From the NCBI RefSeq assembly GCF_900291975.1, contig NZ_OMPN01000001.1:1860001-1924000 (forward strand): a stretch of DNA of 64,000 nt. The letters run 5' to 3'. Numbering within the stretch: the first letter of the stretch is position 1; every line of letters begins with the position of its first letter. The notes below the pieces were generated by a model. It was not told the DNA's origin and made no database searches. It saw only the letters and a list, made by a program, of their open reading frames with translations. The stretch is from Agathobaculum massiliense (GTDB lineage Bacteria; Bacillota; Clostridia; Oscillospirales; Butyricicoccaceae). Made by a program: the position numbers and the translations under genes. This document shows, in pieces, positions 1-64,000 of this stretch.

Positions 1-1713
1 CGCCCGCCGCAGGACAGGGAAGCGCCCGCCGTCCCGCGAAGAAATACCGGTTAAGAACGTAAGAATATCTATCGCAAGGCTTTCCGCGTCCTTGGGGCGG
101 CGCATGATGACATAGGGGTCCAGCATACCCCTGTTCTGCCCGTCCGAACACAGGTTTACAATGTTGACCTCGTCCGCGATCTCCGGCAGGTCGTGCTTCC
201 AGTTCCCACGCTCGGCTTTCGGGTCTACAATGAGCGCCCGCGCACCGTTCAGCACTGCGTAGTACACCAGCAGGTTATTGGCAAAGCTCTTGCCGCCGCC
301 GAGCGAGCCGAGGAACGCCGCGGACAGTGCGTTTGTAACCGAGCCTTTCACGCCCTGGCTGGCAAGCGCGGGCTGCAAATACACGTTCCGGCCGGTATCC
401 ACGCCATAGCCGATATAGATACCGTCCTTTTCGCCCAGCATTTGCGCCGCGCCGAAGCCGAGGCCGGCAAGAAAGTCGCTCGTCACATACTGGATATAAT
501 CATTCATATACCGCCTGCCCGCAGGGATAAACTCATGGTGCAGGCCGGCCATATCGCCCACCGGACGCACTAACTTGACGTTCATATCGTCATAGAAGTC
601 CCGTACCGCATCGCACCGGCGCTTGAGTTCTTCCGCGTCCGGCGCGGTGACGCGCACCACATAGGACAGCTTGTACATGGCCTCCCTGCTTTGCCCAAGT
701 TCGGTTTCCAGTTCGTTTACGCTGTCCAGCGCTTCCGCGACCGTTGTGCCGGTCTCGTCCCCGCTTTCCCATGCGTGGCTGTCCAAATCTTTCAGTTCTT
801 TCTTTTTGTTCCGCACCGTGGACAGGGCTTTCCTGTTGGCGATAATCTCAACGTTCATAGACGTATCCACCGGAAAGGAAAACTGCTGCTGCTGGTAATA
901 GAAAATCTCGGACGACGGGAAATCCAGTTCCCCGACCACATCTGAGACGGTAAAACAGGCGGCAAAGGTTTCCGCATCCTCCCGCACGATACGCAGGTAA
1001 CGCCCGTGTTCTTCCATGAGGCAGCGTGCGGGCTTGATCAGGTCGTACCGCTTGACGATGGTTTCCCCCTTTAACTTCTTTTTTGGCAATTGGAAGCTGT
1101 AACCCTCATACGCGGCGCCGCTCTTTCCGTACAGGTGTTCGAGCAGATAGCCGAAATCGTTTTTATCCAGCCGCCGCACCTTGAAGCGGCGGGAAATCCT
1201 GCTTTCCAGCAATTTTTCCATCTTCTGATACCGCAGGATTTCATCATCCGGCATGGACATGAAATCACCCATCAGGGTATGGTTTACATCCCGCAGGAAA
1301 CCGGAAAAGATATTCGCCGCCTGACGGCCAATATTCCCGCTGTCCTGTTCGTTGAGCAGCAGCTTGAAGCCGATATAAAACCGGTAGTCCGCCTGATTTT
1401 CCCCGATCATGGAGATAAGCGCTTCGGTCTGGCCGTCTATGCGCCGCAGGGCGGCCCCGCGCAGCTTGCCGGAAGCGTGCGTTCCGGAACGCTCCTGCGC
1501 TGCACGGATACTGGATTCCGTGCTGATCTGCAAGGCGTGTATCCTGCCGTCCCTGTTCTGCGCGATAAGCTGACGGAACGCATCGTGTACCGCTTCTTTC
1601 TGCTCCACGCTTAAAAACGAGTAATTATAGGGGATAAGCTCATAGTAAGCGAAGCATTCCCCGTCATGGTTCCACACAAGGTTGTTTTCAATATATTTAA
1701 TCGGATACTGCAT
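1..1713 (-). CDS. VirB4-like conjugation ATPase (Tn916 Orf16/TcpF type), 3' end outside window
   Basis: This reading frame starts at ATG 1713 and stays open to the left edge, so about 571 N-terminal residues are visible and the C-terminus is missing. It was translated directly from the minus strand. A Walker A motif, GSLGGGKSF, sits near residue 470, and a matching region LIVDPKAERGNWK follows. The family drives DNA transfer or pilus assembly at the membrane from the cytoplasmic face in type IV secretion. It overlaps the tcpE-like gene by 17 bases, and the same order (TcpE then VirB4) occurs in Tn916. An AGTGAGG-like ribosome site (GGAGTGAGG) lies just upstream. The identity is firm at family level. 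Confidence 0.9.
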   Translation of the reverse strand, partial: MQYPIKYIENNLVWNHDGECFAYYELIPYNYSFLSVEQKEAVHDAFRQLIAQNRDGRIHALQISTESSIRAAQERSGTHASGKLRGAALRRIDGQTEALISMIGENQADYRFYIGFKLLLNEQDSGNIGRQAANIFSGFLRDVNHTLMGDFMSMPDDEILRYQKMEKLLESRISRRFKVRRLDKNDFGYLLEHLYGKSGAAYEGYSFQLPKKKLKGETIVKRYDLIKPARCLMEEHGRYLRIVREDAETFAACFTVSDVVGELDFPSSEIFYYQQQQFSFPVDTSMNVEIIANRKALSTVRNKKKELKDLDSHAWESGDETGTTVAEALDSVNELETELGQSREAMYKLSYVVRVTAPDAEELKRRCDAVRDFYDDMNVKLVRPVGDMAGLHHEFIPAGRRYMNDYIQYVTSDFLAGLGFGAAQMLGEKDGIYIGYGVDTGRNVYLQPALASQGVKGSVTNALSAAFLGSLGGGKSFANNLLVYYAVLNGARALIVDPKAERGNWKHDLPEIADEVNIVNLCSDGQNRGMLDPYVIMRRPKDAESLAIDILTFLTGISSRDGGRFPVLRRA

Positions 1714-2122
1714 GAATGACCTCACTCCTTACCGTGGTGATCTCGGGCCTGATATGCACCCGCTTCAACTTGACCGGCTTGCCAGCAAAGGTCTGTTTGG
1801 GGCGCAGCAGATAGGCCGTATAGGACCTGACAAAGCGGAACGGCTTTTTGCCGTCCCATGTTTTCCGGCTCATAAACCATGTGATACCGGCGGGGACGCC
1901 AAAATATTTAAGCAGCGCGCCGTCTATCATGGAAAGCGGCGGCAGCCCGCCCAGCGCCAGCACCGCAAATTCGCACGCGACAAACCATGCCATTTGCGAA
2001 AAGGTGATGGGGAACGGCAGGCGCAGGTCGTTGATCGCGTAAATGACCTTTTCCACAGACCATATGCTGCTGTAACTGCGTATTTTCTTCAAAACAAATC
2101 CACTCCAATCTGAAATCATCAA
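1697..2122 (-). CDS. tcpE: TcpE family conjugal transfer membrane protein (Tn916 Orf17-like)
   Basis: The protein is about 141 residues with the stretch EKVIYAINDLRLPFPITF near the N-terminus, two hydrophobic segments around residues 40-75, and a basic C-terminal tail. This layout and its place between ardA and the VirB4 gene match TcpE/Orf17 of Tn916-type elements, a small membrane part of the transfer channel. The start is uncertain. ATG 2122 has no ribosome site, whereas a TTG at 2092 lies 7 bases after GGAGTGG and may be the true start. The 3' end overlaps the VirB4 gene. Confidence 0.8.
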   Translation of the reverse strand: MMISDWSGFVLKKIRSYSSIWSVEKVIYAINDLRLPFPITFSQMAWFVACEFAVLALGGLPPLSMIDGALLKYFGVPAGITWFMSRKTWDGKKPFRFVRSYTAYLLRPKQTFAGKPVKLKRVHIRPEITTVRSEVIHAVSD

Positions 2123-2128
2123 GGTAAA

Positions 2129-2192
2129 AGGGGGCGGGGAACGAGGCCCGCGCCGCCCGCGTCTTTCCCCGCCCCCTGCGTCCGGTTATGGA
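2129..2192. repeat. GC-rich inverted repeat between ardA and tcpE
   Basis: The arms GGGGGCGGGGAA and TTTCCCCGCCCCC can pair across a GC-rich loop of about 30 bases. It lies in the 146-base gap after ardA. It could slow or stop transcription, but no clear T-run follows on the minus strand. Confidence 0.45.
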
Positions 2193-2268
2193 TAACCGCC
2201 ATGCAGTTACCCACAGCCGGACGCACCCCCACTCCATTCTCGCGGCGCCGCCGCAGAAAGGAAAGCGT

Positions 2269-2763
2269 TTAGCGTATGATCTCGAAAACACCGTCCCGCG
2301 TCTCGACAAACGTCCCCCCAAAGAATAAGTCCCGCCCATAGGCTTCATAGTCTATATAGTTTTGCAGATGCGCCGGTATCTCACCGAACGCGCCTTCCTC
2401 CACCATTTGACGCGCCACATCCGCCATATCCTCACAGCCGGACCACAGGATAATATCGTCTGCATGGTCGCACAAATCCTCGATGCTCCCAAAATAACTT
2501 TGCAGTTCTTTCAGGTTGTCTTGGATATACTCCGGCAAATCCTCCACCATTTCACACAGGCGGTTGACTTCTTCGATAGGCGTGTACTCGTCGATATCAA
2601 AGGGCAGCTCGTAGTCATGGATGGCGTATTCTTCATAAAATTCGTTCAGGCCGATGCGCTCCGCCATTTCGTCATAGTCTATGGGCGGTTCAAACCACGC
2701 GCCTACCAGTTCACCCTCGTTGTATTTGCCGAGGTTCGCCACATACACCCGCATTTCCTCCAT
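2269..2763 (-). CDS. ardA: Antirestriction protein ArdA
   Basis: The protein is 164 residues, very acidic, and close to the 166 residues of Tn916 Orf18. The start RVYVANLGKYNEGELVGAWF and the run of Asp and Glu are typical. ArdA mimics DNA and blocks type I restriction enzymes, protecting incoming single-stranded or newly copied ICE DNA. ATG 2763 was chosen because AGGAGG lies 10 bases upstream; a longer frame from 2811 lacks a good site. It sits between the tcpD-like and tcpE-like genes, as orf18 does in Tn916. Confidence 0.92.
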   Translation of the reverse strand: MEEMRVYVANLGKYNEGELVGAWFEPPIDYDEMAERIGLNEFYEEYAIHDYELPFDIDEYTPIEEVNRLCEMVEDLPEYIQDNLKELQSYFGSIEDLCDHADDIILWSGCEDMADVARQMVEEGAFGEIPAHLQNYIDYEAYGRDLFFGGTFVETRDGVFEIIR

Positions 2764-2797
2764 AGTAAGATCGCCTCCTGTCATGCAGGCATAAAAA

Positions 2798-2828
2798 AAC
2801 GGCCGGTCCATTTCCGAAACCAGCCGTT
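2798..2828 (-). terminator. Hairpin with T-run between tcpD-like gene and ardA
   Basis: On the minus strand AACGGCTGGT pairs with ACCGGCCGTT (one G-T pair) and is followed by a run of T. The stop codon of the small membrane protein lies inside the first arm. It may trim expression between the two genes. Confidence 0.55.
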
Positions 2829-3048
2829 ACGCGCCAATAATCTGATTAAACAGGGTAAGCAGCACATCCTTGACGCCCGCCGCGTTGAATACAAGGCCGA
2901 CCGCGATCAACGACACGACCAGAAAACCGATCAGCTTGGTAAACTCACGCTTGAAGCCGAGATAAATGCCGATCACCACGATAGCCATAAGCACAAGCGA
3001 CTGGGCGTTCGTGAGAAACCAGTTGTACAGGTTAACGCCGAAATTCAT
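2827..3048 (-). CDS. TcpD-like small ICE membrane protein
   Basis: This 73-residue protein has two hydrophobic segments (about residues 17-30 and 38-57) separated by the basic stretch GFKREFTKL. The size, topology and position between the relaxase and ardA fit the TcpD family of Tn916/pCW3-type transfer systems. No catalytic motif is present. The start at 3048 follows GGAGGGATATAACC. The role as a transfer-channel component is inferred from context. Confidence 0.7.
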   Translation of the reverse strand: MNFGVNLYNWFLTNAQSLVLMAIVVIGIYLGFKREFTKLIGFLVVSLIAVGLVFNAAGVKDVLLTLFNQIIGA

Positions 3049-3071
3049 TGGTTATATCCCTCCAATCAAAA

Positions 3072-3096
3072 ATGCAGCCCTGGAACAGGGCTGCAT
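3072..3096 (-). terminator. Terminator after toxin-antitoxin pair
   Basis: A perfect 11-bp stem (ATGCAGCCCTG and its complement) with a 3-base loop is followed by TTTTGATT on the minus strand. It lies 14 bases after the toxin gene and before the tcpD-like gene. Confidence 0.75.
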
Positions 3097-3109
3097 GCAA
3101 AGTTTTCGT

Positions 3110-3421
3110 TCAAAGCAGTTTTTCGTAGTCTCTCCCGCCATAGAAAAAACGCAGGATAAACACGGTACTTATGCTTTGGACAACTTTATAAATCATCACA
3201 TAGTTTTTTATAACAGCACGCCGGTATCCCAGCGCTTTAAGCCGGATATCCCTGCACGGTTCATACATTTCCGGCATTTCCGCTAATCTGGCATAGCACG
3301 AATCCACTTCATCCACAAAATCCACCGCGGCGGACGGGCTGCCTAATTCCTTTACCATATAGTTCAGGATTTCATCCAAATCCTGACCGGCAAGGCGCGT
3401 GCTTTCCACTTTATAACCCAT
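3110..3421 (-). CDS. RelE/ParE-family toxin
   Basis: The protein is 103 residues with the ParE/RelE layout: an N-terminal helix region (LAGQDLDEILNYMV), the central GYRRAVIKNYVMIYKV strand, and the C-terminal ending GGRDYEKLL. Family members are either mRNA interferases that act at the ribosome or gyrase poisons; which applies here cannot be read from the sequence. Its ATG overlaps the end of the antitoxin gene by 11 bases, so the two are translationally coupled. The pair probably stabilises the ICE. Confidence 0.88.
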   Translation of the reverse strand: MGYKVESTRLAGQDLDEILNYMVKELGSPSAAVDFVDEVDSCYARLAEMPEMYEPCRDIRLKALGYRRAVIKNYVMIYKVVQSISTVFILRFFYGGRDYEKLL

Positions 3422-3671
3422 ACTTCGCCCTCAAATCTTTTAGGGCTTGACGTGCATCGCCCGTGGCGCCTGCGCGGATTTCCTCCTCAGCCTGCGCCAG
3501 TTTCGTATACACATCCATTAAATACATTTTTTCTTCATAGGCCTTCATCCCCATAATCACCATATCGCCATATCCGTTTTTGGTGATATAAACCGGCTCG
3601 GTGGATTCATTGCACATTTTTGAAATTTCGGTGGTGTTTTTCAAATCACGAATCGGTATAATACGCGGCAT
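3411..3671 (-). CDS. Phd/YefM-type antitoxin
   Basis: The 86-residue protein begins MPRIIPIRDLKNTTEISK, the typical DNA-binding N-terminus of Phd/YefM antitoxins, followed by EPVYITKNGYGDMVIM. It should neutralise the downstream toxin and repress the shared promoter. ATG 3671 was chosen because AAAGGAG lies 9 bases upstream; the frame also runs on into the relaxase region but without a start signal. A TATAAT box sits at 3697-3702. Confidence 0.88.
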   Translation of the reverse strand: MPRIIPIRDLKNTTEISKMCNESTEPVYITKNGYGDMVIMGMKAYEEKMYLMDVYTKLAQAEEEIRAGATGDARQALKDLRAKYGL

Positions 3672-3696
3672 AAAAAACAACTCCTTTCGTGCCATA

Positions 3697-3702
3697 ATTA
3701 TA
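3697..3702 (-). promoter_or_regulatory. -10 box of the toxin-antitoxin operon
   Basis: A perfect TATAAT on the minus strand lies about 26 bases before the antitoxin start. A weak TTGCAG lies 17 bases further upstream, inside the 3' end of the relaxase gene. Confidence 0.55.
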
Positions 3703-3730
3703 CCACAACGCATTTCCCGCTGCAAGTGCG

Positions 3731-4924
3731 TTACATGATAACCACCTCCCTGATTTCCCGAAGCTGCTGTTCTATGATCTTGCGGTGCTTTTCGGACAAC
3801 TCCGTACCCGCGATCATTTCCTCCATGACGTTTGTACCGCCTTTGCGGTCTAATTCGAGCAGCATCTTCCATGACGGCGCCACCTGATGGGAAAGCCAGT
3901 TCAGCGTTTTTTGCAGGGTGTACGGTTCGGGCTTTGCCGTTAATTTCAGCCGGTCACGGCGTCCGCCAATGAACACCGCCCACATGCTGTTCAGCGGCCA
4001 GTCCTCACGCGCCCTGCGGTTATCCCTGTCCACAATCCGCATATACCGGTTGATGATGCCGAACGCGGTGCGTTCCGCATCCTCATAGCTGACAAGATCA
4101 TACACCGCGAAATAAGCGCGCTCGTTTTTCAGCCGTATCTCAAAGCGGTTTTTGACCTCGGTATCCTCCAGCGGCGTACCGCTTCTGGCAAGCTGCTCGT
4201 AGTCCTTTTCATAAATGCAGAAATACAGGTCTGAATCAAACGCCCCAGCGTACAGCGTATGCCCCATGCCGGCGGCGTTTTCTTCCTCATGCCCGCTGAT
4301 GAACAGCCCTGAACGGTACATGCGGAATTTGCGGAACACCGTGATACATTCGCCGGCGTCGCATTTGCGCATCAGGCAGGGGATATCCAGCAGCCGTACA
4401 CGGTCATTCAGGGCAAGGTCAATGCGCTTGAACACGCAGTCCTCGTCCAGACAGCGGCGGAAAAAGGAATACCAGTCCCGACCCTGTCCATAGAGAAAGG
4501 CTTCCATCTGGCGGCAGCCTTTCCCTTTCAGTTCAAGCAGCACGCCCTTGCTTTCATCCGGCGAGGTATACACGGTGATATCCCCGTGATAAAAGCGGCT
4601 GGTGTAGGTGTATGCGCCGCGCGCTTCCTGCGCCATATACTGCATTTTTATCATCAGGATACGCTCGACGACATACCGTACATCCATCGTCTTAAAACGG
4701 ATGCGTACATAATCGATCAGCAGGAACAGCGCGTCCGGCGCGATAATGTCAAACGCACGCTCTATCCTGCGGCGCACTTCCTTTGTGACAGGTACCCGCC
4801 CATTTTCCACGCGGCTCAAATGTTCTGCGGACAGCCCTGCAAGCGCGGCAAATTCCTTTTGCGGGATATGCAGGCTTTCCCTGCGCTGCTTATAACCGTT
4901 TTCCTGCCCATTTGTCCGGTTCAT
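3731..4924 (-). CDS. MobT/Rep_trans-type relaxase with N-terminal XRE helix-turn-helix (Tn916 Orf20-like)
   Basis: The protein has 397 residues. Residues about 10-60 form an XRE helix-turn-helix (QRRESLHIPQKEFAALAGLS). The rest resembles the Rep_trans/MobT family, with KRIDLALND and the FEIRLKNERAYF motif region. These enzymes nick oriT and carry the transferred strand. It lies directly next to the oriT-like repeat and the coupling protein, as orf20 does in Tn916. The start at 4924 is preceded by AAGGGGATGTG. Confidence 0.9.
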   Translation of the reverse strand: MNRTNGQENGYKQRRESLHIPQKEFAALAGLSAEHLSRVENGRVPVTKEVRRRIERAFDIIAPDALFLLIDYVRIRFKTMDVRYVVERILMIKMQYMAQEARGAYTYTSRFYHGDITVYTSPDESKGVLLELKGKGCRQMEAFLYGQGRDWYSFFRRCLDEDCVFKRIDLALNDRVRLLDIPCLMRKCDAGECITVFRKFRMYRSGLFISGHEEENAAGMGHTLYAGAFDSDLYFCIYEKDYEQLARSGTPLEDTEVKNRFEIRLKNERAYFAVYDLVSYEDAERTAFGIINRYMRIVDRDNRRAREDWPLNSMWAVFIGGRRDRLKLTAKPEPYTLQKTLNWLSHQVAPSWKMLLELDRKGGTNVMEEMIAGTELSEKHRKIIEQQLREIREVVIM

Positions 4925-5043
4925 TTCACATCCCCTTTGCGTCTTGATTGGAACTTTGGAAAATCAAATTTGGCGGAGAGCCTTGAAAGGCAGACGCGGC
5001 AAGGGGTTTTGCCTGTTTTCGGACAGGTGATCTTCCGATTTGT

Positions 5044-5068
5044 ACCCCCCTGTTAGATACAGGGGGGT
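5044..5068 (-). other. oriT: Origin of transfer (oriT) core inverted repeat
   Basis: Perfect 10-base arms ACCCCCCTGT and ACAGGGGGGT flank a 5-base loop. Read on the minus strand the loop and right arm give CTAACAGGGGGGT. Elements served by MobT-type relaxases (ICEBs1, Tn916) have an oriT with C6/G6 arms and the same CTAACAGGGGGG-type sequence, from memory of those elements. It lies between the tcpA and relaxase genes, the expected place. The exact nick position is not claimed. Confidence 0.85.
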
Positions 5069-5075
5069 CCGGCAT

Positions 5076-5100
5076 GCGGGCGCGGCTGCGCCGCGCCCGC
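5076..5100. repeat. 11-bp GC hairpin next to oriT
   Basis: GCGGGCGCGGC pairs perfectly with its complement around a TGC loop, 8 bases from the oriT repeat. It may be an accessory part of oriT or a transcription stop after tcpA. The remaining bases to 5212 are GC-rich and show no gene. Confidence 0.5.
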
Positions 5101-5212
5101 CATCCGCCCGTGCCGCGCTGGCGGCTTTACGCGCTGCACGCCGCGCGCGGCACGGCGGGAGGTGCGGGCAGGCGTAACATTTCCGTCCTTATCCCTTGCT
5201 GGCAGCGCCAGT

Positions 5213-6592
5213 TCAATCCGGCTTTTCATCGGAAACCACTCCCTCCGTCAGCGCGCCGATCTCCCGCAGGAAATCATACCCTTTTGGCACGATTGGCGTA
5301 TAAAACTCGGTAATCACACCTTTTCCCGTATCTGCGTATCCACGGCCCTTGACGTTCTTGAAGAAAAACTCTTTTCCGGCTTCGCCAAACATCATGCTGT
5401 ACCCCAGTTCGGACATACGCCCCAGCGCCACACGGAAATTAAACTGGTCGCGGATACCGTCCCCAAGATACTTTGCGTCTGGACGCTGGCAGGCGAGTAT
5501 CAGGAAATACCCTGCCTGCCGCCCCAGCATGACGATCTGCCTGAGCTTGTTTAGCACGTCCTCGCGTTCGCGGACGTTCAGCATTTCCATGAACGCAACG
5601 TATTCGTCGAATATCAGGAAATGCGGCTCCAGACCGAGGCAGGCGTAGTTCCCGCCGGTCCTGTACCCCTGCATGGATTTCATGCTTTCGCTGCGCTGCA
5701 TCATCCCGTCACAAAACCGGCTGACACAAGCCGCGATATCCTCCTTGCGGTAATATACCTCCGGCGTCACAGTGGACAGGTCCGCCAAATCTGCATTTTT
5801 CGGGTCCAGGACATAAAGCGCGGCTTTGGCCTGCAAAAGCGCCTGGATAAGCGTCAGGATAAAATACGTCTTGCCGCCGCCCGTACCGCCTGCAATCAGC
5901 ATGTGCGGGAGTGTGTCATACTCCCACCAGACATTCTTCATCAGGCGCAGCCTGCCGCCCTCGGCTTTCACTTTGGAGATCGGGATACGGTTTGCCGCCA
6001 TATCATAAAGAAGCGTATACTCGATAAAGCCGTCCTGCAGCTCGCGGCTGACGAGTTCGCAGTACAGGCCGCTTTCCAGCCTGTTTTCCAGATGCAGGAG
6101 CGGCTCCTGATATTTCCCCAGTGTGATTTCCACCCAAAAATGCAAAAGCCCGTTCTCCATGCGGTAATACATCCGCGGAAAACGGGCTGCTTTCGGTTTT
6201 GCATCCGTGCCGGATAAATCCTTAAAAAAACTCTCCCGCCTTGTCCGTCCGGCCTGCTCATACCACTGGTTCTCAAGTACCATGCGCGCCAGCTTTTGAC
6301 GGTGTATGAGTTGACGGACCGTATCAGGGAACAGGCGGTACGCCATAACGGGCGCGGCAGCCCCCGCCAGAAGCGCCGCGATACCGCTGAACAGCAGGCA
6401 GGGGACGTTCCAATCCTGCCCGACGATATCCGGTATGGACAGGCTGCGCCAGTCTGTCCGCAGGATGCCTTTCAGGTTCAGCAGTACGAACACCGCCAGC
6501 GCCACAGGGAGCGCCGCACAGCAGGCGGACCGGAACACGAGGTCTTTATCCGCCGGACGGATGCGTTTGCCGCGGTACCGGAAACGCTTCAC
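5213..6592 (-). CDS. tcpA: FtsK/SpoIIIE-type coupling protein TcpA (Tn916 Orf21-like)
   Basis: The protein has 459 residues, with two membrane segments near residues 22-42 and 66-88, then a motor domain. The Walker A motif AGGTGGGKT lies near residue 240 and the Walker B-like region HFLIFDEYVAF near residue 325. The family couples the relaxosome to the secretion channel and pumps DNA. It follows the DUF961 genes and precedes oriT, as in Tn916. It is shorter than chromosomal FtsK, as expected for TcpA. Confidence 0.93.
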   Translation of the reverse strand: MKRFRYRGKRIRPADKDLVFRSACCAALPVALAVFVLLNLKGILRTDWRSLSIPDIVGQDWNVPCLLFSGIAALLAGAAAPVMAYRLFPDTVRQLIHRQKLARMVLENQWYEQAGRTRRESFFKDLSGTDAKPKAARFPRMYYRMENGLLHFWVEITLGKYQEPLLHLENRLESGLYCELVSRELQDGFIEYTLLYDMAANRIPISKVKAEGGRLRLMKNVWWEYDTLPHMLIAGGTGGGKTYFILTLIQALLQAKAALYVLDPKNADLADLSTVTPEVYYRKEDIAACVSRFCDGMMQRSESMKSMQGYRTGGNYACLGLEPHFLIFDEYVAFMEMLNVREREDVLNKLRQIVMLGRQAGYFLILACQRPDAKYLGDGIRDQFNFRVALGRMSELGYSMMFGEAGKEFFFKNVKGRGYADTGKGVITEFYTPIVPKGYDFLREIGALTEGVVSDEKPD

Positions 6593-6597
6593 AGGGC

Positions 6598-7005
6598 TTA
6601 CGCTTTCTTATCCGGCTGGGCGTCCCTGCGCGGCTGGGCGGGCTGGCCGCTACCCTGTGCGCCGTCACGCTTCGCCAGCACAATATCGTCCGCCTTGATA
6701 TACCAGTCCACATCCGCATGATTGCCGAACGTCACATGCGCGATTGTGTTCACGACAGGGTTTACCATATCGACTTCGGCATTGTACGCATAATCGCGCA
6801 GCGGTACGCTCGCGGGGATGCTTACCTGAATCATACGGCCCTGCGTCCGGCTTTTCAGGTCATAGGTGCGTTCCCTGATTACATCGGAGGGCGTGCCGTC
6901 CCCGTTCTGCTCCCGCACCTCGCGCCGCAAGGCGGAGAAAAGCAGCGTGCCAAAGGTTTCTTCCTTTTCAATGGTAATACCGTTTGCCAGTCTCATAAAC
7001 TTCAC
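6598..7005 (-). CDS. DUF961 family ICE protein (Tn916 Orf22-like)
   Basis: The 135-residue protein has the DUF961 core (GITIEKEETFGTLLFSAL, then TYDLKSRTQGRMIQVSIPA). The last 25 residues are a Gln/Pro/Arg-rich tail that looks unstructured. DUF961 proteins head the transfer operons of Tn916-like elements and probably help processing of ICE DNA, but no activity is established from the sequence. It ends 5 bases before tcpA. Confidence 0.85.
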   Translation of the reverse strand: MKFMRLANGITIEKEETFGTLLFSALRREVREQNGDGTPSDVIRERTYDLKSRTQGRMIQVSIPASVPLRDYAYNAEVDMVNPVVNTIAHVTFGNHADVDWYIKADDIVLAKRDGAQGSGQPAQPRRDAQPDKKA

Positions 7006-7015
7006 CTTTCCTTTC

Positions 7016-7339
7016 TTACGCCTTAATCATGTCGTCTGCATGGAGGATATAATCAGTAAAGCCGCGGCCGCCTACCACATAGCCCTCCGCGGTGATACGC
7101 GGGTTTACCAGCTTTACCGGCTCCATGAAACCAAACTTTTTTTCACCTGCTTTGCCGGGGAGAATGACTTCAATATCATCCGCTGGCTGGATACTGGAAA
7201 ACAGCTTATAACGCCGCCGGACCACGGCGACCTGCTGATTGTTCCGCTGGGTGTCCCCGCGCCCCAGCTCAAGCGCGCTGCCAAATTCCAGTTTCCCGAA
7301 AGTTGTTTCCATGTTGGGGACCACATATTTCAATTCCAT
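7016..7339 (-). CDS. DUF961 family ICE protein (Tn916 Orf23-like)
   Basis: This 107-residue protein is a second DUF961 member (VPNMETTFGKLEFGSA, then YKLFSSIQPADDIEVILPG). Two DUF961 genes in tandem is the Tn916 orf23-orf22 arrangement. ATG 7339 is preferred over 7351 because GAGG lies 6 bases upstream. It is followed by 10 bases and then the second copy. No enzymatic motif is seen. Confidence 0.85.
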   Translation of the reverse strand: MELKYVVPNMETTFGKLEFGSALELGRGDTQRNNQQVAVVRRRYKLFSSIQPADDIEVILPGKAGEKKFGFMEPVKLVNPRITAEGYVVGGRGFTDYILHADDMIKA

Positions 7340-7374
7340 AAAAATCCTCACTTTCTGTTATCCTGATGCCTGGT

Positions 7375-8460
7375 TTACCGCATTACTTCCGCAATACCCG
7401 CCATGATATATTCCGCGCAGGGCAGGGCGATTGCGTTGCCGAGCGCGAAACAGCGGGCATGGCTACTGACCTTTTCACCTTTGCAGCCGTATGCCGTCCA
7501 GCCCTCCGGCAGGCCCATGAGCCGTTCACATTCCAAGGGCGTAAGGTCACGGACGAAACCGTCCTGCTCTTTCCCCTCATACCAGAACGCAAACGGCTGG
7601 CCTACACTGGCAAGCAGAGTTGGGAAGGGTTCGCCGTTTTTGCCGAAGCACGCGCGGAAGCCCCTCTGGTCTCCCCGCTTTGCCATTGACCGCATCCGCC
7701 GGAGCTGGAAGGGGAGCACGACGGGTATCTGCCGCCCTGCTTCAAAAGCAGGTATCCGATCTCCGGCGGCGGCGGGCAGCCGGCTTTCGCCGCAAGACGC
7801 AGGAAACGGGAACATACCGCGGGGCTTAAATAATACTTCCGCGGCGCGTCCGCCTGCAAAATCCGCCACGACGAACACCCGCCGCCGACGCTGCGAAAGG
7901 GCGGGTTCTCCCCAATACTGGGCGTCCATGAGCCGCCAAGCGGTATCAGCCCGTCCCCCTCGCACCATTCCGGCGTGCGCCCAGATACCGCTGTCAGGCA
8001 CTGGAACTTCGGTATCTGTGAAAGCGCGGAGCACGGCTGCAAAATCCAGCCGGTCATTTGAAGAAAAAGCTCCCGCGACGTTTTCCCAGACAGCGAAAGC
8101 TGGATACCGGTTATCTGTTGCATTTCTCATTTCCTCAATAATACGCATGGCCTGATAGAACAGGCCGGATTTACTGCCCGCCAGACCGGTACGGTTGCCG
8201 ATCTGCGACAGGTTTTGGCACGGTGAGCCAAACGTAACGATATCCACGGGCGGTATTTTGCCGCCGTCTATCTGCGTAATGTCCCCTAAATGGAGCATGT
8301 CAGGGAAATGCCGCTTTGTGATGGAAACCGGCGCTTTTGCGATCTCGTTTGCCCACACGGGGACAATGCCGCAGTGCGACGCGGCAAGCGGAAAGACGCC
8401 GATACCGTCAAAGAGGCTGCCGAGCCTAAGTGCGGACACGGGCTGGTCCCCTGCGGCCAT
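7375..8460 (-). CDS. DNA cytosine-5 methyltransferase
   Basis: The 361-residue protein carries the ordered C5-methyltransferase motifs: I (LGSLFDGIG, near residue 12), IV with the catalytic cysteine (GSPCQNLS, near residue 80), VI (ENV, near residue 128), VIII (QRRRRVFV), IX (RDLTPLECERLMGLP) and X (GNAI). No restriction endonuclease gene is next to it. It heads the ICE transfer operon and so probably modifies ICE DNA against host restriction, working alongside ArdA. It overlaps the upstream cysteine-rich small gene by 35 bases. Confidence 0.95.
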   Translation of the reverse strand: MAAGDQPVSALRLGSLFDGIGVFPLAASHCGIVPVWANEIAKAPVSITKRHFPDMLHLGDITQIDGGKIPPVDIVTFGSPCQNLSQIGNRTGLAGSKSGLFYQAMRIIEEMRNATDNRYPAFAVWENVAGAFSSNDRLDFAAVLRAFTDTEVPVPDSGIWAHAGMVRGGRADTAWRLMDAQYWGEPALSQRRRRVFVVADFAGGRAAEVLFKPRGMFPFPASCGESRLPAAAGDRIPAFEAGRQIPVVLPFQLRRMRSMAKRGDQRGFRACFGKNGEPFPTLLASVGQPFAFWYEGKEQDGFVRDLTPLECERLMGLPEGWTAYGCKGEKVSSHARCFALGNAIALPCAEYIMAGIAEVMR

Positions 8461-8572
8461 AATCCCTGCCGTTATTCCGCTTCGGGGATTTGCCGCGAAT
8501 ACGGGACAGGCAATCGCAATGTTCGTCTGGGTCTAAATTTGCCCCGCAGCAGGGGCAGGTGTGATAATACAT
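8426..8572 (-). CDS. 48-residue cysteine-rich (zinc-ribbon-like) protein
   Basis: The frame begins MYYHTCPCCGANLDPDEHCDC and then has a basic tail rich in Arg. Two CPCC/CDC cysteine pairs suggest a small metal-binding knuckle. A strong site, AAAGGAG, lies 7 bases before ATG 8572. The gene is too short for usual gene callers and overlaps the methyltransferase start. The function is unknown; coupling to the methyltransferase is inferred from the overlap. Confidence 0.65.
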   Translation of the reverse strand: MYYHTCPCCGANLDPDEHCDCLSRIRGKSPKRNNGRDYGRRGPARVRT

Positions 8573-8598
8573 GGGCGTCTCCTTTCCGTCTGGTTAAT

Positions 8599-8715
8599 TT
8601 ATTCGTGTATCTGCATAGACACGCTGGGCGGCGGTCTGGCAGGGGGAACAACGGGTTTCGGGCATAAAAATAACCGCGCTGTCAGCGCGGCTCGGTAAGG
8701 TATCTGATGGTGCAT
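8599..8715 (-). CDS. Candidate 38-residue leader peptide of the ICE operon
   Basis: The frame MHHQIPYRAALTARLFLC followed by a Pro-rich segment starts 7 bases after AAAGGA. It spans a hairpin with a T-rich tail (8674-8690) and ends 26 bases before the next start. This layout resembles a translated attenuator. It may simply be a chance frame, so confidence is modest. Confidence 0.4.
   Translation of the reverse strand: MHHQIPYRAALTARLFLCPKPVVPPARPPPSVSMQIHE
8674..8690 (-). terminator. Terminator-like hairpin inside the ICE leader
   Basis: A perfect 7-bp stem (CCGCGCT and its complement) with a 3-base loop is followed by TTATTTTTATG on the minus strand. It lies inside the candidate leader peptide, upstream of the methyltransferase operon. 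Confidence 0.6.
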
Positions 8716-8742
8716 GCTTCGTTCCTTTCTATGGAAATGGGA

Positions 8743-8774
8743 AAAGCCGGTCCCTGTTTCCAAAGACCGGCTTT
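8743..8774 (-). repeat. 10-bp hairpin at the 5' end of the ICE leader
   Basis: AAAGCCGGTC pairs perfectly with GACCGGCTTT across a 12-base loop. It would be the first structure in RNA started from the promoter at 8791-8818, ahead of the leader peptide. Confidence 0.6.
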
Positions 8775-8790
8775 CCGATACGTTTTCTTA

Positions 8791-8818
8791 TTTATACTTT
8801 TGATGTGTTAGTTGTTAA
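8791..8818 (-). promoter_or_regulatory. Predicted promoter of the ICE transfer operon
   Basis: On the minus strand TTAACA (8813-8818) and TATAAA (8791-8796) are 16 bases apart. It faces the leader peptide and methyltransferase. Confidence 0.55.
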
Positions 8819-9455
8819 CTGCCGTCCTGTTTTTTGACACCTGTTTTTACACCAGAATTCTTAATTGGGGGCATTTTGAAGCAGGCTGGAACACGTCTGT
8901 TTGGCAATCTGTTATTTCCTGCATTTTAGACCAGAAAGCTAAATTGTTCGGGGATTTCAACCTCTGACGTGACAATTAAGTTACAGGACGCCCGAAAGTT
9001 GCTATAAGCTGTTTCCGCTGAAACCTTGGAGAGAGAACACCAACGGTTTCTCCCCTCTTGCCAATCACCCCTTTTCCCTGATGCACAGGCCGGAGGCCGG
9101 AACGGCTGCGCCGTTCCTATTTCTGACCAGGACCGCTCCGAAAAAATACGGGGGCTGTTGCGGGAGCTCTGTTCGCGCGGAGGTTAGAACGGGACAGCGG
9201 GAAAACGGATGCCGCCTGTCCGAAACGGTCTATGCGCGCGTAACAGCGCGCGCGGGAGGGGGAAAGCCGCCGCCATCCTGCCCCCTGGGGTGGAAGCCGT
9301 TGTGCTTACCGTGATATAGCAAATGGGCGGCAGATGGAACGCGCGACCCACCTTGCGCGCGGAGCGCGCCCTTATTTGCGGGAGCAAATGCCGTAAACCG
9401 GCCTTGCGGAAGCGCCAAAGCCCTGCAGCCGCGAAAAAAGGAAAGCAGGGAATTC
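8819..9455. other. 637-base stretch with no gene I trust; several short perfect hairpins
   Basis: The left third is AT-rich and the right part GC-rich. Open frames here lack ribosome sites and have Arg/Pro/Gly-biased translations typical of GC-rich shadows. Perfect hairpins occur at 9099-9117 (8-bp stem), 9234-9252, 9355-9369 and 9374-9389 (ATTTGC/GCAAAT). The region may hold ICE end or regulatory sequence, but no attachment site could be identified because the other ICE end is outside the window. Confidence 0.5.
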
Positions 9456-9495
9456 AAAAGGGGAGGAAAACCCATGCGGGTTGTCCTCCCCTTTT
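9456..9495 (-). terminator. Terminator after the 54-residue gene
   Basis: AAAAGGGGAGGA pairs with TCCTCCCCTTTT, and the loop itself holds an AACCC/GGGTT stem. It lies 52 bases after the small gene on the minus strand and would also work on the plus strand. Confidence 0.75.
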
Positions 9496-9547
9496 GCCCC
9501 CGCGCCGGGCGGCGCACCGTCCCCGTTGCCGAGGGGATATAAAGCGG

Positions 9548-9712
9548 TCAATACTTCCGGCGGTGTTTCTCTCGAACGGCATCCTCCCGCGCCATAGCGA
9601 GACAGAGCCGGAGCATCCCGCGCCAGAAGCGCTGCGGGTCGTCCCGTTCCAAGCGCTGGAGGTAGTCTTTATCATGGCGGTGTTTTAGAGCAAAAAATTT
9701 TTCATTCATCAT
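9548..9712 (-). CDS. 54-residue basic protein of unknown function
   Basis: The frame starts with two ATG codons (9712, 9709), reads MMNEKFFALKHRHDKDYL and continues with a charged, helix-prone sequence (RLERDDPQRFWRGMLRLC, then AREDAVREKHRRKY). It has balanced composition unlike the neighbouring shadow frames, a GAGTG site upstream and a good terminator downstream. It diverges from the XRE gene across the AT-rich palindrome. I do not recognise the family. An ICE regulatory or maintenance role is only inferred from position. Confidence 0.6.
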   Translation of the reverse strand: MMNEKFFALKHRHDKDYLQRLERDDPQRFWRGMLRLCLAMAREDAVREKHRRKY

Positions 9713-9805
9713 ATATCACTCAAACAATATATACATAATAGTATATTATAAATAATGAATTGTCAATTTGATTATTTATAATTAATGTATATATCAGGTG
9801 ATATA
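9712..9805. promoter_or_regulatory. AT-rich nested palindrome between two divergent small genes (putative operator)
   Basis: Three inverted repeats are nested around one centre: TATATCAC/GTGATATA (9712-9719, 9798-9805), ATATATACAT/ATGTATATAT (9727-9736, 9785-9794) and TATAAATAAT/ATTATTTATA (9747-9756, 9771-9780). The innermost bases also pair (ATTG/CAAT). The right outer arm contains the ribosome site of the XRE gene, and the left outer arm touches the start of the 54-residue gene. Confidence 0.75.
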
Positions 9806-9806
9806 A

Positions 9807-10013
9807 ATGAATTCTATCAGATTGACAGTCCGTGAGGCTATGGAATCAAACGGATTGAATCGTTACAAAGTTAATAAATTAACGGGAATCCCGTATCAGA
9901 CATTGGATAGATACTTTAAGAATGAAGTGGCGCGGTATGACAGTGATGTATTACTGAAACTGTGCGTCGCCCTCGACTGCGGCATCGAAGACCTGATCGA
10001 AGTCGTCCGCTGA
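9807..10013 (+). CDS. XRE-family helix-turn-helix regulator
   Basis: The 68-residue protein is almost entirely a Cro/C1-type helix-turn-helix (TVREAMESNGLNRYKVNKLT, then IPYQTLDRYF and a C-terminal DSDVLLKLCVALDCGIEDLI). It should bind DNA as a dimer, most likely the palindrome just upstream, and so repress itself and the divergent gene. AGGTGAT lies 6 bases before the ATG. Codon use and base composition are AT-rich compared with the flanking chromosome, suggesting it belongs to the mobile element or its scar. Confidence 0.88.
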   Translation: MNSIRLTVREAMESNGLNRYKVNKLTGIPYQTLDRYFKNEVARYDSDVLLKLCVALDCGIEDLIEVVR

Positions 10014-10022
10014 ACCGGACGT

Positions 10023-10058
10023 AAAAAGCACGGATGGAAAAGCCATCCGTGCTTTTTT
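10023..10058. terminator. Bidirectional terminator
   Basis: AAAAAGCACGGATGG pairs with its complement across a 5-base loop, with A and T tails on both sides. It separates the XRE gene from the convergent DUF4129 gene. Confidence 0.9.
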
Positions 10059-11334
10059 ATGCTCTGCGGCGGGAGACGCGCAGCTTTTTCCACAGCATCG
10101 CGGCTTCACGCGCGGTCAGGAAATCCCCGCCGCCGAAATACCGCGCGTCGAGCGCGTCCGACAGGAACCGCAGCTCCCCTTCGCAGTCGGGATAGAGCGC
10201 GTTCATGCGCATAAGGAACTGGCGGCAGGTTTCGCCCTCCTGCCGGCCGAGCCGCCTGCGGCGCGCCTGCCGCTGGATGCGGTGCAGCACGCCGGGCGCG
10301 GTGTTGCGCTCGGTCACATACCGCATTGCAAACCGTATCCGCGTCTGCAGCCGCGCCCAAAGCCCGCGCAGCAGCGCGGACAGGCGCGGCCGCTCGCGCT
10401 GGACGCCCAGCTCGCCGCGCATCCCGCCCACCGTCAGGCGCAGTCTGCCGCGGCGCAGCAGCAGGATCAGCGCGGCCGCCAGCCCGACGATAATCAGCAC
10501 GAGCAGCGCGTACAGCATCAGCTCGGAAAACCGCGCGGCCTGCTCGGACTGCTCGGCGGTCACGTTGCCGGGTAGGGGCGTTCCCTCCAGCGTGCCGGAC
10601 TCATCCGGCGTGAAGTGGGACAGGAGCCACAGGAAAAACGCGTTGAACGCGTGGTACAGGCGGGAAACGAGCGCCCGCAGGAGCGCCCAGCCGCCCAGCA
10701 ACACGGATTTGATCTGTCCGCTCAGCGTCAGGATCACACCGCCGGCAATCAGCGCCATGCCACCCACGGCGGCCAGCAGGATCGCCGCGCCGCGCCCGCC
10801 CGCATGGGAAGCGGAACGCCCGCCTGCCGAGCGGCGCGCGACCGCGGCCGCCATCGTCAGCACGGCGGCCAGCAGCAGCGGCAGCAGAGGGCGCATCGGC
10901 CGTCCCGTCAGCGAATAGTAGGCCAGACCGATGAACAGGAGTACGATGTTTCCATCCAGATGCGAGATCAGGCGCTCGGGCGTGACCGGACGAAGCAGGG
11001 TGCCATAGCTGATATAATAGCAGCTCAGCCACATGATGACTGCGAACAGGATGCCCATGGTCGAGGAAAAGCGGCCGTAGACCGCGAAGGATACCGTGGC
11101 CTGCGCCGCGAAAAACAGCGCCGTGACCAGCGCAAGGCGGCGCACCGGCTGCGCGCGCCGCAGCAGGCGACTGAGGCAGAAATGATACGCCAGCAGGAAG
11201 CAGGCCCATACGGGCAGGCAGGCCGAGGTGAACGAGCCGGTCTCGACCTGTGAGAAAAAGCCGAAAACAAACGACAGCGAGGCGATGGTGGAAAACAGCA
11301 CCGCCGCGCCGAACAGGGGGGAGCGCCCGTTCAT
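10057..11334 (-). CDS. DUF4129-type multi-pass membrane protein
   Basis: The 425-residue protein has about six hydrophobic segments in residues 1-225, a further one near 272-292, and a cytoplasmic C-terminus rich in Arg. The end (GETCRQFLMRMNALYP, then DALDARYFGGGDF) resembles DUF4129, which is often found next to or fused with transglutaminase-like proteins in MoxR/DUF58 operons. No transglutaminase catalytic triad is visible. Its ATG overlaps the DUF58 stop (ATGA). A role in cell-envelope stress or protein assembly is inferred from the operon type only. Confidence 0.75.
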   Translation of the reverse strand: MNGRSPLFGAAVLFSTIASLSFVFGFFSQVETGSFTSACLPVWACFLLAYHFCLSRLLRRAQPVRRLALVTALFFAAQATVSFAVYGRFSSTMGILFAVIMWLSCYYISYGTLLRPVTPERLISHLDGNIVLLFIGLAYYSLTGRPMRPLLPLLLAAVLTMAAAVARRSAGGRSASHAGGRGAAILLAAVGGMALIAGGVILTLSGQIKSVLLGGWALLRALVSRLYHAFNAFFLWLLSHFTPDESGTLEGTPLPGNVTAEQSEQAARFSELMLYALLVLIIVGLAAALILLLRRGRLRLTVGGMRGELGVQRERPRLSALLRGLWARLQTRIRFAMRYVTERNTAPGVLHRIQRQARRRRLGRQEGETCRQFLMRMNALYPDCEGELRFLSDALDARYFGGGDFLTAREAAMLWKKLRVSRRRA

Positions 11335-12647
11335 ACCGCCGCCCCCTTTGCCAGCCGCCGCAGCGGCACAACACGCAGGTCAGGGGCGGCGGACGAGGCG
11401 ACGCCCGCGGCGGCAAATACGGTCACACGCGTCGCACCCAACCGGCCGACCAGCCCATGCACGGGTCCGTCCGGCGCGCAGGTGATCAGATAGACGCGGC
11501 CGGCCTCGGACGCGGCGGTCAGGACGGCGCGCTCGTCAAAGCGGGAGGGCGCGCACTGTTCCAGCCGGTCGCCGTTTTCCGCGAACAGATGCTGCGCCAG
11601 GCAGTCGTAGCCCGCGAGCAGGCCGAGCAGCTCAGCGGCGGAACGGCCCTCGACCGGCGGCAGGGTAACGGCCGAATACCGGCGGGAGGCGGGCAGCGCA
11701 AGCCCGCAGGTCACGCCGCGCCGGAACAGCCGCGCGATGACCGAGCCGAGGAGCTCAAGCGCTTGCTCCAGCTCGGCATAATCCGTGGACAGGCCGCAGA
11801 ACGATTCCCCGTCCAGCACGAACAGCGCGGAAAGGGGCTGGATGGTTTCGTAAAAGTTGACCTTAAGCTCCTGCGTGCGCGCCGCCATGCGCCAGTTGAT
11901 GCGCTTCCAGCTGTCACTCGGCTGGTAGGGGCGCAGGCCGCGCAGCACGGCCATATCCTCCTGATAGCCGGCCGAGCCGGCCGACTGCCGCCACTGTTCC
12001 TGCAGGAACAGTGAAATATCGACCGGCACGCTGCGCGGGTAAACCAGTACTTGGGGAAGCTTGCTCGGCGGGCAGGGGGCCTCGACCTGGGACAGCCCGA
12101 AGCCGTCGCCCGAACGGAGCATCAGCCGGTCCATGCGGTAGACGCCGCGCCGCCGCGCAGTCCACACGCTGCGCAGGGTGAGCGTTTCGTGGCCCATTAC
12201 GAATGAAAAGGTGCGGCGATAGGCGTCGGGGGCGGGGCGGTCCGCTGTGTCCGGCGTGGATTCCCGCCCCTGCGCTTCGCCGGAAAGGCAGGCGTACCGC
12301 TCGAAGGTCTCGTCAGGCGTGAGGCAGTCGCGCTCGGGAATTCCCTGGGACAACTCCAGCCAGATCAACGGCAGAAGCTTGTCGTTTTTGACTGTGTAGG
12401 AGAACGTGGTCTCCATGTCCGGATACAGGCGGGTGCGGGAGCAGTCAACCTCCAGCGTGACATGCCGGATCGACCGCGCGCCCCACAAAAACGCCGCGCC
12501 GGACAGCAGGAACAGGAACGCGAAGGCCGCGGACAGCACGAGCAGGTCCCCGACCGCGGCGGCTACGCACAGGATAAGCCACAGCGCGACCGCGGGCAGG
12601 GAAACGAGTATGCTGGACGCGCGCCCGAACTGTAGGCGCTTATTCAT
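11331..12647 (-). CDS. DUF58 domain protein of a MoxR operon
   Basis: The 438-residue protein has two N-terminal membrane segments, a beta-rich part, and the DUF58 signature region GLRPYQPSDSWKRINWRMAA near residue 220 followed by a von Willebrand-like fold (LFVLDGESFCG). DUF58 proteins work with MoxR ATPases, perhaps presenting metal-dependent adhesion sites. ATG 12647 is chosen as it overlaps the moxR stop by 8 bases; the longer upstream frame is only a shadow of moxR. Confidence 0.88.
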   Translation of the reverse strand: MNKRLQFGRASSILVSLPAVALWLILCVAAAVGDLLVLSAAFAFLFLLSGAAFLWGARSIRHVTLEVDCSRTRLYPDMETTFSYTVKNDKLLPLIWLELSQGIPERDCLTPDETFERYACLSGEAQGRESTPDTADRPAPDAYRRTFSFVMGHETLTLRSVWTARRRGVYRMDRLMLRSGDGFGLSQVEAPCPPSKLPQVLVYPRSVPVDISLFLQEQWRQSAGSAGYQEDMAVLRGLRPYQPSDSWKRINWRMAARTQELKVNFYETIQPLSALFVLDGESFCGLSTDYAELEQALELLGSVIARLFRRGVTCGLALPASRRYSAVTLPPVEGRSAAELLGLLAGYDCLAQHLFAENGDRLEQCAPSRFDERAVLTAASEAGRVYLITCAPDGPVHGLVGRLGATRVTVFAAAGVASSAAPDLRVVPLRRLAKGAAV

Positions 12648-13596
12648 CGTAAATACCGCTCTGGGCGGGCGGCACGGGTACGCTTTCGAGCAGCTCCGCG
12701 ACCACGGTCTCGCCCGTCCGTCCGGCGAGCTGGGCCTCGCTTTCGAGCAGCAGGCGGTGCGGCAGGACAAAGCGGGCGAGGTACTGCACGTCGTCCGGCG
12801 TGACGAACGCGCGCCCGCGCATGGCGGCCCAGGCTTTGGCTACGCGGAACAGTGCGCGAGAGGCGCGGGGGCTGGCACCCATGGCGACGCCGGGGCAGCC
12901 GCGCGTCGCGGCGACGAGCGCGACGATGTACTCCGTAACCGCGTCCGACACCTGTATATTCTGAAGCGAGGCGCGCAGCGCGAGGATCTCCTCTGGTCCG
13001 GTGACCGCCCGCACCTGGTCGAACGGCATGGCGTCGCCCAGGTTGCGCAGCATCTGGGCCTCCTCGGCCGCGTCCGGATAGCCCATGGACAGGCGCATCA
13101 GGAAGCGGTCCATCTGTGCGGCGGGCAGGCGGAACGTGCTTTCGGATTCCACCGGATTCTGGGTGGCCAGCACGAAGAACGGCGCGGGCAGGGGCAACGT
13201 TTCGCCGTCAATGGTGACGTGCTGCTCCTCCATGGCCTCGAGCAGCGCGGACTGGGTGCGCGGCACGGCGCGGTTGATCTCGTCCGCGAGCAGGATGTGT
13301 GTGAACACCGGTCCGCGCAGCAGCCGGAATTCGCCGGTGCGCTGGTCGAAGATGTTCATGCCCGTGATGTCCGAGGGCAGCAGGTCGGGGACGAACTGCA
13401 CACGGCGCGACGCGCAGCCGGACGCGAGCGAGAGGGTCTTGACGAGCGTGGTCTTGCCGACGCCGGGCATGTCGTCGAGCAGGATATGCCCGCCGGCGAG
13501 CAGCACCGCAATGATCAGCTCGATGCGGTCGTGCTTGCCGAGGATGATTTTTTCGGTTTCCGCAGCCAATTTTGCTGCAAATGCAGAGATTTCCAT
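12640..13596 (-). CDS. MoxR-family AAA+ ATPase
   Basis: The 318-residue protein has Walker A MPGVGKTTL near residue 45, Walker B region HILLADEINRA, the ATQNPVE sensor motif and a C-terminal lid (FVTPDDVQYLARFVLPHR). MoxR ATPases act as chaperones for the assembly or activation of partner complexes, here the downstream DUF58 and DUF4129 proteins, with which it forms an overlapping three-gene operon. GGAAAGGAAC lies before the start. Confidence 0.92.
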   Translation of the reverse strand: MEISAFAAKLAAETEKIILGKHDRIELIIAVLLAGGHILLDDMPGVGKTTLVKTLSLASGCASRRVQFVPDLLPSDITGMNIFDQRTGEFRLLRGPVFTHILLADEINRAVPRTQSALLEAMEEQHVTIDGETLPLPAPFFVLATQNPVESESTFRLPAAQMDRFLMRLSMGYPDAAEEAQMLRNLGDAMPFDQVRAVTGPEEILALRASLQNIQVSDAVTEYIVALVAATRGCPGVAMGASPRASRALFRVAKAWAAMRGRAFVTPDDVQYLARFVLPHRLLLESEAQLAGRTGETVVAELLESVPVPPAQSGIYDE

Positions 13597-13674
13597 AGTT
13601 GTTCCTTTCCAGCCTTGTTTCGTTCAGATTGCCGCAATAAAAAAGCCTGCCTGCGTGGGATAACGGGATATCGT

Positions 13675-13703
13675 ATTCTATCATAAAGCGGGGGGAAAGT
13701 AAA
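13675..13703 (-). promoter_or_regulatory. Promoter of the moxR operon
   Basis: TTTACT (13698-13703) and TAGAAT (13675-13680) are 17 bases apart on the minus strand, about 80 bases before moxR. Confidence 0.65.
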
Positions 13704-13721
13704 TCAGCCGCGCCCGCCCTC

Positions 13722-13751
13722 TTGACAGCAGCTCGTCAACGGCGGTATAAC
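13722..13751 (+). promoter_or_regulatory. Promoter of the AEC permease gene
   Basis: TTGACA (13722-13727) and TATAAC (13746-13751) are 18 bases apart, about 50 bases before the start codon and back to back with the moxR promoter. Confidence 0.7.
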
Positions 13752-13802
13752 TGAAAGATAAGGGAAAAGCCGTTGTCTGGAAACGGCAGGGGGAATGGGG
13801 AA

Positions 13803-14729
13803 ATGGATATGTTCTGGTCGCTTGCTGGGGAAGTCGGGAAGCTGTTCCTGATGATGCTCATCGGCTTTGTGGTTTACCGCCTGGGCATCATCACGGTGGA
13901 GGAAAGCAAAATCCTTTCCAAGATGATGCTGTACATCGTGTTGCCAGCGGTCGTGCTGCATTCGTTCATGGTCGAGTTCACGCCGGATAAGACCAGGGGG
14001 CTGCTCCTGTCCTATGCGGCGGCGCTGGGCGTCAGCCTGGTGCTGGTGGCCGCCGTCACGCTGCTCAAGCGCCCGCTGCATCTGACGCCGGTGGAGTCGA
14101 TGTCGGTCATCTATTTCAACACCGGCATCGCCGTGCCGATTGTGGGCGCCGCGATCGGCCAGGAGTGGGTGGTGTATGCCACGGCGATGATCTGCGTGCA
14201 TACGTTCCTGGTGTGGACGCACTGTAAGTTCACCCTGTCCGGCGAGCGCACCGTAAGCTGGAAAAAGCTGTTCCTCAATCCCAACATGATCTCCATGCTG
14301 ATTGGCATCGCGCTGTTTACGCTGCAGCTTCCAGTGCCTGCGGTGGTCAGCGGAACGGTGGAGGGAATGGCCGACCTGTTCGGCCCGCTCAGCATGGTCG
14401 TGACGGGCATTTTGATCGGCAGCCTGAGCTGGGAAAGGGTGCGGTCGTACCGCAGGCTTCCCCTTGTGGTCGGGCTGCGAATGGTCGCCTGCCCGCTGGC
14501 CGCGCTTCTGCTGGTCAAGGCGCTGCATCTGGCGCAGATGGCGCCGGACGGCTCGCTGATCCTGACCGCCGCGCTCTTGTCCGTAGCTACGAATTCAGGC
14601 AGTACGATCACTCAGATGGTGCAGGTCTACGGCGGGGACGCGGAGTATTCCAGCGTGATCTGTGCGGTGACGTCGCTCCTGAGCATGGCGGCGCTGCCGC
14701 TGTTCGGGCAGATGGTCCGGATACTGTAG
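13803..14729 (+). CDS. AEC (auxin efflux carrier) family permease
   Basis: The protein is 308 residues with about ten membrane segments in two halves. Typical sites are the N-terminal MMLIGFVVYRLGIIT and the conserved TNSGSTITQMVQ near the C-terminus. Bacterial members export or import small organic acids such as malate or malonate; the substrate here is unknown. ATG 13803 follows AGGGGG by 9 bases; a TTG start at 13773 is less likely. A terminator follows. Confidence 0.88.
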   Translation: MDMFWSLAGEVGKLFLMMLIGFVVYRLGIITVEESKILSKMMLYIVLPAVVLHSFMVEFTPDKTRGLLLSYAAALGVSLVLVAAVTLLKRPLHLTPVESMSVIYFNTGIAVPIVGAAIGQEWVVYATAMICVHTFLVWTHCKFTLSGERTVSWKKLFLNPNMISMLIGIALFTLQLPVPAVVSGTVEGMADLFGPLSMVVTGILIGSLSWERVRSYRRLPLVVGLRMVACPLAALLLVKALHLAQMAPDGSLILTAALLSVATNSGSTITQMVQVYGGDAEYSSVICAVTSLLSMAALPLFGQMVRIL

Positions 14730-14743
14730 GGAAAAGCCGGCAG

Positions 14744-14767
14744 GCGCCGCGGGTATGCCCGCGGCGC
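14744..14767. terminator. Convergent terminator (AEC permease / MATE)
   Basis: GCGCCGCGGG pairs with CCCGCGGCGC around a 4-base loop, followed by TGATTTTA on the plus strand. It lies between two converging genes. Confidence 0.75.
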
Positions 14768-14772
14768 TGATT

Positions 14773-16200
14773 TTACGCCTCCGCGGGCGGCATCTGCCCG
14801 ATCTGCTGCCGCAGGCGGCGCATCTCCGGCACGATGAAGAACGCGACGATCGCGGCAGAGGCCGCATCCGCGATGGGGGCGGAATACAGGATGCCGTCCA
14901 GGCCGAAGAACAGCGGCAGGATCAGGATGAGCGGGATCAGCAGCAGGAGCTGGCGCAGCATGGACAGCACGGATGCTTTAAGCGGCTGGCCGGTGGCCTG
15001 GAAATAGTTGGTGGATACGATCTGGAAGCCTGCGCAGAAGATGCTGAACAGGTAGATGCGCAGACATTTGACCGCAAAATCCGTGAACGCGGCGTTTTCC
15101 TTGCCGAAAATGCCCACAATCGTCTCAGGAAACAACTGGCAGAGCAGCCAGCAGAACGCAATCAGACCTGTGGCGAATGTGACCGCAAGCAGATAGGTGC
15201 GGCGGATGCGGGCAAAGTTTTTCGCACCCCGATTGAAGCCGAGGATGGGCTGCGCGCCGATCCCCACGCCGATGCCGAACGCGGCCATAATCATGGCGAT
15301 CTTCATCACGATGCCCATGGCGCTCAGCGCCACGTCGCCGCCGATGGCGCTCTGGTCGCCGTAATGCACCAGGGAATTATTCATCACAACCTGCATGATG
15401 CAGCCGACCGACTGCGTGATGCCGGAGGAGACGCCAAGCGCCATCGCGCGGCGCACCAGATACCAGTCCGGCCGGCGGTAGGCGCGGCGCAGGCGCATGT
15501 GGCGCGGGTTGCCGCGGCTCGGCCGCAGGAAATACAGGGTCAGTACAACGGCGGAGATGATCTGCGAGGTGATCGTGGCAATCGCCGCGCCCTTGACGCC
15601 CCAGTGCAGGACGAATATGTAGATGGGATCGAGGATCGTATTCAGGAAAGCGCCGATCATCATACCGTACATGGACATGCGCGGATGGCCGTCCGTGCGC
15701 GCCAGGTTGGACAGCACGACCGAAACCATGTTAAAGGGCGTGCCGAGCAGGATGATCGAGGTGTAGTCAAGCGCGTAAGGCAGGATGGAATCGGTCGCGC
15801 CGAACGCGCGCAGCAGGGGGCGCAGGAAGAGCAGGCCGAGGACCATCAGCACGACGCTGAGCAGGATGGAAAAGGAGAACGCGGTGTTGAGCGTACGCTC
15901 GGCTTCCTCCTCGTTCTTTTCCCCCAGACGGATGGCCGCGTGCGCGCTGCTGCCCGCGCCGATCAGGGTGGAGAATGCCAGCAGGATGGTCATGACCGGA
16001 AAAGCGACCGTTGTCGCGGCGTTGCCCAGATAGCCGACACCCTGCCCGATGAAGATTTGGTCCACGATGTTGTAAATCGAGTTGATCAGGCAGGAGACGA
16101 TGGCGGGAAGGGAGAAGGTCACCAGCAGCCGGCCGACCGGCTTGCAGCCGAGCGGGTTCTGGGGAACGGAGGCGTTCGGTTCAGCCCGCAGGGTCTGCAT
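14773..16200 (-). CDS. MATE-family efflux transporter (MepA-like)
   Basis: The 475-residue protein has twelve predicted membrane segments and MATE features such as IYNIVDQIFIGQGVGYLG near the N-terminus and GFNRGAKNFARIRRT in the middle. MATE pumps use sodium or proton gradients to export drugs and cationic compounds. Its start lies inside the end of the MarR gene, with AAAGGAGAG 7 bases upstream. The MarR-MATE operon layout matches the staphylococcal mepRA system. Confidence 0.92.
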   Translation of the reverse strand: MQTLRAEPNASVPQNPLGCKPVGRLLVTFSLPAIVSCLINSIYNIVDQIFIGQGVGYLGNAATTVAFPVMTILLAFSTLIGAGSSAHAAIRLGEKNEEEAERTLNTAFSFSILLSVVLMVLGLLFLRPLLRAFGATDSILPYALDYTSIILLGTPFNMVSVVLSNLARTDGHPRMSMYGMMIGAFLNTILDPIYIFVLHWGVKGAAIATITSQIISAVVLTLYFLRPSRGNPRHMRLRRAYRRPDWYLVRRAMALGVSSGITQSVGCIMQVVMNNSLVHYGDQSAIGGDVALSAMGIVMKIAMIMAAFGIGVGIGAQPILGFNRGAKNFARIRRTYLLAVTFATGLIAFCWLLCQLFPETIVGIFGKENAAFTDFAVKCLRIYLFSIFCAGFQIVSTNYFQATGQPLKASVLSMLRQLLLLIPLILILPLFFGLDGILYSAPIADAASAAIVAFFIVPEMRRLRQQIGQMPPAEA

Positions 16201-16672
16201 GGGGCAGCTCTCCTTTCCGGCCGGCGATTTCCTTCAGTGTGCTGCAGGAATGTTCCGACATGGCGCGCAGGGCGGCCAGCAGGCGCTCGCGCTCGGCTTC
16301 CCCCAGCCCGCTGGTGAGCGACGCGGTCCAGTAATCCCGCACCGTGTACACGCGCTCGACAAGGGCGCGCCCCTTGTCGGTCAGGTGGAGATGGTGGACG
16401 CGCTTATCCTGCTCGTCGGGCGTGGCGTAAACATATCCCTCCCCGCCGAGCTTTTGGACTGCGCGCGTCACCGTACCCTTGTCAAAGCCGCCGAAACGCG
16501 CGAGGTCGAGCAGGCTGACGCCGTCCTGCTCGAAAATACACAGCAGGAAGAATTGCTGCCCGCCGCCGATATTATCCCGCTCCAGCGCCAGGTCGAAATA
16601 CCGCTGGGTGTTGCGCTGCAGCAGGGATATGTACCGCAGCACAGTGATTGGTTGATGCTTCATCATGTTCAT
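16181..16672 (-). CDS. MarR-family regulator of the MATE gene
   Basis: The 163-residue protein has the winged helix-turn-helix of MarR (SLLDLARFGGFDKGTVTRAV and the wing DEQDKRVHHLHLTDKG). It is the first gene of a two-gene operon with the MATE pump and overlaps it by 20 bases. A palindrome, ATTGCGCAAT at 16687-16696, lies between the promoter and the start and is a likely binding site for self-repression. The ligand is unknown. Confidence 0.93.
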   Translation of the reverse strand: MNMMKHQPITVLRYISLLQRNTQRYFDLALERDNIGGGQQFFLLCIFEQDGVSLLDLARFGGFDKGTVTRAVQKLGGEGYVYATPDEQDKRVHHLHLTDKGRALVERVYTVRDYWTASLTSGLGEAERERLLAALRAMSEHSCSTLKEIAGRKGELPHADPAG

Positions 16673-16686
16673 TCCTCAAATAGTTG

Positions 16687-16740
16687 ATTGCGCAATAATT
16701 ATCGCAGTATTATCGTACACCTTATCGGTTGCGCTGTCAA
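16687..16740 (-). promoter_or_regulatory. marR-MATE promoter with palindromic operator
   Basis: TTGACA (16735-16740) and TACGAT (16712-16717) are 17 bases apart on the minus strand. The perfect palindrome ATTGCGCAAT (16687-16696) lies 16 bases downstream of the -10 box, where a bound repressor would block transcription. Confidence 0.65.
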
Positions 16741-16759
16741 CTATAAGGGGGCTAGAAAA

Positions 16760-16792
16760 GGGACGCGGGCAGGGGATTACTGTCCGCGTCCC
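16760..16792 (-). terminator. Terminator of the P-type ATPase gene
   Basis: GGGACGCGG pairs with CCGCGTCCC across a 15-base loop and is followed by TTTTC on the minus strand, 8 bases after the ATPase stop. Confidence 0.75.
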
Positions 16793-16800
16793 TGCAGGGC

Positions 16801-19428
16801 TTAACGGGAGGACCGGAGGCTTTTGCAAAGCTGAATTACCAGCGTGGGCAGGAACGCGAGCAGCGCGGCCGCGCCGAGCTGTCCCACGGTGAACGGCGCG
16901 ACCTGGAACAGTCCCTGCAGGCCGGGGATCAGCAGCACGGCGGCCAGCAGCGCGACACCCGCAGCAAAGGCGCACAGGCTCGCCTTGTTGGTCAGCAGGC
17001 CGAGACGGAAGAGCGGCAGACTGCCGCGGCAGTTAAAGCCGTGGAACAGGCGCGCGAGCGTCAGGGTGGCGAACGCGAGCGTCATGGCAAGGCCGTCGCC
17101 GCCGGCGCGCAGGCCGATGAAATACGCGGCCATAGCGGCGCAGGCGATGAGCGCACCGTAAAGAAAGATGCGCAGCAGCAGGTCGCGGGTGAGGATCGGT
17201 TCCCCAGGGTCGCGGGGCTTCTGGTCCAGCAGATCGCCGGACGCCGGCTCCACGCCGATCGCAATTGCGGGCAGAGAGTCGGTCAGCAGGTTGATGAACA
17301 GCAGGTGGACGGGCGCGAACGGCACGGGTAGCGCGAGGATCGAGGTGAAAAGCACGCACAGGATGCCCGCCATGTTGCCCGAGAGCAGGAAATTGATCGC
17401 GTTTTTGATGTTGGTGTATACGCTGCGGCCGTTGACGACCGCGCCCACAATCGTGGCGAAATTGTCGTCGGCCAGGATCATGGAGGCCGCGTCCTTGGAA
17501 ACCTCGGTACCCGTGATGCCCATGGCCACGCCGATGTCGGCGGCCTTGAGGGCGGGCGCGTCGTTGACGCCGTCGCCTGTCATGGAAACAATGCGTCCTT
17601 TGCGCTGCCAGGCCTCGACAATGCGGATCTTATGCTCGGGGGAGACGCGCGCGTAGACCGAAACGCGCGCCAGCCGCTCGTCCAGGGCGCTGTCGTCCAG
17701 CTCATCCAGCTCAACGCCGGAAAGCGCCTCGTCTCCGTCGCGGAAAATGCCGATCTGCCGCGCGATCGCGGTGGCCGTGACCTTGTGGTCGCCTGTGATC
17801 ATGATGGTGCGCACGCCGCCGCGCGCCGCGTCCGCGACCGCGCGCACCGCCTCGGGGCGCGGCGGGTCGATCATGGAAACCAGGCCGATAAACGTAAAGC
17901 CGTGTTCGTCCGCCAGCGTCAGCCCGCGCACGGCGTCGAGCGTCCGGCTGGCAAACGCCAGCACGCGCAGCCCCTCCTGCGACAGCTCGAGGTTGACCGC
18001 CGCGATCCGTGCCTTCCATTCCTCCGTCATGGGAACCGGACCGGCGGAGGTGAGGACATAGTCCGACCGGTCGAGCAGCACGTCGATCGCGCCCTTGGTA
18101 TATAAGGTGGGTACGCCCTCAATATCGTGCAGCGTGCTCATCAGCTTGCGGTCGGAGTCGAACGCAAGCTCGGCCAGGCGTGGGTGCTGCTTCCGGTAGG
18201 CGCTTTCGTCCACGCCGAGGCGGTCGCCGATCATGACCAGTGCGACCTCGGTTGGGTCGCCGATCGCCTCGCCAGTCTGCTCGTCGGTGGTGGCGTCGCT
18301 GGCGAGCAGGGCGGCCTTGAGCAGCAGGCGCTGCACGTCGTTGGCAAGGTCGAGGTGCGATTCGTCCAGCAGCATGTCGTCCGCGTAGATCTTCTGCGGG
18401 GTCATCTTGTTCTGGGTCAGCGTGCCGGTTTTATCCGAGCAGATCACGGATACCGCGCCCAGCGTTTCCACCGCCTTAAGCTCCTTGATAATGGCGTTCT
18501 GCCGGGCCATCTTCTGTGTACCCATGGCCTGAACGATGGTCACGATCGAGCTGAGCGCCTCGGGAATCGCGGCCACGGCCAGCGCGACCGCGAACATCAG
18601 CGAATCCAGCACCGCCTGAAAGCCCCAGCTGCCCGCGTGGTACAGCGAAAGCGCGAACACGCCCGCACAGATCGCCAGGATGATGCCGGCCAGACGGCGG
18701 CTGAAGTCGTCCAAGCTGCGCTGCAGCGGGGTCTTGCGCTCACGGGTCTGGTTCATCAGGGCGGCGATGCGGCCCAGTTCGGTCTGCATGCCGGTCGCGG
18801 TGACGACCATGACCGCGCGGCCATAGGTCGCCAGCGAGCCGGAGAACACCATGTTTTTCTGGTCGCCGAGCGCGACCTTGCCGCCGGCAAGCGGGTCGGC
18901 GGTCTTTTCCACGCCCTCGCTTTCGCCGGTCAGCGAGCTTTCGTTGACCTTGAGCGAAAAATTCTCCAGAATGCGCCCGTCCGCGACGATCATATCGCCG
19001 GCCTCCACCTCCACGATATCGCCGGGAACGACCTCGGCGGAGGGGACGACCAGCCGCGCGCCGCCGCGTACGACCTTGGCCGAGGGCGAGGACATGGCCT
19101 TGAGGCTTTGCAGAGACTTTTCCGCCTTGCAGTGCTGGACCGTGCCGAGCACGGCGTTCAGAAGCAGCACGGCGAAAATGACGATCGTGCTCTCCGCATT
19201 GCCGGACAGCATGGAGATCACAGCCGCCGCGAGCAGGATAACGACCAACAGGTCCTTAAACTGGGAGAAAAACACCTGCAGGACGGATTTACCGCGCTCT
19301 TCCGCAAGGGTGTTGCGTCCGTACCGCGCAAGGCGCGCGGCGGCCTCGGCGGGGGAAAGGCCGGCGCGGTCGCTGTCCATATCGCTGAGCGCCTGCGCGG
19401 CTGTGCGGTCATAGAAAACAGGTTGCAT
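16801..19428 (-). CDS. P-type cation ATPase, calcium/manganese type (P2A)
   Basis: The 875-residue protein has all P-type marks: phosphorylation site CSDKTGTLTQNK near residue 330, TGES in the actuator domain, MTGDGVNDAPALK in the hinge, and ten membrane segments. The IPEALSSIV motif in M4 and LTDSLPAIAIG in M6 fit SERCA/PMR1-like pumps (for example Listeria LMCA1), which move Ca2+ and sometimes Mn2+ out of the cell. ATG 19428 has AGGAG 10 bases upstream; a TTG eight codons earlier is less likely. A manganese-type riboswitch precedes the gene, which argues for Mn2+ export. Confidence 0.95.
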   Translation of the reverse strand: MQPVFYDRTAAQALSDMDSDRAGLSPAEAAARLARYGRNTLAEERGKSVLQVFFSQFKDLLVVILLAAAVISMLSGNAESTIVIFAVLLLNAVLGTVQHCKAEKSLQSLKAMSSPSAKVVRGGARLVVPSAEVVPGDIVEVEAGDMIVADGRILENFSLKVNESSLTGESEGVEKTADPLAGGKVALGDQKNMVFSGSLATYGRAVMVVTATGMQTELGRIAALMNQTRERKTPLQRSLDDFSRRLAGIILAICAGVFALSLYHAGSWGFQAVLDSLMFAVALAVAAIPEALSSIVTIVQAMGTQKMARQNAIIKELKAVETLGAVSVICSDKTGTLTQNKMTPQKIYADDMLLDESHLDLANDVQRLLLKAALLASDATTDEQTGEAIGDPTEVALVMIGDRLGVDESAYRKQHPRLAELAFDSDRKLMSTLHDIEGVPTLYTKGAIDVLLDRSDYVLTSAGPVPMTEEWKARIAAVNLELSQEGLRVLAFASRTLDAVRGLTLADEHGFTFIGLVSMIDPPRPEAVRAVADAARGGVRTIMITGDHKVTATAIARQIGIFRDGDEALSGVELDELDDSALDERLARVSVYARVSPEHKIRIVEAWQRKGRIVSMTGDGVNDAPALKAADIGVAMGITGTEVSKDAASMILADDNFATIVGAVVNGRSVYTNIKNAINFLLSGNMAGILCVLFTSILALPVPFAPVHLLFINLLTDSLPAIAIGVEPASGDLLDQKPRDPGEPILTRDLLLRIFLYGALIACAAMAAYFIGLRAGGDGLAMTLAFATLTLARLFHGFNCRGSLPLFRLGLLTNKASLCAFAAGVALLAAVLLIPGLQGLFQVAPFTVGQLGAAALLAFLPTLVIQLCKSLRSSR

Positions 19429-19537
19429 GTAGCCAAAACTCCTTTTTGTCAAAAAAGTGGGGATGCGGCGGGGGATGGGATAGTTTGCCGCCGGCGGCCG
19501 GTTTTTATCTGCGGCGGATCCTGACGCAAATAAAAAA

Positions 19538-19680
19538 GACTTTTGAGTAAGCGCTTCGCGGTGTGGAAGCGCTTACTCAAAAGTCTTGTGACCGGCCGTG
19601 CCGGCGTCCGCCGCCAGACCGGAAATCCGGACGGGATGTTGACAGCGGAACTTATCCTACTCCCTTTTGAGGATGTAACC
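19538..19680 (-). promoter_or_regulatory. yybP-ykoY (Mn2+) riboswitch with terminator
   Basis: On the minus strand the leader starts with CTCAAAAGGGAGTAG, the yybP-ykoY signature, has GTCAACAT and GTCTGGC further on, and closes with CACAAGACTTTTGAG. The P1 helix pairs 19664-19671 with 19576-19583. The same 3' strand is the first arm of a perfect 20-bp terminator (19538-19557 with 19566-19585) followed by six T. Thus a folded aptamer excludes the terminator, giving an on-switch. The known ligand of the class is Mn2+. Confidence 0.9.
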
Positions 19681-19709
19681 ATTATAGGGGAGGCGCGCGC
19701 GTTTGTCAA
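19681..19709 (-). promoter_or_regulatory. Consensus promoter of the riboswitch-ATPase unit
   Basis: TTGACA (19704-19709) and TATAAT (19681-19686) are separated by exactly 17 bases on the minus strand, directly before the aptamer. Confidence 0.93.
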
Positions 19710-19743
19710 GAGGAGCTTGCTGCCGTGCCCTGTAGGAAAAAGC

Positions 19744-19782
19744 GGCGGCGGGGGAGAAAGCGCGCTTTCTTCCCCCGCCGCC
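19744..19782 (-). terminator. Terminator after the 60-residue gene
   Basis: A 17-bp GC-rich stem with one bulge and a CGCG loop is followed by GCTTTTTCC on the minus strand, right after the small gene. Confidence 0.8.
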
Positions 19783-19787
19783 CCGCC

Positions 19788-19970
19788 TCAGCCGATCATA
19801 TGGCCGACGCCCTTCGCCGCCTTGTGCATTGCATGCTCGGCCTTGTTTGCCGCATGCTGAGCGCTCCGGCGTACCGAGGGGTTCATCATCGCGCCCGCCG
19901 CGACCATAGAGACGACCGCACCCGCCACCGCGCCGGTCGCAATGCCGGAAATGAAGGGAGATACACGCAT
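19788..19970 (-). CDS. 60-residue membrane-anchored protein, YtxH-like
   Basis: The protein begins MRVSPFISGIATGAVAGAVV, a Gly/Ala-rich hydrophobic segment, followed by a basic amphipathic part with repeated Ala-His-Lys (RRSAQHAANKAEHAMHKAAK). This resembles small YtxH-type proteins, linked to envelope stress in Bacilli. The start at 19970 has AAAGGCGG upstream and the gene has its own terminator. The function is unknown. Confidence 0.7.
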   Translation of the reverse strand: MRVSPFISGIATGAVAGAVVSMVAAGAMMNPSVRRSAQHAANKAEHAMHKAAKGVGHMIG

Positions 19971-20107
19971 AAAAGTCCGCCGCCTTTCATAATTTGATTT
20001 GCTTCGGTGCTGCAAGCATAGTATGTCCGGAATGTGCGCAGACTTGCATGTGTGCGGCGGCAACAAAAATTGCATAAAAAAACAAATTTGTTTTGGAGCT
20101 TCGACTG

Positions 20108-20136
20108 TTTACAAAACCCGCGGCATACGATATAAT
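20108..20136 (+). promoter_or_regulatory. Promoter of the pyrR-pyrF-carAB unit
   Basis: TTTACA (20108-20113) and TATAAT (20131-20136) are 17 bases apart, just upstream of the PyrR leader. Confidence 0.88.
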
Positions 20137-20150
20137 ATATCCAACAATCC

Positions 20151-20831
<681 letters not shown>

Positions 20832-20868
20832 AATAACCGCCATGCAGCGATAGAAAGGAAGAACATCT

Positions 20869-21786
20869 ATGTCGATCCAAACATTAGTAGAAAAGATCAA
20901 GGAAAAAGGCAACCCCACCGTCGCGGGGCTGGACGCCCGCCTGGAATACATCCCGCAGCATATCGCGGGCCGCAACATGATGCTGCACGGCGAAACGCTG
21001 CGCGCAGCGGCGGAGAGCATGGTCGCCTTCAACTGCGGCCTGATTGACGCGCTGTGCGATATTGTACCCGCAGTCAAGCCGCAGGCGGCGTATTACGAGC
21101 TTTTAGGCTCGTACGGCGCGATGGCTCTCAAAGAAACCATCGACTACGCGCACGCCAAGGGCATGTACGTCATCGGCGACATCAAGCGCAACGATATCGG
21201 CGCGACCGCGACCGCGTATGCCGAGGCCTACCTCGGCAAGACCCGCGTGGGCGACACCGAGATCGCGCCCTACGGCTGCGACAGCGTGACCGTCAACGGA
21301 TATCTGGGCACGGATGGTGTCGAGCCTTTCCTCAAGGAGTGCCGCGAGCGGGATAAGAGCTTGTTCCTGCTGGTCAAGACCTCCAACCCCTCCTCGGGCG
21401 AGCTGCAGAACCGTGATATGGAGGGCAAGCCGCTTTACGCCCGCATGGCTGAGATGGTGGCCAAGTGGGGCGAGGGGTTGGACACCCCTTGCGGCTACAA
21501 CCAAGTCGGCGCGGTGGTCGGCGCGACCTGGCCGGAGGAGCAGAAGATCATCCGCGGCCTGCTGCCCAGGAGCTATTTCCTAGTGCCGGGTTACGGCGCG
21601 CAAGGCGCGACCGCTAAGGACATTGCAAACGCCTTTAACGACGATGGGCTGGGCGCGATCGTCAACTCCTCGCGCGGCATCATGTGCGCGTGGAAAAAGA
21701 CCGGCAGAAACGGCGAGGACTACAAGGAAGCCGCCCGTGCGGAGGCCATCCGCATGCGGGATGAGATCGTCGCGGCGATTCGATAA
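20869..21786 (+). CDS. pyrF: Orotidine 5'-phosphate decarboxylase (long PyrF type)
   Basis: The 305-residue enzyme carries the catalytic DIKRNDIGATATAYAEA motif near residue 104 and the C-terminal phosphate-binding VPGYGAQG. It makes UMP from OMP, the last step of de novo synthesis. The length fits the type-2 PyrF family rather than the 240-residue type. A ribosome site AAAGGAAG precedes ATG 20869. It is 37 bases after pyrR and shares its promoter. Confidence 0.97.
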   Translation: MSIQTLVEKIKEKGNPTVAGLDARLEYIPQHIAGRNMMLHGETLRAAAESMVAFNCGLIDALCDIVPAVKPQAAYYELLGSYGAMALKETIDYAHAKGMYVIGDIKRNDIGATATAYAEAYLGKTRVGDTEIAPYGCDSVTVNGYLGTDGVEPFLKECRERDKSLFLLVKTSNPSSGELQNRDMEGKPLYARMAEMVAKWGEGLDTPCGYNQVGAVVGATWPEEQKIIRGLLPRSYFLVPGYGAQGATAKDIANAFNDDGLGAIVNSSRGIMCAWKKTGRNGEDYKEAARAEAIRMRDEIVAAIR

Positions 21787-21790
21787 AATC

Positions 21791-21973
21791 TTATAGGGGG
21801 TATCCAATACCACCCTATAATATACGGAAGCCGGTTCCGGAGAAAACGGCTTCCGATACCCCAGGACGCGGCCCAAGGCCGCAAGGTCGGGGTGTCAAAA
21901 GTCCGGCAGAGCTGGACTTTTGATGACGCAAGCGCGGCTTGCGTCTGGATTGAATGGAAATTCTGTGAATTTC
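21791..21973. repeat. Six consecutive perfect hairpins between pyrF and carA
   Basis: The arms are 21791-21798/21813-21820; 21825-21833/21847-21855; 21858-21862/21889-21893 with an inner 21868-21872/21878-21882; 21896-21904/21914-21922; 21925-21933/21937-21945; and 21957-21963/21967-21973. Stems are 5 to 9 bp and perfectly paired. They fill nearly all of the 212-base spacer. None has a long T-run, so they do not look like ordinary terminators. Confidence 0.75.
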
Positions 21974-21998
21974 AAAATGGGAGCGTGGAGATACAAGA

Positions 21999-23092
21999 AT
22001 GAAAAAAGCGTATTTACTGCTCGCGGATGGCACCCTGTTCGAGGGGTATTCCGTCGGCTACGAGGGACAGAGCATCGGCGAGGTCGTTTTCAACACCGGC
22101 ATGGCCGGCTATCAGGAGGTGCTGACCGACCCCTCCTACTACGGCCAGGTCGTCACCATGACCTACCCGCTGATCGGCAACTACGGCATCAATTTTGAGG
22201 ATTACGAGTCCCGCAAGAGCTGGGTCTCGGGCTTTATCATGCGCGAGATCGCGGAGCATCCCTCCAACTGGCGCTGCCGCCTGACGCTGGACGAATACCT
22301 CAAGGAGCAGAAGGTCGTCGGCCTGGCGGGTATCGACACCCGCCGCTTGACCCGCAAGCTGCGCGGCGAGGGCGTCATGAACGGCGTGATCTACACCGAG
22401 GGCTTCGAGCCGGACGAGCAGGCCGTCGCGGCGATGAAGGCTTATGTCGTCAAAGACGCGGTGAGGGCTGTAACCTGTGAGGAAAGCCGCACCTATCCCG
22501 CCGAGGGTGAGCAGAAGTACCGTATCGCGCTGTACGACTACGGCGTGAAGTACAATATCGAGCGCGAGCTGCAAAAGCGTGGCTGCGAGGTCGTCACCAT
22601 TCCGGCGCTCACCCCGCCCGAGGAGGTCGTGGGCAGGTTTGACGGCGTGATGCTCTCCAACGGCCCCGGGGATCCCGCGGAAAACGTTGAGATTATCGCT
22701 AACCTGAAAAAGCTTCTGGAAAGCAATATCCCGATCTTCGGCATCTGCCTGGGCCACCAGCTTTTGAGCCTGGCCATCGGCGCAGAGACCTGCAAGCTCA
22801 AGTATGGCCACCGCGGCGTCAACCATCCGGTCAAGGACCTGGACGCGGACCGCACCTATATCACCAGCCAAAACCACGGCTACGCGGTTGTGGGCGGAAG
22901 CGTCGATCCGGCGGTCGCCCGCGTGCGCTATGTCAACCTTAACGACGGCACGGTCGAGGGCGTGGAGCACGTCGGCCGGCCAGTGTTTACCGTGCAGTAC
23001 CATCCTGAGGTATGCCCGGGCCCGATGGACACCTCCTATCTGTTTGACAAATTCATCAAAAACATCGAAAAGGCGAAAGGGGGCGCTCAGTA

Positions 23093-23093
<1 letters not shown>
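21999..23093 (+). CDS. carA: Carbamoyl-phosphate synthase small subunit
   Basis: The 364-residue glutaminase subunit has the N-terminal LADGTLFEGYSVGYEG, the SNGPGDP oxyanion region, the catalytic GICLGHQLL cysteine near residue 248 and the HPEVCPGPMDT histidine-glutamate region. It supplies ammonia from glutamine to CarB. The stop and the carB start overlap as TAATG, so the two subunits are coupled. Confidence 0.98.
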
Positions 23094-26264
<3,171 letters not shown>

Positions 26265-26278
<14 letters not shown>

Positions 26279-26444
26279 GGCTGTATTGTATAGAAAAAGC
26301 ACCGGAAACACGCTTTCCGGTGCTTTTTGTCTGGGAAAATGCTTTACAGGGTGGATTCTGAGGCGGCAGGCCTGCGATGCAGGATGTCAACACCAGCAGG
26401 ATGGCGGCCGCAGCAGTCAGCGCGCCCGTTGCCTTTGCGTCCAT
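26265..26444 (-). CDS. Candidate 59-residue hydrophobic peptide overlapping the carB terminator
   Basis: The frame starts MDAKATGALTAAAAILLVLT, then SCIAG (lipobox-like), then a Pro/Lys-rich tail. A very strong site, AGGGAGGTG, lies 7 bases before ATG 26444, and TTGCCG-17-TATGCT boxes lie upstream. Its 3' end reads antisense through the carB terminator into the last codons of carB. The start signals are good; the function and even the real 3' end are unknown. Confidence 0.45.
26294..26328. terminator. carB terminator
   Basis: A perfect 15-bp stem (AAAAAGCACCGGAAA and its complement) with a 5-base loop, T-run on the plus strand and A-run before it. Confidence 0.93.
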
Positions 26445-26469
26445 ATGTGCACCTCCCTTTTGTGCTTCC

Positions 26470-26498
26470 AGCATAGCAGAAAGCCTGCTCCGCGGCAA
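26470..26498 (-). promoter_or_regulatory. Possible promoter of the 59-residue peptide
   Basis: TTGCCG (26493-26498) and TATGCT (26470-26475) are 17 bases apart on the minus strand, directly before the strong ribosome site. Confidence 0.4.
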
Positions 26499-26553
26499 CC
26501 GAGATACAGAAGAAGGGCGCTCTACCAGCGGTAGAATGCCCCTCCAAAGTGTG

Positions 26554-27714
26554 TCAATCCACGCAGATGCGCTTGAACATACGGTAATGCAGGCCGTTTT
26601 CGTCCCGATATTCGCCGTGCTGCTCGAAAGCGAATTTGCGGTAGAAGCCCTGCGCGCGGGCGTTGTGCTCGGCCGCATGCGCGCATAAGTACGTCTTGCC
26701 GAGTGCGCGGTATACGCTGATTGCCTGGCCGAGGATCTGCCCGCTCAGGCCGCGGCCGCGATAGCGTTCGTCGATGCAGAAGCCGCCGACCAGCCCTATG
26801 TCCGGCTCGTCGTCATACCAGGTCTTGAGGTAGACCAAGGCGGCTTCCTCACCGCTTTCCAGACAGCCGAAGCAGCACGCGCGCGGGCTGACCCGCTGGG
26901 CGCGCGCCACGTCCGCCAGCAGCGCGTCCGGATCGAGATTCGCGTCCGTGCCGTAGGCGTTCCGGTGCAGCTCGCGCAGGAAAGCGACGATCTTGCCTGC
27001 GTCGCCCGCGTCCATCGGGTCGGCGCGGCGGAACCAGAGCTGCGGCGTTTCCGGCACGCCCTTGTTGTCCTTCCAGCCGATAGCGGCAAAAGTGGAAAGG
27101 CGCTCCGGCAGGTGGGAGGCGTCGTTCTCGTACACCACCGCGAGCCGATCCGGCCCGTCGAATTCAAATTTCGCCACGCAGGTGTTGTCGCCCCAGCCGA
27201 TCTCGCCCATCTGCTCGGGCGTGAAGCTGTGCGCGATGGTCAGCGCGCCGCGGATGGCCGAGCCGTGGGTAACGACCGCGATCGTGCCGCCCTCGTGCTG
27301 CCGCACCAGCCCGCGCACCCCGTCCAGCATGCGCTGACCGGCCTGTAGCACGCTTTCGCCGTGCGGCGGGCGCGCGTCCCACGGGCGGGCGCGCCAGACC
27401 GCATATTCCTCCGGCCAAATGCGCGGCAGCTCGGCCCAAGGGAGGTCCTCCCAGTCGCCCATGTCGATCTCGCGCAGCACGGGGCGGAGCTCCACGTTCA
27501 GCCCGTGTGGCTGGGCGACCGCCTTGGCGGTTGTGCGCGCGCGGAACAGGTCGGAGGCGTACACCGCGTCCAGCGGCACGCCCTCGAAGCGTTTGGCCAG
27601 ACAGGGGAGCTGCTCGTAGGCGCGCGGGGTGAGCAGGCTGTCATACTGCCCGTGACAGCGGCGGTAGACGTTGCCTTCGGCCTCCGCGTGGCGGATCAGG
27701 TAAACCGTGGTCAT
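26554..27714 (-). CDS. Histidine phosphatase fused to GNAT acetyltransferase
   Basis: The 386-residue protein joins two enzymes. Residues 1 to about 205 are a phosphoglycerate-mutase-like histidine phosphatase (LIRHAEAEGN at the start, the second histidine in VVTHGSAIRG). Residues about 230-386 are a GNAT acetyltransferase with the acetyl-CoA loop RGRGLSGQILGQ. Both catalytic cores look intact. The substrates are unknown. It ends upstream of the carB terminator and begins 4 bases after pyrD on the same strand, so it may be cotranscribed with pyrK-pyrD. Confidence 0.88.
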   Translation of the reverse strand: MTTVYLIRHAEAEGNVYRRCHGQYDSLLTPRAYEQLPCLAKRFEGVPLDAVYASDLFRARTTAKAVAQPHGLNVELRPVLREIDMGDWEDLPWAELPRIWPEEYAVWRARPWDARPPHGESVLQAGQRMLDGVRGLVRQHEGGTIAVVTHGSAIRGALTIAHSFTPEQMGEIGWGDNTCVAKFEFDGPDRLAVVYENDASHLPERLSTFAAIGWKDNKGVPETPQLWFRRADPMDAGDAGKIVAFLRELHRNAYGTDANLDPDALLADVARAQRVSPRACCFGCLESGEEAALVYLKTWYDDEPDIGLVGGFCIDERYRGRGLSGQILGQAISVYRALGKTYLCAHAAEHNARAQGFYRKFAFEQHGEYRDENGLHYRMFKRICVD

Positions 27715-27717
27715 AGC

Positions 27718-28626
27718 TCACGCCTCGACCGCGCCGGACAGCTCGCGGACGGATTTCACACCATGCGCGTCCATCCACGCCTCCAGCTCCTGAAGCGCCT
27801 TGACCGGCGCCAGCGGGTCGGCAAACAGCACCGTACCCATCGCGACCGCGTCCGCGCCCGCGAGCAGCATCTCCACGATATCGCGTCCCGTACGGATACC
27901 GCCCATGCCGAGGATCGGCACGTCCACCGCCCGGCGCACCTGGTACACCATGCGCACCGCGACCGGAAATACCGCCGGTCCGGACAGGCCGCCCATCACG
28001 TTGGACAGGATGGGCCTTCTGGTTTCGATGTCAATACGCATGCCCAGCAGGGTGTTGATGAGCGAAAGCGCGTCCGCGCCCGCGGCCACCGCCGCGCGCG
28101 CGATCTCGGTGATATCGGTCACGTTCGGGCTGAGCTTGACGATCAGCGGCTTTTTCGCCTTGCGCTTCGCCGCGGAGACGACCTCCTCGACCATCGCGGG
28201 CTGGGTGCCGAACGCCATGCCGCCGCACTTGACGTTCGGGCAGGAGATATTCATTTCGATCAGGTCCACGTCCGCGTCCGAGATCTTTTCCACCATGCCC
28301 TCGTATTCCTCGACTGTGCTGCCGGACACGTTGGCGATGATCGCGGTGTCATACCGCCGCAGGAACGGGATCTGCTCCGCGATGAAGCGGTCGATGCCCG
28401 GGTTCTGCAGGCCCACGCAGTTCAAAATGCCCGATGGGGTTTCCGCGATGCGGGGCGCGGGGTTGCCCAGGCGCTCGGTCGGGGTCAGGCCCTTGACGCC
28501 GATACCACCAAGCGTGGACAGGTCGAAAAATTCGCCGTACTCGTGCCCGAAGCCAAACGTGCCGGACGCGGTCGTGAGCGGGTTTTTCAGCTCCACGCCG
28601 CAGAAATTGACTCTCAGATCCGCCAT
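27718..28626 (-). CDS. pyrD: Dihydroorotate dehydrogenase B, catalytic subunit
   Basis: The 302-residue class 1B enzyme has TASGTFGFGHEY, the catalytic cysteine region NISCPNVKCGG near residue 130 and the FMN-binding GMGGIRTGRD. It oxidises dihydroorotate with NAD+ together with PyrK. ATG 28626 is chosen since AAAGGAGGT lies 9 bases upstream and it overlaps the pyrK stop as TAATG; the GTG two codons earlier is too close to the ribosome site. Confidence 0.97.
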   Translation of the reverse strand: MADLRVNFCGVELKNPLTTASGTFGFGHEYGEFFDLSTLGGIGVKGLTPTERLGNPAPRIAETPSGILNCVGLQNPGIDRFIAEQIPFLRRYDTAIIANVSGSTVEEYEGMVEKISDADVDLIEMNISCPNVKCGGMAFGTQPAMVEEVVSAAKRKAKKPLIVKLSPNVTDITEIARAAVAAGADALSLINTLLGMRIDIETRRPILSNVMGGLSGPAVFPVAVRMVYQVRRAVDVPILGMGGIRTGRDIVEMLLAGADAVAMGTVLFADPLAPVKALQELEAWMDAHGVKSVRELSGAVEA

Positions 28627-29393
28627 TACCACGCGACCTCCTTTGCGTCGAACACCGGCCCGTCCTTGCAGACGTGGCCGTATCGGGTTTCACCGTTTTC
28701 CGCCTTGAGCGCGCACGCGCATACCAAGCACGCGCCGATGCCGCAGCCCATGCGCTCCTCCATCGAGACCTGGCAGGGCAGGCCTGCGTCCTCTGCGAGC
28801 GCGGCGATGGCCTTCAGCATGGGCTTGGGGCCGCAGGCGGCCACACCGGTCGCGCCCGCGAGCAGCTCTTTCAATACGTCGGTCACAAAGCCGTGGCGGG
28901 CATAGGAGCCGTCGTCGGTCGTGACAAAGGTTTCGCAGACGGCCTGGAAATCTGCCTCAAGGATGACCGCGCCCCGATTGCGGAAGCCCAGCACCGCGCG
29001 CGGCTGTGCGCCCGCGTCCTTTGCGGCTTTCGCGGTCTGCAGCATGGGCGGCACGCCGATGCCGCCGCCGATCAGCACCGGCTTTGCGCCGAGCGCGGCC
29101 ACGCCGAACCCGTGGCCGAGCGGGCCGAGTACGTCCAGCACATCGCCGGCCTGCCGCGCGGCGAGCCACTTCGTCCCCTCGCCCTTAGTCTGGAACACGA
29201 CGCGCAGCGCATCGCCCTGCCAGCCGCAGATCGAGATCGGTCGGCGCAGCAGGTTGCCCTCGCCGCACGCGATATGCACGAACTGGCCGCACTGTGCCTG
29301 TGCGCAGATGGCGGGCGCGTGCATCGTGAGGGCATATAACCCCTCGCCCAGCCGCGTATTGGCCACGACCCGGCAGTTTTCCTGTATTGACAT
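28626..29393 (-). CDS. pyrK: Dihydroorotate dehydrogenase electron transfer subunit
   Basis: The 255-residue flavoprotein has the FAD-binding RRPISICGW motif, the NAD-binding LIGGGIGVPPM and a C-terminal 2Fe-2S cluster (CGIGACLVCAC with a later cysteine in HVCKDGPVF). It passes electrons from PyrD to NAD+. It is the first gene of pyrK-pyrD-phosphatase/GNAT and converges on carAB. No PyrR-type leader is visible before it. Confidence 0.96.
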   Translation of the reverse strand: MSIQENCRVVANTRLGEGLYALTMHAPAICAQAQCGQFVHIACGEGNLLRRPISICGWQGDALRVVFQTKGEGTKWLAARQAGDVLDVLGPLGHGFGVAALGAKPVLIGGGIGVPPMLQTAKAAKDAGAQPRAVLGFRNRGAVILEADFQAVCETFVTTDDGSYARHGFVTDVLKELLAGATGVAACGPKPMLKAIAALAEDAGLPCQVSMEERMGCGIGACLVCACALKAENGETRYGHVCKDGPVFDAKEVAW

Positions 29394-29468
29394 AACATAT
29401 CCCCCTTCTGGTGGTTTTACGCTTCATGTTCCTATTGTACAGGAAAAACGCGGAAAAGGAAAGACAAT

Positions 29469-29484
29469 GCGGGAACTTTCCCGC
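29469..29484 (-). terminator. Hairpin after the SLC13-like gene
   Basis: GCGGGAA pairs with TTCCCGC and is followed by ATTGTCTTTCC on the minus strand, between the transporter gene and the pyrK promoter region. Confidence 0.5.
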
Positions 29485-29495
29485 GCGCGCCGTTT

Positions 29496-30647
29496 TCATC
29501 CGGTCAGGCCGAGCAGGACGGCAAGGAGGGAGAGCAGCGCCAGTCCGGCGAGGTTGGCGGCGGCGAACACGGCCAGAAAGCGCGGCAGCGAGGCGCCCTC
29601 GGCGCGTAAGTACAGCTTGAGCGAGATCAGGCTGGCAAGCGAGGCGATCGGCGTACCCAGCCCGCCGACGTTCACGCCCGCCAGCAGGGCCTGCCAGTTG
29701 CCCGTAAAGCCGGAGAGCAGTACGGCGGCGGGTACGTTGCTGATTACCTGGCTGGCGGCGAGCGAGGTCCAGTAGGAGCTGCGCCCCATCAGCAGCTCGA
29801 GCGCGCCGCGCACAGGCTCGATGCGGCCCATGTTGCCCGCGAAGATGAAAAAGCACACGAACGTCGCGAGCAGCGCGTAATCCACCTGGGCGAACAGCCC
29901 GCGCGCAAACAGCAGCAGGCACAGCAGGACGACGCCGGTCAGGACGCCGTAATGCAGCACATGCACCACGGACAGCAGGCACAGCACGAACAGCAGGCAC
30001 AGCAGGACGAACAGGCGTGGCTGTGTGATGGACTCGCGGCGCGGGAAAGCGATTTCGATTGTTTCGCCCGGCGTGGCGAGCGCGGCCGCGGACAACGCCA
30101 GCAGACTGGCTGCGGCCAGCGGCAGGACGACGGACAGGAACGAGCGGAAAGACAGCGTGTAATACGAGCACAGAAACAGGTTCTGCGGGTTTCCGACCGG
30201 TGTCGCCATGCTGCCCAGGTTCGCCGCGAGCGTTTGCAGCACCACCACGCGGACGAGCGCCTCCGTCCTGCTGATGCGGCCGAGTACCAGCACGGTGAAC
30301 GGGACGAAAGTGAGCAGCGCCACATCGTTGGTAATCAGCATGGAGCAGAAGAACGGCAGCAGCGTCAGCACAAGGTAGAGCAGGCGAAGCTGCTTCCGGC
30401 CGGACAGCAGGCGCTGGGAAAGCACCTGGAACAGGCCGCATTGCTGCAGGCCGGCCACCACCGCCATCAGGCAGAACAGCAGGCACAGCACGCGCAGGTC
30501 GATATAGCCGGCATAGCCCGCGTCCGGCGGCACGGCCAGCATGGACAGGGCCGCGCAGAGCAGCGCGATGGACAGCACCGCCTCCCGCCGCAGGAAGGCG
30601 CAAAGGCGCGTCGGAAGAGAATGCACAACATTTTCCCTCTTTCTCAT
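29496..30647 (-). CDS. SLC13/ArsB-like membrane transporter
   Basis: The protein has about 383 residues and ten or more membrane segments. Motifs such as SMLITNDVALLTFVPF and NLGSMATPVGNPQNLFL near residues 90-150, and VGGLGTPIASLASLISLKLY near the C-terminus, are typical of the ion transporter superfamily that includes ArsB, NhaD and CitM. The substrate is unknown. The start is uncertain: ATG 30647 is given, but GTG 30626 has a better ribosome site (AGAGGG, 8 bases). Confidence 0.82.
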   Translation of the reverse strand: MRKRENVVHSLPTRLCAFLRREAVLSIALLCAALSMLAVPPDAGYAGYIDLRVLCLLFCLMAVVAGLQQCGLFQVLSQRLLSGRKQLRLLYLVLTLLPFFCSMLITNDVALLTFVPFTVLVLGRISRTEALVRVVVLQTLAANLGSMATPVGNPQNLFLCSYYTLSFRSFLSVVLPLAAASLLALSAAALATPGETIEIAFPRRESITQPRLFVLLCLLFVLCLLSVVHVLHYGVLTGVVLLCLLLFARGLFAQVDYALLATFVCFFIFAGNMGRIEPVRGALELLMGRSSYWTSLAASQVISNVPAAVLLSGFTGNWQALLAGVNVGGLGTPIASLASLISLKLYLRAEGASLPRFLAVFAAANLAGLALLSLLAVLLGLTG

Positions 30648-30678
30648 TTCTCTGATACAGGTGCGGAATGGATGCAAA

Positions 30679-30714
30679 AAACGGCAGGTATTGCGTGAGC
30701 AATACCTGCCGTTT
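30679..30714 (-). terminator. Terminator of rplJ-rplL
   Basis: A perfect 16-bp stem with a 4-base loop is followed by a T-run on the minus strand, 20 bases after rplL. Confidence 0.93.
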
Positions 30715-30734
30715 CCGTCAAGCAGAAAAGCGGC

Positions 30735-31109
30735 TTACTTGAGCTCGACCTTGGCGCCGGCAGCCTCCAGCTTCTCCTTGATCTCGTTCGCCTCAGCCTC
30801 CGGAGCGGCCTCCTTGATGGTCTGCGGAGCGGAATCAACCTTCTCCTTGGCTTCCTTCAGGCCCAGGCCGGTGATCTCGCGGACAACCTTGATTACGTTG
30901 ATCTTGGAGGAGCCAGCCTCAACCAGAACAACGTCGAAATCGGTCTTGGCCTCGGCAGCCGCAGCGCCGTCAGCCGCGCCGCCGCCAACGCCGGCAACAG
31001 CAACAGGCGTAGCGGAAACGCCAAATTCTTCTTCCAGAGCCTTTACCAGCTCAGAGAGCTCCATAACCTTGAGCTCTTTTACAGCATCCATAATCTCCTG
31101 AACAGTCAT
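30735..31109 (-). CDS. rplL: Ribosomal protein L7/L12
   Basis: The 124-residue acidic protein has the N-terminal dimer domain ([20 protein letters not shown]), an Ala/Gly hinge, and the C-terminal factor-binding domain ([20 protein letters not shown]). It forms the ribosomal stalk with L10 and recruits translation GTPases. ATG 31109 has GGAGG 8 bases upstream. It is the second gene after rplJ. Confidence 0.98.
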
Positions 31110-31152
31110 GGGATAAACCTCCATTATAAGTGATTTGTCAATGATTTTTTAA

Positions 31153-31725
31153 TTATTCCGCAGCGGGAGCTTCCTCCGCAGCCGGAGCCTTCGCGGCGAC
31201 CAGCTCGGCCACCTTCATCTCCTCGTTGCCCTCCGCCTTTTTAACAATAGCGTCGCAGGCAATAGCAAGCTGCATAATGGGGAAATTGAAGCTGTACAGA
31301 ACCTGCGCGACAAGGACTTCCTTGCTCGGCATGTTGGCCAGCTTCTTCACCTCGTCCGTGTCGATTACCTTTCCTTCCAGGTAACCGGCCTTGATGGTGA
31401 AGTTCTCGTGGGTCTTGGCGAAGTCGCCCAGGATCTTCGCGGGCGCGATCACGTCCTCGGACGTGGAGATCGCCAGCGCGGAAGTACCGTTCAGGTGTTC
31501 GTCCAGCGCGTCGAAGCCCAGCTCCTTGGCGGCAAAGCGGATCAGGGTGTTCTTGATGACCATATACTCAACGCCCGCTTCGCGGAGCTGGCGGCGGAGC
31601 TTGGTGTCATCCTCAACGTTGATGCCCTTGTAATCCACCAGGACGCCGGCGGGAGAATTCTTGATCTTCTCCACCAGGGAAGCGACCAGAGCTTTCTTTT
31701 CCTCCAGAACCTTTGCATTCGGCAT
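31153..31725 (-). CDS. rplJ: Ribosomal protein L10
   Basis: The 190-residue protein has the L10 N-terminus (VLEEKKALVASLVEKIKNSP, then VLVDYKGINVEDDTKLRRQL) and a C-terminal Ala/Glu-rich helix that binds L7/L12 dimers. It anchors the stalk to 23S rRNA and represses its own mRNA by binding the leader upstream. AGGAGGTG precedes the ATG. Confidence 0.98.
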   Translation of the reverse strand: MPNAKVLEEKKALVASLVEKIKNSPAGVLVDYKGINVEDDTKLRRQLREAGVEYMVIKNTLIRFAAKELGFDALDEHLNGTSALAISTSEDVIAPAKILGDFAKTHENFTIKAGYLEGKVIDTDEVKKLANMPSKEVLVAQVLYSFNFPIMQLAIACDAIVKKAEGNEEMKVAELVAAKAPAAEEAPAAE

Positions 31726-31751
31726 CTTAATTCACCTCCTAAAAAATAAAA

Positions 31752-31893
31752 GTACCCTCCCGGTGCAAAGACACAGGGAGGGTACACAGAAAACCTCATA
31801 AAGGATCCTAAAAAATCCGTTCCGTGTTGACCTCGGCGGGCGGCGGGGAACGCCATTAAAGCCATGCGGCTGCCAGCTGTCTTTGACCAAGCT
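31752..31893 (-). promoter_or_regulatory. L10 (rplJ) autoregulatory leader with attenuator
   Basis: On the minus strand the RNA contains CAAAGACAGC, CTTTAAT and GCCGAGGTCA, the conserved parts of the Firmicutes L10 leader. It ends in a 10-bp hairpin (31752-31761 with 31776-31785) followed by TTTTATTTTTT and then the rplJ ribosome site. L10-L12 binding should lower expression. Confidence 0.85.
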
Positions 31894-31898
31894 CATAT

Positions 31899-31927
31899 AT
31901 TATATCCGAAAAGCGCGGTGCTGTCAA
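31899..31927 (-). promoter_or_regulatory. Consensus promoter of rplJ-rplL
   Basis: TTGACA (31922-31927) and TATAAT (31899-31904) are 17 bases apart on the minus strand. The -35 box lies over the stop region of the upstream small gene. Confidence 0.93.
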
Positions 31928-32187
31928 GGGGATTTAAAATAAAAATCATCCGAAAGTTCGGGCCTGCGCAGCTCGTCCAGATATTCCTCGTACTCCTCGC
32001 GGGGGGTGAGGTCCCTGCGCCGGAAATAGCCGCAGGCGTCCTCGTCAAAGCGCACGGGGCGGGCAACATCGAAGTCAACGCACAAGCCGTAATCAGTTTC
32101 GTAATAGTCTTCCATATTTTCGTGATAGAGGAACAGCGTCTGATAATACCTGCAGTCCTTGCAGCGGAAGTCGTTTCGGTTGCGCAT
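31924..32187 (-). CDS. 87-residue cysteine-containing acidic protein of unknown function
   Basis: The protein starts MRNRNDFRCKDCRYYQTLFL and contains CKDC, a later GLCVDF and ACGYF cysteine, giving four cysteines that could bind zinc, and then a charged helix (REEYEEYLDELRRPEL). The strong site AAGGAGGGG lies 8 bases upstream. It lies between the rplA and rplJ units and runs into the rplJ promoter. No family was recognised with certainty. Confidence 0.75.
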   Translation of the reverse strand: MRNRNDFRCKDCRYYQTLFLYHENMEDYYETDYGLCVDFDVARPVRFDEDACGYFRRRDLTPREEYEEYLDELRRPELSDDFYFKSP

Positions 32188-32265
32188 AGAATATCCCCTC
32201 CTTGCTCAAAGTATACACTATATAATGACTATTTGCAACCAATTACATTAAACTTATTGCATCGG

Positions 32266-32271
32266 TATAAT
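32266..32271 (+). promoter_or_regulatory. -10 box of the RHH gene
   Basis: A perfect TATAAT on the plus strand lies 21 bases before the start. The upstream ATTACA at 32242-32247 is a weak -35 box at 18 bases. Confidence 0.55.
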
Positions 32272-32292
32272 AGTAGGCAGGAGGGCGCTATT

Positions 32293-32466
32293 ATGGCTGA
32301 ACCGTACTTGAAATATAGAAAACGTTTTACTTCATCGCTGAAAAATGAGCTGGTTCCTCTGTTTGATGGCTTGGCACAGCAGACGCGGATTCCCAAATCT
32401 CGGTTGCTGGACGAAGCCATCGAGGACCTGCTCAAGAAATACCATTATGAAATCCCCGAAAAATAA
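32293..32466 (+). CDS. 57-residue ribbon-helix-helix domain protein
   Basis: The sequence MAEPYLKYRKRFTSSLKNEL followed by PLFDGLAQQTRIPKSRLLDE and AIEDLLKKY fits a ribbon-helix-helix fold of the CopG/Arc type. ATG 32293 follows AGGAGGG by 8 bases and the gene has its own promoter and terminator. It lies on the opposite strand inside the ribosomal protein cluster. Targets are unknown. Confidence 0.82.
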   Translation: MAEPYLKYRKRFTSSLKNELVPLFDGLAQQTRIPKSRLLDEAIEDLLKKYHYEIPEK

Positions 32467-32492
32467 AAAGCGCGCCGTATGGCGCGCTTTTT
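32465..32492. terminator. Terminator between RHH gene and rplA
   Basis: AAAAAGCGCGCC pairs with its complement around GTAT, with A and T tails on both sides, serving the two converging genes. Confidence 0.9.
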
Positions 32493-32526
32493 GCATCCCT
32501 GTGGGTCGGTTATGCCGCAATGGGGC

Positions 32527-33222
32527 TTAGCCCATCATCTTCGCCGCGTTCACCTTGACGCCCGGCCCCATGGTGGAGGCCACGACGCAGGAGCGGATAT
32601 ACTGGCCCTTGGCCGCGGCCGGCTTGGCCTTGATGATCGCGCCCATGAGCGCGTCAAAGTTATCCTGCAGCTTTTCCGCGCCGAAGGACGCCTTGCCGAT
32701 CGGGCAGTGGATGATGTTGGTCTTGTCCAGACGGTACTCGATCTTACCGGCCTTGGACTCCTGAACGGCTTTGGCAACGTCCATGGAAACCGTACCCGCC
32801 TTCGGGTTCGGCATCAGGCCCTTGGGGCCGAGCACGCGGCCCAGGCGGCCGACAACGCCCATCATGTCCGGCGTGGCGATAACCACGTCAAACTCAAAGA
32901 AGTTCTCCTTCTGGATGCGCTCCATCAGGTCCTCCGCGCCTACGATATCGGCGCCGGCGGCCAGCGCCTCGTCCGCCTTGGGGCCCTTGGCGAAAACAGC
33001 GACGCGCACGTTCTTGCCGGTGCCGTGCGGCAGCACAATCGCGCCGCGCACCTGCTGGTCCGCGTGGCGGGAGTCAACGCCCAGCTTGACGTGCAGCTCG
33101 ATGGTTTCGTCGAACTTGGCCTTTGCGGTCGAAATAACGGTGGAGAGCGCCTCGGACGGATCGTACAGACGGGTGCGGTCGATCGTCTTTGCGCTGTCTA
33201 CATACTTTTTACCTTTATGCAC
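32527..33222 (-). CDS. rplA: Ribosomal protein L1
   Basis: The 231-residue protein begins with GTG ([16 protein letters not shown]) and has the L1 signature region [20 protein letters not shown]. It forms the L1 stalk at the E site and is a translational repressor of its own operon. AAGGAGG lies upstream. It follows rplK. Confidence 0.98.
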
Positions 33223-33223
33223 A

Positions 33224-33282
33224 ATAAATCCTCCTTAAGTGGTAATGCGGGAATAGGCTAAACCTAACCCTCCCACTTTGAC
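33224..33282 (-). promoter_or_regulatory. Possible L1-type regulatory motif before rplA
   Basis: On the minus strand the spacer has AGTGGGAGGG and, about 30 bases later, ACCACT directly before the ribosome site; AGTGG and CCACT can pair. The same GTGGGAG...CCAC layout recurs before rplK, fitting an L1-binding leader. Confidence 0.45.
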
Positions 33283-33330
33283 CGGCGCCTGCAAAAAGCG
33301 CGGTCAAAATCCATTCAGCTTATTCTTAAA

Positions 33331-33756
33331 TTATTCCTCGACGGTAATGCCCATCGAGCGCGCGGTACCCGCGATCATGCTCATCGCGGCTTCCAGGGAA
33401 GCGGCGTTCAGGTCGGGCATCTTGGTCTCCGCGATCTTCTGGCAGTCCGCCTTGGAAAGCTTGGCGACCTTGGTCTTGTTCGGTACAGCCGAACCGGATT
33501 CGATGCCGCAGGCCTTCTTGATGAGGACCGGCGCCGGCGGGGTCTTGGTGATGAAGCTGAACGAACGGTCCGCGTAGACCGTGATGATAACCGGAATAAT
33601 CATGCCGGCATCGTTCTTGGTGCGCTCGTTGAATTCCTTGGTAAAGGCCATGATGTTAACGCCATGCTGGCCGAGGGCCGGACCGACCGGGGGAGCCGGG
33701 GTCGCCTTGCCCGCGGGAATCTGGAGCTTGATATAACCTACTACTTTCTGTGCCAT
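33331..33756 (-). CDS. rplK: Ribosomal protein L11
   Basis: The 141-residue protein has [20 protein letters not shown] at the N-terminus and the C-terminal rRNA-binding [12 protein letters not shown]. It forms the GTPase-associated centre. ATG 33756 follows AAGGAGG; seven upstream codons in frame are not used. Confidence 0.98.
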
Positions 33757-33767
33757 GTCGAAAGGTT

Positions 33768-33820
33768 CCTCCTTCAAAAAATGTGGTGGCTGGCGAGTAT
33801 GCGTTCATACTCTCCCACTT
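33768..33820 (-). promoter_or_regulatory. Possible L1-type regulatory motif before rplK
   Basis: GTGGGAG is followed by a perfect GAGTATG/CATACTC hairpin and then CCACCAC close to the rplK ribosome site, on the minus strand. It matches the layout seen before rplA. Confidence 0.45.
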
Positions 33821-33851
33821 GCCGTGAAAACGGAACGTGCGTTCCGGTGGA

Positions 33852-34388
33852 TCACTCCTCGAGTGTTTCCACCTGGTCGAGCTCAAGCTCGACAGGGGTT
33901 TCGCGCCCGAACATGGAAACCGTGACGTTTACCCTGTTCTTGTCCGGCTCAAGGGCCGAAACGACGCCGATAAAGCCGGCCAGCGGCCCGTCGATGACGC
34001 GCACACTGTCGCCCACTGCGTAGTTGACCTCGATCTCGCGCTTCTCCACGCCCATCGCGGCGATCTCGTCCTCGGTCAGCGGGATCGGCTTGGAGCCGCC
34101 GGACTTGTCCTGTCCGACAAAGCCGGTACAGCCGCGCGTGTTGCGGACCAGGTACCAGGTTTCGTCGGTCATGACCATCTTGACGAGCACATAGCCCGGG
34201 AAGAGCTTGCGCTCGACCTCGCGGCTTTTCCCGTCCTTGACCTCGGTGACGGTCTCGGTCGGGATGTTGACCGCGGGGATCAGGTCGTGCAGCTTGCGGT
34301 TTTCGACCGCTTTTTCGATCGAAGAGGCTACCTTGTTTTCGTAGCCGGAGTATGTGTGGACCACATACCATTTTGCAGCGTCTGACAT
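33852..34388 (-). CDS. nusG: Transcription termination/antitermination factor NusG
   Basis: The 178-residue protein has the NGN domain (KWYVVHTYSGYENKVASSIE) and a C-terminal KOW domain (GDSVRVIDGPLAGFIGVV). It binds RNA polymerase and links transcription to ribosomes or Rho. It has the usual place between secE and rplK, with AAAGGAGG before the ATG. Confidence 0.98.
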   Translation of the reverse strand: MSDAAKWYVVHTYSGYENKVASSIEKAVENRKLHDLIPAVNIPTETVTEVKDGKSREVERKLFPGYVLVKMVMTDETWYLVRNTRGCTGFVGQDKSGGSKPIPLTEDEIAAMGVEKREIEVNYAVGDSVRVIDGPLAGFIGVVSALEPDKNRVNVTVSMFGRETPVELELDQVETLEE

Positions 34389-34400
34389 AAATGCCTCCTT

Positions 34401-34631
34401 TTAGGCGGCGAAATGCGTAAGCAGCGTCTGGATGCCGAGATTGAATACGAGGTCAAGGATCCAGATAAAGATACCGATGACGATAACGCAGGCGATAACG
34501 ACAAGCGTATTGTTCACTGTCTGCTGGCGGGTGGGCCAGACGATCTTGCGGCACTCGCTTTTCAGTTCGCGGAACCACTTGCCAATCCGTGCAAAGAGAC
34601 TGGGCTTCTTAACCTTGGTTTCTTCAGCCAT
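34401..34631 (-). CDS. secE: Preprotein translocase subunit SecE
   Basis: The 76-residue protein has the SecE motif FRELKSECRKIVWPTRQQT and one membrane segment near residues 43-63. It is the clamp subunit of the SecYEG channel. GGAAGTAGC lies upstream and nusG follows by 12 bases. Confidence 0.97.
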   Translation of the reverse strand: MAEETKVKKPSLFARIGKWFRELKSECRKIVWPTRQQTVNNTLVVIACVIVIGIFIWILDLVFNLGIQTLLTHFAA

Positions 34632-34649
34632 GAAGCTACTTCCTTTCTC

Positions 34650-34799
34650 TTACTTCGTCTCGCGGTGCAGCGTGTGCTTCCGGCAGAAACGGCAGTACTT
34701 GTTCATTTCCAGACGGTCCGGATCGTTCTTCTTGTTCTTGTTCGTGTCATAGTTCCTTTGCTTGCACTCCGTGCAGGCGAGCGTAATCTTAACGCGCAT
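34650..34799 (-). CDS. rpmG: Ribosomal protein L33
   Basis: The 49-residue protein reads [20 protein letters not shown] and later [13 protein letters not shown], a zinc-binding type with two CxxC pairs. It was found by translating the gap upstream of secE. AAAGGAGGTG precedes the ATG. The rpmG-secE-nusG order is standard. Confidence 0.97.
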
Positions 34800-34928
34800 A
34801 AATAACGGCACCTCCTTTTAATATTTCGCCCCATCCCATACCCCTGCGGCATGGGCGCGGGACTGTTTGCCTCCCTTTGCCAGTGTTCCGGCGCCATTTT
34901 CCGAGACACGCGAAAAATGGGCGCAAAA

Positions 34929-34950
34929 AAAGAACCTGCATAGGTTCTTT
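34929..34950. repeat. Hairpin at the 5' end of the rpmG transcript
   Basis: AAAGAACCT pairs perfectly with AGGTTCTTT around GCAT, just downstream of the rpmG promoter. It may protect or regulate the 5' end of the mRNA. Confidence 0.55.
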
Positions 34951-34951
34951 C

Positions 34952-34980
34952 AGTATAGCATGGGGGTGGTGGGCGGTCAA
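34952..34980 (-). promoter_or_regulatory. Promoter of rpmG-secE-nusG-rplKA
   Basis: TTGACC (34975-34980) and TATACT (34952-34957) are 17 bases apart on the minus strand. Confidence 0.85.
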
Positions 34981-35000
34981 GGTTTTTTTGCGAAAAAGTG

Positions 35001-35029
35001 CTGAAATTTTTATGTTTTTATGATATACT
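35001..35029 (+). promoter_or_regulatory. Promoter of ruvX
   Basis: CTGAAA (35001-35006) and TATACT (35024-35029) are 17 bases apart on the plus strand, 31 bases before ruvX. Confidence 0.6.
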
Positions 35030-35060
35030 GAGTTTAACCACAAGATATAGGAGTATACAT

Positions 35061-35504
35061 ATGCGTATTTTGGGCGTCGATTACGGCGACGCGCGTACCG
35101 GCCTTTCGGTTTCCGACCCATCGGGCTTTCTGGCCGGCTCGCCGAGCGTCATCCACGAATGGAATTATGAAAGGCTGGTGGACCGGCTGGTGGCATTTGT
35201 CGCGGAAAACAGGATCGAGGAGATCGTGCTGGGCTGGCCGAAAAACATGGACGGCACGGCGGGGCCGCGCGCGGAAAAGTGCGAGGCACTGGCGCGCACG
35301 CTGGAGGAGCGCACCGGCCGGCCGGTGACGCTCTGGGACGAGCGGCGCACCACGGTCGCCGCGCACGATATCCTGCACCAGAGCGGCAAAAAGAGCAAAA
35401 AGCACCGCGAGAGTGTGGACGCGGTCGCCGCGTCGCTGATCCTGCAGGGCTATCTGGATTTCAGACGCCGGCAGCAACAGGCCGGCGGCAGGCGGGAGGA
35501 ATAA
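35061..35504 (+). CDS. ruvX: Holliday junction resolvase-like protein RuvX (YqgF)
   Basis: The 147-residue protein begins MRILGVDYGDARTGLSVSDP, the RNase H-like first motif, and has LGWPKNMDGT and the final SVDAVAASLILQGYL. The family matures 16S rRNA ends or resolves junctions. ATG 35061 follows AGGAG by 9 bases; the longer frame from 34998 overlaps the promoter. Confidence 0.95.
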   Translation: MRILGVDYGDARTGLSVSDPSGFLAGSPSVIHEWNYERLVDRLVAFVAENRIEEIVLGWPKNMDGTAGPRAEKCEALARTLEERTGRPVTLWDERRTTVAAHDILHQSGKKSKKHRESVDAVAASLILQGYLDFRRRQQQAGGRREE

Positions 35505-35541
35505 AAAGGGGAGGGCAGCCCGGCGGGCCGCCCTCCTTTTT
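35503..35541. terminator. Terminator between ruvX and secA
   Basis: AAAAAGG...AGGGC pairs with GCCCTCCTTTTT (two-base bulge) and the loop holds a further GC stem. It serves two converging genes. Confidence 0.85.
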
Positions 35542-35565
35542 CCCGCGGCAGGCCGCGGGGCGCTT

Positions 35566-38322
<2,757 letters not shown>

Positions 38323-38380
38323 CTGTTTGATTCAGCCTTTCAGGAGGGAATACGCGTCCCTTTTTCATCATATCAGACCT

Positions 38381-38386
38381 ATTATA
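38381..38386 (-). promoter_or_regulatory. -10 box of secA
   Basis: A perfect TATAAT on the minus strand about 60 bases before secA. TTGTAT lies 16 bases further upstream. Confidence 0.55.
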
Positions 38387-38437
38387 CCACATATATACGC
38401 GGATACAAACAAATTTTTTGTGAACAGGGGGCGTGGC

Positions 38438-39367
38438 CTACCGCGCGATCAGATACACGGTATATGCGATGTAGCACAGCGCCATCAATGCGCCGGGGAA
38501 GCGGCCGAGCCGGCCCCTGCGCGCGGGCAGGTAAAAAACGATGGTGATGCCGATCAGGACAAGGCAGTCCACGATCGAGGTGGACAGCACCGGAATCGGC
38601 GTAATCACGGACGAAACGCCGAGGATCAGCAGGATGTTGAAAATGTTGGAGCCGATCACGTTGCCCATGGCGATTTCATTCTGTCCCTTGTGCGCGGCGA
38701 CCAGCGAGGTTACCAGCTCGGGCAGCGACGTACCGATGGCCACGATGGTCAGGCCGATCAGCGTTTCCGACAGACCGAACATGCGCGCGACGCCGGTCGC
38801 GCCGCTTACCGCGAGCTGCCCACCTAGGATGATGCATGCAAGGCCGAGCAGAATATTCACGCCGATCATCAGCGGCGGCATGACGATATCCTCGGCCGCG
38901 TCGTCGAGCGGGCTGCGGCCCGTCAGCGCGGCGTGGATCTGTAGGAACAGCGTCAGTGCGAACACAGCGAGCAGCACCGCGCCCTCGAGCCGCGAGAGGG
39001 TCAGGTCGGGCGCGATCATCGCGCAGAGCATGACCGCCGCCAGCAGGGACAGCGGCCAGTCGCGCCGCAGTAGCGTGCGGTCCATCACCAGCGGGCAGAT
39101 CAGCGCGGAAAGGCCGGCCACGACCAGCAGGTTGAACAGGTTGGAGCCCAGGACGTTGCCGACCGCGATCTCATTGGCGCCTTGGAGCGCGGCGGTCACG
39201 CTGACCGCCAGCTCAGGCGCGGAGGTGCCGAACGCCACAATGGTCAGACCGACGAGCAGCGGCGACACCCCCAGCCGCCGCGCCAGCGCGGACGCGCCCG
39301 CGACAAATTTGTCCGCGCCCCATACGAGCAGCGCGAAGCCGAGAACAAGCATGATGAATGACTGCAT
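38438..39367 (-). CDS. Cation/Ca2+ exchanger (CaCA family, YrbG-like)
   Basis: The 309-residue protein has ten membrane segments and the two alpha repeats of the family: IVAFGTSAPELAVSV near residue 36 and IVAIGTSLPELVTSLVA near residue 195. These proteins exchange Na+, H+ or K+ for Ca2+ or related ions. ATG 39367 follows AGGGGTG; the longer frame runs into the riboswitch terminator. The manganese-type riboswitch upstream suggests a role in Mn2+ or Ca2+ export. Confidence 0.93.
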   Translation of the reverse strand: MQSFIMLVLGFALLVWGADKFVAGASALARRLGVSPLLVGLTIVAFGTSAPELAVSVTAALQGANEIAVGNVLGSNLFNLLVVAGLSALICPLVMDRTLLRRDWPLSLLAAVMLCAMIAPDLTLSRLEGAVLLAVFALTLFLQIHAALTGRSPLDDAAEDIVMPPLMIGVNILLGLACIILGGQLAVSGATGVARMFGLSETLIGLTIVAIGTSLPELVTSLVAAHKGQNEIAMGNVIGSNIFNILLILGVSSVITPIPVLSTSIVDCLVLIGITIVFYLPARRGRLGRFPGALMALCYIAYTVYLIAR

Positions 39368-39412
39368 AAAAAACACCCCTAAGAAAAAATAACATATTTG
39401 TACGCAAAAAAA

Positions 39413-39540
39413 GAGACTTTTATTGCGCCTTGAGCAATAAAAGTCTCGCTGCTTCCGGAACGACACGGGCTGCCAAAACAGCCGGGTATGGCGATGCCGA
39501 CCACGCACCGGACAGGCGCGTGAGCTACTCCCTTTTACTT
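39413..39540 (-). promoter_or_regulatory. Second yybP-ykoY (Mn2+) riboswitch with terminator
   Basis: On the minus strand AGTAAAAGGGAGTAG starts the aptamer, GTCGGCAT lies in the middle, and GCGAGACTTTTATT closes P1 (one G-T pair). The closing strand is also the first arm of a perfect 14-bp terminator (39413-39426 with 39434-39447) followed by seven T. The logic is the same as in the leader of the P-type ATPase. Confidence 0.9.
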
Positions 39541-39551
39541 ATACAGACCTA

Positions 39552-39580
39552 AATATAGAGACTGGCGCCGCATTTGTCAA
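39552..39580 (-). promoter_or_regulatory. Promoter of the riboswitch-exchanger unit
   Basis: TTGACA (39575-39580) and TATATT (39552-39557) are 17 bases apart on the minus strand. Confidence 0.9.
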
Positions 39581-39598
39581 GCAAAACTGGAAAAAATC

Positions 39599-39627
39599 TT
39601 TACATTTGCGGGATGGGCCGTTATACT
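39599..39627 (+). promoter_or_regulatory. Promoter of prfB
   Basis: TTTACA (39599-39604) and TATACT (39622-39627) are 17 bases apart on the plus strand, back to back with the riboswitch promoter. Confidence 0.85.
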
Positions 39628-39663
39628 ATAAGGTACTGAAAAATTCATGAAGGAGCATTTTGC

Positions 39664-40788
39664 ATGCTGCAATTCGAGGAATACAAGGTCAAGCTGAACA
39701 ATCTGAAGCCCGAGCTGGAGGAACTGTACCGCTCGCTGGGCATGGAGCAGGCAAAGCGCGAGGTGGAGGAGCTGGAAATCAAGTCCGCCCAGCCCGGCTT
39801 TTGGGACAATCCGGAGGAGAGCCAGAAGATTGTCTCCCGCATGGGCGCACTCAAGGGCAAGATTGAAGCCTATGAGCGTATGAGCAGCCTGTGCGAGGAC
39901 CTGCTGACCATCTGCGAAATGGCCATTGAGGAAAACGACGAGTCCATGCTCGAAGAGCTGGAAAGCGGCTATCAGGAGTTGGAGGAGGGCGTGGCCGAGC
40001 AGAAGCTGTCCACCCTGCTTACCGGCGAATACGATAAAAACAACGCGCTGGTGTCCTTCCACGCGGGCGCGGGCGGCACCGAGGCCCAGGACTGGTGCGA
40101 GATGCTGTACCGCATGTATACCCGCTGGGCCGAGCGCCACGGCTATACCTATAAGATCATGGACTATCAGGATGGGGACGAGGCCGGTCTGAAAAGCGCG
40201 GACATCCTGATCGAGGGTGAAAACGCCTACGGCTTTCTCAAGGGTGAATCCGGCGTACACCGCCTGGTGCGCATTTCGCCGTTCGACGCCTCCGGCCGCC
40301 GCCATACCTCGTTCTCCGCGGTCGAGGTCATACCGGATATTCCGGATGATTCGGCGGACTTTGAGATCAAGCCCGAGGACTACGAGATGCAGGTGTTCCG
40401 GTCGAGCGGCGCGGGCGGCCAGCACATCAACAAGACCTCCTCCGCCGTGCGCCTGATCCATAAGGCGACCGGCATCGTGGTTTCCTGCCAAACCGAACGC
40501 AGCCAGTTCCAGAACAAGGACAACTGCCTGCGCATGCTGCGTTCCAAGCTGGTCGAGATCAAGGAACGCGAGCATCTGGAAAAGATTTCGGACATCAAGG
40601 GAGACCAGAAGAAGATCGAATGGGGCAGCCAGATCCGCTCCTATGTCTTTATGCCATACACGCTCGCCAAGGATACGCGCACGGGCTTTGAAAACGCCAA
40701 CATTGGCGCCGTGATGGACAGCGAGATCGACGGGTTCATCAACGCGTATCTGTCCGCGCTGGCGACCGGAAACTGGGCTGGCAAATAA
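39664..40788 (+). CDS. prfB: Peptide chain release factor 2
   Basis: The 374-residue protein has the SPF stop-codon reading motif at residues 205-207 and the catalytic GGQ at 251-253 (SSGAGGQHINKTSSAV). It ends translation at UGA and UAA. The gene is one continuous frame from ATG 39664, so the programmed +1 frameshift near codon 25 found in most prfB genes is absent. AAGGAGC precedes the start. Confidence 0.98.
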   Translation: MLQFEEYKVKLNNLKPELEELYRSLGMEQAKREVEELEIKSAQPGFWDNPEESQKIVSRMGALKGKIEAYERMSSLCEDLLTICEMAIEENDESMLEELESGYQELEEGVAEQKLSTLLTGEYDKNNALVSFHAGAGGTEAQDWCEMLYRMYTRWAERHGYTYKIMDYQDGDEAGLKSADILIEGENAYGFLKGESGVHRLVRISPFDASGRRHTSFSAVEVIPDIPDDSADFEIKPEDYEMQVFRSSGAGGQHINKTSSAVRLIHKATGIVVSCQTERSQFQNKDNCLRMLRSKLVEIKEREHLEKISDIKGDQKKIEWGSQIRSYVFMPYTLAKDTRTGFENANIGAVMDSEIDGFINAYLSALATGNWAGK

Positions 40789-40803
40789 CCGCAGAAACAA
40801 ATC

Positions 40804-40834
40804 AAAGGGAGGAAGCCTCAGGCTTCCTCCCTTT
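40804..40834. terminator. Shared terminator of prfB and the LysR gene
   Basis: A perfect 14-bp stem (AAAGGGAGGAAGCC and its complement) has a 3-base loop that is also the TGA stop codon of the LysR gene on the minus strand. Confidence 0.92.
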
Positions 40835-41723
40835 TTCTGTCGGACGCGGTGCGCAGCAGGTCGAAGATCTCGCGGTACGTTTGCGCGAACACGCTGCTTT
40901 TCCGCCAGAGGAAGGTGAAATCGTGCAGGACCGGAAAACCGGACAGCGCGATCTCACGCAGCGCGCCGCTTTCCAGCTCGGCGCGGACGGTCGGCTCATA
41001 CAGGAACGCGACGCCCTGCCCCATGCGGACGAGCGCTTTGATGGCGTTCAGACTGCCGATTTCGGTGACCGCGCGGAAGTCCCGCACGGTCAGGTTATGC
41101 TCCCGCAGGCGGCGCTCCAGGATCTCCCGCGTGCCGGAGCCGGGCTCACGGGTGAGCAGGCGCTCGCCGAGCAGGTCCTCCAGGGTATGCACTGGCTGCC
41201 GGAAACGGTAGCCGGGCGCGCAGACCGCTACATATCGTTCGGTCAGATAGGACAGGCTGTCGTATTCGCTTTTTTCAAAAAAGCCCTCCACAATCGCAAA
41301 ATCAATGTCGCCCCGATCAAGTCCGCGCAGCAGCTCGGCGGTGTTGGCGACGACCATGCGGAGACTGACGTTCGGCTCCGCGGCCAGCAGGCGCGCGAGC
41401 GGGGCGGGCATGACGTATTCCCCGATGGTGAGCGTCGCGCCGAACACCAGCCGCCGCCCGCCGCCGGACAGGCTGCCCAGCGCGTCGCGCAGGTGCTGCG
41501 CGTCGTGGCGCATGGTGGTCGCGGTGCGCAGGAATAGCCGCCCCGCGTCGGTGAGGGTCAGCTTTTTCCCCTCAAAGGAAAAAAAGCGGACGCCGTACTG
41601 CGCCTCCAGCGCCCGAATGTGCTGCGAGACCGCGGGCTGCGTAATATGCAGCGCGGCTGCGGCGCGCGTAAAGCTCATGCAGCGGCAGACCGCCAGAAAG
41701 GTATCCACACGGAAATCCAACAT
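40818..41723 (-). CDS. LysR-family regulator (CysL/YeiE-like)
   Basis: The 301-residue protein has the LysR helix-turn-helix (MSFTRAAAALHITQPAVSQH) and a substrate-binding domain. It diverges from a YeiH-type transporter, the usual partner of YeiE/CysL-type regulators of sulfur or related anion metabolism. A perfect 10-bp inverted repeat lies in the shared spacer. Its last codons are inside the terminator stem. The ligand is unknown. Confidence 0.9.
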   Translation of the reverse strand: MLDFRVDTFLAVCRCMSFTRAAAALHITQPAVSQHIRALEAQYGVRFFSFEGKKLTLTDAGRLFLRTATTMRHDAQHLRDALGSLSGGGRRLVFGATLTIGEYVMPAPLARLLAAEPNVSLRMVVANTAELLRGLDRGDIDFAIVEGFFEKSEYDSLSYLTERYVAVCAPGYRFRQPVHTLEDLLGERLLTREPGSGTREILERRLREHNLTVRDFRAVTEIGSLNAIKALVRMGQGVAFLYEPTVRAELESGALREIALSGFPVLHDFTFLWRKSSVFAQTYREIFDLLRTASDRKREEA

Positions 41724-41740
41724 AGAGATCAGCTCCTGCC

Positions 41741-41767
41741 TTTATCATAACATAAAATTATGATAAA
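41741..41767. promoter_or_regulatory. Inverted repeat between LysR and YeiH genes (putative operator)
   Basis: TTTATCATAA and TTATGATAAA are perfect arms separated by 7 bases, in the divergent spacer. The spacing suits a LysR-type dimer site. Confidence 0.65.
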
Positions 41768-41858
41768 ATAAAGAATGATAATTTTACATAATAAGAGCGG
41801 CGGCGTATACTATTTCCAGACAAAAATGGGAAACAATGTGGAGAGAGGTAACGCAAAG

Positions 41859-42884
41859 ATGGAATTTTTCAAAAAGAACGGTCTGGGACTGCTGCTGTGT
41901 CTGGCCATTGCGGTGCCGGCATGGCTGCTGGGACAGGCGGCGCCGGTTGTGGGTGGGCCGGTGTTCGCTATTTTAATCGGTATGACACTCACACTTTTCT
42001 GGAACGATAAGGGCAGGATGCAGGCGGGGATCGCCTTCACCTCCAAAAAAATCCTGCAATACGCGGTCATCCTGCTGGGGTTCGGGCTGAACCTGTCCGA
42101 AATCGCCAAGGTGGGCGCGCAGTCGCTGCCGATCATCGTGTCCACGATCACGACCTCGCTGGCCATGTCGGTCCTGCTGTGCAGGCTGCTGAAGATGAAG
42201 GCCAATATTTCAACCCTGGTCGGCGTCGGCTCCTCGATCTGTGGCGGCTCGGCCATCGCGGCGTCCGCGCCCGTCATCGGCGCGGACGATGAGGAGATTG
42301 CACAGGCGATATCGGTTATCTTTTTGTTCAATGTGATCGCCGCGCTGACCTTCCCGACGCTGGGCGGCGCGCTTGGCCTGTCGAACGATGGATTCGGGCT
42401 GTTCGCGGGTACGGCGGTCAACGATACCTCGTCCGTCACGGCGGCCGCGGCGGCATGGGACGGGGCCCATGGCAGCAATACGCTGGACACCGCAACCATC
42501 GTCAAGCTGACGCGCACGCTCGCCATCATCCCGATCACGCTGGCGCTTGCCGTCTGGCGCGCGGCAAAGGCCAGACAGTCGCGCGGCGTCACGAGTGGCA
42601 CGTTTTCGCTCAAAAAGGTTTTTCCGTTTTTCATCCTGTTCTTTGTGCTGGCGTCGGTCGTGACGACGGTCTGCACGGCGGCGGGCATACCCGCGGCAGC
42701 TTTTTCACCGTTCAAGGCGCTGTCCAAATTTTTTATCGTCATGGCGATGGCCGCGATCGGCCTGAATACCAATATCGTCAAGCTGGTCCGGACGGGCGGC
42801 AAGCCGATCCTGATGGGGCTGTGCTGCTGGGTCGGCATCGCGTGCGTCAGCCTGGCGATGCAGCGCGTGCTGGGTATCTGGTAA
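41859..42884 (+). CDS. YeiH/UPF0324 family putative sulfate exporter
   Basis: The 341-residue membrane protein has about ten segments and the family motif region [20 protein letters not shown] near residue 129, then [15 protein letters not shown]. The family is annotated as putative sulfate or anion exporter; direct evidence is thin. ATG 41859 has AGAGAGG 10 bases upstream; the longer frame from 41775 covers the operator region. It is the target of the divergent LysR gene. Confidence 0.88.
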
Positions 42885-42901
42885 CGGCGGAAAACGCACA
42901 T

Positions 42902-42945
42902 AAAAAAGGACCCTCCGGCGCAAACTGTCGCCGGAGGGCTTTTTT
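42902..42945 (+). terminator. Terminator whose 3' arm holds the next ribosome binding site
   Basis: CCCTCCGGCG (42911-42920) pairs with CGCCGGAGGG (42929-42938), followed by six T. The GGAGGG at 42933-42938 is also the ribosome site of the gene starting at 42946. Confidence 0.85.
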
Positions 42946-43305
42946 ATGAAAAACAATACCAGGTATGCCGTAACGGGCGCGCTGGCGGGCGCGGCCAATG
43001 GCTTTTTCGGTGCGGGCGGCGGGCTGTTTCTGGTGCCGCTGCTGGTAAGCTGGTGCGGCATGGAGCAGCGCCGCGCGTTCGCGACCTCGGTCGCGGTCAT
43101 CCTGCCGCTCAGCGCGGTATCGGCAGCGATCTACTGGATGAAGGGCGGGCTGGATGTGGCGGCGGCGTGGCCCTATCTGCTGGGCGGCGCGGTTGGCGGC
43201 GTGATTGCAGGCCGTATTTTCCAGAAAATGAGCATGGTCTGGCTGAGGCGGGTGTTCGGGCTGCTGATTCTGTATGGCGGCGTAAGGGCGGTGCTGCTGC
43301 TGTGA
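42946..43305 (+). CDS. Half-size TSUP/TauE-SafE permease, first half
   Basis: The 119-residue protein has four membrane segments and the TSUP motif NGFFGAGGGLFLVPLLV near residue 18. Full TSUP proteins are about 250 residues and contain two such halves, so this is one half. Its stop overlaps the next start (TGATG), and the next gene is the second half. They export sulfite or organosulfonates in known cases. The ribosome site is inside a terminator stem. Confidence 0.88.
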   Translation: MKNNTRYAVTGALAGAANGFFGAGGGLFLVPLLVSWCGMEQRRAFATSVAVILPLSAVSAAIYWMKGGLDVAAAWPYLLGGAVGGVIAGRIFQKMSMVWLRRVFGLLILYGGVRAVLLL

Positions 43306-43682
43306 TGACGGTGATTGCGGTGGCGGCCGGCCTGCTGACCGGCATCCTGTCCGGCTTCGGCATTGGCGGCGGCTCGCTCCTGCTGCTGTATCTGACGCTG
43401 TTTGCAGGCGTCGACCAATACCAGGCGGGCGGGATCAACCTGCTGTACTTTATCGCCTGCGCCCCCGCCGCGCTGTATTCGCATATCAAAAACGGGCTGG
43501 TGCAGAAGGACGCGGTCAAGTGGTGCGTGGCCGCGGGCGTGCTGACCTCGATCGCGGCGGCGCTTGCGGCCGCGCGCATGGATACCGGATGGCTGCGCCG
43601 GGCGTTCGGCGTGTTCCTGCTGTATATCGGCGCGAAAGAGCTGTTTACAAAGCGGAAACAATCGGGAACGGAGGGAAAATAA
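43305..43682 (+). CDS. Half-size TSUP/TauE-SafE permease, second half
   Basis: The 125-residue protein has four membrane segments and the motif GILSGFGIGGGSLLLLYL near residue 12, the other TSUP half. ATG 43305 shares its A with the stop of the first half. The pair probably forms one transporter from two chains. A basic tail (TKRKQSGTEGK) ends it. Confidence 0.85.
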   Translation: MTVIAVAAGLLTGILSGFGIGGGSLLLLYLTLFAGVDQYQAGGINLLYFIACAPAALYSHIKNGLVQKDAVKWCVAAGVLTSIAAALAAARMDTGWLRRAFGVFLLYIGAKELFTKRKQSGTEGK

Positions 43683-43728
43683 TCCCCGTCTAACAGGATA
43701 ACCAACAAAGGGAAAGGGGTGTCCTGAT

Positions 43729-44613
43729 ATGAAAAGACGAGGGTTTTCTCTGCTGTCTGCGCTGGTCCTGCTGCTGGCGCTGACGGCCTGCGGCGCGTCG
43801 GGTGGCGCGGACGCTTCCGGCAGCACGTCGGCGGCGGAGGACAACAACGCCGGCTGGACGGAGAGCGCGGCCGCGTCGTCGGAGGGCGGCGGGACGGTTG
43901 ATTTTGCCGCGGTGCGGCAAAACGCAAAGCTCATCCTGTCCGCGGATCTGACGCTGGAGACGCAGTCGTTCGACCAGGCCGGCGCGGATATCGAAGCGCT
44001 GGCAGCCGGCGCGGGCGGCTATATCGAGGCGAGCAGCGTGTCGGGCGAGTTGGGCGGCCGGTACGCCAGCTATACGCTGCGCGTGCCGCAGGAGAAATTC
44101 GAGACGTGCTTCGCCCAACTCGGCGAGACCTGCCATGTGGTGTCGTCGAGCCGCTGGAGCGAGGATGTGACCGAGCAGTACACCGATATCGAAACGCGCC
44201 TGGCCACGCTGCAGACCAAGCATGAGCGGCTGGTGGAGTTGCTTGGCCAGGCCGCCCAGATGGAAGACATCATCTCGCTGGAAAACGCCCTGGCGGATTG
44301 CGAATATGAGATCGACAGCCTGACCGGCGAAAAACGCCGTTACGATAACCTGGTCGATTTCGCAACCATCACGGTATCGCTGCGCGAGGTGCAGGCGCTG
44401 ACCGCGGTTTCCGGCGGCACGGGCTTTGGCGCGCAGCTCATGCAGGCGGCGCAGAGCGGCTGGCGCGGGCTGGCCGGCTTTGTGCGCGGCGCGGTGCTGT
44501 GGGCGGTCGCGGCCTGGCCGCTGTTGCTCGTGGCCGGCGTGGGCGGCGGTGCGGCGCTCCGGTTCCGCCGACGCAGGAAAAAAGGCGCCCCACCGGACGA
44601 GCCGAAGCCATAA
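43729..44613 (+). CDS. DUF4349 lipoprotein
   Basis: The 294-residue protein has a lipobox (LLALTAC, cysteine 21), a Ser/Gly-rich linker, the DUF4349 core (QNAKLILSADLTLETQSFDQ), a coiled coil (YTDIETRLATLQTKHERLVE) and a C-terminal membrane segment with an Arg/Lys tail. The function of DUF4349 is unknown; it is membrane bound at both ends here. The ribosome site is AAAGGGG. Confidence 0.88.
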   Translation: MKRRGFSLLSALVLLLALTACGASGGADASGSTSAAEDNNAGWTESAAASSEGGGTVDFAAVRQNAKLILSADLTLETQSFDQAGADIEALAAGAGGYIEASSVSGELGGRYASYTLRVPQEKFETCFAQLGETCHVVSSSRWSEDVTEQYTDIETRLATLQTKHERLVELLGQAAQMEDIISLENALADCEYEIDSLTGEKRRYDNLVDFATITVSLREVQALTAVSGGTGFGAQLMQAAQSGWRGLAGFVRGAVLWAVAAWPLLLVAGVGGGAALRFRRRRKKGAPPDEPKP

Positions 44614-44622
44614 AAGGGTAAA

Positions 44623-44656
44623 AAACAAGGGACAGACGGGCGTCTGTCCCTTGTTT
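44623..44656. terminator. Convergent terminator (DUF4349 / rny)
   Basis: A perfect 15-bp stem around a 4-base loop with A and T ends, between two converging genes. Confidence 0.9.
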
Positions 44657-44670
44657 CCTGCTTGCAGAGG

Positions 44671-46215
<1,545 letters not shown>

Positions 46216-46352
46216 TGCTTTGGTGTGTCCTCCTATTGATTTTTTTGAGTGCAGTGGCCCCCTGTCGGACAGAGGTACGGTTATAATGCCCTTGAAAAAA
46301 GCCGTGCGTATTTTTACGCAGGCTATATAACAGCAGGTATTATACTAAAAAT

Positions 46353-46381
46353 ATTGTAAAGCCTGTTGGTCAAACTGTCAA
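46353..46381 (-). promoter_or_regulatory. Promoter of rny
   Basis: TTGACA (46376-46381) and TACAAT (46353-46358) are 17 bases apart on the minus strand, leaving a leader of about 130 bases without an obvious conserved RNA. Confidence 0.88.
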
Positions 46382-46475
46382 GAAAAACACGTCCGCGAGC
46401 GGGCAGATTTTGGCGCTTTTTGAGAAGAACGGTTTTGCGCCCTTGTGGAGGGGGGCCGCATTTGATATAATAATA

Positions 46476-46481
46476 CAACTG
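46476..46481 (+). promoter_or_regulatory. Extended -10 box of pgeF
   Basis: TGATATAAT is a perfect extended -10 box. No clear -35 box is seen. The start codon lies 19 bases downstream. Confidence 0.6.
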
Positions 46482-46499
46482 AATCGGGAGGAAAAACGC

Positions 46500-47300
46500 A
46501 TGCATCGATCCATGTGCCGCGTTCAGAGCGGCCCATTTGTTTATTATACCTGCCGCCGGCTGCCGGTGCGGCATGCCTTTACGACTAAGTACGGCGGCGT
46601 GAGCACGGGACACTGTGAAAGCCTCAACCTGGGCTTCAGCCGGGGGGACGAGGAGACCAGCGTGCGGGAAAATTACCGCCGCCTGGCGGAAGCGCTCGGC
46701 GTGGATGAAAAACGCTTCACGCTGACCCGTCAGATCCACGAAACCGAGGTTTCGGTTGTCGGGGAGGAGCAGGCCGGCATGGGGCTGCACCGCCCGATGG
46801 CGTGGCGGTCGGACGCGATCGTGACAGCGCTGCCGGACACGCCGCTCTGCGGCTTTTACGCGGACTGCGTAGTGACCCTGCTGTACGATCCGGCGACGCA
46901 TACTGCGGGCGTGGCCCATGCGGGCTGGCGCGGCATGGCGGGCGGCATCCTGCCCAAAACCGTGGAGGTGATGGTGGCGCGCCTGGGTGCGAGGCGCGAG
47001 AGCCTGATCGCGGTCTTGGGGCCGTCCATCCGGCAGGAGTGCTTTGAAACCGACGCGGATGTGCCGGAGGCGATGGAGCGCCTGCTCGGCGTGGCCGTAC
47101 GGCCCTATATTCGGGAAAAGGGAGCAAAATTCCATGTCGATCTGCAGGGCATCGGCGTAAAGCTGCTGCGGGACGCGGGGCTCGCGCCGGAAAACGTGAT
47201 CGACAGCGGGCTGTGTACCATGTGCCACAGCGATGAATTCTGGTCGCACCGCGCGACCCGCGGCGTACGCGGCGTACAGGGCGGCGTGATCTGCCTGTGA
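46500..47300 (+). CDS. pgeF: Purine nucleoside phosphorylase/laccase-domain protein PgeF (YlmD/YfiH)
   Basis: The 266-residue protein has the YfiH motifs HAFTTKYGGVSTG, RQIHETEVSV, ADCVVTLLYD, and the metal-site residues in GVAHAGWRGM and CTMCHSDEFWSHR. The family cleaves purine nucleosides and was earlier called polyphenol oxidase. ATG 46500 follows GGGAGG; the longer frame passes through the promoter. Confidence 0.93.
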   Translation: MHRSMCRVQSGPFVYYTCRRLPVRHAFTTKYGGVSTGHCESLNLGFSRGDEETSVRENYRRLAEALGVDEKRFTLTRQIHETEVSVVGEEQAGMGLHRPMAWRSDAIVTALPDTPLCGFYADCVVTLLYDPATHTAGVAHAGWRGMAGGILPKTVEVMVARLGARRESLIAVLGPSIRQECFETDADVPEAMERLLGVAVRPYIREKGAKFHVDLQGIGVKLLRDAGLAPENVIDSGLCTMCHSDEFWSHRATRGVRGVQGGVICL

Positions 47301-47319
47301 CGGAAAGGGAGTCCGTTTT

Positions 47320-48930
47320 ATGAAATGGAAAAAACGCGCGCTGGCGGCACTGCTGGCGGCGCTCTGCCTGCTGACGGCCTGCGGGGAAGGCGGGCTGGGC
47401 GGGGATGACGGGCCGGTTGATACGGTCGAGGTGTCGGACGCATATTTTGGCATGGCTTGGTACCAGAACGGCACGCTCAATCCGGTGCTGGACAGCACCA
47501 GCATCAACCGCCTGTTGTGCGAGGCGCTATATGAAGGCCTGTTCGAGGTCAGCGGCAATTTTACCGCGCAAAATGTGCTATGCGCATCGTATACGGGCGA
47601 TGGGACAACGTTCACCTTTACGCTGCGGGACGACGTGACGTTCTGGTCGGGCGAGAAGCTGACTGCGGCCGACGTGGTCGCCAGCCTGCAGGCCGCGCAG
47701 TATAATGAGGCGTCGCCGTACCATAACCGGCTGGTCGAGGCTGCCTCGATCGAGGCGCTGTCCGGCAGCGAGGTGCGTATCGTGCTGTCCTCGCCCAACA
47801 TTAATTTCCCCCGCCTGCTCGACATCCCGATCTACCGGCAGGGTTCGGCCGAAAGCGGCGACTTCGCCGACGGGACCGGCCCGTTCCAGCCGGTCAAGGA
47901 CGGCAACCAGTGGAAGCTGGAGGCCAATGAGAGCTGGCACGGCGGGGTCCTCGGCTCCATCCGCCATATCACGCTGGTACCCATGACACGGGCGGACGCC
48001 GCGGAATCCAGCTTCCGCACAGGGGATGTTTCCCTGCTGCGCGAGCCGCGCATCGCACCCGACGGGGCGAGTACGATCATCGGCGGGTCGATCGACACCG
48101 TGCGCACCGCGAGCGCGGACCTGCATTACCTGGGCGTCAATTACAGCAACCCCTATCTTGCCAACGCCAAGGTGCGGCAGGCGCTCAGCGCCGCGCTCGG
48201 CCGGCAGAGCCTGTGCGACACGCAGCTGCAGACCTTTGCCGCGCCGGCGGTCTTGCCGGTCAATCCGCAGCCCGCAGCCGACGGGCTGACGCTCAATATG
48301 TCCGCCGATACCGAGACCGCCGCGCGTCTCCTGCGCGAGGGACTGGAGCAGGCCGGCGGCGCGGGGGACACGGGACAGGACGACGGCGAAACGGATACGG
48401 GTGAGGAAGACGCCGACGGAGAGGCCGGCGGGACGGATACCGGCAGCGGCGGCGCGTCCGGCGGGGACGCGGCCCTGTCCATCCGGCTGCTCGTCAACGC
48501 CAACAATACGTTTAAGGTGGCGGCGGCGGAACAGATCGCGGCCTCCTGGAAAGCGGTCGGCGTGTCGGTGACCGTGGACCGGCAGCCGTATGAAACCTAT
48601 GTGTCCATGCTGCAGTCGGGCGATTTTGACGTATATTATGGGGAAACGCTGCTGACGCCGGATTTTGACCTGCGCCCGCTGCTTTCCTCCGACGGCAGCC
48701 TGAACTACGGCGGCTATTCCAGCCAGACCATGTCCGCCGCCGTCGCAGCCGCGCGCAGCGGTGACAATCTCGCGGCGTTCTACACGGCGTTCGCGGAGGA
48801 AATGCCCTTTATCCCGATCGCGTTCGAGTGCGGGCAGCTGATCATCCGCAAGGGCCTGATCGATAATTTCAGCCCCGCGCCGTACAATGCGTTTGCAGGG
48901 CTGGAGGAGTGGACCTCGTCCGGCGAATAA
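47320..48930 (+). CDS. Solute-binding lipoprotein of the peptide/nickel ABC family (SBP_bac_5)
   Basis: The 536-residue protein has a lipobox (CLLTAC, cysteine 21) and the family fold (TFTFTLRDDVTFWSGEKLTA near residue 100; later LHYLGVNYSNPYLANAKVRQ). Around residues 345-388 it carries an insertion of almost only Asp, Gly, Thr and Glu. No permease or ATPase gene is next to it, so it is an orphan binding protein in this window. The ligand is probably a peptide or similar. Confidence 0.9.
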   Translation: MKWKKRALAALLAALCLLTACGEGGLGGDDGPVDTVEVSDAYFGMAWYQNGTLNPVLDSTSINRLLCEALYEGLFEVSGNFTAQNVLCASYTGDGTTFTFTLRDDVTFWSGEKLTAADVVASLQAAQYNEASPYHNRLVEAASIEALSGSEVRIVLSSPNINFPRLLDIPIYRQGSAESGDFADGTGPFQPVKDGNQWKLEANESWHGGVLGSIRHITLVPMTRADAAESSFRTGDVSLLREPRIAPDGASTIIGGSIDTVRTASADLHYLGVNYSNPYLANAKVRQALSAALGRQSLCDTQLQTFAAPAVLPVNPQPAADGLTLNMSADTETAARLLREGLEQAGGAGDTGQDDGETDTGEEDADGEAGGTDTGSGGASGGDAALSIRLLVNANNTFKVAAAEQIAASWKAVGVSVTVDRQPYETYVSMLQSGDFDVYYGETLLTPDFDLRPLLSSDGSLNYGGYSSQTMSAAVAAARSGDNLAAFYTAFAEEMPFIPIAFECGQLIIRKGLIDNFSPAPYNAFAGLEEWTSSGE

Positions 48931-48946
48931 GCGGCGGACGTTCTGT

Positions 48947-48973
48947 GAAAATGAGCGCGGGGCGCTCATTTTC
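48947..48973 (+). terminator. Terminator after the solute-binding protein gene
   Basis: GAAAATGAGCG pairs perfectly with CGCTCATTTTC around a 5-base loop, then TTTTT. Confidence 0.92.
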
Positions 48974-49013
48974 TTTTTGATGGCAGCCCCGAACAGTAGG
49001 AGATTTTACAAGA

Positions 49014-50033
49014 ATGATGGAAAAAGTTGTGTTAGGATTATCAGGCGGCGTGGATTCCGCGGTCGCGGCGGCGCGCCTGCGCGCGCAGGGCTTTGCGGTA
49101 TACGGGCTGTTCCTGGAGGTCGGTTTGGGCGGCACGGAGGCCGCGCAGCAGGCGGCAGACGAGCTGGGCATCCCGCTTTACGTCGCGCACCGGCGCGAGG
49201 CGTTCGAGCAGCAAGTGTGCGCCTATTTCGCGGACTGCTACCGCACCGCGCGCACGCCTAACCCGTGCGTGGTGTGCAACCCGCTGGTCAAGTTCCGTGC
49301 GCTGACCGACTATGCGGATGAGATCGGCGCGCCCTATGTCGCCACCGGCCACTACGCCCGCACCGGACGGGACGCGCAGGGGCGCGCGCTCCTGCTGCGC
49401 GCCCGCGCGGAAAAGGATCAGACCTATATGATGCACCGCCTGCCGCGGCGGACGGTCGCGCGCTGCCTGTTCCCGCTGGGGGAAAGTGCGGGTAAGGACG
49501 AAACCCGCGCTGCGGCGCGCGATATCGGCCTGTCCGTGTCCGAAAAGCCGGACAGTATGGATATCTGCTTCATTCCGGACGGGGATGTGCAGGGCTGGCT
49601 CGAGCGCCACGGCGCGGCCTGCCCGCCGGGCAATTTTGTGGACGAGGCGGGCAATGTTCTGGGGCGGCACAAGGGGCTGCACTGCTATACGGTCGGCCAG
49701 CGCAAGGGGCTGGGCGTGGCTGCGGCAGGCCGCCTGTTCGTCCACGCGCTGCGGCCGGAGACCGACGAGGTGGTGCTGTCGCTCGAGGACGTGTTCGAAA
49801 AGGAAATCAAGGTGCGCGACGTACACTACATCGCGCCCGAATACGCGGAAAACGGCGCGTTCCCCTGCGAGGTGCGCGTGCGCTTTTCCAGGCGCAGCGA
49901 CCGCGCGCTGGTTTATCCGGAGGCCGGCGGCGCGCGCATCATGTTCGAGGACGTGGTCCGCGCGCCCGCAAGGGGGCAGAGCGCGGTGTTTTATGACAAC
50001 GATATTGTGATCGGCGGGGGCTTTATCTGCTGA
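49014..50033 (+). CDS. mnmA: tRNA 2-thiouridylase MnmA
   Basis: The 339-residue enzyme has the ATP-pyrophosphatase loop SGGVDSAV near residue 10 and the two catalytic cysteines at 85 (TPNPCVVCN) and 185 (SMDICFIP), then GQRKGLGV. It adds sulfur to U34 of Lys, Glu and Gln tRNAs. It is slightly shorter than the usual 360 residues but all motifs are present. The ATG at 49014 follows GTAGGAG. Confidence 0.96.
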   Translation: MMEKVVLGLSGGVDSAVAAARLRAQGFAVYGLFLEVGLGGTEAAQQAADELGIPLYVAHRREAFEQQVCAYFADCYRTARTPNPCVVCNPLVKFRALTDYADEIGAPYVATGHYARTGRDAQGRALLLRARAEKDQTYMMHRLPRRTVARCLFPLGESAGKDETRAAARDIGLSVSEKPDSMDICFIPDGDVQGWLERHGAACPPGNFVDEAGNVLGRHKGLHCYTVGQRKGLGVAAAGRLFVHALRPETDEVVLSLEDVFEKEIKVRDVHYIAPEYAENGAFPCEVRVRFSRRSDRALVYPEAGGARIMFEDVVRAPARGQSAVFYDNDIVIGGGFIC

Positions 50034-50083
50034 GCCCGCCGGGGCGCGGATGGCCGCGACCGCTGCATAGAGAGGGGGATACC

Positions 50084-50986
50084 ATGAGGGAAAATCACAG
50101 GCTGCAGGGGCATTTGCTCGCTATGCTGACTGTGCTGGTATGGGGTACGACATTTGTTTCGACCAAGGTGTTGCTGCGCGCGTTCACGCCGCTGGAAATC
50201 ATGGTCGCCCGCTTCGGGCTGGGCTTTGTAGCGCTGTTCGCCGCAGGGCGCGGGCTCGTCAGGCCGCAGAAATGGCAGCATGAGCTGCTGTTCGCACTGG
50301 CGGGGCTGACCGGCGTGTCGCTGTACTTTCTGATGGAGAATATCGCGCTGACCTATATTTCCGCGTCCCTGGTCGGCGTGATCGTGGCGGCGGCACCGCT
50401 GTTCACCGCGCTGGTCGCGGCGGTCGTGCTGCGCGAGAAACTCAGCCGCTGGTTTTTCCTCGGCTTTGTGTGCGCGATAGCGGGTGTGGCGATGACGTCG
50501 CTGGCGGGGGTGAGCGAGCTGAACCTCGACCCGCGCGGCGTACTGCTCGGCGTGGGGGCGGCGTTTGTTTGGGGCGTGTATTCGGTGATCGTGCGCAAGC
50601 TGGGCGCGATGGGCTACCGCACCGTGCCGCTGACCTGCCGCATTTTCGGCTACGGCCTGTTGTTCCTGCTGGTGCCCGCCCTGCTCGAGGGCTTTCCCGC
50701 GCTGCTGTCTGCATGGACCGAGCCGCTTCACGTCGCGAACCTGCTCTTCCTCGGCCTGCTGGCCTCCGCGACCTGCTTTGTGACCTGGAACCGGGCGGTG
50801 TTCCTGCTGGGGCCGGTCAAGACCAGCGCGTACATCTATGCCACGCCGGTGATCACCATTATCAGCTCGGCGCTCATCCTGCACGAAACTATGACGCCAA
50901 TCATGTGGCTGGGCACCGTGCTGGCGCTGGCCGGCCTAGTGCTCTCCGAGCGGCGGGAAAAGCCGGCGGGCGGAGAGGACGCATAA
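50084..50986 (+). CDS. EamA/DMT-family transporter
   Basis: The 300-residue protein has ten membrane segments in two EamA repeats (VLVWGTTFVSTKVLL near residue 17 and GVGAAFVWGVYSVIVRKLGA near residue 155). Members move amino acids, nucleosides or other metabolites; the substrate is not evident. A GGGGGATACC site precedes the ATG. It is followed by a strong terminator. Confidence 0.9.
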   Translation: MRENHRLQGHLLAMLTVLVWGTTFVSTKVLLRAFTPLEIMVARFGLGFVALFAAGRGLVRPQKWQHELLFALAGLTGVSLYFLMENIALTYISASLVGVIVAAAPLFTALVAAVVLREKLSRWFFLGFVCAIAGVAMTSLAGVSELNLDPRGVLLGVGAAFVWGVYSVIVRKLGAMGYRTVPLTCRIFGYGLLFLLVPALLEGFPALLSAWTEPLHVANLLFLGLLASATCFVTWNRAVFLLGPVKTSAYIYATPVITIISSALILHETMTPIMWLGTVLALAGLVLSERREKPAGGEDA

Positions 50987-50999
50987 GGGCATAAACGGA

Positions 51000-51034
51000 A
51001 AAAGGGCGGAAGCCATAGCGGCTTCCGCCCTTTT
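51000..51034. terminator. Convergent terminator (DMT transporter / recG)
   Basis: A perfect 15-bp stem (AAAAGGGCGGAAGCC and its complement) around a 5-base loop. The recG stop codon touches its right edge. Confidence 0.92.
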
Positions 51035-53075
51035 AGTTGAACACCTCGTCGTCCCGTGCGGCGAACATGCGCTGCACGCGCGCAGATAAGGTTGGATAGC
51101 CCTCCAGACGCGGATCGGCGGCAAGAATGGCCTCGGCCTCCTCGCGGGCGGACTGCATGAGTGCGAGGTCGGCCGCGAGATCAGCAACATGCAGCGCAGG
51201 CAGGCCGTGCTGCCGCCGGCCGAAAAAGTCGCCCGGCCCGCGCTGGGCGAGGTCGGCGCGCGCGATCTCGAACCCGTCGCCGGTCCGGCACAGGATTTTC
51301 AGGCGTTCGCGGGCAGATTCTCCCTTGTCCGCGCCGAAAAACACGCAGTAGGACTGCCGCGGCCCGCGCCCGACCCGCCCGCGGAGCTGGTGGAGCTGGG
51401 ACAGGCCGAAGCGGTCCGCGTCCTCCACTACCATCAGGTTGGCGTTCGGCACGTCCACGCCGACCTCGATCACGGTCGTGGCGACCAGGATATCATACTG
51501 CCGCGCGGCGAAATCGCGCATCACCTGCTCCTTGTCCGCGTTTTTCATGCGGCCGTGCAGCACGGCAACGCGGCGGTGCGGCAGGGCGGCCTGCAGGTCC
51601 TTTGCGTGCTGCTCCGCGCTTTTGAGGTTTAATTCGCCCTCCTCGACCAGCGGGCAGACGACGTAGGCCTGCCCGCCTGCCGCAATCTGCTTGTCGATAA
51701 AGGCGGTGATGCGCCGGCGCATATTTTCTCCCACCGCGTAGGTCTCGACCGGACTGCGGCCGGGCGGCAACTCGTCCAGCACGGATACGTCCAAGTCGCC
51801 GTACAGAATGAGCGCGAGCGTGCGCGGAATGGGCGTAGCTGACATGACCAGCACATGCGGCGTTTCCCCCTTGGCCGAAAGCGCGGCGCGCTGTGCCACG
51901 CCGAAGCGGTGCTGCTCGTCCGCAATGACCGCGCCCAGCCGGTGAAAGGCCACGCCCTGCTGGATGAGCGCGTGCGTGCCGACCACGACCTGCGCCGCGC
52001 CGGTTTCGATTGCGGCGAGCGCGGACCGCTTCTGCGCCGCGGTCATCGAGCCGGTGAGCAGGGTGCAGGAAATGCCCAGCCGGCCCAGCAGGGGGGCGAG
52101 CGTTTCCGCGTGCTGGACGGCGAGGATCTCGGTCGGCGCCATGAAAGCGGCCTGCCAGCCGTTCTGCGCGGCCAGGGCGCACAGCGCTGCCGCCACGACC
52201 GTCTTGCCCGAGCCGACGTCGCCCTGCACCAGCCGGTTCATCGGCCTGCCGGAGGCGCAGTCCGCCGCAACCTCCCCGATCGCGCGGCGCTGCGCGCCCG
52301 TGGGGGCGAAAGGCAGCGCGTCCAGATAGGCGTCCAGCCCGCCCTGCGCGAAAAGGATGCCGGAATCGGCGCGGCGGCGCTCCTTGAGCTGCTGCAGGCC
52401 GCAGCACAGCAGGAACAGCTCCTCGAACACCATGCGGCGGCGCGCCTCGGCAACTTCGTCCGCTGTCTGTGGGCGGTGGATGGCGGCCAGCGCGTCGGCC
52501 GCGTCCGGCAGGCGGTATTTGGCGCGCAGCACCTCGGGCAGCGGGTCGGGCCAGTCGCCCGGCACGGCGGCGAGCGCGGCTTCGGTCACGCGCTCCAGGT
52601 CGCGCTGGGTCAGCCCCGCGGTCAGCGGATAGACCGGCACGATGCGGCCTGGGTGGTCCGCGTCCGGCGCGACCTTTTCGGACTGGGGCGAAATGAGCGT
52701 CCGCGCGCGGCCAAAGCCCTGTATGCGGCCGTAAAACACATATTCCTGCCCCGCGCGCACCAGCGCGGCGGCGTAAGGGTTGTTGAACCAGGTGACGTGC
52801 AGTAAGCCGGACTCGTCAAAAATCGTGCATTTGACCAGCGTCAGCCCCTTGCGGATGCGGCTGAGCTTGGGTTCGGTACCCACGACCGCGCGGACGGTGT
52901 ATTTGTCCTCCGCGCCGATATCCGCGATGCGGGTGATGCGGGTGCGGTCCTCATAGTCGCGCGGATAGGTCTCAAGCGCGTCGCGCAGGGTGCGGATGTG
53001 CAGTTTTTCAAACAGCTTCGCCTTTTTCGGGCCGATGCCCTTGACGAATTGGATGCTGTCGTCCAGTGCCGGCAT
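51033..53075 (-). CDS. recG: ATP-dependent DNA helicase RecG
   Basis: The 680-residue helicase has the wedge domain, Walker A (LVQGDVGSGKTVVAAALC) near residue 278, the DEQH box, and the C-terminal motifs TTVIEVGVDVPNA and QLRGRVGRG. It reverses stalled forks and unwinds branched DNA. It follows lexA by 12 bases. Confidence 0.98.
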   Translation of the reverse strand: MPALDDSIQFVKGIGPKKAKLFEKLHIRTLRDALETYPRDYEDRTRITRIADIGAEDKYTVRAVVGTEPKLSRIRKGLTLVKCTIFDESGLLHVTWFNNPYAAALVRAGQEYVFYGRIQGFGRARTLISPQSEKVAPDADHPGRIVPVYPLTAGLTQRDLERVTEAALAAVPGDWPDPLPEVLRAKYRLPDAADALAAIHRPQTADEVAEARRRMVFEELFLLCCGLQQLKERRRADSGILFAQGGLDAYLDALPFAPTGAQRRAIGEVAADCASGRPMNRLVQGDVGSGKTVVAAALCALAAQNGWQAAFMAPTEILAVQHAETLAPLLGRLGISCTLLTGSMTAAQKRSALAAIETGAAQVVVGTHALIQQGVAFHRLGAVIADEQHRFGVAQRAALSAKGETPHVLVMSATPIPRTLALILYGDLDVSVLDELPPGRSPVETYAVGENMRRRITAFIDKQIAAGGQAYVVCPLVEEGELNLKSAEQHAKDLQAALPHRRVAVLHGRMKNADKEQVMRDFAARQYDILVATTVIEVGVDVPNANLMVVEDADRFGLSQLHQLRGRVGRGPRQSYCVFFGADKGESARERLKILCRTGDGFEIARADLAQRGPGDFFGRRQHGLPALHVADLAADLALMQSAREEAEAILAADPRLEGYPTLSARVQRMFAARDDEVFN

Positions 53076-53087
53076 AGGCGTCGCTCC

Positions 53088-53678
53088 TTAATATTCCCGA
53101 TAGACCGCTTTGACCACGCCGAGGATCTGGCAGCCCGTACCGTTGATAGGCGGGTAGGCCGGATTTTCCGGCATCAGCCATACGCCGTCCTGCGTGAGGT
53201 TCAGCGTTTTGCAGGTGGCCTCGTCCTCCAGCAGGGCGATGACGATATCGCCGCTGCGAGCCTGCGCGTCCTGCCGGACGATGACGAGGTCGCCGTCCAG
53301 GATGCCGGCGCCGGTCATGGAATCGCCGCGGATGCGCAGGGCATAGTATTCCCCGCCGCCGGCCGCCGGCTCGAACGGGACGTATCCGATATGCTCCTCC
53401 ACCGCAAGGATGGGCAGGCCGGCCGTTACCCGCCCGAGGATGGGGACGCGCGGCACCATGGACGGGCCGCTGACCGGCGTCAGCGCGCGGGATTTATGGT
53501 CGCTCGGCTCGAGATAGCCCGCCTCCTGCAGCTTTTTCAGATGCGCGTGTACGGTCGAGGGGGAACGCAGGTCCATTTCAGCGCAGATCTCTCGCACGGA
53601 GGGCGGGTAGCCATGCTCCAGGGAGAATTCGCTGATATAATCGAGGATGCGCTGCTGTTTTGGGGAAATTTTTTTCAT
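53088..53678 (-). CDS. lexA: SOS repressor LexA
   Basis: The 196-residue protein has the winged helix at residues 1-65, the self-cleavage bond Ala86-Gly87 (VTAG), the catalytic Ser120 (GDSM) and Lys157 (ATCKTL). It represses DNA-damage genes until RecA triggers cleavage. An SOS box lies upstream, so it represses itself. recG is directly downstream and may be part of the regulon here. Confidence 0.98.
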   Translation of the reverse strand: MKKISPKQQRILDYISEFSLEHGYPPSVREICAEMDLRSPSTVHAHLKKLQEAGYLEPSDHKSRALTPVSGPSMVPRVPILGRVTAGLPILAVEEHIGYVPFEPAAGGGEYYALRIRGDSMTGAGILDGDLVIVRQDAQARSGDIVIALLEDEATCKTLNLTQDGVWLMPENPAYPPINGTGCQILGVVKAVYREY

Positions 53679-53711
53679 GGGGTCTGCACTCCTTCACACC
53701 TTGCCTGAAAG

Positions 53712-53763
53712 GAACATACGTTCGCATTTTCTTCATTATACCGTATTATGGCGGGAAAAGCAA
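53712..53763 (-). promoter_or_regulatory. lexA promoter with SOS box
   Basis: A TATAAT box (53735-53740) with TTGCTT 17 bases upstream is followed by GAAC-ATAC-GTTC at 53712-53723, the Firmicutes LexA box GAAC-N4-GTTC, between promoter and start codon. Confidence 0.88.
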
Positions 53764-53828
53764 ACATTTGTTTCTATTGTTGCCGGAAATTTATAGATTC
53801 ATGACATGCTTTCCGCATTTTGCTTGTA

Positions 53829-53857
53829 TTTACAGGGCATTTGATATAAAATATAAG
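53829..53857 (+). promoter_or_regulatory. Promoter of the Asp23-fakA operon
   Basis: TTTACA (53829-53834) and TATAAG (53852-53857) are 17 bases apart on the plus strand. Confidence 0.85.
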
Positions 53858-53899
53858 GTAAGTAACCAGACAGCCAACCAATCACAGGGAGGGTTTTCT

Positions 53900-54250
53900 A
53901 TGACGATCAAGACTGATCTTGGATATATCGAAATCACAAACGAAGTGCTGGCCGGCATCGCGGGCTATGCGGCTTCCTCCTGTTTTGGAGTGAAGGGCAT
54001 GACCATCCGCTCGATGTCGGACGGACTGGCGCACCTGCTCGGACGGGAGAACCAGTCCCGCGGCGTTAAGGTGGCCGAGGCACCGGACGGCGGCGTCGAT
54101 ATCGACCTGCACATCGCGGTGGAACACGGGGTGAACATCGCGACCGTGTGCCGCTCGATCATCGGCGAGGTGCGCTACCATGTGGAGCGTCTGACCGGTG
54201 TAGACGTAAAAAACGTGGACGTTTATGTGGAGAGCATTCGCGCGGACTGA
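53900..54250 (+). CDS. Asp23/Gls24 family envelope-stress protein (YloU-like)
   Basis: The 116-residue protein has the Asp23 signature (TDLGYIEITNEVLAGIAGYA, and near the C-terminus GVDVKNVDVYVESI). Family members are membrane-associated and linked to envelope stress or lipid control. ATG 53900 follows AGGGAGGG. It precedes the FakA-like gene, the same pair as yloU-yloV of Bacillus, where recG also lies nearby. Confidence 0.93.
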   Translation: MTIKTDLGYIEITNEVLAGIAGYAASSCFGVKGMTIRSMSDGLAHLLGRENQSRGVKVAEAPDGGVDIDLHIAVEHGVNIATVCRSIIGEVRYHVERLTGVDVKNVDVYVESIRAD

Positions 54251-54343
54251 TAAGCAGGGGGTGCAGACCCCTGTATCCCCATACCGCCGCCGTTCGCGGG
54301 GCGCGGACGCGGTCTGAAAACAGAGATTAGGGAGAGTATGCAT

Positions 54344-55993
54344 ATGGCAGATCAGAAAATAGACGGCGCGCTTTTCAAATCCATGGTGATCGAGGGCGCG
54401 CTCGCCATTGCGGAAAACAAGGAGCGCGCCAATGAACTGAACGTGTTCCCCGTACCGGACGGCGATACAGGCACCAATATGTCCATGACCATGGCGTCCG
54501 CCATGACCGAGCTGGACAAGCTGGAGGAGCCGACGCTGGCAAAGGCTGCGGACACGGCCGCCTCCGCGCTGCTGCGCGGCGCGCGCGGCAATTCGGGCGT
54601 TATCCTGTCGCTGCTGTTCCGTGGCATGGCGAAAAAGTTGCGCGAGGCGGAGCAGGTGGACGGGCGTGCGCTGGCGCTCGCGCTGCGTGAGGGCGTGGAC
54701 ACCGCCTACAAGGCGGTCATGAAGCCGGCCGAGGGTACGATCCTGACCGTGTCGCGCGTATCCGCCCAGCACGCGGTCGAGGCCTGTCAGGCCGATTCGG
54801 CGCTGTCCGCAGAGCAGGTGCTTTGCGCAGTCCTCGAACGCGGGCGGGAGGCGCTCGCGGAAACCGTACACCAGAACCCCGTGCTGGAAAAGGCGGGCGT
54901 GGTGGACGCGGGTGCGTTCGGCTTCCTGACCATCCTGGAGGGCATGCTGGACGGGCTGCGTGGCGTCCGCAAGGAGCGCGCGGCCGCGCAGCCGGCGGCG
55001 AAGGCCGCCGCGGACTTCGCCGCCATTGCGGACGAGGAGATCACGTTCACCTACTGCACTGAGTTCATTGCCGCGCGCAAGGACAAGGCCCGCAACGTCG
55101 GCCGCCTGCGCGCGATCCTGAGCGATATTGGGGATTCGCTGGTTGTAGTGGAGGATGACGACATCGTTAAGGTGCATGTGCATACCGACCAACCGAACAG
55201 AGCGCTGGAGGAGGGGCTGAAATTCGGCCCGCTGCTCACGGTCAAAATCGAGAACATGCGCGAGCAGCACACCGCCAAGGTGATCGAGGGTACGGCGGAC
55301 GCGCCGGCCGAGCGCGTGATCGCCCCGCCGGAGAAAAAATACGGCTTTGTCGCGGTCGCGGCGGGCGACGGCCTGAAAAATGTGTTCACTGACCTGGGCG
55401 TGGACATGGTCGTGCAGGGCGGCCAGACCATGAACCCCTCGACCGACGATATCGTGCGTGCGGTGGACGCGGTGCCGGCGGAAACCGTGTTCGTGCTGCC
55501 CAACAATAAAAACATCATCATGGCGGCGGAGCAGGCCGCGCACCTGGCGGAGGGCAAAAAGCTGGTGGTCGTGCCGACCCGAACCATTCCGCAGGGGATT
55601 TCCGCGATGCTCGCCGCCGATCTGGACAGCGAGCAGGACAGCGGCCTCGCGGCGGCGATGGCCGACGCGGCGGCGCAGGTGCGCAGCGGACAGGTGACCT
55701 ACGCCGCGCGCGACAGCGAGTTCGACGGAAAGAAAATCAAACAGGGCGAATACCTGTCTCTGTGTGAAGGCAGGCTGTGCGCGAGCGGCCGCGAAAGCGT
55801 GGTGCTTAAAAAGCTGGTGCGCGAGATGGTGACCGACGACAGCGCGTTCGCCACCGTGATCTACGGCGAGGGCGTCAGCGCGGAGCAGGCCGCCGAGGTG
55901 GAGGCGTTGCTGCGCCGCGAGAACAAGGATATGGAGATCTCGGTCATCGACGGCGGACAGCCGGTGTACTATTATATCCTGTCGGTAGAATAA
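54344..55993 (+). CDS. fakA: Fatty acid kinase catalytic subunit FakA (DAK2 domain, YloV)
   Basis: The 549-residue protein has the DAK2 ATP-binding domain (NELNVFPVPDGDTGTNMSMT near residue 33; GARGNSGVILS near residue 80) and a C-terminal DegV-like half. FakA phosphorylates fatty acids held by FakB. ATG 54344 is preferred to 54338 because of ribosome-site spacing (AGGGAGAG, 7 bases). No fakB is in the window. Confidence 0.94.
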   Translation: MADQKIDGALFKSMVIEGALAIAENKERANELNVFPVPDGDTGTNMSMTMASAMTELDKLEEPTLAKAADTAASALLRGARGNSGVILSLLFRGMAKKLREAEQVDGRALALALREGVDTAYKAVMKPAEGTILTVSRVSAQHAVEACQADSALSAEQVLCAVLERGREALAETVHQNPVLEKAGVVDAGAFGFLTILEGMLDGLRGVRKERAAAQPAAKAAADFAAIADEEITFTYCTEFIAARKDKARNVGRLRAILSDIGDSLVVVEDDDIVKVHVHTDQPNRALEEGLKFGPLLTVKIENMREQHTAKVIEGTADAPAERVIAPPEKKYGFVAVAAGDGLKNVFTDLGVDMVVQGGQTMNPSTDDIVRAVDAVPAETVFVLPNNKNIIMAAEQAAHLAEGKKLVVVPTRTIPQGISAMLAADLDSEQDSGLAAAMADAAAQVRSGQVTYAARDSEFDGKKIKQGEYLSLCEGRLCASGRESVVLKKLVREMVTDDSAFATVIYGEGVSAEQAAEVEALLRRENKDMEISVIDGGQPVYYYILSVE

Positions 55994-56003
55994 AAAACAG
56001 CAG

Positions 56004-56026
56004 ACGCCTCCCGTCGGGGGAGGCGT
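56004..56026 (+). terminator. Terminator after fakA
   Basis: ACGCCTCCC pairs with GGGAGGCGT around a 5-base loop, then TTTTGTTT. The pth start is 19 bases on, so pth may rely on readthrough or its own start. Confidence 0.75.
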
Positions 56027-56044
56027 TTTGTTTGGAGAAGGACC

Positions 56045-56683
56045 ATGTCAGTATTCGATATTTTCAAAAAGCTGGACGAGCAGAAAGCCGCGCAGGCGGC
56101 GGGGCCGGTGGAATGGCTGGTCGTCGGCCTGGGCAACCCGGGCAGCAAATATGACAACACGCGGCATAACGCGGGTTTCCGCGCGCTCGAAGGCTGGTGC
56201 GCGCGCAGCGGACGGAGGATCGACCGCATGAAATTCAAGGCTCTGGTGGGCGAGGCCGCGCTCGGCGGCAGCCGCGTGCTGCTGATGAAGCCGCAGACGT
56301 TCATGAACCTGTCCGGCGAGGCGGTGCGCGACGCGGCGGCGTTTTACAAGATACCGCCCGAACGCATCATCGTGCTGTCGGACGACGTGTCGCTCGACGT
56401 GGGTACGCTGCGCGTGCGCGCGAAAGGCTCCGCGGGCGGGCAGAACGGGCTGAAGAACATCATCTACCATCTGGGCAGCGAGGATTTCCCGCGCGTCAAG
56501 ATCGGCGTGGGCAAAAAGCCGCATCCTGATTACGACCTGGCGGCCTGGGTGCTGGGCAAGTTCACTGCGGACGAGCAGAAAGCCATCGACAAGGCCTGCG
56601 CGGACGCGGTGGAGGCCGCGGCTTGCATCATTGCGGAAGGCTGCGCCGCCGCCGCGCAGAAATACAACGGCAGGCGACTGTGA
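56045..56683 (+). CDS. pth: Peptidyl-tRNA hydrolase with short N-terminal extension
   Basis: The 212-residue enzyme has GLGNPGSKYDNTRHNAGF near residue 30 with the catalytic histidine, PQTFMNLSGEAV, the DDVSLDVG aspartate and GSAGGQNGLKNI (Gln where His is common). About 22 extra residues at the N-terminus (MSVFDIFKKLDEQKAAQAAG) are helix-prone and unusual for the family. It recycles peptidyl-tRNAs. Confidence 0.96.
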   Translation: MSVFDIFKKLDEQKAAQAAGPVEWLVVGLGNPGSKYDNTRHNAGFRALEGWCARSGRRIDRMKFKALVGEAALGGSRVLLMKPQTFMNLSGEAVRDAAAFYKIPPERIIVLSDDVSLDVGTLRVRAKGSAGGQNGLKNIIYHLGSEDFPRVKIGVGKKPHPDYDLAAWVLGKFTADEQKAIDKACADAVEAAACIIAEGCAAAAQKYNGRRL

Positions 56684-56687
56684 AAAC

Positions 56688-56715
56688 AGCGTCCGGACCC
56701 GCAGGTCCGGACGCT
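56688..56715. terminator. Convergent terminator (pth / barstar)
   Basis: A perfect 12-bp stem (AGCGTCCGGACC and its complement) around CGCA, followed by GCTTTTATT on the plus strand. Confidence 0.88.
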
Positions 56716-56719
56716 GCTT

Positions 56720-56986
56720 TTATTCGGCCGAAAGCACGAACGACGGGTTCTCTGCCGCCGCGTCCGCCAGGACGCGCAGCAGCAGTTCGCCGTAGTTCCC
56801 CATGTTGTCAACCAGCTTTTCCGCGTGCCGCAGCGTCAGCCGCGCGGGCGGGCAGGCGGTCAGCAGGTCGTAAAGCGCGTCCAGCGTGCGCCCGTAATCG
56901 GCCGGAAACCCGAACGCCTTTGCCAGCGCGTCATGCGCCTGCGCGCGCGTATACAGGGTTTCCGCATCCAGAAGCAGCTCCCTCAT
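56720..56986 (-). CDS. Barstar-family ribonuclease inhibitor
   Basis: The 88-residue protein has the barstar layout: an early helix (AHDALAKAFGFPADYGRTLD), ALYDLLT, and a final strand region. Barstar binds and blocks barnase-type RNases. No barnase gene is seen here. ATG 56986 is preferred over 56995 because GGGGGA is 9 bases away. It is the last gene of a three-gene unit with a lipopeptide and a membrane protein. Confidence 0.85.
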   Translation of the reverse strand: MRELLLDAETLYTRAQAHDALAKAFGFPADYGRTLDALYDLLTACPPARLTLRHAEKLVDNMGNYGELLLRVLADAAAENPSFVLSAE

Positions 56987-57052
56987 CTTGTCCATTCCCC
57001 CAAATATGAAAAATGCAGGCCCGTTCCGGAAACGGGACGTCCGGTTTTCAGC

Positions 57053-57196
57053 CTATTCCGCGCGCGGGCCGGAAACAATGATCTCCGTCGGGCCGTCTGC
57101 GCCGCCGATCACGCCGACCGAAACGGCCTGCGCGCAACCGGCCAGCAGCGCAGCCGTACCCAGCAGCGCCAGCAGGAGGCATACCGCCTTTTTCAT
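57053..57196 (-). CDS. 47-residue lipoprotein carrying an ADGPT motif
   Basis: The frame starts MKKAVCLLLALLGTAALLAG and has a lipobox cysteine at residue 21. The mature part is about 27 residues and contains VGVIGGADGPTEIIVSG. This copies the IGIIGAADGPTSILVS segment of sodium-pumping decarboxylase beta subunits such as the one at 62818-63945. AGAGAGGTG precedes ATG 57196, and it lies 15 bases after the upstream gene. It is too short to be a pump. The role is unknown. Confidence 0.85.
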   Translation of the reverse strand: MKKAVCLLLALLGTAALLAGCAQAVSVGVIGGADGPTEIIVSGPRAE

Positions 57197-57211
57197 TCCG
57201 CACCTCTCTTC

Positions 57212-57649
57212 CTATGTCGCGTTCGGATAGAACAGGATATACAGCTTGTGATAAAATTCCTGCCCGCGGCCCCCCTCGATGCCGCGCAGCTTGCCGTCTA
57301 CAAACACAAAGCCGTCCGCGTTGACGCTGATTGAGCTGCCGTTTTCAAAGGTGACGGTCAGGCGGTTGGCGGTCAGCTTATCATCGCCGGGCTGGAAAAA
57401 ATGCGGATAGGGCGTATAGGTGTAGCCGCCGAGCAGGTCGGTATAGGAAGCGATCTGTTTTTCATCCGTCACTGCGGGGAGCGAGGTGTCGTTTTCGCTC
57501 AGCATCAGCGACGCCTGCACGCCCTTGCCCGCGATATCGGTAAAGGACTGGTGATAAAATTTGATGTACAGCATGCGCCCCGCGATGAACAGGAGAATGA
57601 CCAGCAGGGTGCCGCAGAGCGCAAAACCAAGCGCTGTCGATTTACGCAT
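57212..57649 (-). CDS. 145-residue membrane-anchored protein of unknown function
   Basis: The protein has a short basic start, one membrane segment near residues 8-30, and an extracellular beta-rich domain (RLTVTFENGSSISVNADGFV). ATG 57649 follows AAGGAG by 8 bases. It is the first gene of the unit that also encodes the ADGPT lipopeptide and barstar. No known domain was recognised. Confidence 0.8.
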   Translation of the reverse strand: MRKSTALGFALCGTLLVILLFIAGRMLYIKFYHQSFTDIAGKGVQASLMLSENDTSLPAVTDEKQIASYTDLLGGYTYTPYPHFFQPGDDKLTANRLTVTFENGSSISVNADGFVFVDGKLRGIEGGRGQEFYHKLYILFYPNAT

Positions 57650-57705
57650 GATACTTGCTCCTTGATCCGTAAAAATATGGCTTTTGTCCATATCAGGACA
57701 CTATT

Positions 57706-57734
57706 AGCATACCGTAAAACCGGAGGGCTGTCAA
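57706..57734 (-). promoter_or_regulatory. Promoter of the membrane protein-lipopeptide-barstar unit
   Basis: TTGACA (57729-57734) and TATGCT (57706-57711) are 17 bases apart on the minus strand. Confidence 0.75.
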
Positions 57735-57761
57735 TGTTCCAAACTGTAAACAAAGTATGAC

Positions 57762-57821
57762 TTGACAGGAAAATTCTACTGATGTAGAATAAGGCTGGAA
57801 AAAGGTTTTACAACCGTAGAA
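57762..57821 (+). promoter_or_regulatory. BlaI-type promoter and operators
   Basis: TTGACA (57762-57767) and TAGAAT (57785-57790) are 17 bases apart. A perfect inverted repeat ATTCTAC-TGAT-GTAGAAT (57773-57790) covers the -10 box, and a second, imperfect copy (TTTTAC-AACC-GTAGAA) lies at 57806-57821. Both fit BlaI/MecI-type operators containing TAC...GTA. Confidence 0.85.
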
Positions 57822-57835
57822 AAAGGGGTGGGACT

Positions 57836-58207
57836 ATGGACGAAATCAAACGCCTGCCGGATGCGGAGCTGGAGGTCATGCAAACGATCTGGGCGCTTCA
57901 GCCGCCGGTGACCGCGGCCGAGGTGCAGCAGAACGCGCCCAAGGAGTGGAAGCCGACCAGCGTGCTGACCTTCCTCTCCCGACTGTGCGAAAAGGGCTTC
58001 CTGCGGTGCGAAAAGCAGGGGCGGCAGAACTATTATACGCCGCTCGTTCGGGAGGAGGCATACCTCCAGCGGGAGAGCCGCAGCTTTGTGCAGCGCCTGT
58101 GCGGCGGCTCGGTGAAAAATCTGGTGGCGAGCCTGTCGGACGCGGGCGCGCTGACCGAGCGGGATATCGACGAGCTGCGTGCCTTTCTGGACGCGCAGGG
58201 GCGGTAA
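57836..58207 (+). CDS. BlaI/MecI-family repressor
   Basis: The 123-residue protein has the family start (RLPDAELEVMQTIWAL), a winged helix (PTSVLTFLSRLCEKGFLRCE, GRQNYYTPLV) and a C-terminal dimer part. It should bind the two operators upstream and be inactivated by the M56 protease encoded 18 bases downstream. No beta-lactamase or penicillin-binding protein gene is next to it. Confidence 0.95.
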   Translation: MDEIKRLPDAELEVMQTIWALQPPVTAAEVQQNAPKEWKPTSVLTFLSRLCEKGFLRCEKQGRQNYYTPLVREEAYLQRESRSFVQRLCGGSVKNLVASLSDAGALTERDIDELRAFLDAQGR

Positions 58208-58225
58208 GGACAGGAGGGGTAGGAT

Positions 58226-61200
58226 ATGGCACAGAATGAATTGCTGCTGGGGCTGGCGCAGGCCGGCCTGACGGTGTCGGCGGTCGCGCTCGCGCTGTTT
58301 TTGCTGCGCAGGACGCTGAAAAAACGCTATCCGGCGCGGGCGGTCTGCGTGATCTGGGCGCTGCTGGCGGTGCGGCTGCTCTTTCCGGTGCAGCTCACGC
58401 TGCCCGACCCGCCCATACAGCTCACGCCGCCCGAGAGGACGCTGTATGTGACCTATCATCAGGATGAGACGCAGGCGGCGGGTGCGGCGCAGGACGGTGT
58501 GGCGCAGCCCTCACTGCCGCGAGGCGCGTGGATGACCGAAAGCGAGTTTACGCAGAGCGTACAGGTGCAGGAGAACTGGAAAAGCGCCATTCATGTGGAC
58601 GGTGTGCTGGCGCTGGTCTGGCTGACCGGCGTGCTGTACAACGTGTTTTGGCAGGCGCGGGATTACCGCCGCTACATCCGGCGCCTGAAGGAAGCTTCCG
58701 CGGATGTGCAGAGCGAGGCGCTGCACGGCATTTTCGAGGAGCAGAAGCGCTCGCTCGGCATCCGCCGCGCCATTCCGCTGTGTGTGAGCGGTGCGGCGGA
58801 CTGTCCGATGCTCGCGGGATTTGCCGAGCCGGTGTTGTGGCTGCCGCAGGAAGACCTGTCCGAAGAGGACGCCATGTTCATCTTCCGGCATGAGCTGACG
58901 CATTATAAGCGTGGCGACCTGTGGCTCAAGCTGCTGCTGGTGGCGGCGCGGTCGGTACACTGGTTCAATCCGCTGGTGCGCCTGCTGACGCGCTTTGCAC
59001 AGGAGGATATCGAGCTGGCGTGCGACGACGCGGTGGTGCGCGGTATGGACGGGAGTCAGCGTCGCGCTTACGGGGAAACCATCCTGCGGTCCGCGCAGGC
59101 ACAGGCGCAGCGGCGGGCGCTGGTGTCGTGCTTCACGGGGGATAAGGAAACGCTCATGCGCCGCTTTGAAGGGCTGTTCGACAAGCGCGCGAAAAAGCGC
59201 GGCGCTGCGCTCATTGTGGCTGCGGCGGTGCTGGTCGCCTCGCTCGGCTGCGCGGTGTCGGTAGGAGAGAGTAAGGAAAAATTGACAGAGGAAACGCGGC
59301 TGGAGATTGCGGAATGGTGGGCAGCGCAGATACACGAGCATATCAACGGCGAAGCGGAGCTGCTTGCCAGCACAGCGGTGCTGCGCGGGGAGGAAACCTA
59401 TGCCGTAGCTGACCTGCTGCTGATAGAGGAACAGGGAAACATCCCCTATCGGGCGGTGCAGCAGTTGGATTTTCAACGCGATATGGACGGCAAATGGATG
59501 ATGAAAAGCGCAAAGCCGGTTGCACGGGATGGCGTGACCTCGCTGGAAGAATTCCGCATCCTGTACGAAAACGACCTCGGACTGCCGGAAAACACTGGGA
59601 CGGCATCGGACGACGCTGCGGAGCAGTGCAGAGAGATTTTGCGGCTGTCCGGCGGCAGCACGGAGGTCGTCCGCCGCTGGGACGTGACCAACGACGGTGA
59701 AAACGACCTGGCCGAGGTGCGGCATACCTTTGACAATGGCGAACAGCTCAGTATCATTATGGCGGCCGGTCAGCCGCAGGACTATACCTACGGCGGCGGG
59801 GAAAACGCCCGTACCGCCGCCGACCTCGCGCAGCAGTACGCGCGCGCGGTGGCATATAAGTCGGTGTGGCCGCTGTATCCGGTGCTGTCCGAACAGGAGC
59901 AGCAGGCGCTGGTGCGGCAGCAGCAGCACCTTGCCGGCAGCGAGGACGAAAACGCCGTATGGTATACCAAATACGGCGGCTCGTCGCCTTCCTACCGCAA
60001 TTATGTGATCGTACCGACCGAGGAGGCAAATACCTGTGTCGCGGTGTTCCAGATGTACGGCGGCGGCACGACCGATTACCGCTCCGCGATTGCAATTACC
60101 GCCGGTGAGGAAAACGGCCGCAGGGTCATTTCCAAAATGCAGCGGTGTGACGATCACCTGTCGTTCATACAGGATCAGCTGGCAGGACAGGACGCGGGCT
60201 ATACCATGCGTGAGATATTTGGCCTGTATTATGACTCAGGCCTGCCCTGGCCCGACCTGCAATACGGCAATACCGGGGAAACGGTAGTTAATGCCTCGTT
60301 TTATAATGGCGGCCCGATCACTGATCTGGAACAGCCGCTGACCGCAATCGAAAATATCTTCGGCTATTTCGGTGAAACATACGAAGAGATGGAAGGCAAC
60401 ACAACATACATCCGGATGCGGACATGGCTCACCGCCGAACTGGTTTCGCAGACGGATACCGAAGCCGTCGTGCGCCTGCACTTCATCGACGGCAGCCCGT
60501 CCGTTGACGTGCGCATGGAGAAGACCGAGGGTTATTGGCTGCCGGTCGGGCTGGCGGAACCGCTTGACGGGGGCTTTGCCGCCACGGGGGGCGGGGTAAG
60601 CCTGCCCGTGGGCGAGACCACCGAGCAGGCGGTGCGCAACGCCGCGGGCAGCATCCCGCTGCTGCGGGCAGGCGACACCATCGAGCTTTTGTTCGACCCC
60701 ACGCCGGCTGGCGAGGTCACGATTGCGGACGCGGTCGTCCGTGAGGACGGTGCGCGCCAGTACGACGAGCGGGTGACCGAAACGGACAGCTTTTCCTATA
60801 CGGGCGGTGCGGCCAGCATGTCGTACAGCTATCCCGTGGAACATATCACGGCGGAGGCGCTGTCCTCGACGCAGCCGGCTGATGTGTACCGCGGCGTGAC
60901 CGTGTCCTACACGGCGGCGGATGGAACGGCGCATACCGCCGCATTCGTATTCCGCATAGCGGGCGGCGCGGCGGAAGCCAGTCGCACAATCGACTCCACC
61001 GCTTATGTGAACGACGTCTACGGCTATACCCTCACCCTGCCGGCGTGCTTTGTCGGGCAGGGGTATGTAACCGAGAAGGATGGCTGCGCCATGTTCGGCC
61101 TGAAAAACGCGTGGCCGGAAGCGACCTCCGACCCGTATGGGGCGGGTACGGTGATGATGCTTGCCGTAGAAGCGACAGACTATCTGCAATCTACCTTTGG

Positions 61201-62527
61201 CGAGGACTGGCCGGTACCCAGCAAGACGCTGGCCGAGCGCGACGGGCTGACCTATTACCTGACGTTTGCGTCCGACGTGCAGTATGATACGCAGGACAGG
61301 GACATCGCGGCCGCGTATCAGGAGATGGATCAGGCCGCGTGGGCGCTGGACGGCGGCTCGCTTACCATCCATGCGCCGGACGAAGCCCAGCGGCGGGCGC
61401 GCATGGAAACCTATCTGAACGGTGTGGCGTTTCTGGATGGGCTTGCGCGCTATACGCGGGACTACGACAGCACGATCTGGACCGAGCGTGACACGGTCGG
61501 GATAGACGGCGGCAGCGCGACGGTGGCGTATGAGCTGTGGGACAGGCAGCACCGCCCATACCGCGCGGTGGAGGCGCTGGAGGCCTCCGACAAGGGCGGT
61601 TATCACCTGACCCGACAGGAGTGGTTGCTGGATGAAACCACGCCGACCGATTCGCTCGAACGCTTCCTGCTGCGGTACGACAACAGCGGGCTGGGCCTGC
61701 CGGAGTTCAGCGAAGCGCGGGTGCGCGCCCTGCTGGCGAACGCTTCGCTCACCGCCCTGCGCGATCCGGCGCGGGCGATGGAATGGACGCTCGGCCTGTC
61801 GGGCGGCACGGCGGGCGACCGCATTGTGCATCCGGTGAAGCAGGGCGAAAGCTGGGTCTATACCTTTGCGGACGGCGGTCAGGTGCGCGTCGGCATGAGG
61901 GCCGTGCGGCTGGGGGATGCGGTGCAGCCCATCTACCTGCCGGTCTGGTGGTCTTTGGACACGGCGGGCGGCTCGGGTTGGGAATTCGACCCGTACAGCT
62001 ACATGATGCGCAAGGAAACAAACGATTTTTCCGGCTGCACCGTGGAGGAGCTGGCGTATTACCTTAGCCTGTCGGACGGCGCATATGCCGAGAATATCCT
62101 GCATGAACTGGACCTGCAGTGGCGCTGGTCGCCGCAGGAGGTGGAAAACGCGGTTGCGGGCAACGATATCGCGCGCGCGGCCTGGGAACGGCACCGCGGC
62201 AGCTTTGAAGCGCGGTTCCCGCCGGATGAGATTGAGGCCGCGTACCAGGCCGTGCGCGATTACACGGCGGCAAATGGGTTTTCGGTCGAAAACCTGCGCT
62301 ATGATCCGGCCAGCGAGCGTGCATGGTCGGAAAACATTATGGAAAGCGGCGTGCTGCGGGACAACGTGCAGGAGGACGGCCTGACGATCGACAATGTAAT
62401 TACCGTCATAGGCGACGCGCGCTTCGGCGAAGGCGCATGGCGCGACAAGGCCGACGGTTACTCGTTCACCCTGTACCGCGGCGCAGACGGCAAGTGGGTG
62501 CAGGAGGATGGTGCCTTTGGCTACTGA
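58226..62527 (+). CDS. Giant BlaR1/MecR1-like M56 sensor protease with 1,080-residue extracellular region
   Basis: The 1433-residue protein has N-terminal membrane segments (about residues 5-28, 38-58, 125-145), the M56 zinc protease site HELTH at residues 222-226 with EDIELACDD as third ligand region, and a last membrane segment near 328-348. The rest, over 1,000 residues, lies outside the cell and has several beta-rich modules (for example around 530-650, 965-1075 and 1350-1433) rather than the penicillin-binding domain of BlaR1. It likely senses an envelope signal and controls BlaI. Confidence 0.9.
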   Translation: MAQNELLLGLAQAGLTVSAVALALFLLRRTLKKRYPARAVCVIWALLAVRLLFPVQLTLPDPPIQLTPPERTLYVTYHQDETQAAGAAQDGVAQPSLPRGAWMTESEFTQSVQVQENWKSAIHVDGVLALVWLTGVLYNVFWQARDYRRYIRRLKEASADVQSEALHGIFEEQKRSLGIRRAIPLCVSGAADCPMLAGFAEPVLWLPQEDLSEEDAMFIFRHELTHYKRGDLWLKLLLVAARSVHWFNPLVRLLTRFAQEDIELACDDAVVRGMDGSQRRAYGETILRSAQAQAQRRALVSCFTGDKETLMRRFEGLFDKRAKKRGAALIVAAAVLVASLGCAVSVGESKEKLTEETRLEIAEWWAAQIHEHINGEAELLASTAVLRGEETYAVADLLLIEEQGNIPYRAVQQLDFQRDMDGKWMMKSAKPVARDGVTSLEEFRILYENDLGLPENTGTASDDAAEQCREILRLSGGSTEVVRRWDVTNDGENDLAEVRHTFDNGEQLSIIMAAGQPQDYTYGGGENARTAADLAQQYARAVAYKSVWPLYPVLSEQEQQALVRQQQHLAGSEDENAVWYTKYGGSSPSYRNYVIVPTEEANTCVAVFQMYGGGTTDYRSAIAITAGEENGRRVISKMQRCDDHLSFIQDQLAGQDAGYTMREIFGLYYDSGLPWPDLQYGNTGETVVNASFYNGGPITDLEQPLTAIENIFGYFGETYEEMEGNTTYIRMRTWLTAELVSQTDTEAVVRLHFIDGSPSVDVRMEKTEGYWLPVGLAEPLDGGFAATGGGVSLPVGETTEQAVRNAAGSIPLLRAGDTIELLFDPTPAGEVTIADAVVREDGARQYDERVTETDSFSYTGGAASMSYSYPVEHITAEALSSTQPADVYRGVTVSYTAADGTAHTAAFVFRIAGGAAEASRTIDSTAYVNDVYGYTLTLPACFVGQGYVTEKDGCAMFGLKNAWPEATSDPYGAGTVMMLAVEATDYLQSTFGEDWPVPSKTLAERDGLTYYLTFASDVQYDTQDRDIAAAYQEMDQAAWALDGGSLTIHAPDEAQRRARMETYLNGVAFLDGLARYTRDYDSTIWTERDTVGIDGGSATVAYELWDRQHRPYRAVEALEASDKGGYHLTRQEWLLDETTPTDSLERFLLRYDNSGLGLPEFSEARVRALLANASLTALRDPARAMEWTLGLSGGTAGDRIVHPVKQGESWVYTFADGGQVRVGMRAVRLGDAVQPIYLPVWWSLDTAGGSGWEFDPYSYMMRKETNDFSGCTVEELAYYLSLSDGAYAENILHELDLQWRWSPQEVENAVAGNDIARAAWERHRGSFEARFPPDEIEAAYQAVRDYTAANGFSVENLRYDPASERAWSENIMESGVLRDNVQEDGLTIDNVITVIGDARFGEGAWRDKADGYSFTLYRGADGKWVQEDGAFGY

Positions 62528-62564
62528 CCCGATAAACCTTAGCGAATCCTTTGCGGGTTTCCGC

Positions 62565-62594
62565 TTGACACCCCAGCGGGCCCGATGGTAAGAT
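62565..62594 (+). promoter_or_regulatory. Promoter of the oadB-like unit
   Basis: TTGACA (62565-62570) and an extended -10 box TGG-TAAGAT (62586-62594) are 18 bases apart, so RNA should begin near 62601. Confidence 0.8.
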
Positions 62595-62600
62595 ATCCTT

Positions 62601-62740
62601 AAACAAAGGGGAGTAGTCGGCGCGGCATGCCGCGCGGCAGCGCCAACAAGCATGGCGGGGCGTGCGATCCCGTTCTGGCTGTTGCCTGAAATGACCAGAC
62701 CTGCGTTTTCCTGTGGGAAGACGCAGGTCTGTTTGTCTTT
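62601..62740 (+). promoter_or_regulatory. yybP-ykoY-like riboswitch candidate with terminator before the sodium pump gene
   Basis: The RNA starts AAACAAAGGGGAGTAG, the yybP-ykoY box, and contains CAACA/TGTTG as a third helix, TTCTGGC (as in the first riboswitch, GTCTGGC) and ACCAGACC. P1 can form between 62601-62609 and 62700-62708 with a 2-base mismatch. The same 3' strand is the first arm of a terminator (62697-62706 with 62721-62730) followed by GTTTGTCTTT. The fourth helix is very short, so it may be a variant. Confidence 0.6.
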
Positions 62741-62817
62741 CCCAGAGGCATCCCAGGTCCGGAAAGCGGCGTCTGGAATGGAGATTCTGCCATATATTAT
62801 GTATAGGGGGCGGTAAC

Positions 62818-63945
62818 GTGGAATTTTTGTATGAGGGCCTGCTTTCGATCACTTGGCAGCAGGTGGTGATGTACTGCGTCGGTGGGTTCCTGATCTGGCT
62901 GGCGATCGAAAAACAGTATGAGCCGTCGCTGTTGCTGCCCATGGGCTTCGGCGCGATCCTGGTCAACCTGCCGCTTTCCGGCGTGATCGACCAGATGACG
63001 CAAGGCGTGGGCGAGACAAACGGCATTATTCAATGGCTGTTTGAAGCCGGCATCGAGGCGAGCGAGGCGTTCCCGCTGCTGCTGTTCATCGGCATCGGCG
63101 CGATGATCGACTTCGGCCCGCTGTTGGCAAACCCCAAGCTGTTCCTGTTCGGCGCGGCGGCGCAGGTCGGCATTTTCCTGACCATCATCGCGGCCGCGCT
63201 GCTGGGCTTCGACATCATCGACGCGGCCTCCATTGGTATCATCGGCGCGGCGGACGGGCCGACCTCGATCCTGGTGTCGCAGGTGCTCGGCTCGCGCTAT
63301 GTCGGCGCGATTGCGGTTGCGGCGTACAGCTATATGGCGCTGGTGCCGATCATCCAGCCGTTTGCGATCAAGCTGGTGACGACAAAGAGGGAACGCGCGA
63401 TGAAAATGCCTTACGCGGCCGGTCAGGTCAGCCGCCGCACGCGCATCCTGTTCCCGATTGTGGTGTCGATCGTCGCCGGACTGGTCGCGCCCGCGTCCGT
63501 GTCGCTGGTGGGCTTTTTGATGTTCGGCAACCTGATCCGCGAGTGCGGCGTGCTGGAGAGCCTGTCCAAAACCGCGCAGCATGAGCTGGCCAACCTGATT
63601 ACCCTGCTGCTGGGCATTACAATCTCGTTCTCCATGCGCGCGGCGCAGTTTGTGACAAAAGAAACGCTGCTCATCCTGTGTCTGGGGCTGATCGCGTTCG
63701 TGCTGGATTCAATCGGCGGCGTGCTGTTTGCCAAGGTACTCAACCTGTTCTGCAAAAACAAGGTCAACCCCATGATCGGCGCGGCAGGCATATCGGCCTT
63801 CCCCATGTCCGCGCGCGTGATCGAGAAGCTCGGCATGCAGGCCGACTGCACCAACCACCTGCTGATGCACGCGGTGGGCGCGAACGTCGCGGGTCAGATC
63901 GCCTCGGTCGTGGCCGGCGGCGTGATCCTTGGATTTTTCATGTGA
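62818..63945 (+). CDS. Sodium-pumping decarboxylase beta subunit (OadB/GcdB/MmdB family)
   Basis: The 375-residue membrane protein begins with GTG 62818 after AGGGGGCGG. It has the Na+-site motif IGIIGAADGPTSILVSQ near residue 140 with the key Asp, and FGNLIRECGV near residue 237. The family couples biotin-dependent decarboxylation of oxaloacetate, glutaconyl-CoA or methylmalonyl-CoA to Na+ export. The other subunits are not in the window, so the acid cannot be named. The upstream frame from 62713 runs through the leader and is not used. Confidence 0.95.
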   Translation: MEFLYEGLLSITWQQVVMYCVGGFLIWLAIEKQYEPSLLLPMGFGAILVNLPLSGVIDQMTQGVGETNGIIQWLFEAGIEASEAFPLLLFIGIGAMIDFGPLLANPKLFLFGAAAQVGIFLTIIAAALLGFDIIDAASIGIIGAADGPTSILVSQVLGSRYVGAIAVAAYSYMALVPIIQPFAIKLVTTKRERAMKMPYAAGQVSRRTRILFPIVVSIVAGLVAPASVSLVGFLMFGNLIRECGVLESLSKTAQHELANLITLLLGITISFSMRAAQFVTKETLLILCLGLIAFVLDSIGGVLFAKVLNLFCKNKVNPMIGAAGISAFPMSARVIEKLGMQADCTNHLLMHAVGANVAGQIASVVAGGVILGFFM

Positions 63946-63963
63946 GAAAGGGGCGCGTAAAGG

Positions 63964-64000
63964 ATGAATGAAGCTGTATGGACGGCGATTGCCCTGCTCG
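63964..64000 (+). CDS. Start of the next gene, cut by the window edge
   Basis: ATG 63964 follows AAAGGGG by about 10 bases and opens the frame MNEAVWTAIALL. Only 12 residues are visible. It is 18 bases after the beta subunit gene and is likely in the same operon. A small membrane subunit is possible, but no family can be assigned. Confidence 0.5.
   Translation, partial: MNEAVWTAIALL

Follow-up and report, generated by a model that had tools for sequence, protein, structure and literature searches.

A short lipoprotein frame in Agathobaculum massiliense, very probably the remnant of a lipid-anchored barnase, carries a peptide tag shared with OadB

The window analysed here, a stretch of 64,000 nucleotides from Agathobaculum massiliense, contains an open reading frame of 47 codons (57196-57053, minus strand) whose product, MKKAVCLLLALLGTAALLAGCAQAVSVGVIGGADGPTEIIVSGPRAE, joins the features of a lipoprotein to a stretch almost identical to the Na+ site of OadB, the beta subunit of decarboxylase pumps. 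How does so small a protein come to carry part of an ion transporter, and is it a gene in its own right, the remainder of a longer one, or one instance of a motif used more widely?

The 47-residue frame and its neighbours

An initial annotation of this DNA had described the frame as a lipoprotein gene with a signal peptide, a lipobox and a ribosome site, and by sequence pattern all of these are real (Table 1). The product, hereafter the stub, is accordingly a predicted lipoprotein, with lipidation and membrane location both predicted from the signal peptide and lipobox. The near-match of its core to the Na+-site helix of OadB was also described correctly: the stub matches the Pfam family OAD_beta (PF03977) with E = 3.1e-6 and 26.9 bits, under the gathering cut-off of 31.6, and covers only positions 96-130 of the 349-position profile; the NCBIfam model TIGR01109 gives E = 6.2e-5, and the sole PDB match at E <= 1 is to residues 190-214 of OadB (6iva_A, E = 0.0068). 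Residue frequencies predict 0.05 occurrences of IGGADGPT over all six reading frames of 87 genomes, with each genome counted as 2.2 Mb, and the likeness of the stub to OadB is, judged from these sequence matches, not due to chance. According to PMC7274780, Asp203 of OadB lies at the tip of a re-entrant helical hairpin, H1, and the D203A substitution abolishes Na+ binding; two residues from other parts of the protein matter as well, since Ser382 is required for sodium binding and the N412A mutant is impaired in it. The stub has the H1-tip GGADGPT with the Asp203 equivalent; Ser382, Asn412 and the second inverted repeat of OadB have no counterpart in its 47 residues. It is reasonable to hold, as had been claimed, that ion pumping is impossible for such a short piece.

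The window carries an OadB gene of its own, placed 5.7 kb away in the initial annotation; the gene start is in fact 5.6 kb off and the two motif copies are 6.1 kb apart. The variant H1 tip of this OadB, IGAADGPT, is also found in its orthologues (L016, L018, L019, L020 and L022), and the second OadB of the same genome (G000:C2:930 kb) reads IGGADGPT.

The stub lies 15 bp downstream of a gene for a 159-residue membrane protein, for which there was no NCBIfam match and no Pfam match above its cut-off, and barstar follows 57 bp further on. Since 18 of the 21 relatives of the membrane protein align only from residue 9-15 onward, its gene may start at 57649 instead. The order of the genes agrees with the proposal that all three share one transcript; a single transcript is nevertheless uncertain, because a hairpin with a T-rich tail separates the stub from barstar, although terminator-like sites are no more frequent in the stretch scanned than chance allows (two found, 2.1 expected). 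Promoter-like sites number three against 0.6 expected, one of them before the cassette. Between the cassette and the divergent BlaI gene lie two dyads that resemble the operator form of BlaI; the TACnnnnGTA-like pattern is not above chance across the window. As candidate BlaI operators, the dyads could couple the barstar cassette to BlaR1 signalling. No exact copy of the stretch shared with OadB (hereafter the tag) was found in the BlaR1-type protein of the window; elsewhere, a BlaR1-type M56 peptidase (L351:1497-4139, minus strand) has one between hydrophobic segments. A search of the locus with Rfam gave nothing at gathering thresholds.

Table 1. Features of the locus, in window coordinates
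Feature	Position	Strand	Basis or remark
Barstar, kept without barnase at the locus	56720..56995	-	PF01337, E=4.4e-16; orthologues 66-92% identical, same place
Hairpin with T-rich tail between stub and barstar	57020..57036	-	Not above chance for the stretch
47-residue lipoprotein stub	57053..57196	-	Very probably the N-terminal part of a barnase lipoprotein; RNase domain missing
Tag SVGVIGGADGPTEIIVSG, matching the OadB hairpin H1 tip	57068..57121	-	Asp34 aligns with Asp203 of 6iva_A
Predicted signal peptide and lipobox LAGC (residues 18-21; Cys21 = 57136-57134)	57134..57196	-	Sequence pattern only
Ribosome-binding-like GAGAGG	57203..57208	-	Sequence
Membrane protein, 159 aa, family unknown, first cassette gene	57212..57691	-	Present in 21 other same-genus loci
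Promoter-like TTGACA-17-TATGCT before the cassette	57706..57734	-	10/12 matches
Two dyads, CTACTGATGTAG (57776-57787) and TTACAACCGTAG (57808-57819)	57776..57819		Candidate BlaI operators between divergent units
BlaI/MecI-type repressor	57836..58207	+	PF03965, E=1.3e-33
BlaR1-type M56 membrane peptidase, 1433 aa, very long C-terminal part	58226..62527	+	PF05569, E=2.7e-47
OadB-type decarboxylase beta subunit	62797..63945	+	PF03977, E=1.9e-148
OadB H1 tip IGIIGAADGPTSILVSQ, reads IGAADGPT	63229-63279	+	Peptide search

The same slot in related genomes

The slot was viewed in 22 of 25 genomes of the genus (G000-G024, leaving out G007, G013 and G016); for lipoprotein and barstar it is informative in 20, G019 having neither and G017 meeting a contig end. 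The cassette of membrane protein, lipoprotein and barstar is conserved in the genus, and the check on neighbours that had been proposed shows the lipoprotein slot kept between the same two genes; the cassette is divergent from a BlaI gene in 18 of the 22 loci (this was not seen in L240, L364, L366 and L373). In ten of the 20 informative genomes the slot is occupied by a complete lipoprotein that includes a barnase domain, identified in L235 as Ribonuclease (PF00545, E = 3.4e-20), with 110 bits to the PDB barnase 1a2p. Seven of these ten carry the tag behind the lipobox, four with the exact core (G004, G009, G020, G022) and three with an altered one (GGEDGPT in G008, GDADGPT in G010, GSADGPT in G012); the other three lack it (G002, and G011 and G024, which are identical). 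A stub is found in two genomes, that of the window (G000, 47 residues) and G021 (44 residues), and both keep barstar; the Pfam search found no PF00545 catalytic domain in the stub. In the remaining eight (G001, G003, G005, G006, G014, G015, G018, G023) the lipoprotein is absent and barstar is kept; an orphan barstar stands directly behind the membrane protein in L361, L362, L363, L365, L367, L368, L369 and L371.

Because the full barnase, the stub, and the loss of the lipoprotein with barstar retained form a series at one syntenic place, the 47-residue frame is very probably the N-terminal remnant of a lipid-anchored barnase. A short homologous lipoprotein, whose absence elsewhere had been named as an argument against the frame, does exist in the 44-residue version of G021; by origin, nevertheless, this is not a purpose-made peptide gene, given the full barnase lipoprotein in half of the informative genomes. 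In a locus tree that is in effect unrooted (the outgroups do not fall together) and is without support values, G000 and G021 are not sisters, so that the two stubs may have arisen independently; the eight deletion genomes cluster with G019.

By analogy with the known families, the RNase of the relatives would be exported by means of its lipoprotein signal and anchored on the outside of the membrane, and cytosolic barstar would protect the producer. In the window genome the RNase domain is gone from the locus, and barstar would survive there as an orphan immunity gene. The locus illustrates how a secreted RNase can disappear while its immunity gene stays, and it cautions that even a conspicuous micro-protein may be the stump of a longer gene; among the entries listed in literature searches for orphan immunity of the barnase/barstar type, nothing was on point.

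The stub could be simple debris, a frame without a role from which the RNase domain was deleted and in which the tag is inherited from the full lipoprotein, and we give this close to, though somewhat under, an even chance. The eight genomes of the same genus without any lipoprotein at the slot agree with it, as does an out-of-frame C-terminal barnase remnant behind the G021 stub (L237:8400-8660), which aligns with barnase residues 146-199 (E = 2.75e-5, that stretch being searched alone); the same search of the window locus showed no such remnant behind its stub. The residues that follow the tag are also unalike in the two stubs (GPRAE and RAGGQA). Decay sits less well with the start, signal peptide, lipobox and intact tag that both stubs retain, or with VGVIGGADGPT, in which five of the 11 codons differ between the stubs, all synonymously, although these changes may predate the truncation. 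It must also be set against proteins of other genomes, about 47-61 residues long (L490-L493), that consist of a tag and one hydrophobic segment; some tiny proteins amount to scarcely more than these two parts and a basic tail, the shortest having 47 residues (L491). In the case of the stub, no functional account does better than simple decay.

Spread, position and conservation of the tag

The reuse of an OadB motif, one of the possibilities raised at the outset, is borne out, and on a wider scale than could be seen from this DNA alone. The tag, of about 18 residues, has a consensus of approximately S[IV]G[IV]IGGADGPT[AS][IV]x[VIT][ST]G. At E <= 0.1 the tag peptide was found in 86 of 87 genomes of the family and the reversed peptide in none of the 87; many of the matches are OadB, and a tag outside OadB occurs in at least 40 of the 87. 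In total, 301 distinct tagged frames were gathered, 192 OadB and 109 others; when the latter were clustered by host sequence, leaving the masked tag out of account, they fell into 46 groups. The clusters are not proven families: blastp may split a family of small proteins, and a few frames are cut by contig ends. A stricter pattern gives 88 non-OadB frames in 39 clusters; each of the two patterns was designed to let through altered cores that had been met before, and one tagged frame, L109, is probably a chance match. Ten unrelated Pfam kinds of host score above cut-off: CDP-alcohol phosphatidyltransferase (PgsA type, the tag separating the final two hydrophobic segments), Glycos_transf_4 (MraY type, with the tag in a loop), Cu_amine_oxidN1, SH3_6 with NLPC_P60, Ribonuclease, HAAS, HTH_3, Peptidase_M56, Big_14 and Rhodanese. 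Masking the tag removed the OAD_beta match in all four hosts tested; thus, the tag is not part of a larger OadB fragment. Some small carriers pass the OAD_beta cut-off (L413, 41.8 bits against 31.6) and therefore risk annotation as decarboxylase subunits.

Several arrangements of the tag are seen. It stands beside a hydrophobic segment and a basic tail in L228, L268, L381, L423 and L491. A DUF6449 membrane protein (L217, above cut-off) is followed by a separate tagged protein of 65-74 residues, and the same order is found in L051, L216 and L221, all four from one genus; in L228 (G072), a DUF6449-like protein (22.1 bits, cut-off 23.5) ends in a fused tag and hydrophobic segment. In L505 (G188), an Ig-like lipoprotein is untagged and another lipoprotein (a 240-codon frame) has the tag right behind its lipobox. 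Cytosolic-looking proteins of 221-245 residues carry the tag near the N-terminus (L127, L132, L420), two of them on contigs filed as viral.

Among the matches listed in a scan of named records, which held at least 118 stretches, 17 non-OadB carriers were picked by eye, leaving out L346, L256 (cut) and three unplaced records. All 17 are Bacillota (16 Clostridia, one Tissierellia), whereas 52 of the 98 placed OadB or other records among these matches belong to other phyla (Fisher p = 1.9e-5, a value that rests on the by-eye pick). Contigs filed as viral gave at least 120 GGADGPT stretches, with the extended tag in at least seven loci and at least five distinct proteins (L078, L108, L127 = L146, L132 = L142, L154); the other 113 GGADGPT matches among those listed have unlike contexts and were taken as chance. 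A 22-residue peptide query of phage and plasmid collections, which has little power at that length, gave no match.

By hydropathy only, 71 of 88 tags either follow a lipobox or are no more than 30 residues away from a hydrophobic segment; in proteins of at least 150 residues, 40 of 56 tags are near a membrane anchor, compared with 31% for random positions in the same proteins. The exceptions are two cytosolic-looking host types (10 of the 88 proteins) and some secreted proteins. By the known topology of PgsA and MraY, the tagged loops of these proteins would face outward. AlphaFold2 places the tag of L212 in a disordered loop (pLDDT about 30) and that of L413, a small host with two helices, in a weak beta-hairpin between them (pLDDT 50-56). 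A PDB search for the fold of the cytosolic-looking host gave nothing at E <= 0.001.

Codons vary much more than the peptide does: at the DNA level, 82 exact cores comprise 73 different 21-mers, and the 12 of 62 tags that could be compared resemble the OadB of their own genome (0.72) hardly more than that of others (0.69). Thus, the tag is not a DNA element conserved as such, and recent copying from the genome's own OadB is unsupported by these 12 comparisons. Conservation extends to the flanks, with S at -5 in 48 of 88 tags, G at -3 in 71, I or V at +8 in 85 and S or T at +11 in 66, although both the search peptide and the DNA pattern used in the named scan bias the frequencies towards these residues. 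The core Asp is present in 88 of 88, a residue that the search pattern required. More generally, conservation in hosts found through the tag, including six families, is partly circular, and an unbiased test was made with host queries lacking the tag. In the cytosolic-looking family (25-64% identity to the query), four of seven members have the exact tag and three an altered one (GGAHGPT, GGADGPV and, behind an intact IGIIGG, the badly altered GGGHGLF), the Asp being lost in two of the seven. Among 22 Ig-like lipoproteins, two with broken reading frames, eight have the tag (six exact, two GGSDGPT) and 14 have other linkers. For PgsA, 30 proteins were inspected out of 82 genomes with a match, using a query from a tagged species that leans to its relatives; seven are exact, four altered and 19 without the tag. 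Butyricicoccus pullicaecorum is one species with a tagged PgsA (L303). The absence or alteration of the tag in these three families makes it dispensable in many hosts. On such comparisons it is a modular element that hosts gain and lose, and that some of them retain more firmly than the rest.

Its patchy presence and altered forms, and the mix of loops, linkers and termini in which it resides, would also suit a selfish or neutral coding insert that such segments tolerate, of the kind known from Rickettsia. We consider this unlikely. The DNA identity expected of such an insert is lacking, and the tag is still recognisable in all seven members of the cytosolic-looking family despite their divergence. 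Moreover, the shortest of the 109 non-OadB tagged frames has 48 codons and no plainly noncoding copy was seen among them, although a peptide search favours open frames.

What the tag may do

We give about an even chance to the view that Clostridia use the tag as a portable linear recognition motif, which selection maintains at the level of the peptide. It would have originated as a copy of the OadB H1 tip, would occupy flexible segments, for the most part just after a lipobox or no further than 30 residues from a hydrophobic segment, and would be bound by a shared factor. Such a factor might be a docking partner at the surface or one that handles OadB H1 while membranes are being assembled; the tag may still be displayed by the stub. 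Taken together, a barnase remnant bearing a recognition motif is the joint explanation that we favour by a modest degree. No reader protein was found among the neighbours of 32 tagged loci, where neighbours are common only to loci of the same host type, and the same holds for a set of 18 tagged loci; the exceptions are an ABC ATPase near L214 and L417 and, in L423, a neighbour with a rhodanese domain. Because two host types look cytosolic (10 of 88), no single surface mechanism fits. A bolder form of the idea, a general Clostridia protein tag derived from the OadB Na+-site hairpin, spread over dozens of unlike proteins and served by a dedicated reader on both sides of the membrane, is tentative, and we lean against it. 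If true, its hosts would be lipid and wall enzymes, sensors, transport-linked proteins, secreted RNases and tag-only mini-proteins.

The tag might instead keep its role from OadB, dipping into the outer leaflet as the tip of a re-entrant hairpin and binding Na+, or serve as an H1 mimic that pairs with OadB and modulates a membrane complex. The mostly juxtamembrane tags are compatible with this, as is a gamma-like decarboxylase subunit (L346:3960-4319, plus strand; OAD_gamma E = 0.0026, under cut-off) that has the tag at its N-terminus and adjoins two OadB-type genes. The invariant Asp would count as well, but it was demanded by the pattern and is lost in two of the seven copies found with tag-free queries, and for this reason we rate the idea lower, as quite improbable. 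Excerpts from PMC7274780 place Ser382 and Asn412, from other parts of OadB, in its Na+ binding, and the modelled beta-hairpin is weak and not helical. Cytosolic-looking hosts exist, and G069, a 97% complete draft, has a tagged protein and no OAD_beta match, which speaks against mechanisms that need OadB.

An exported signal, in which the mature lipopeptide or a fragment of the signal peptide is released and sensed, would suit a stub that is small and looks exported, and lipoprotein signal peptides are known to give rise to pheromones in enterococci. In this case, however, the conserved part lies after the Cys, the tag is also found in PgsA- and MraY-type proteins, whose internal loops are unlikely to release it, and no receptor-like neighbour stood out at the 32 tagged loci; we hold this account to be very improbable. 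For the stub alone, the roles proposed in the initial annotation, an exported signal or a modulator of a complex, could apply.

In literature searches whose scope left out most subscription papers, GGADGPT, ADGPT with decarboxylase, and IIGGADGP, GAADGPT or ADGPTAI were not found, and those on small OAD proteins and on truncated OadB with lipoproteins in Clostridia gave nothing on point among the entries listed. The Na+-site sequence of one transporter family recurs as a module across many unlike proteins in Clostridia of the gut and elsewhere.

Several known systems invite comparison. With OadB the stub shares a near-identical 18-residue stretch in which its Asp34 corresponds to Asp203; the rest of OadB is missing from it, and the four masked hosts have no OAD_beta match. 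As in barnase (PF00545) and barstar (PF01337), the orthologous lipoproteins carry a barnase domain next to barstar, but these relatives are predicted to be lipid-anchored, seven of ten are tagged, and the window has no RNase domain. The palindromic elements of Rickettsia are in-frame peptide inserts in unlike proteins; the tag is likewise an in-frame peptide insert, but without a conserved DNA sequence (73 21-mers among 82). LPXTG and PEP-CTERM are portable sorting tags, short sequences on unlike proteins. The tag resembles them in being short, in the diversity of its hosts and in often standing beside a hydrophobic segment and basic tail, and differs in that it is not bound to the C-terminus and no processing enzyme was found for it. 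In the effector prodomains APD1 and APD2 of Amoebophilus, as described in excerpts from PMC3482391, a conserved stretch lies right behind the lipobox and precedes unlike C-terminal domains. The tag has this same arrangement in lipoproteins; in contrast to what those excerpts describe, it spans only about 18 residues, matches an ion pump, and has further sites within loops, ahead of hydrophobic segments at the C-terminus and in proteins that look cytosolic.
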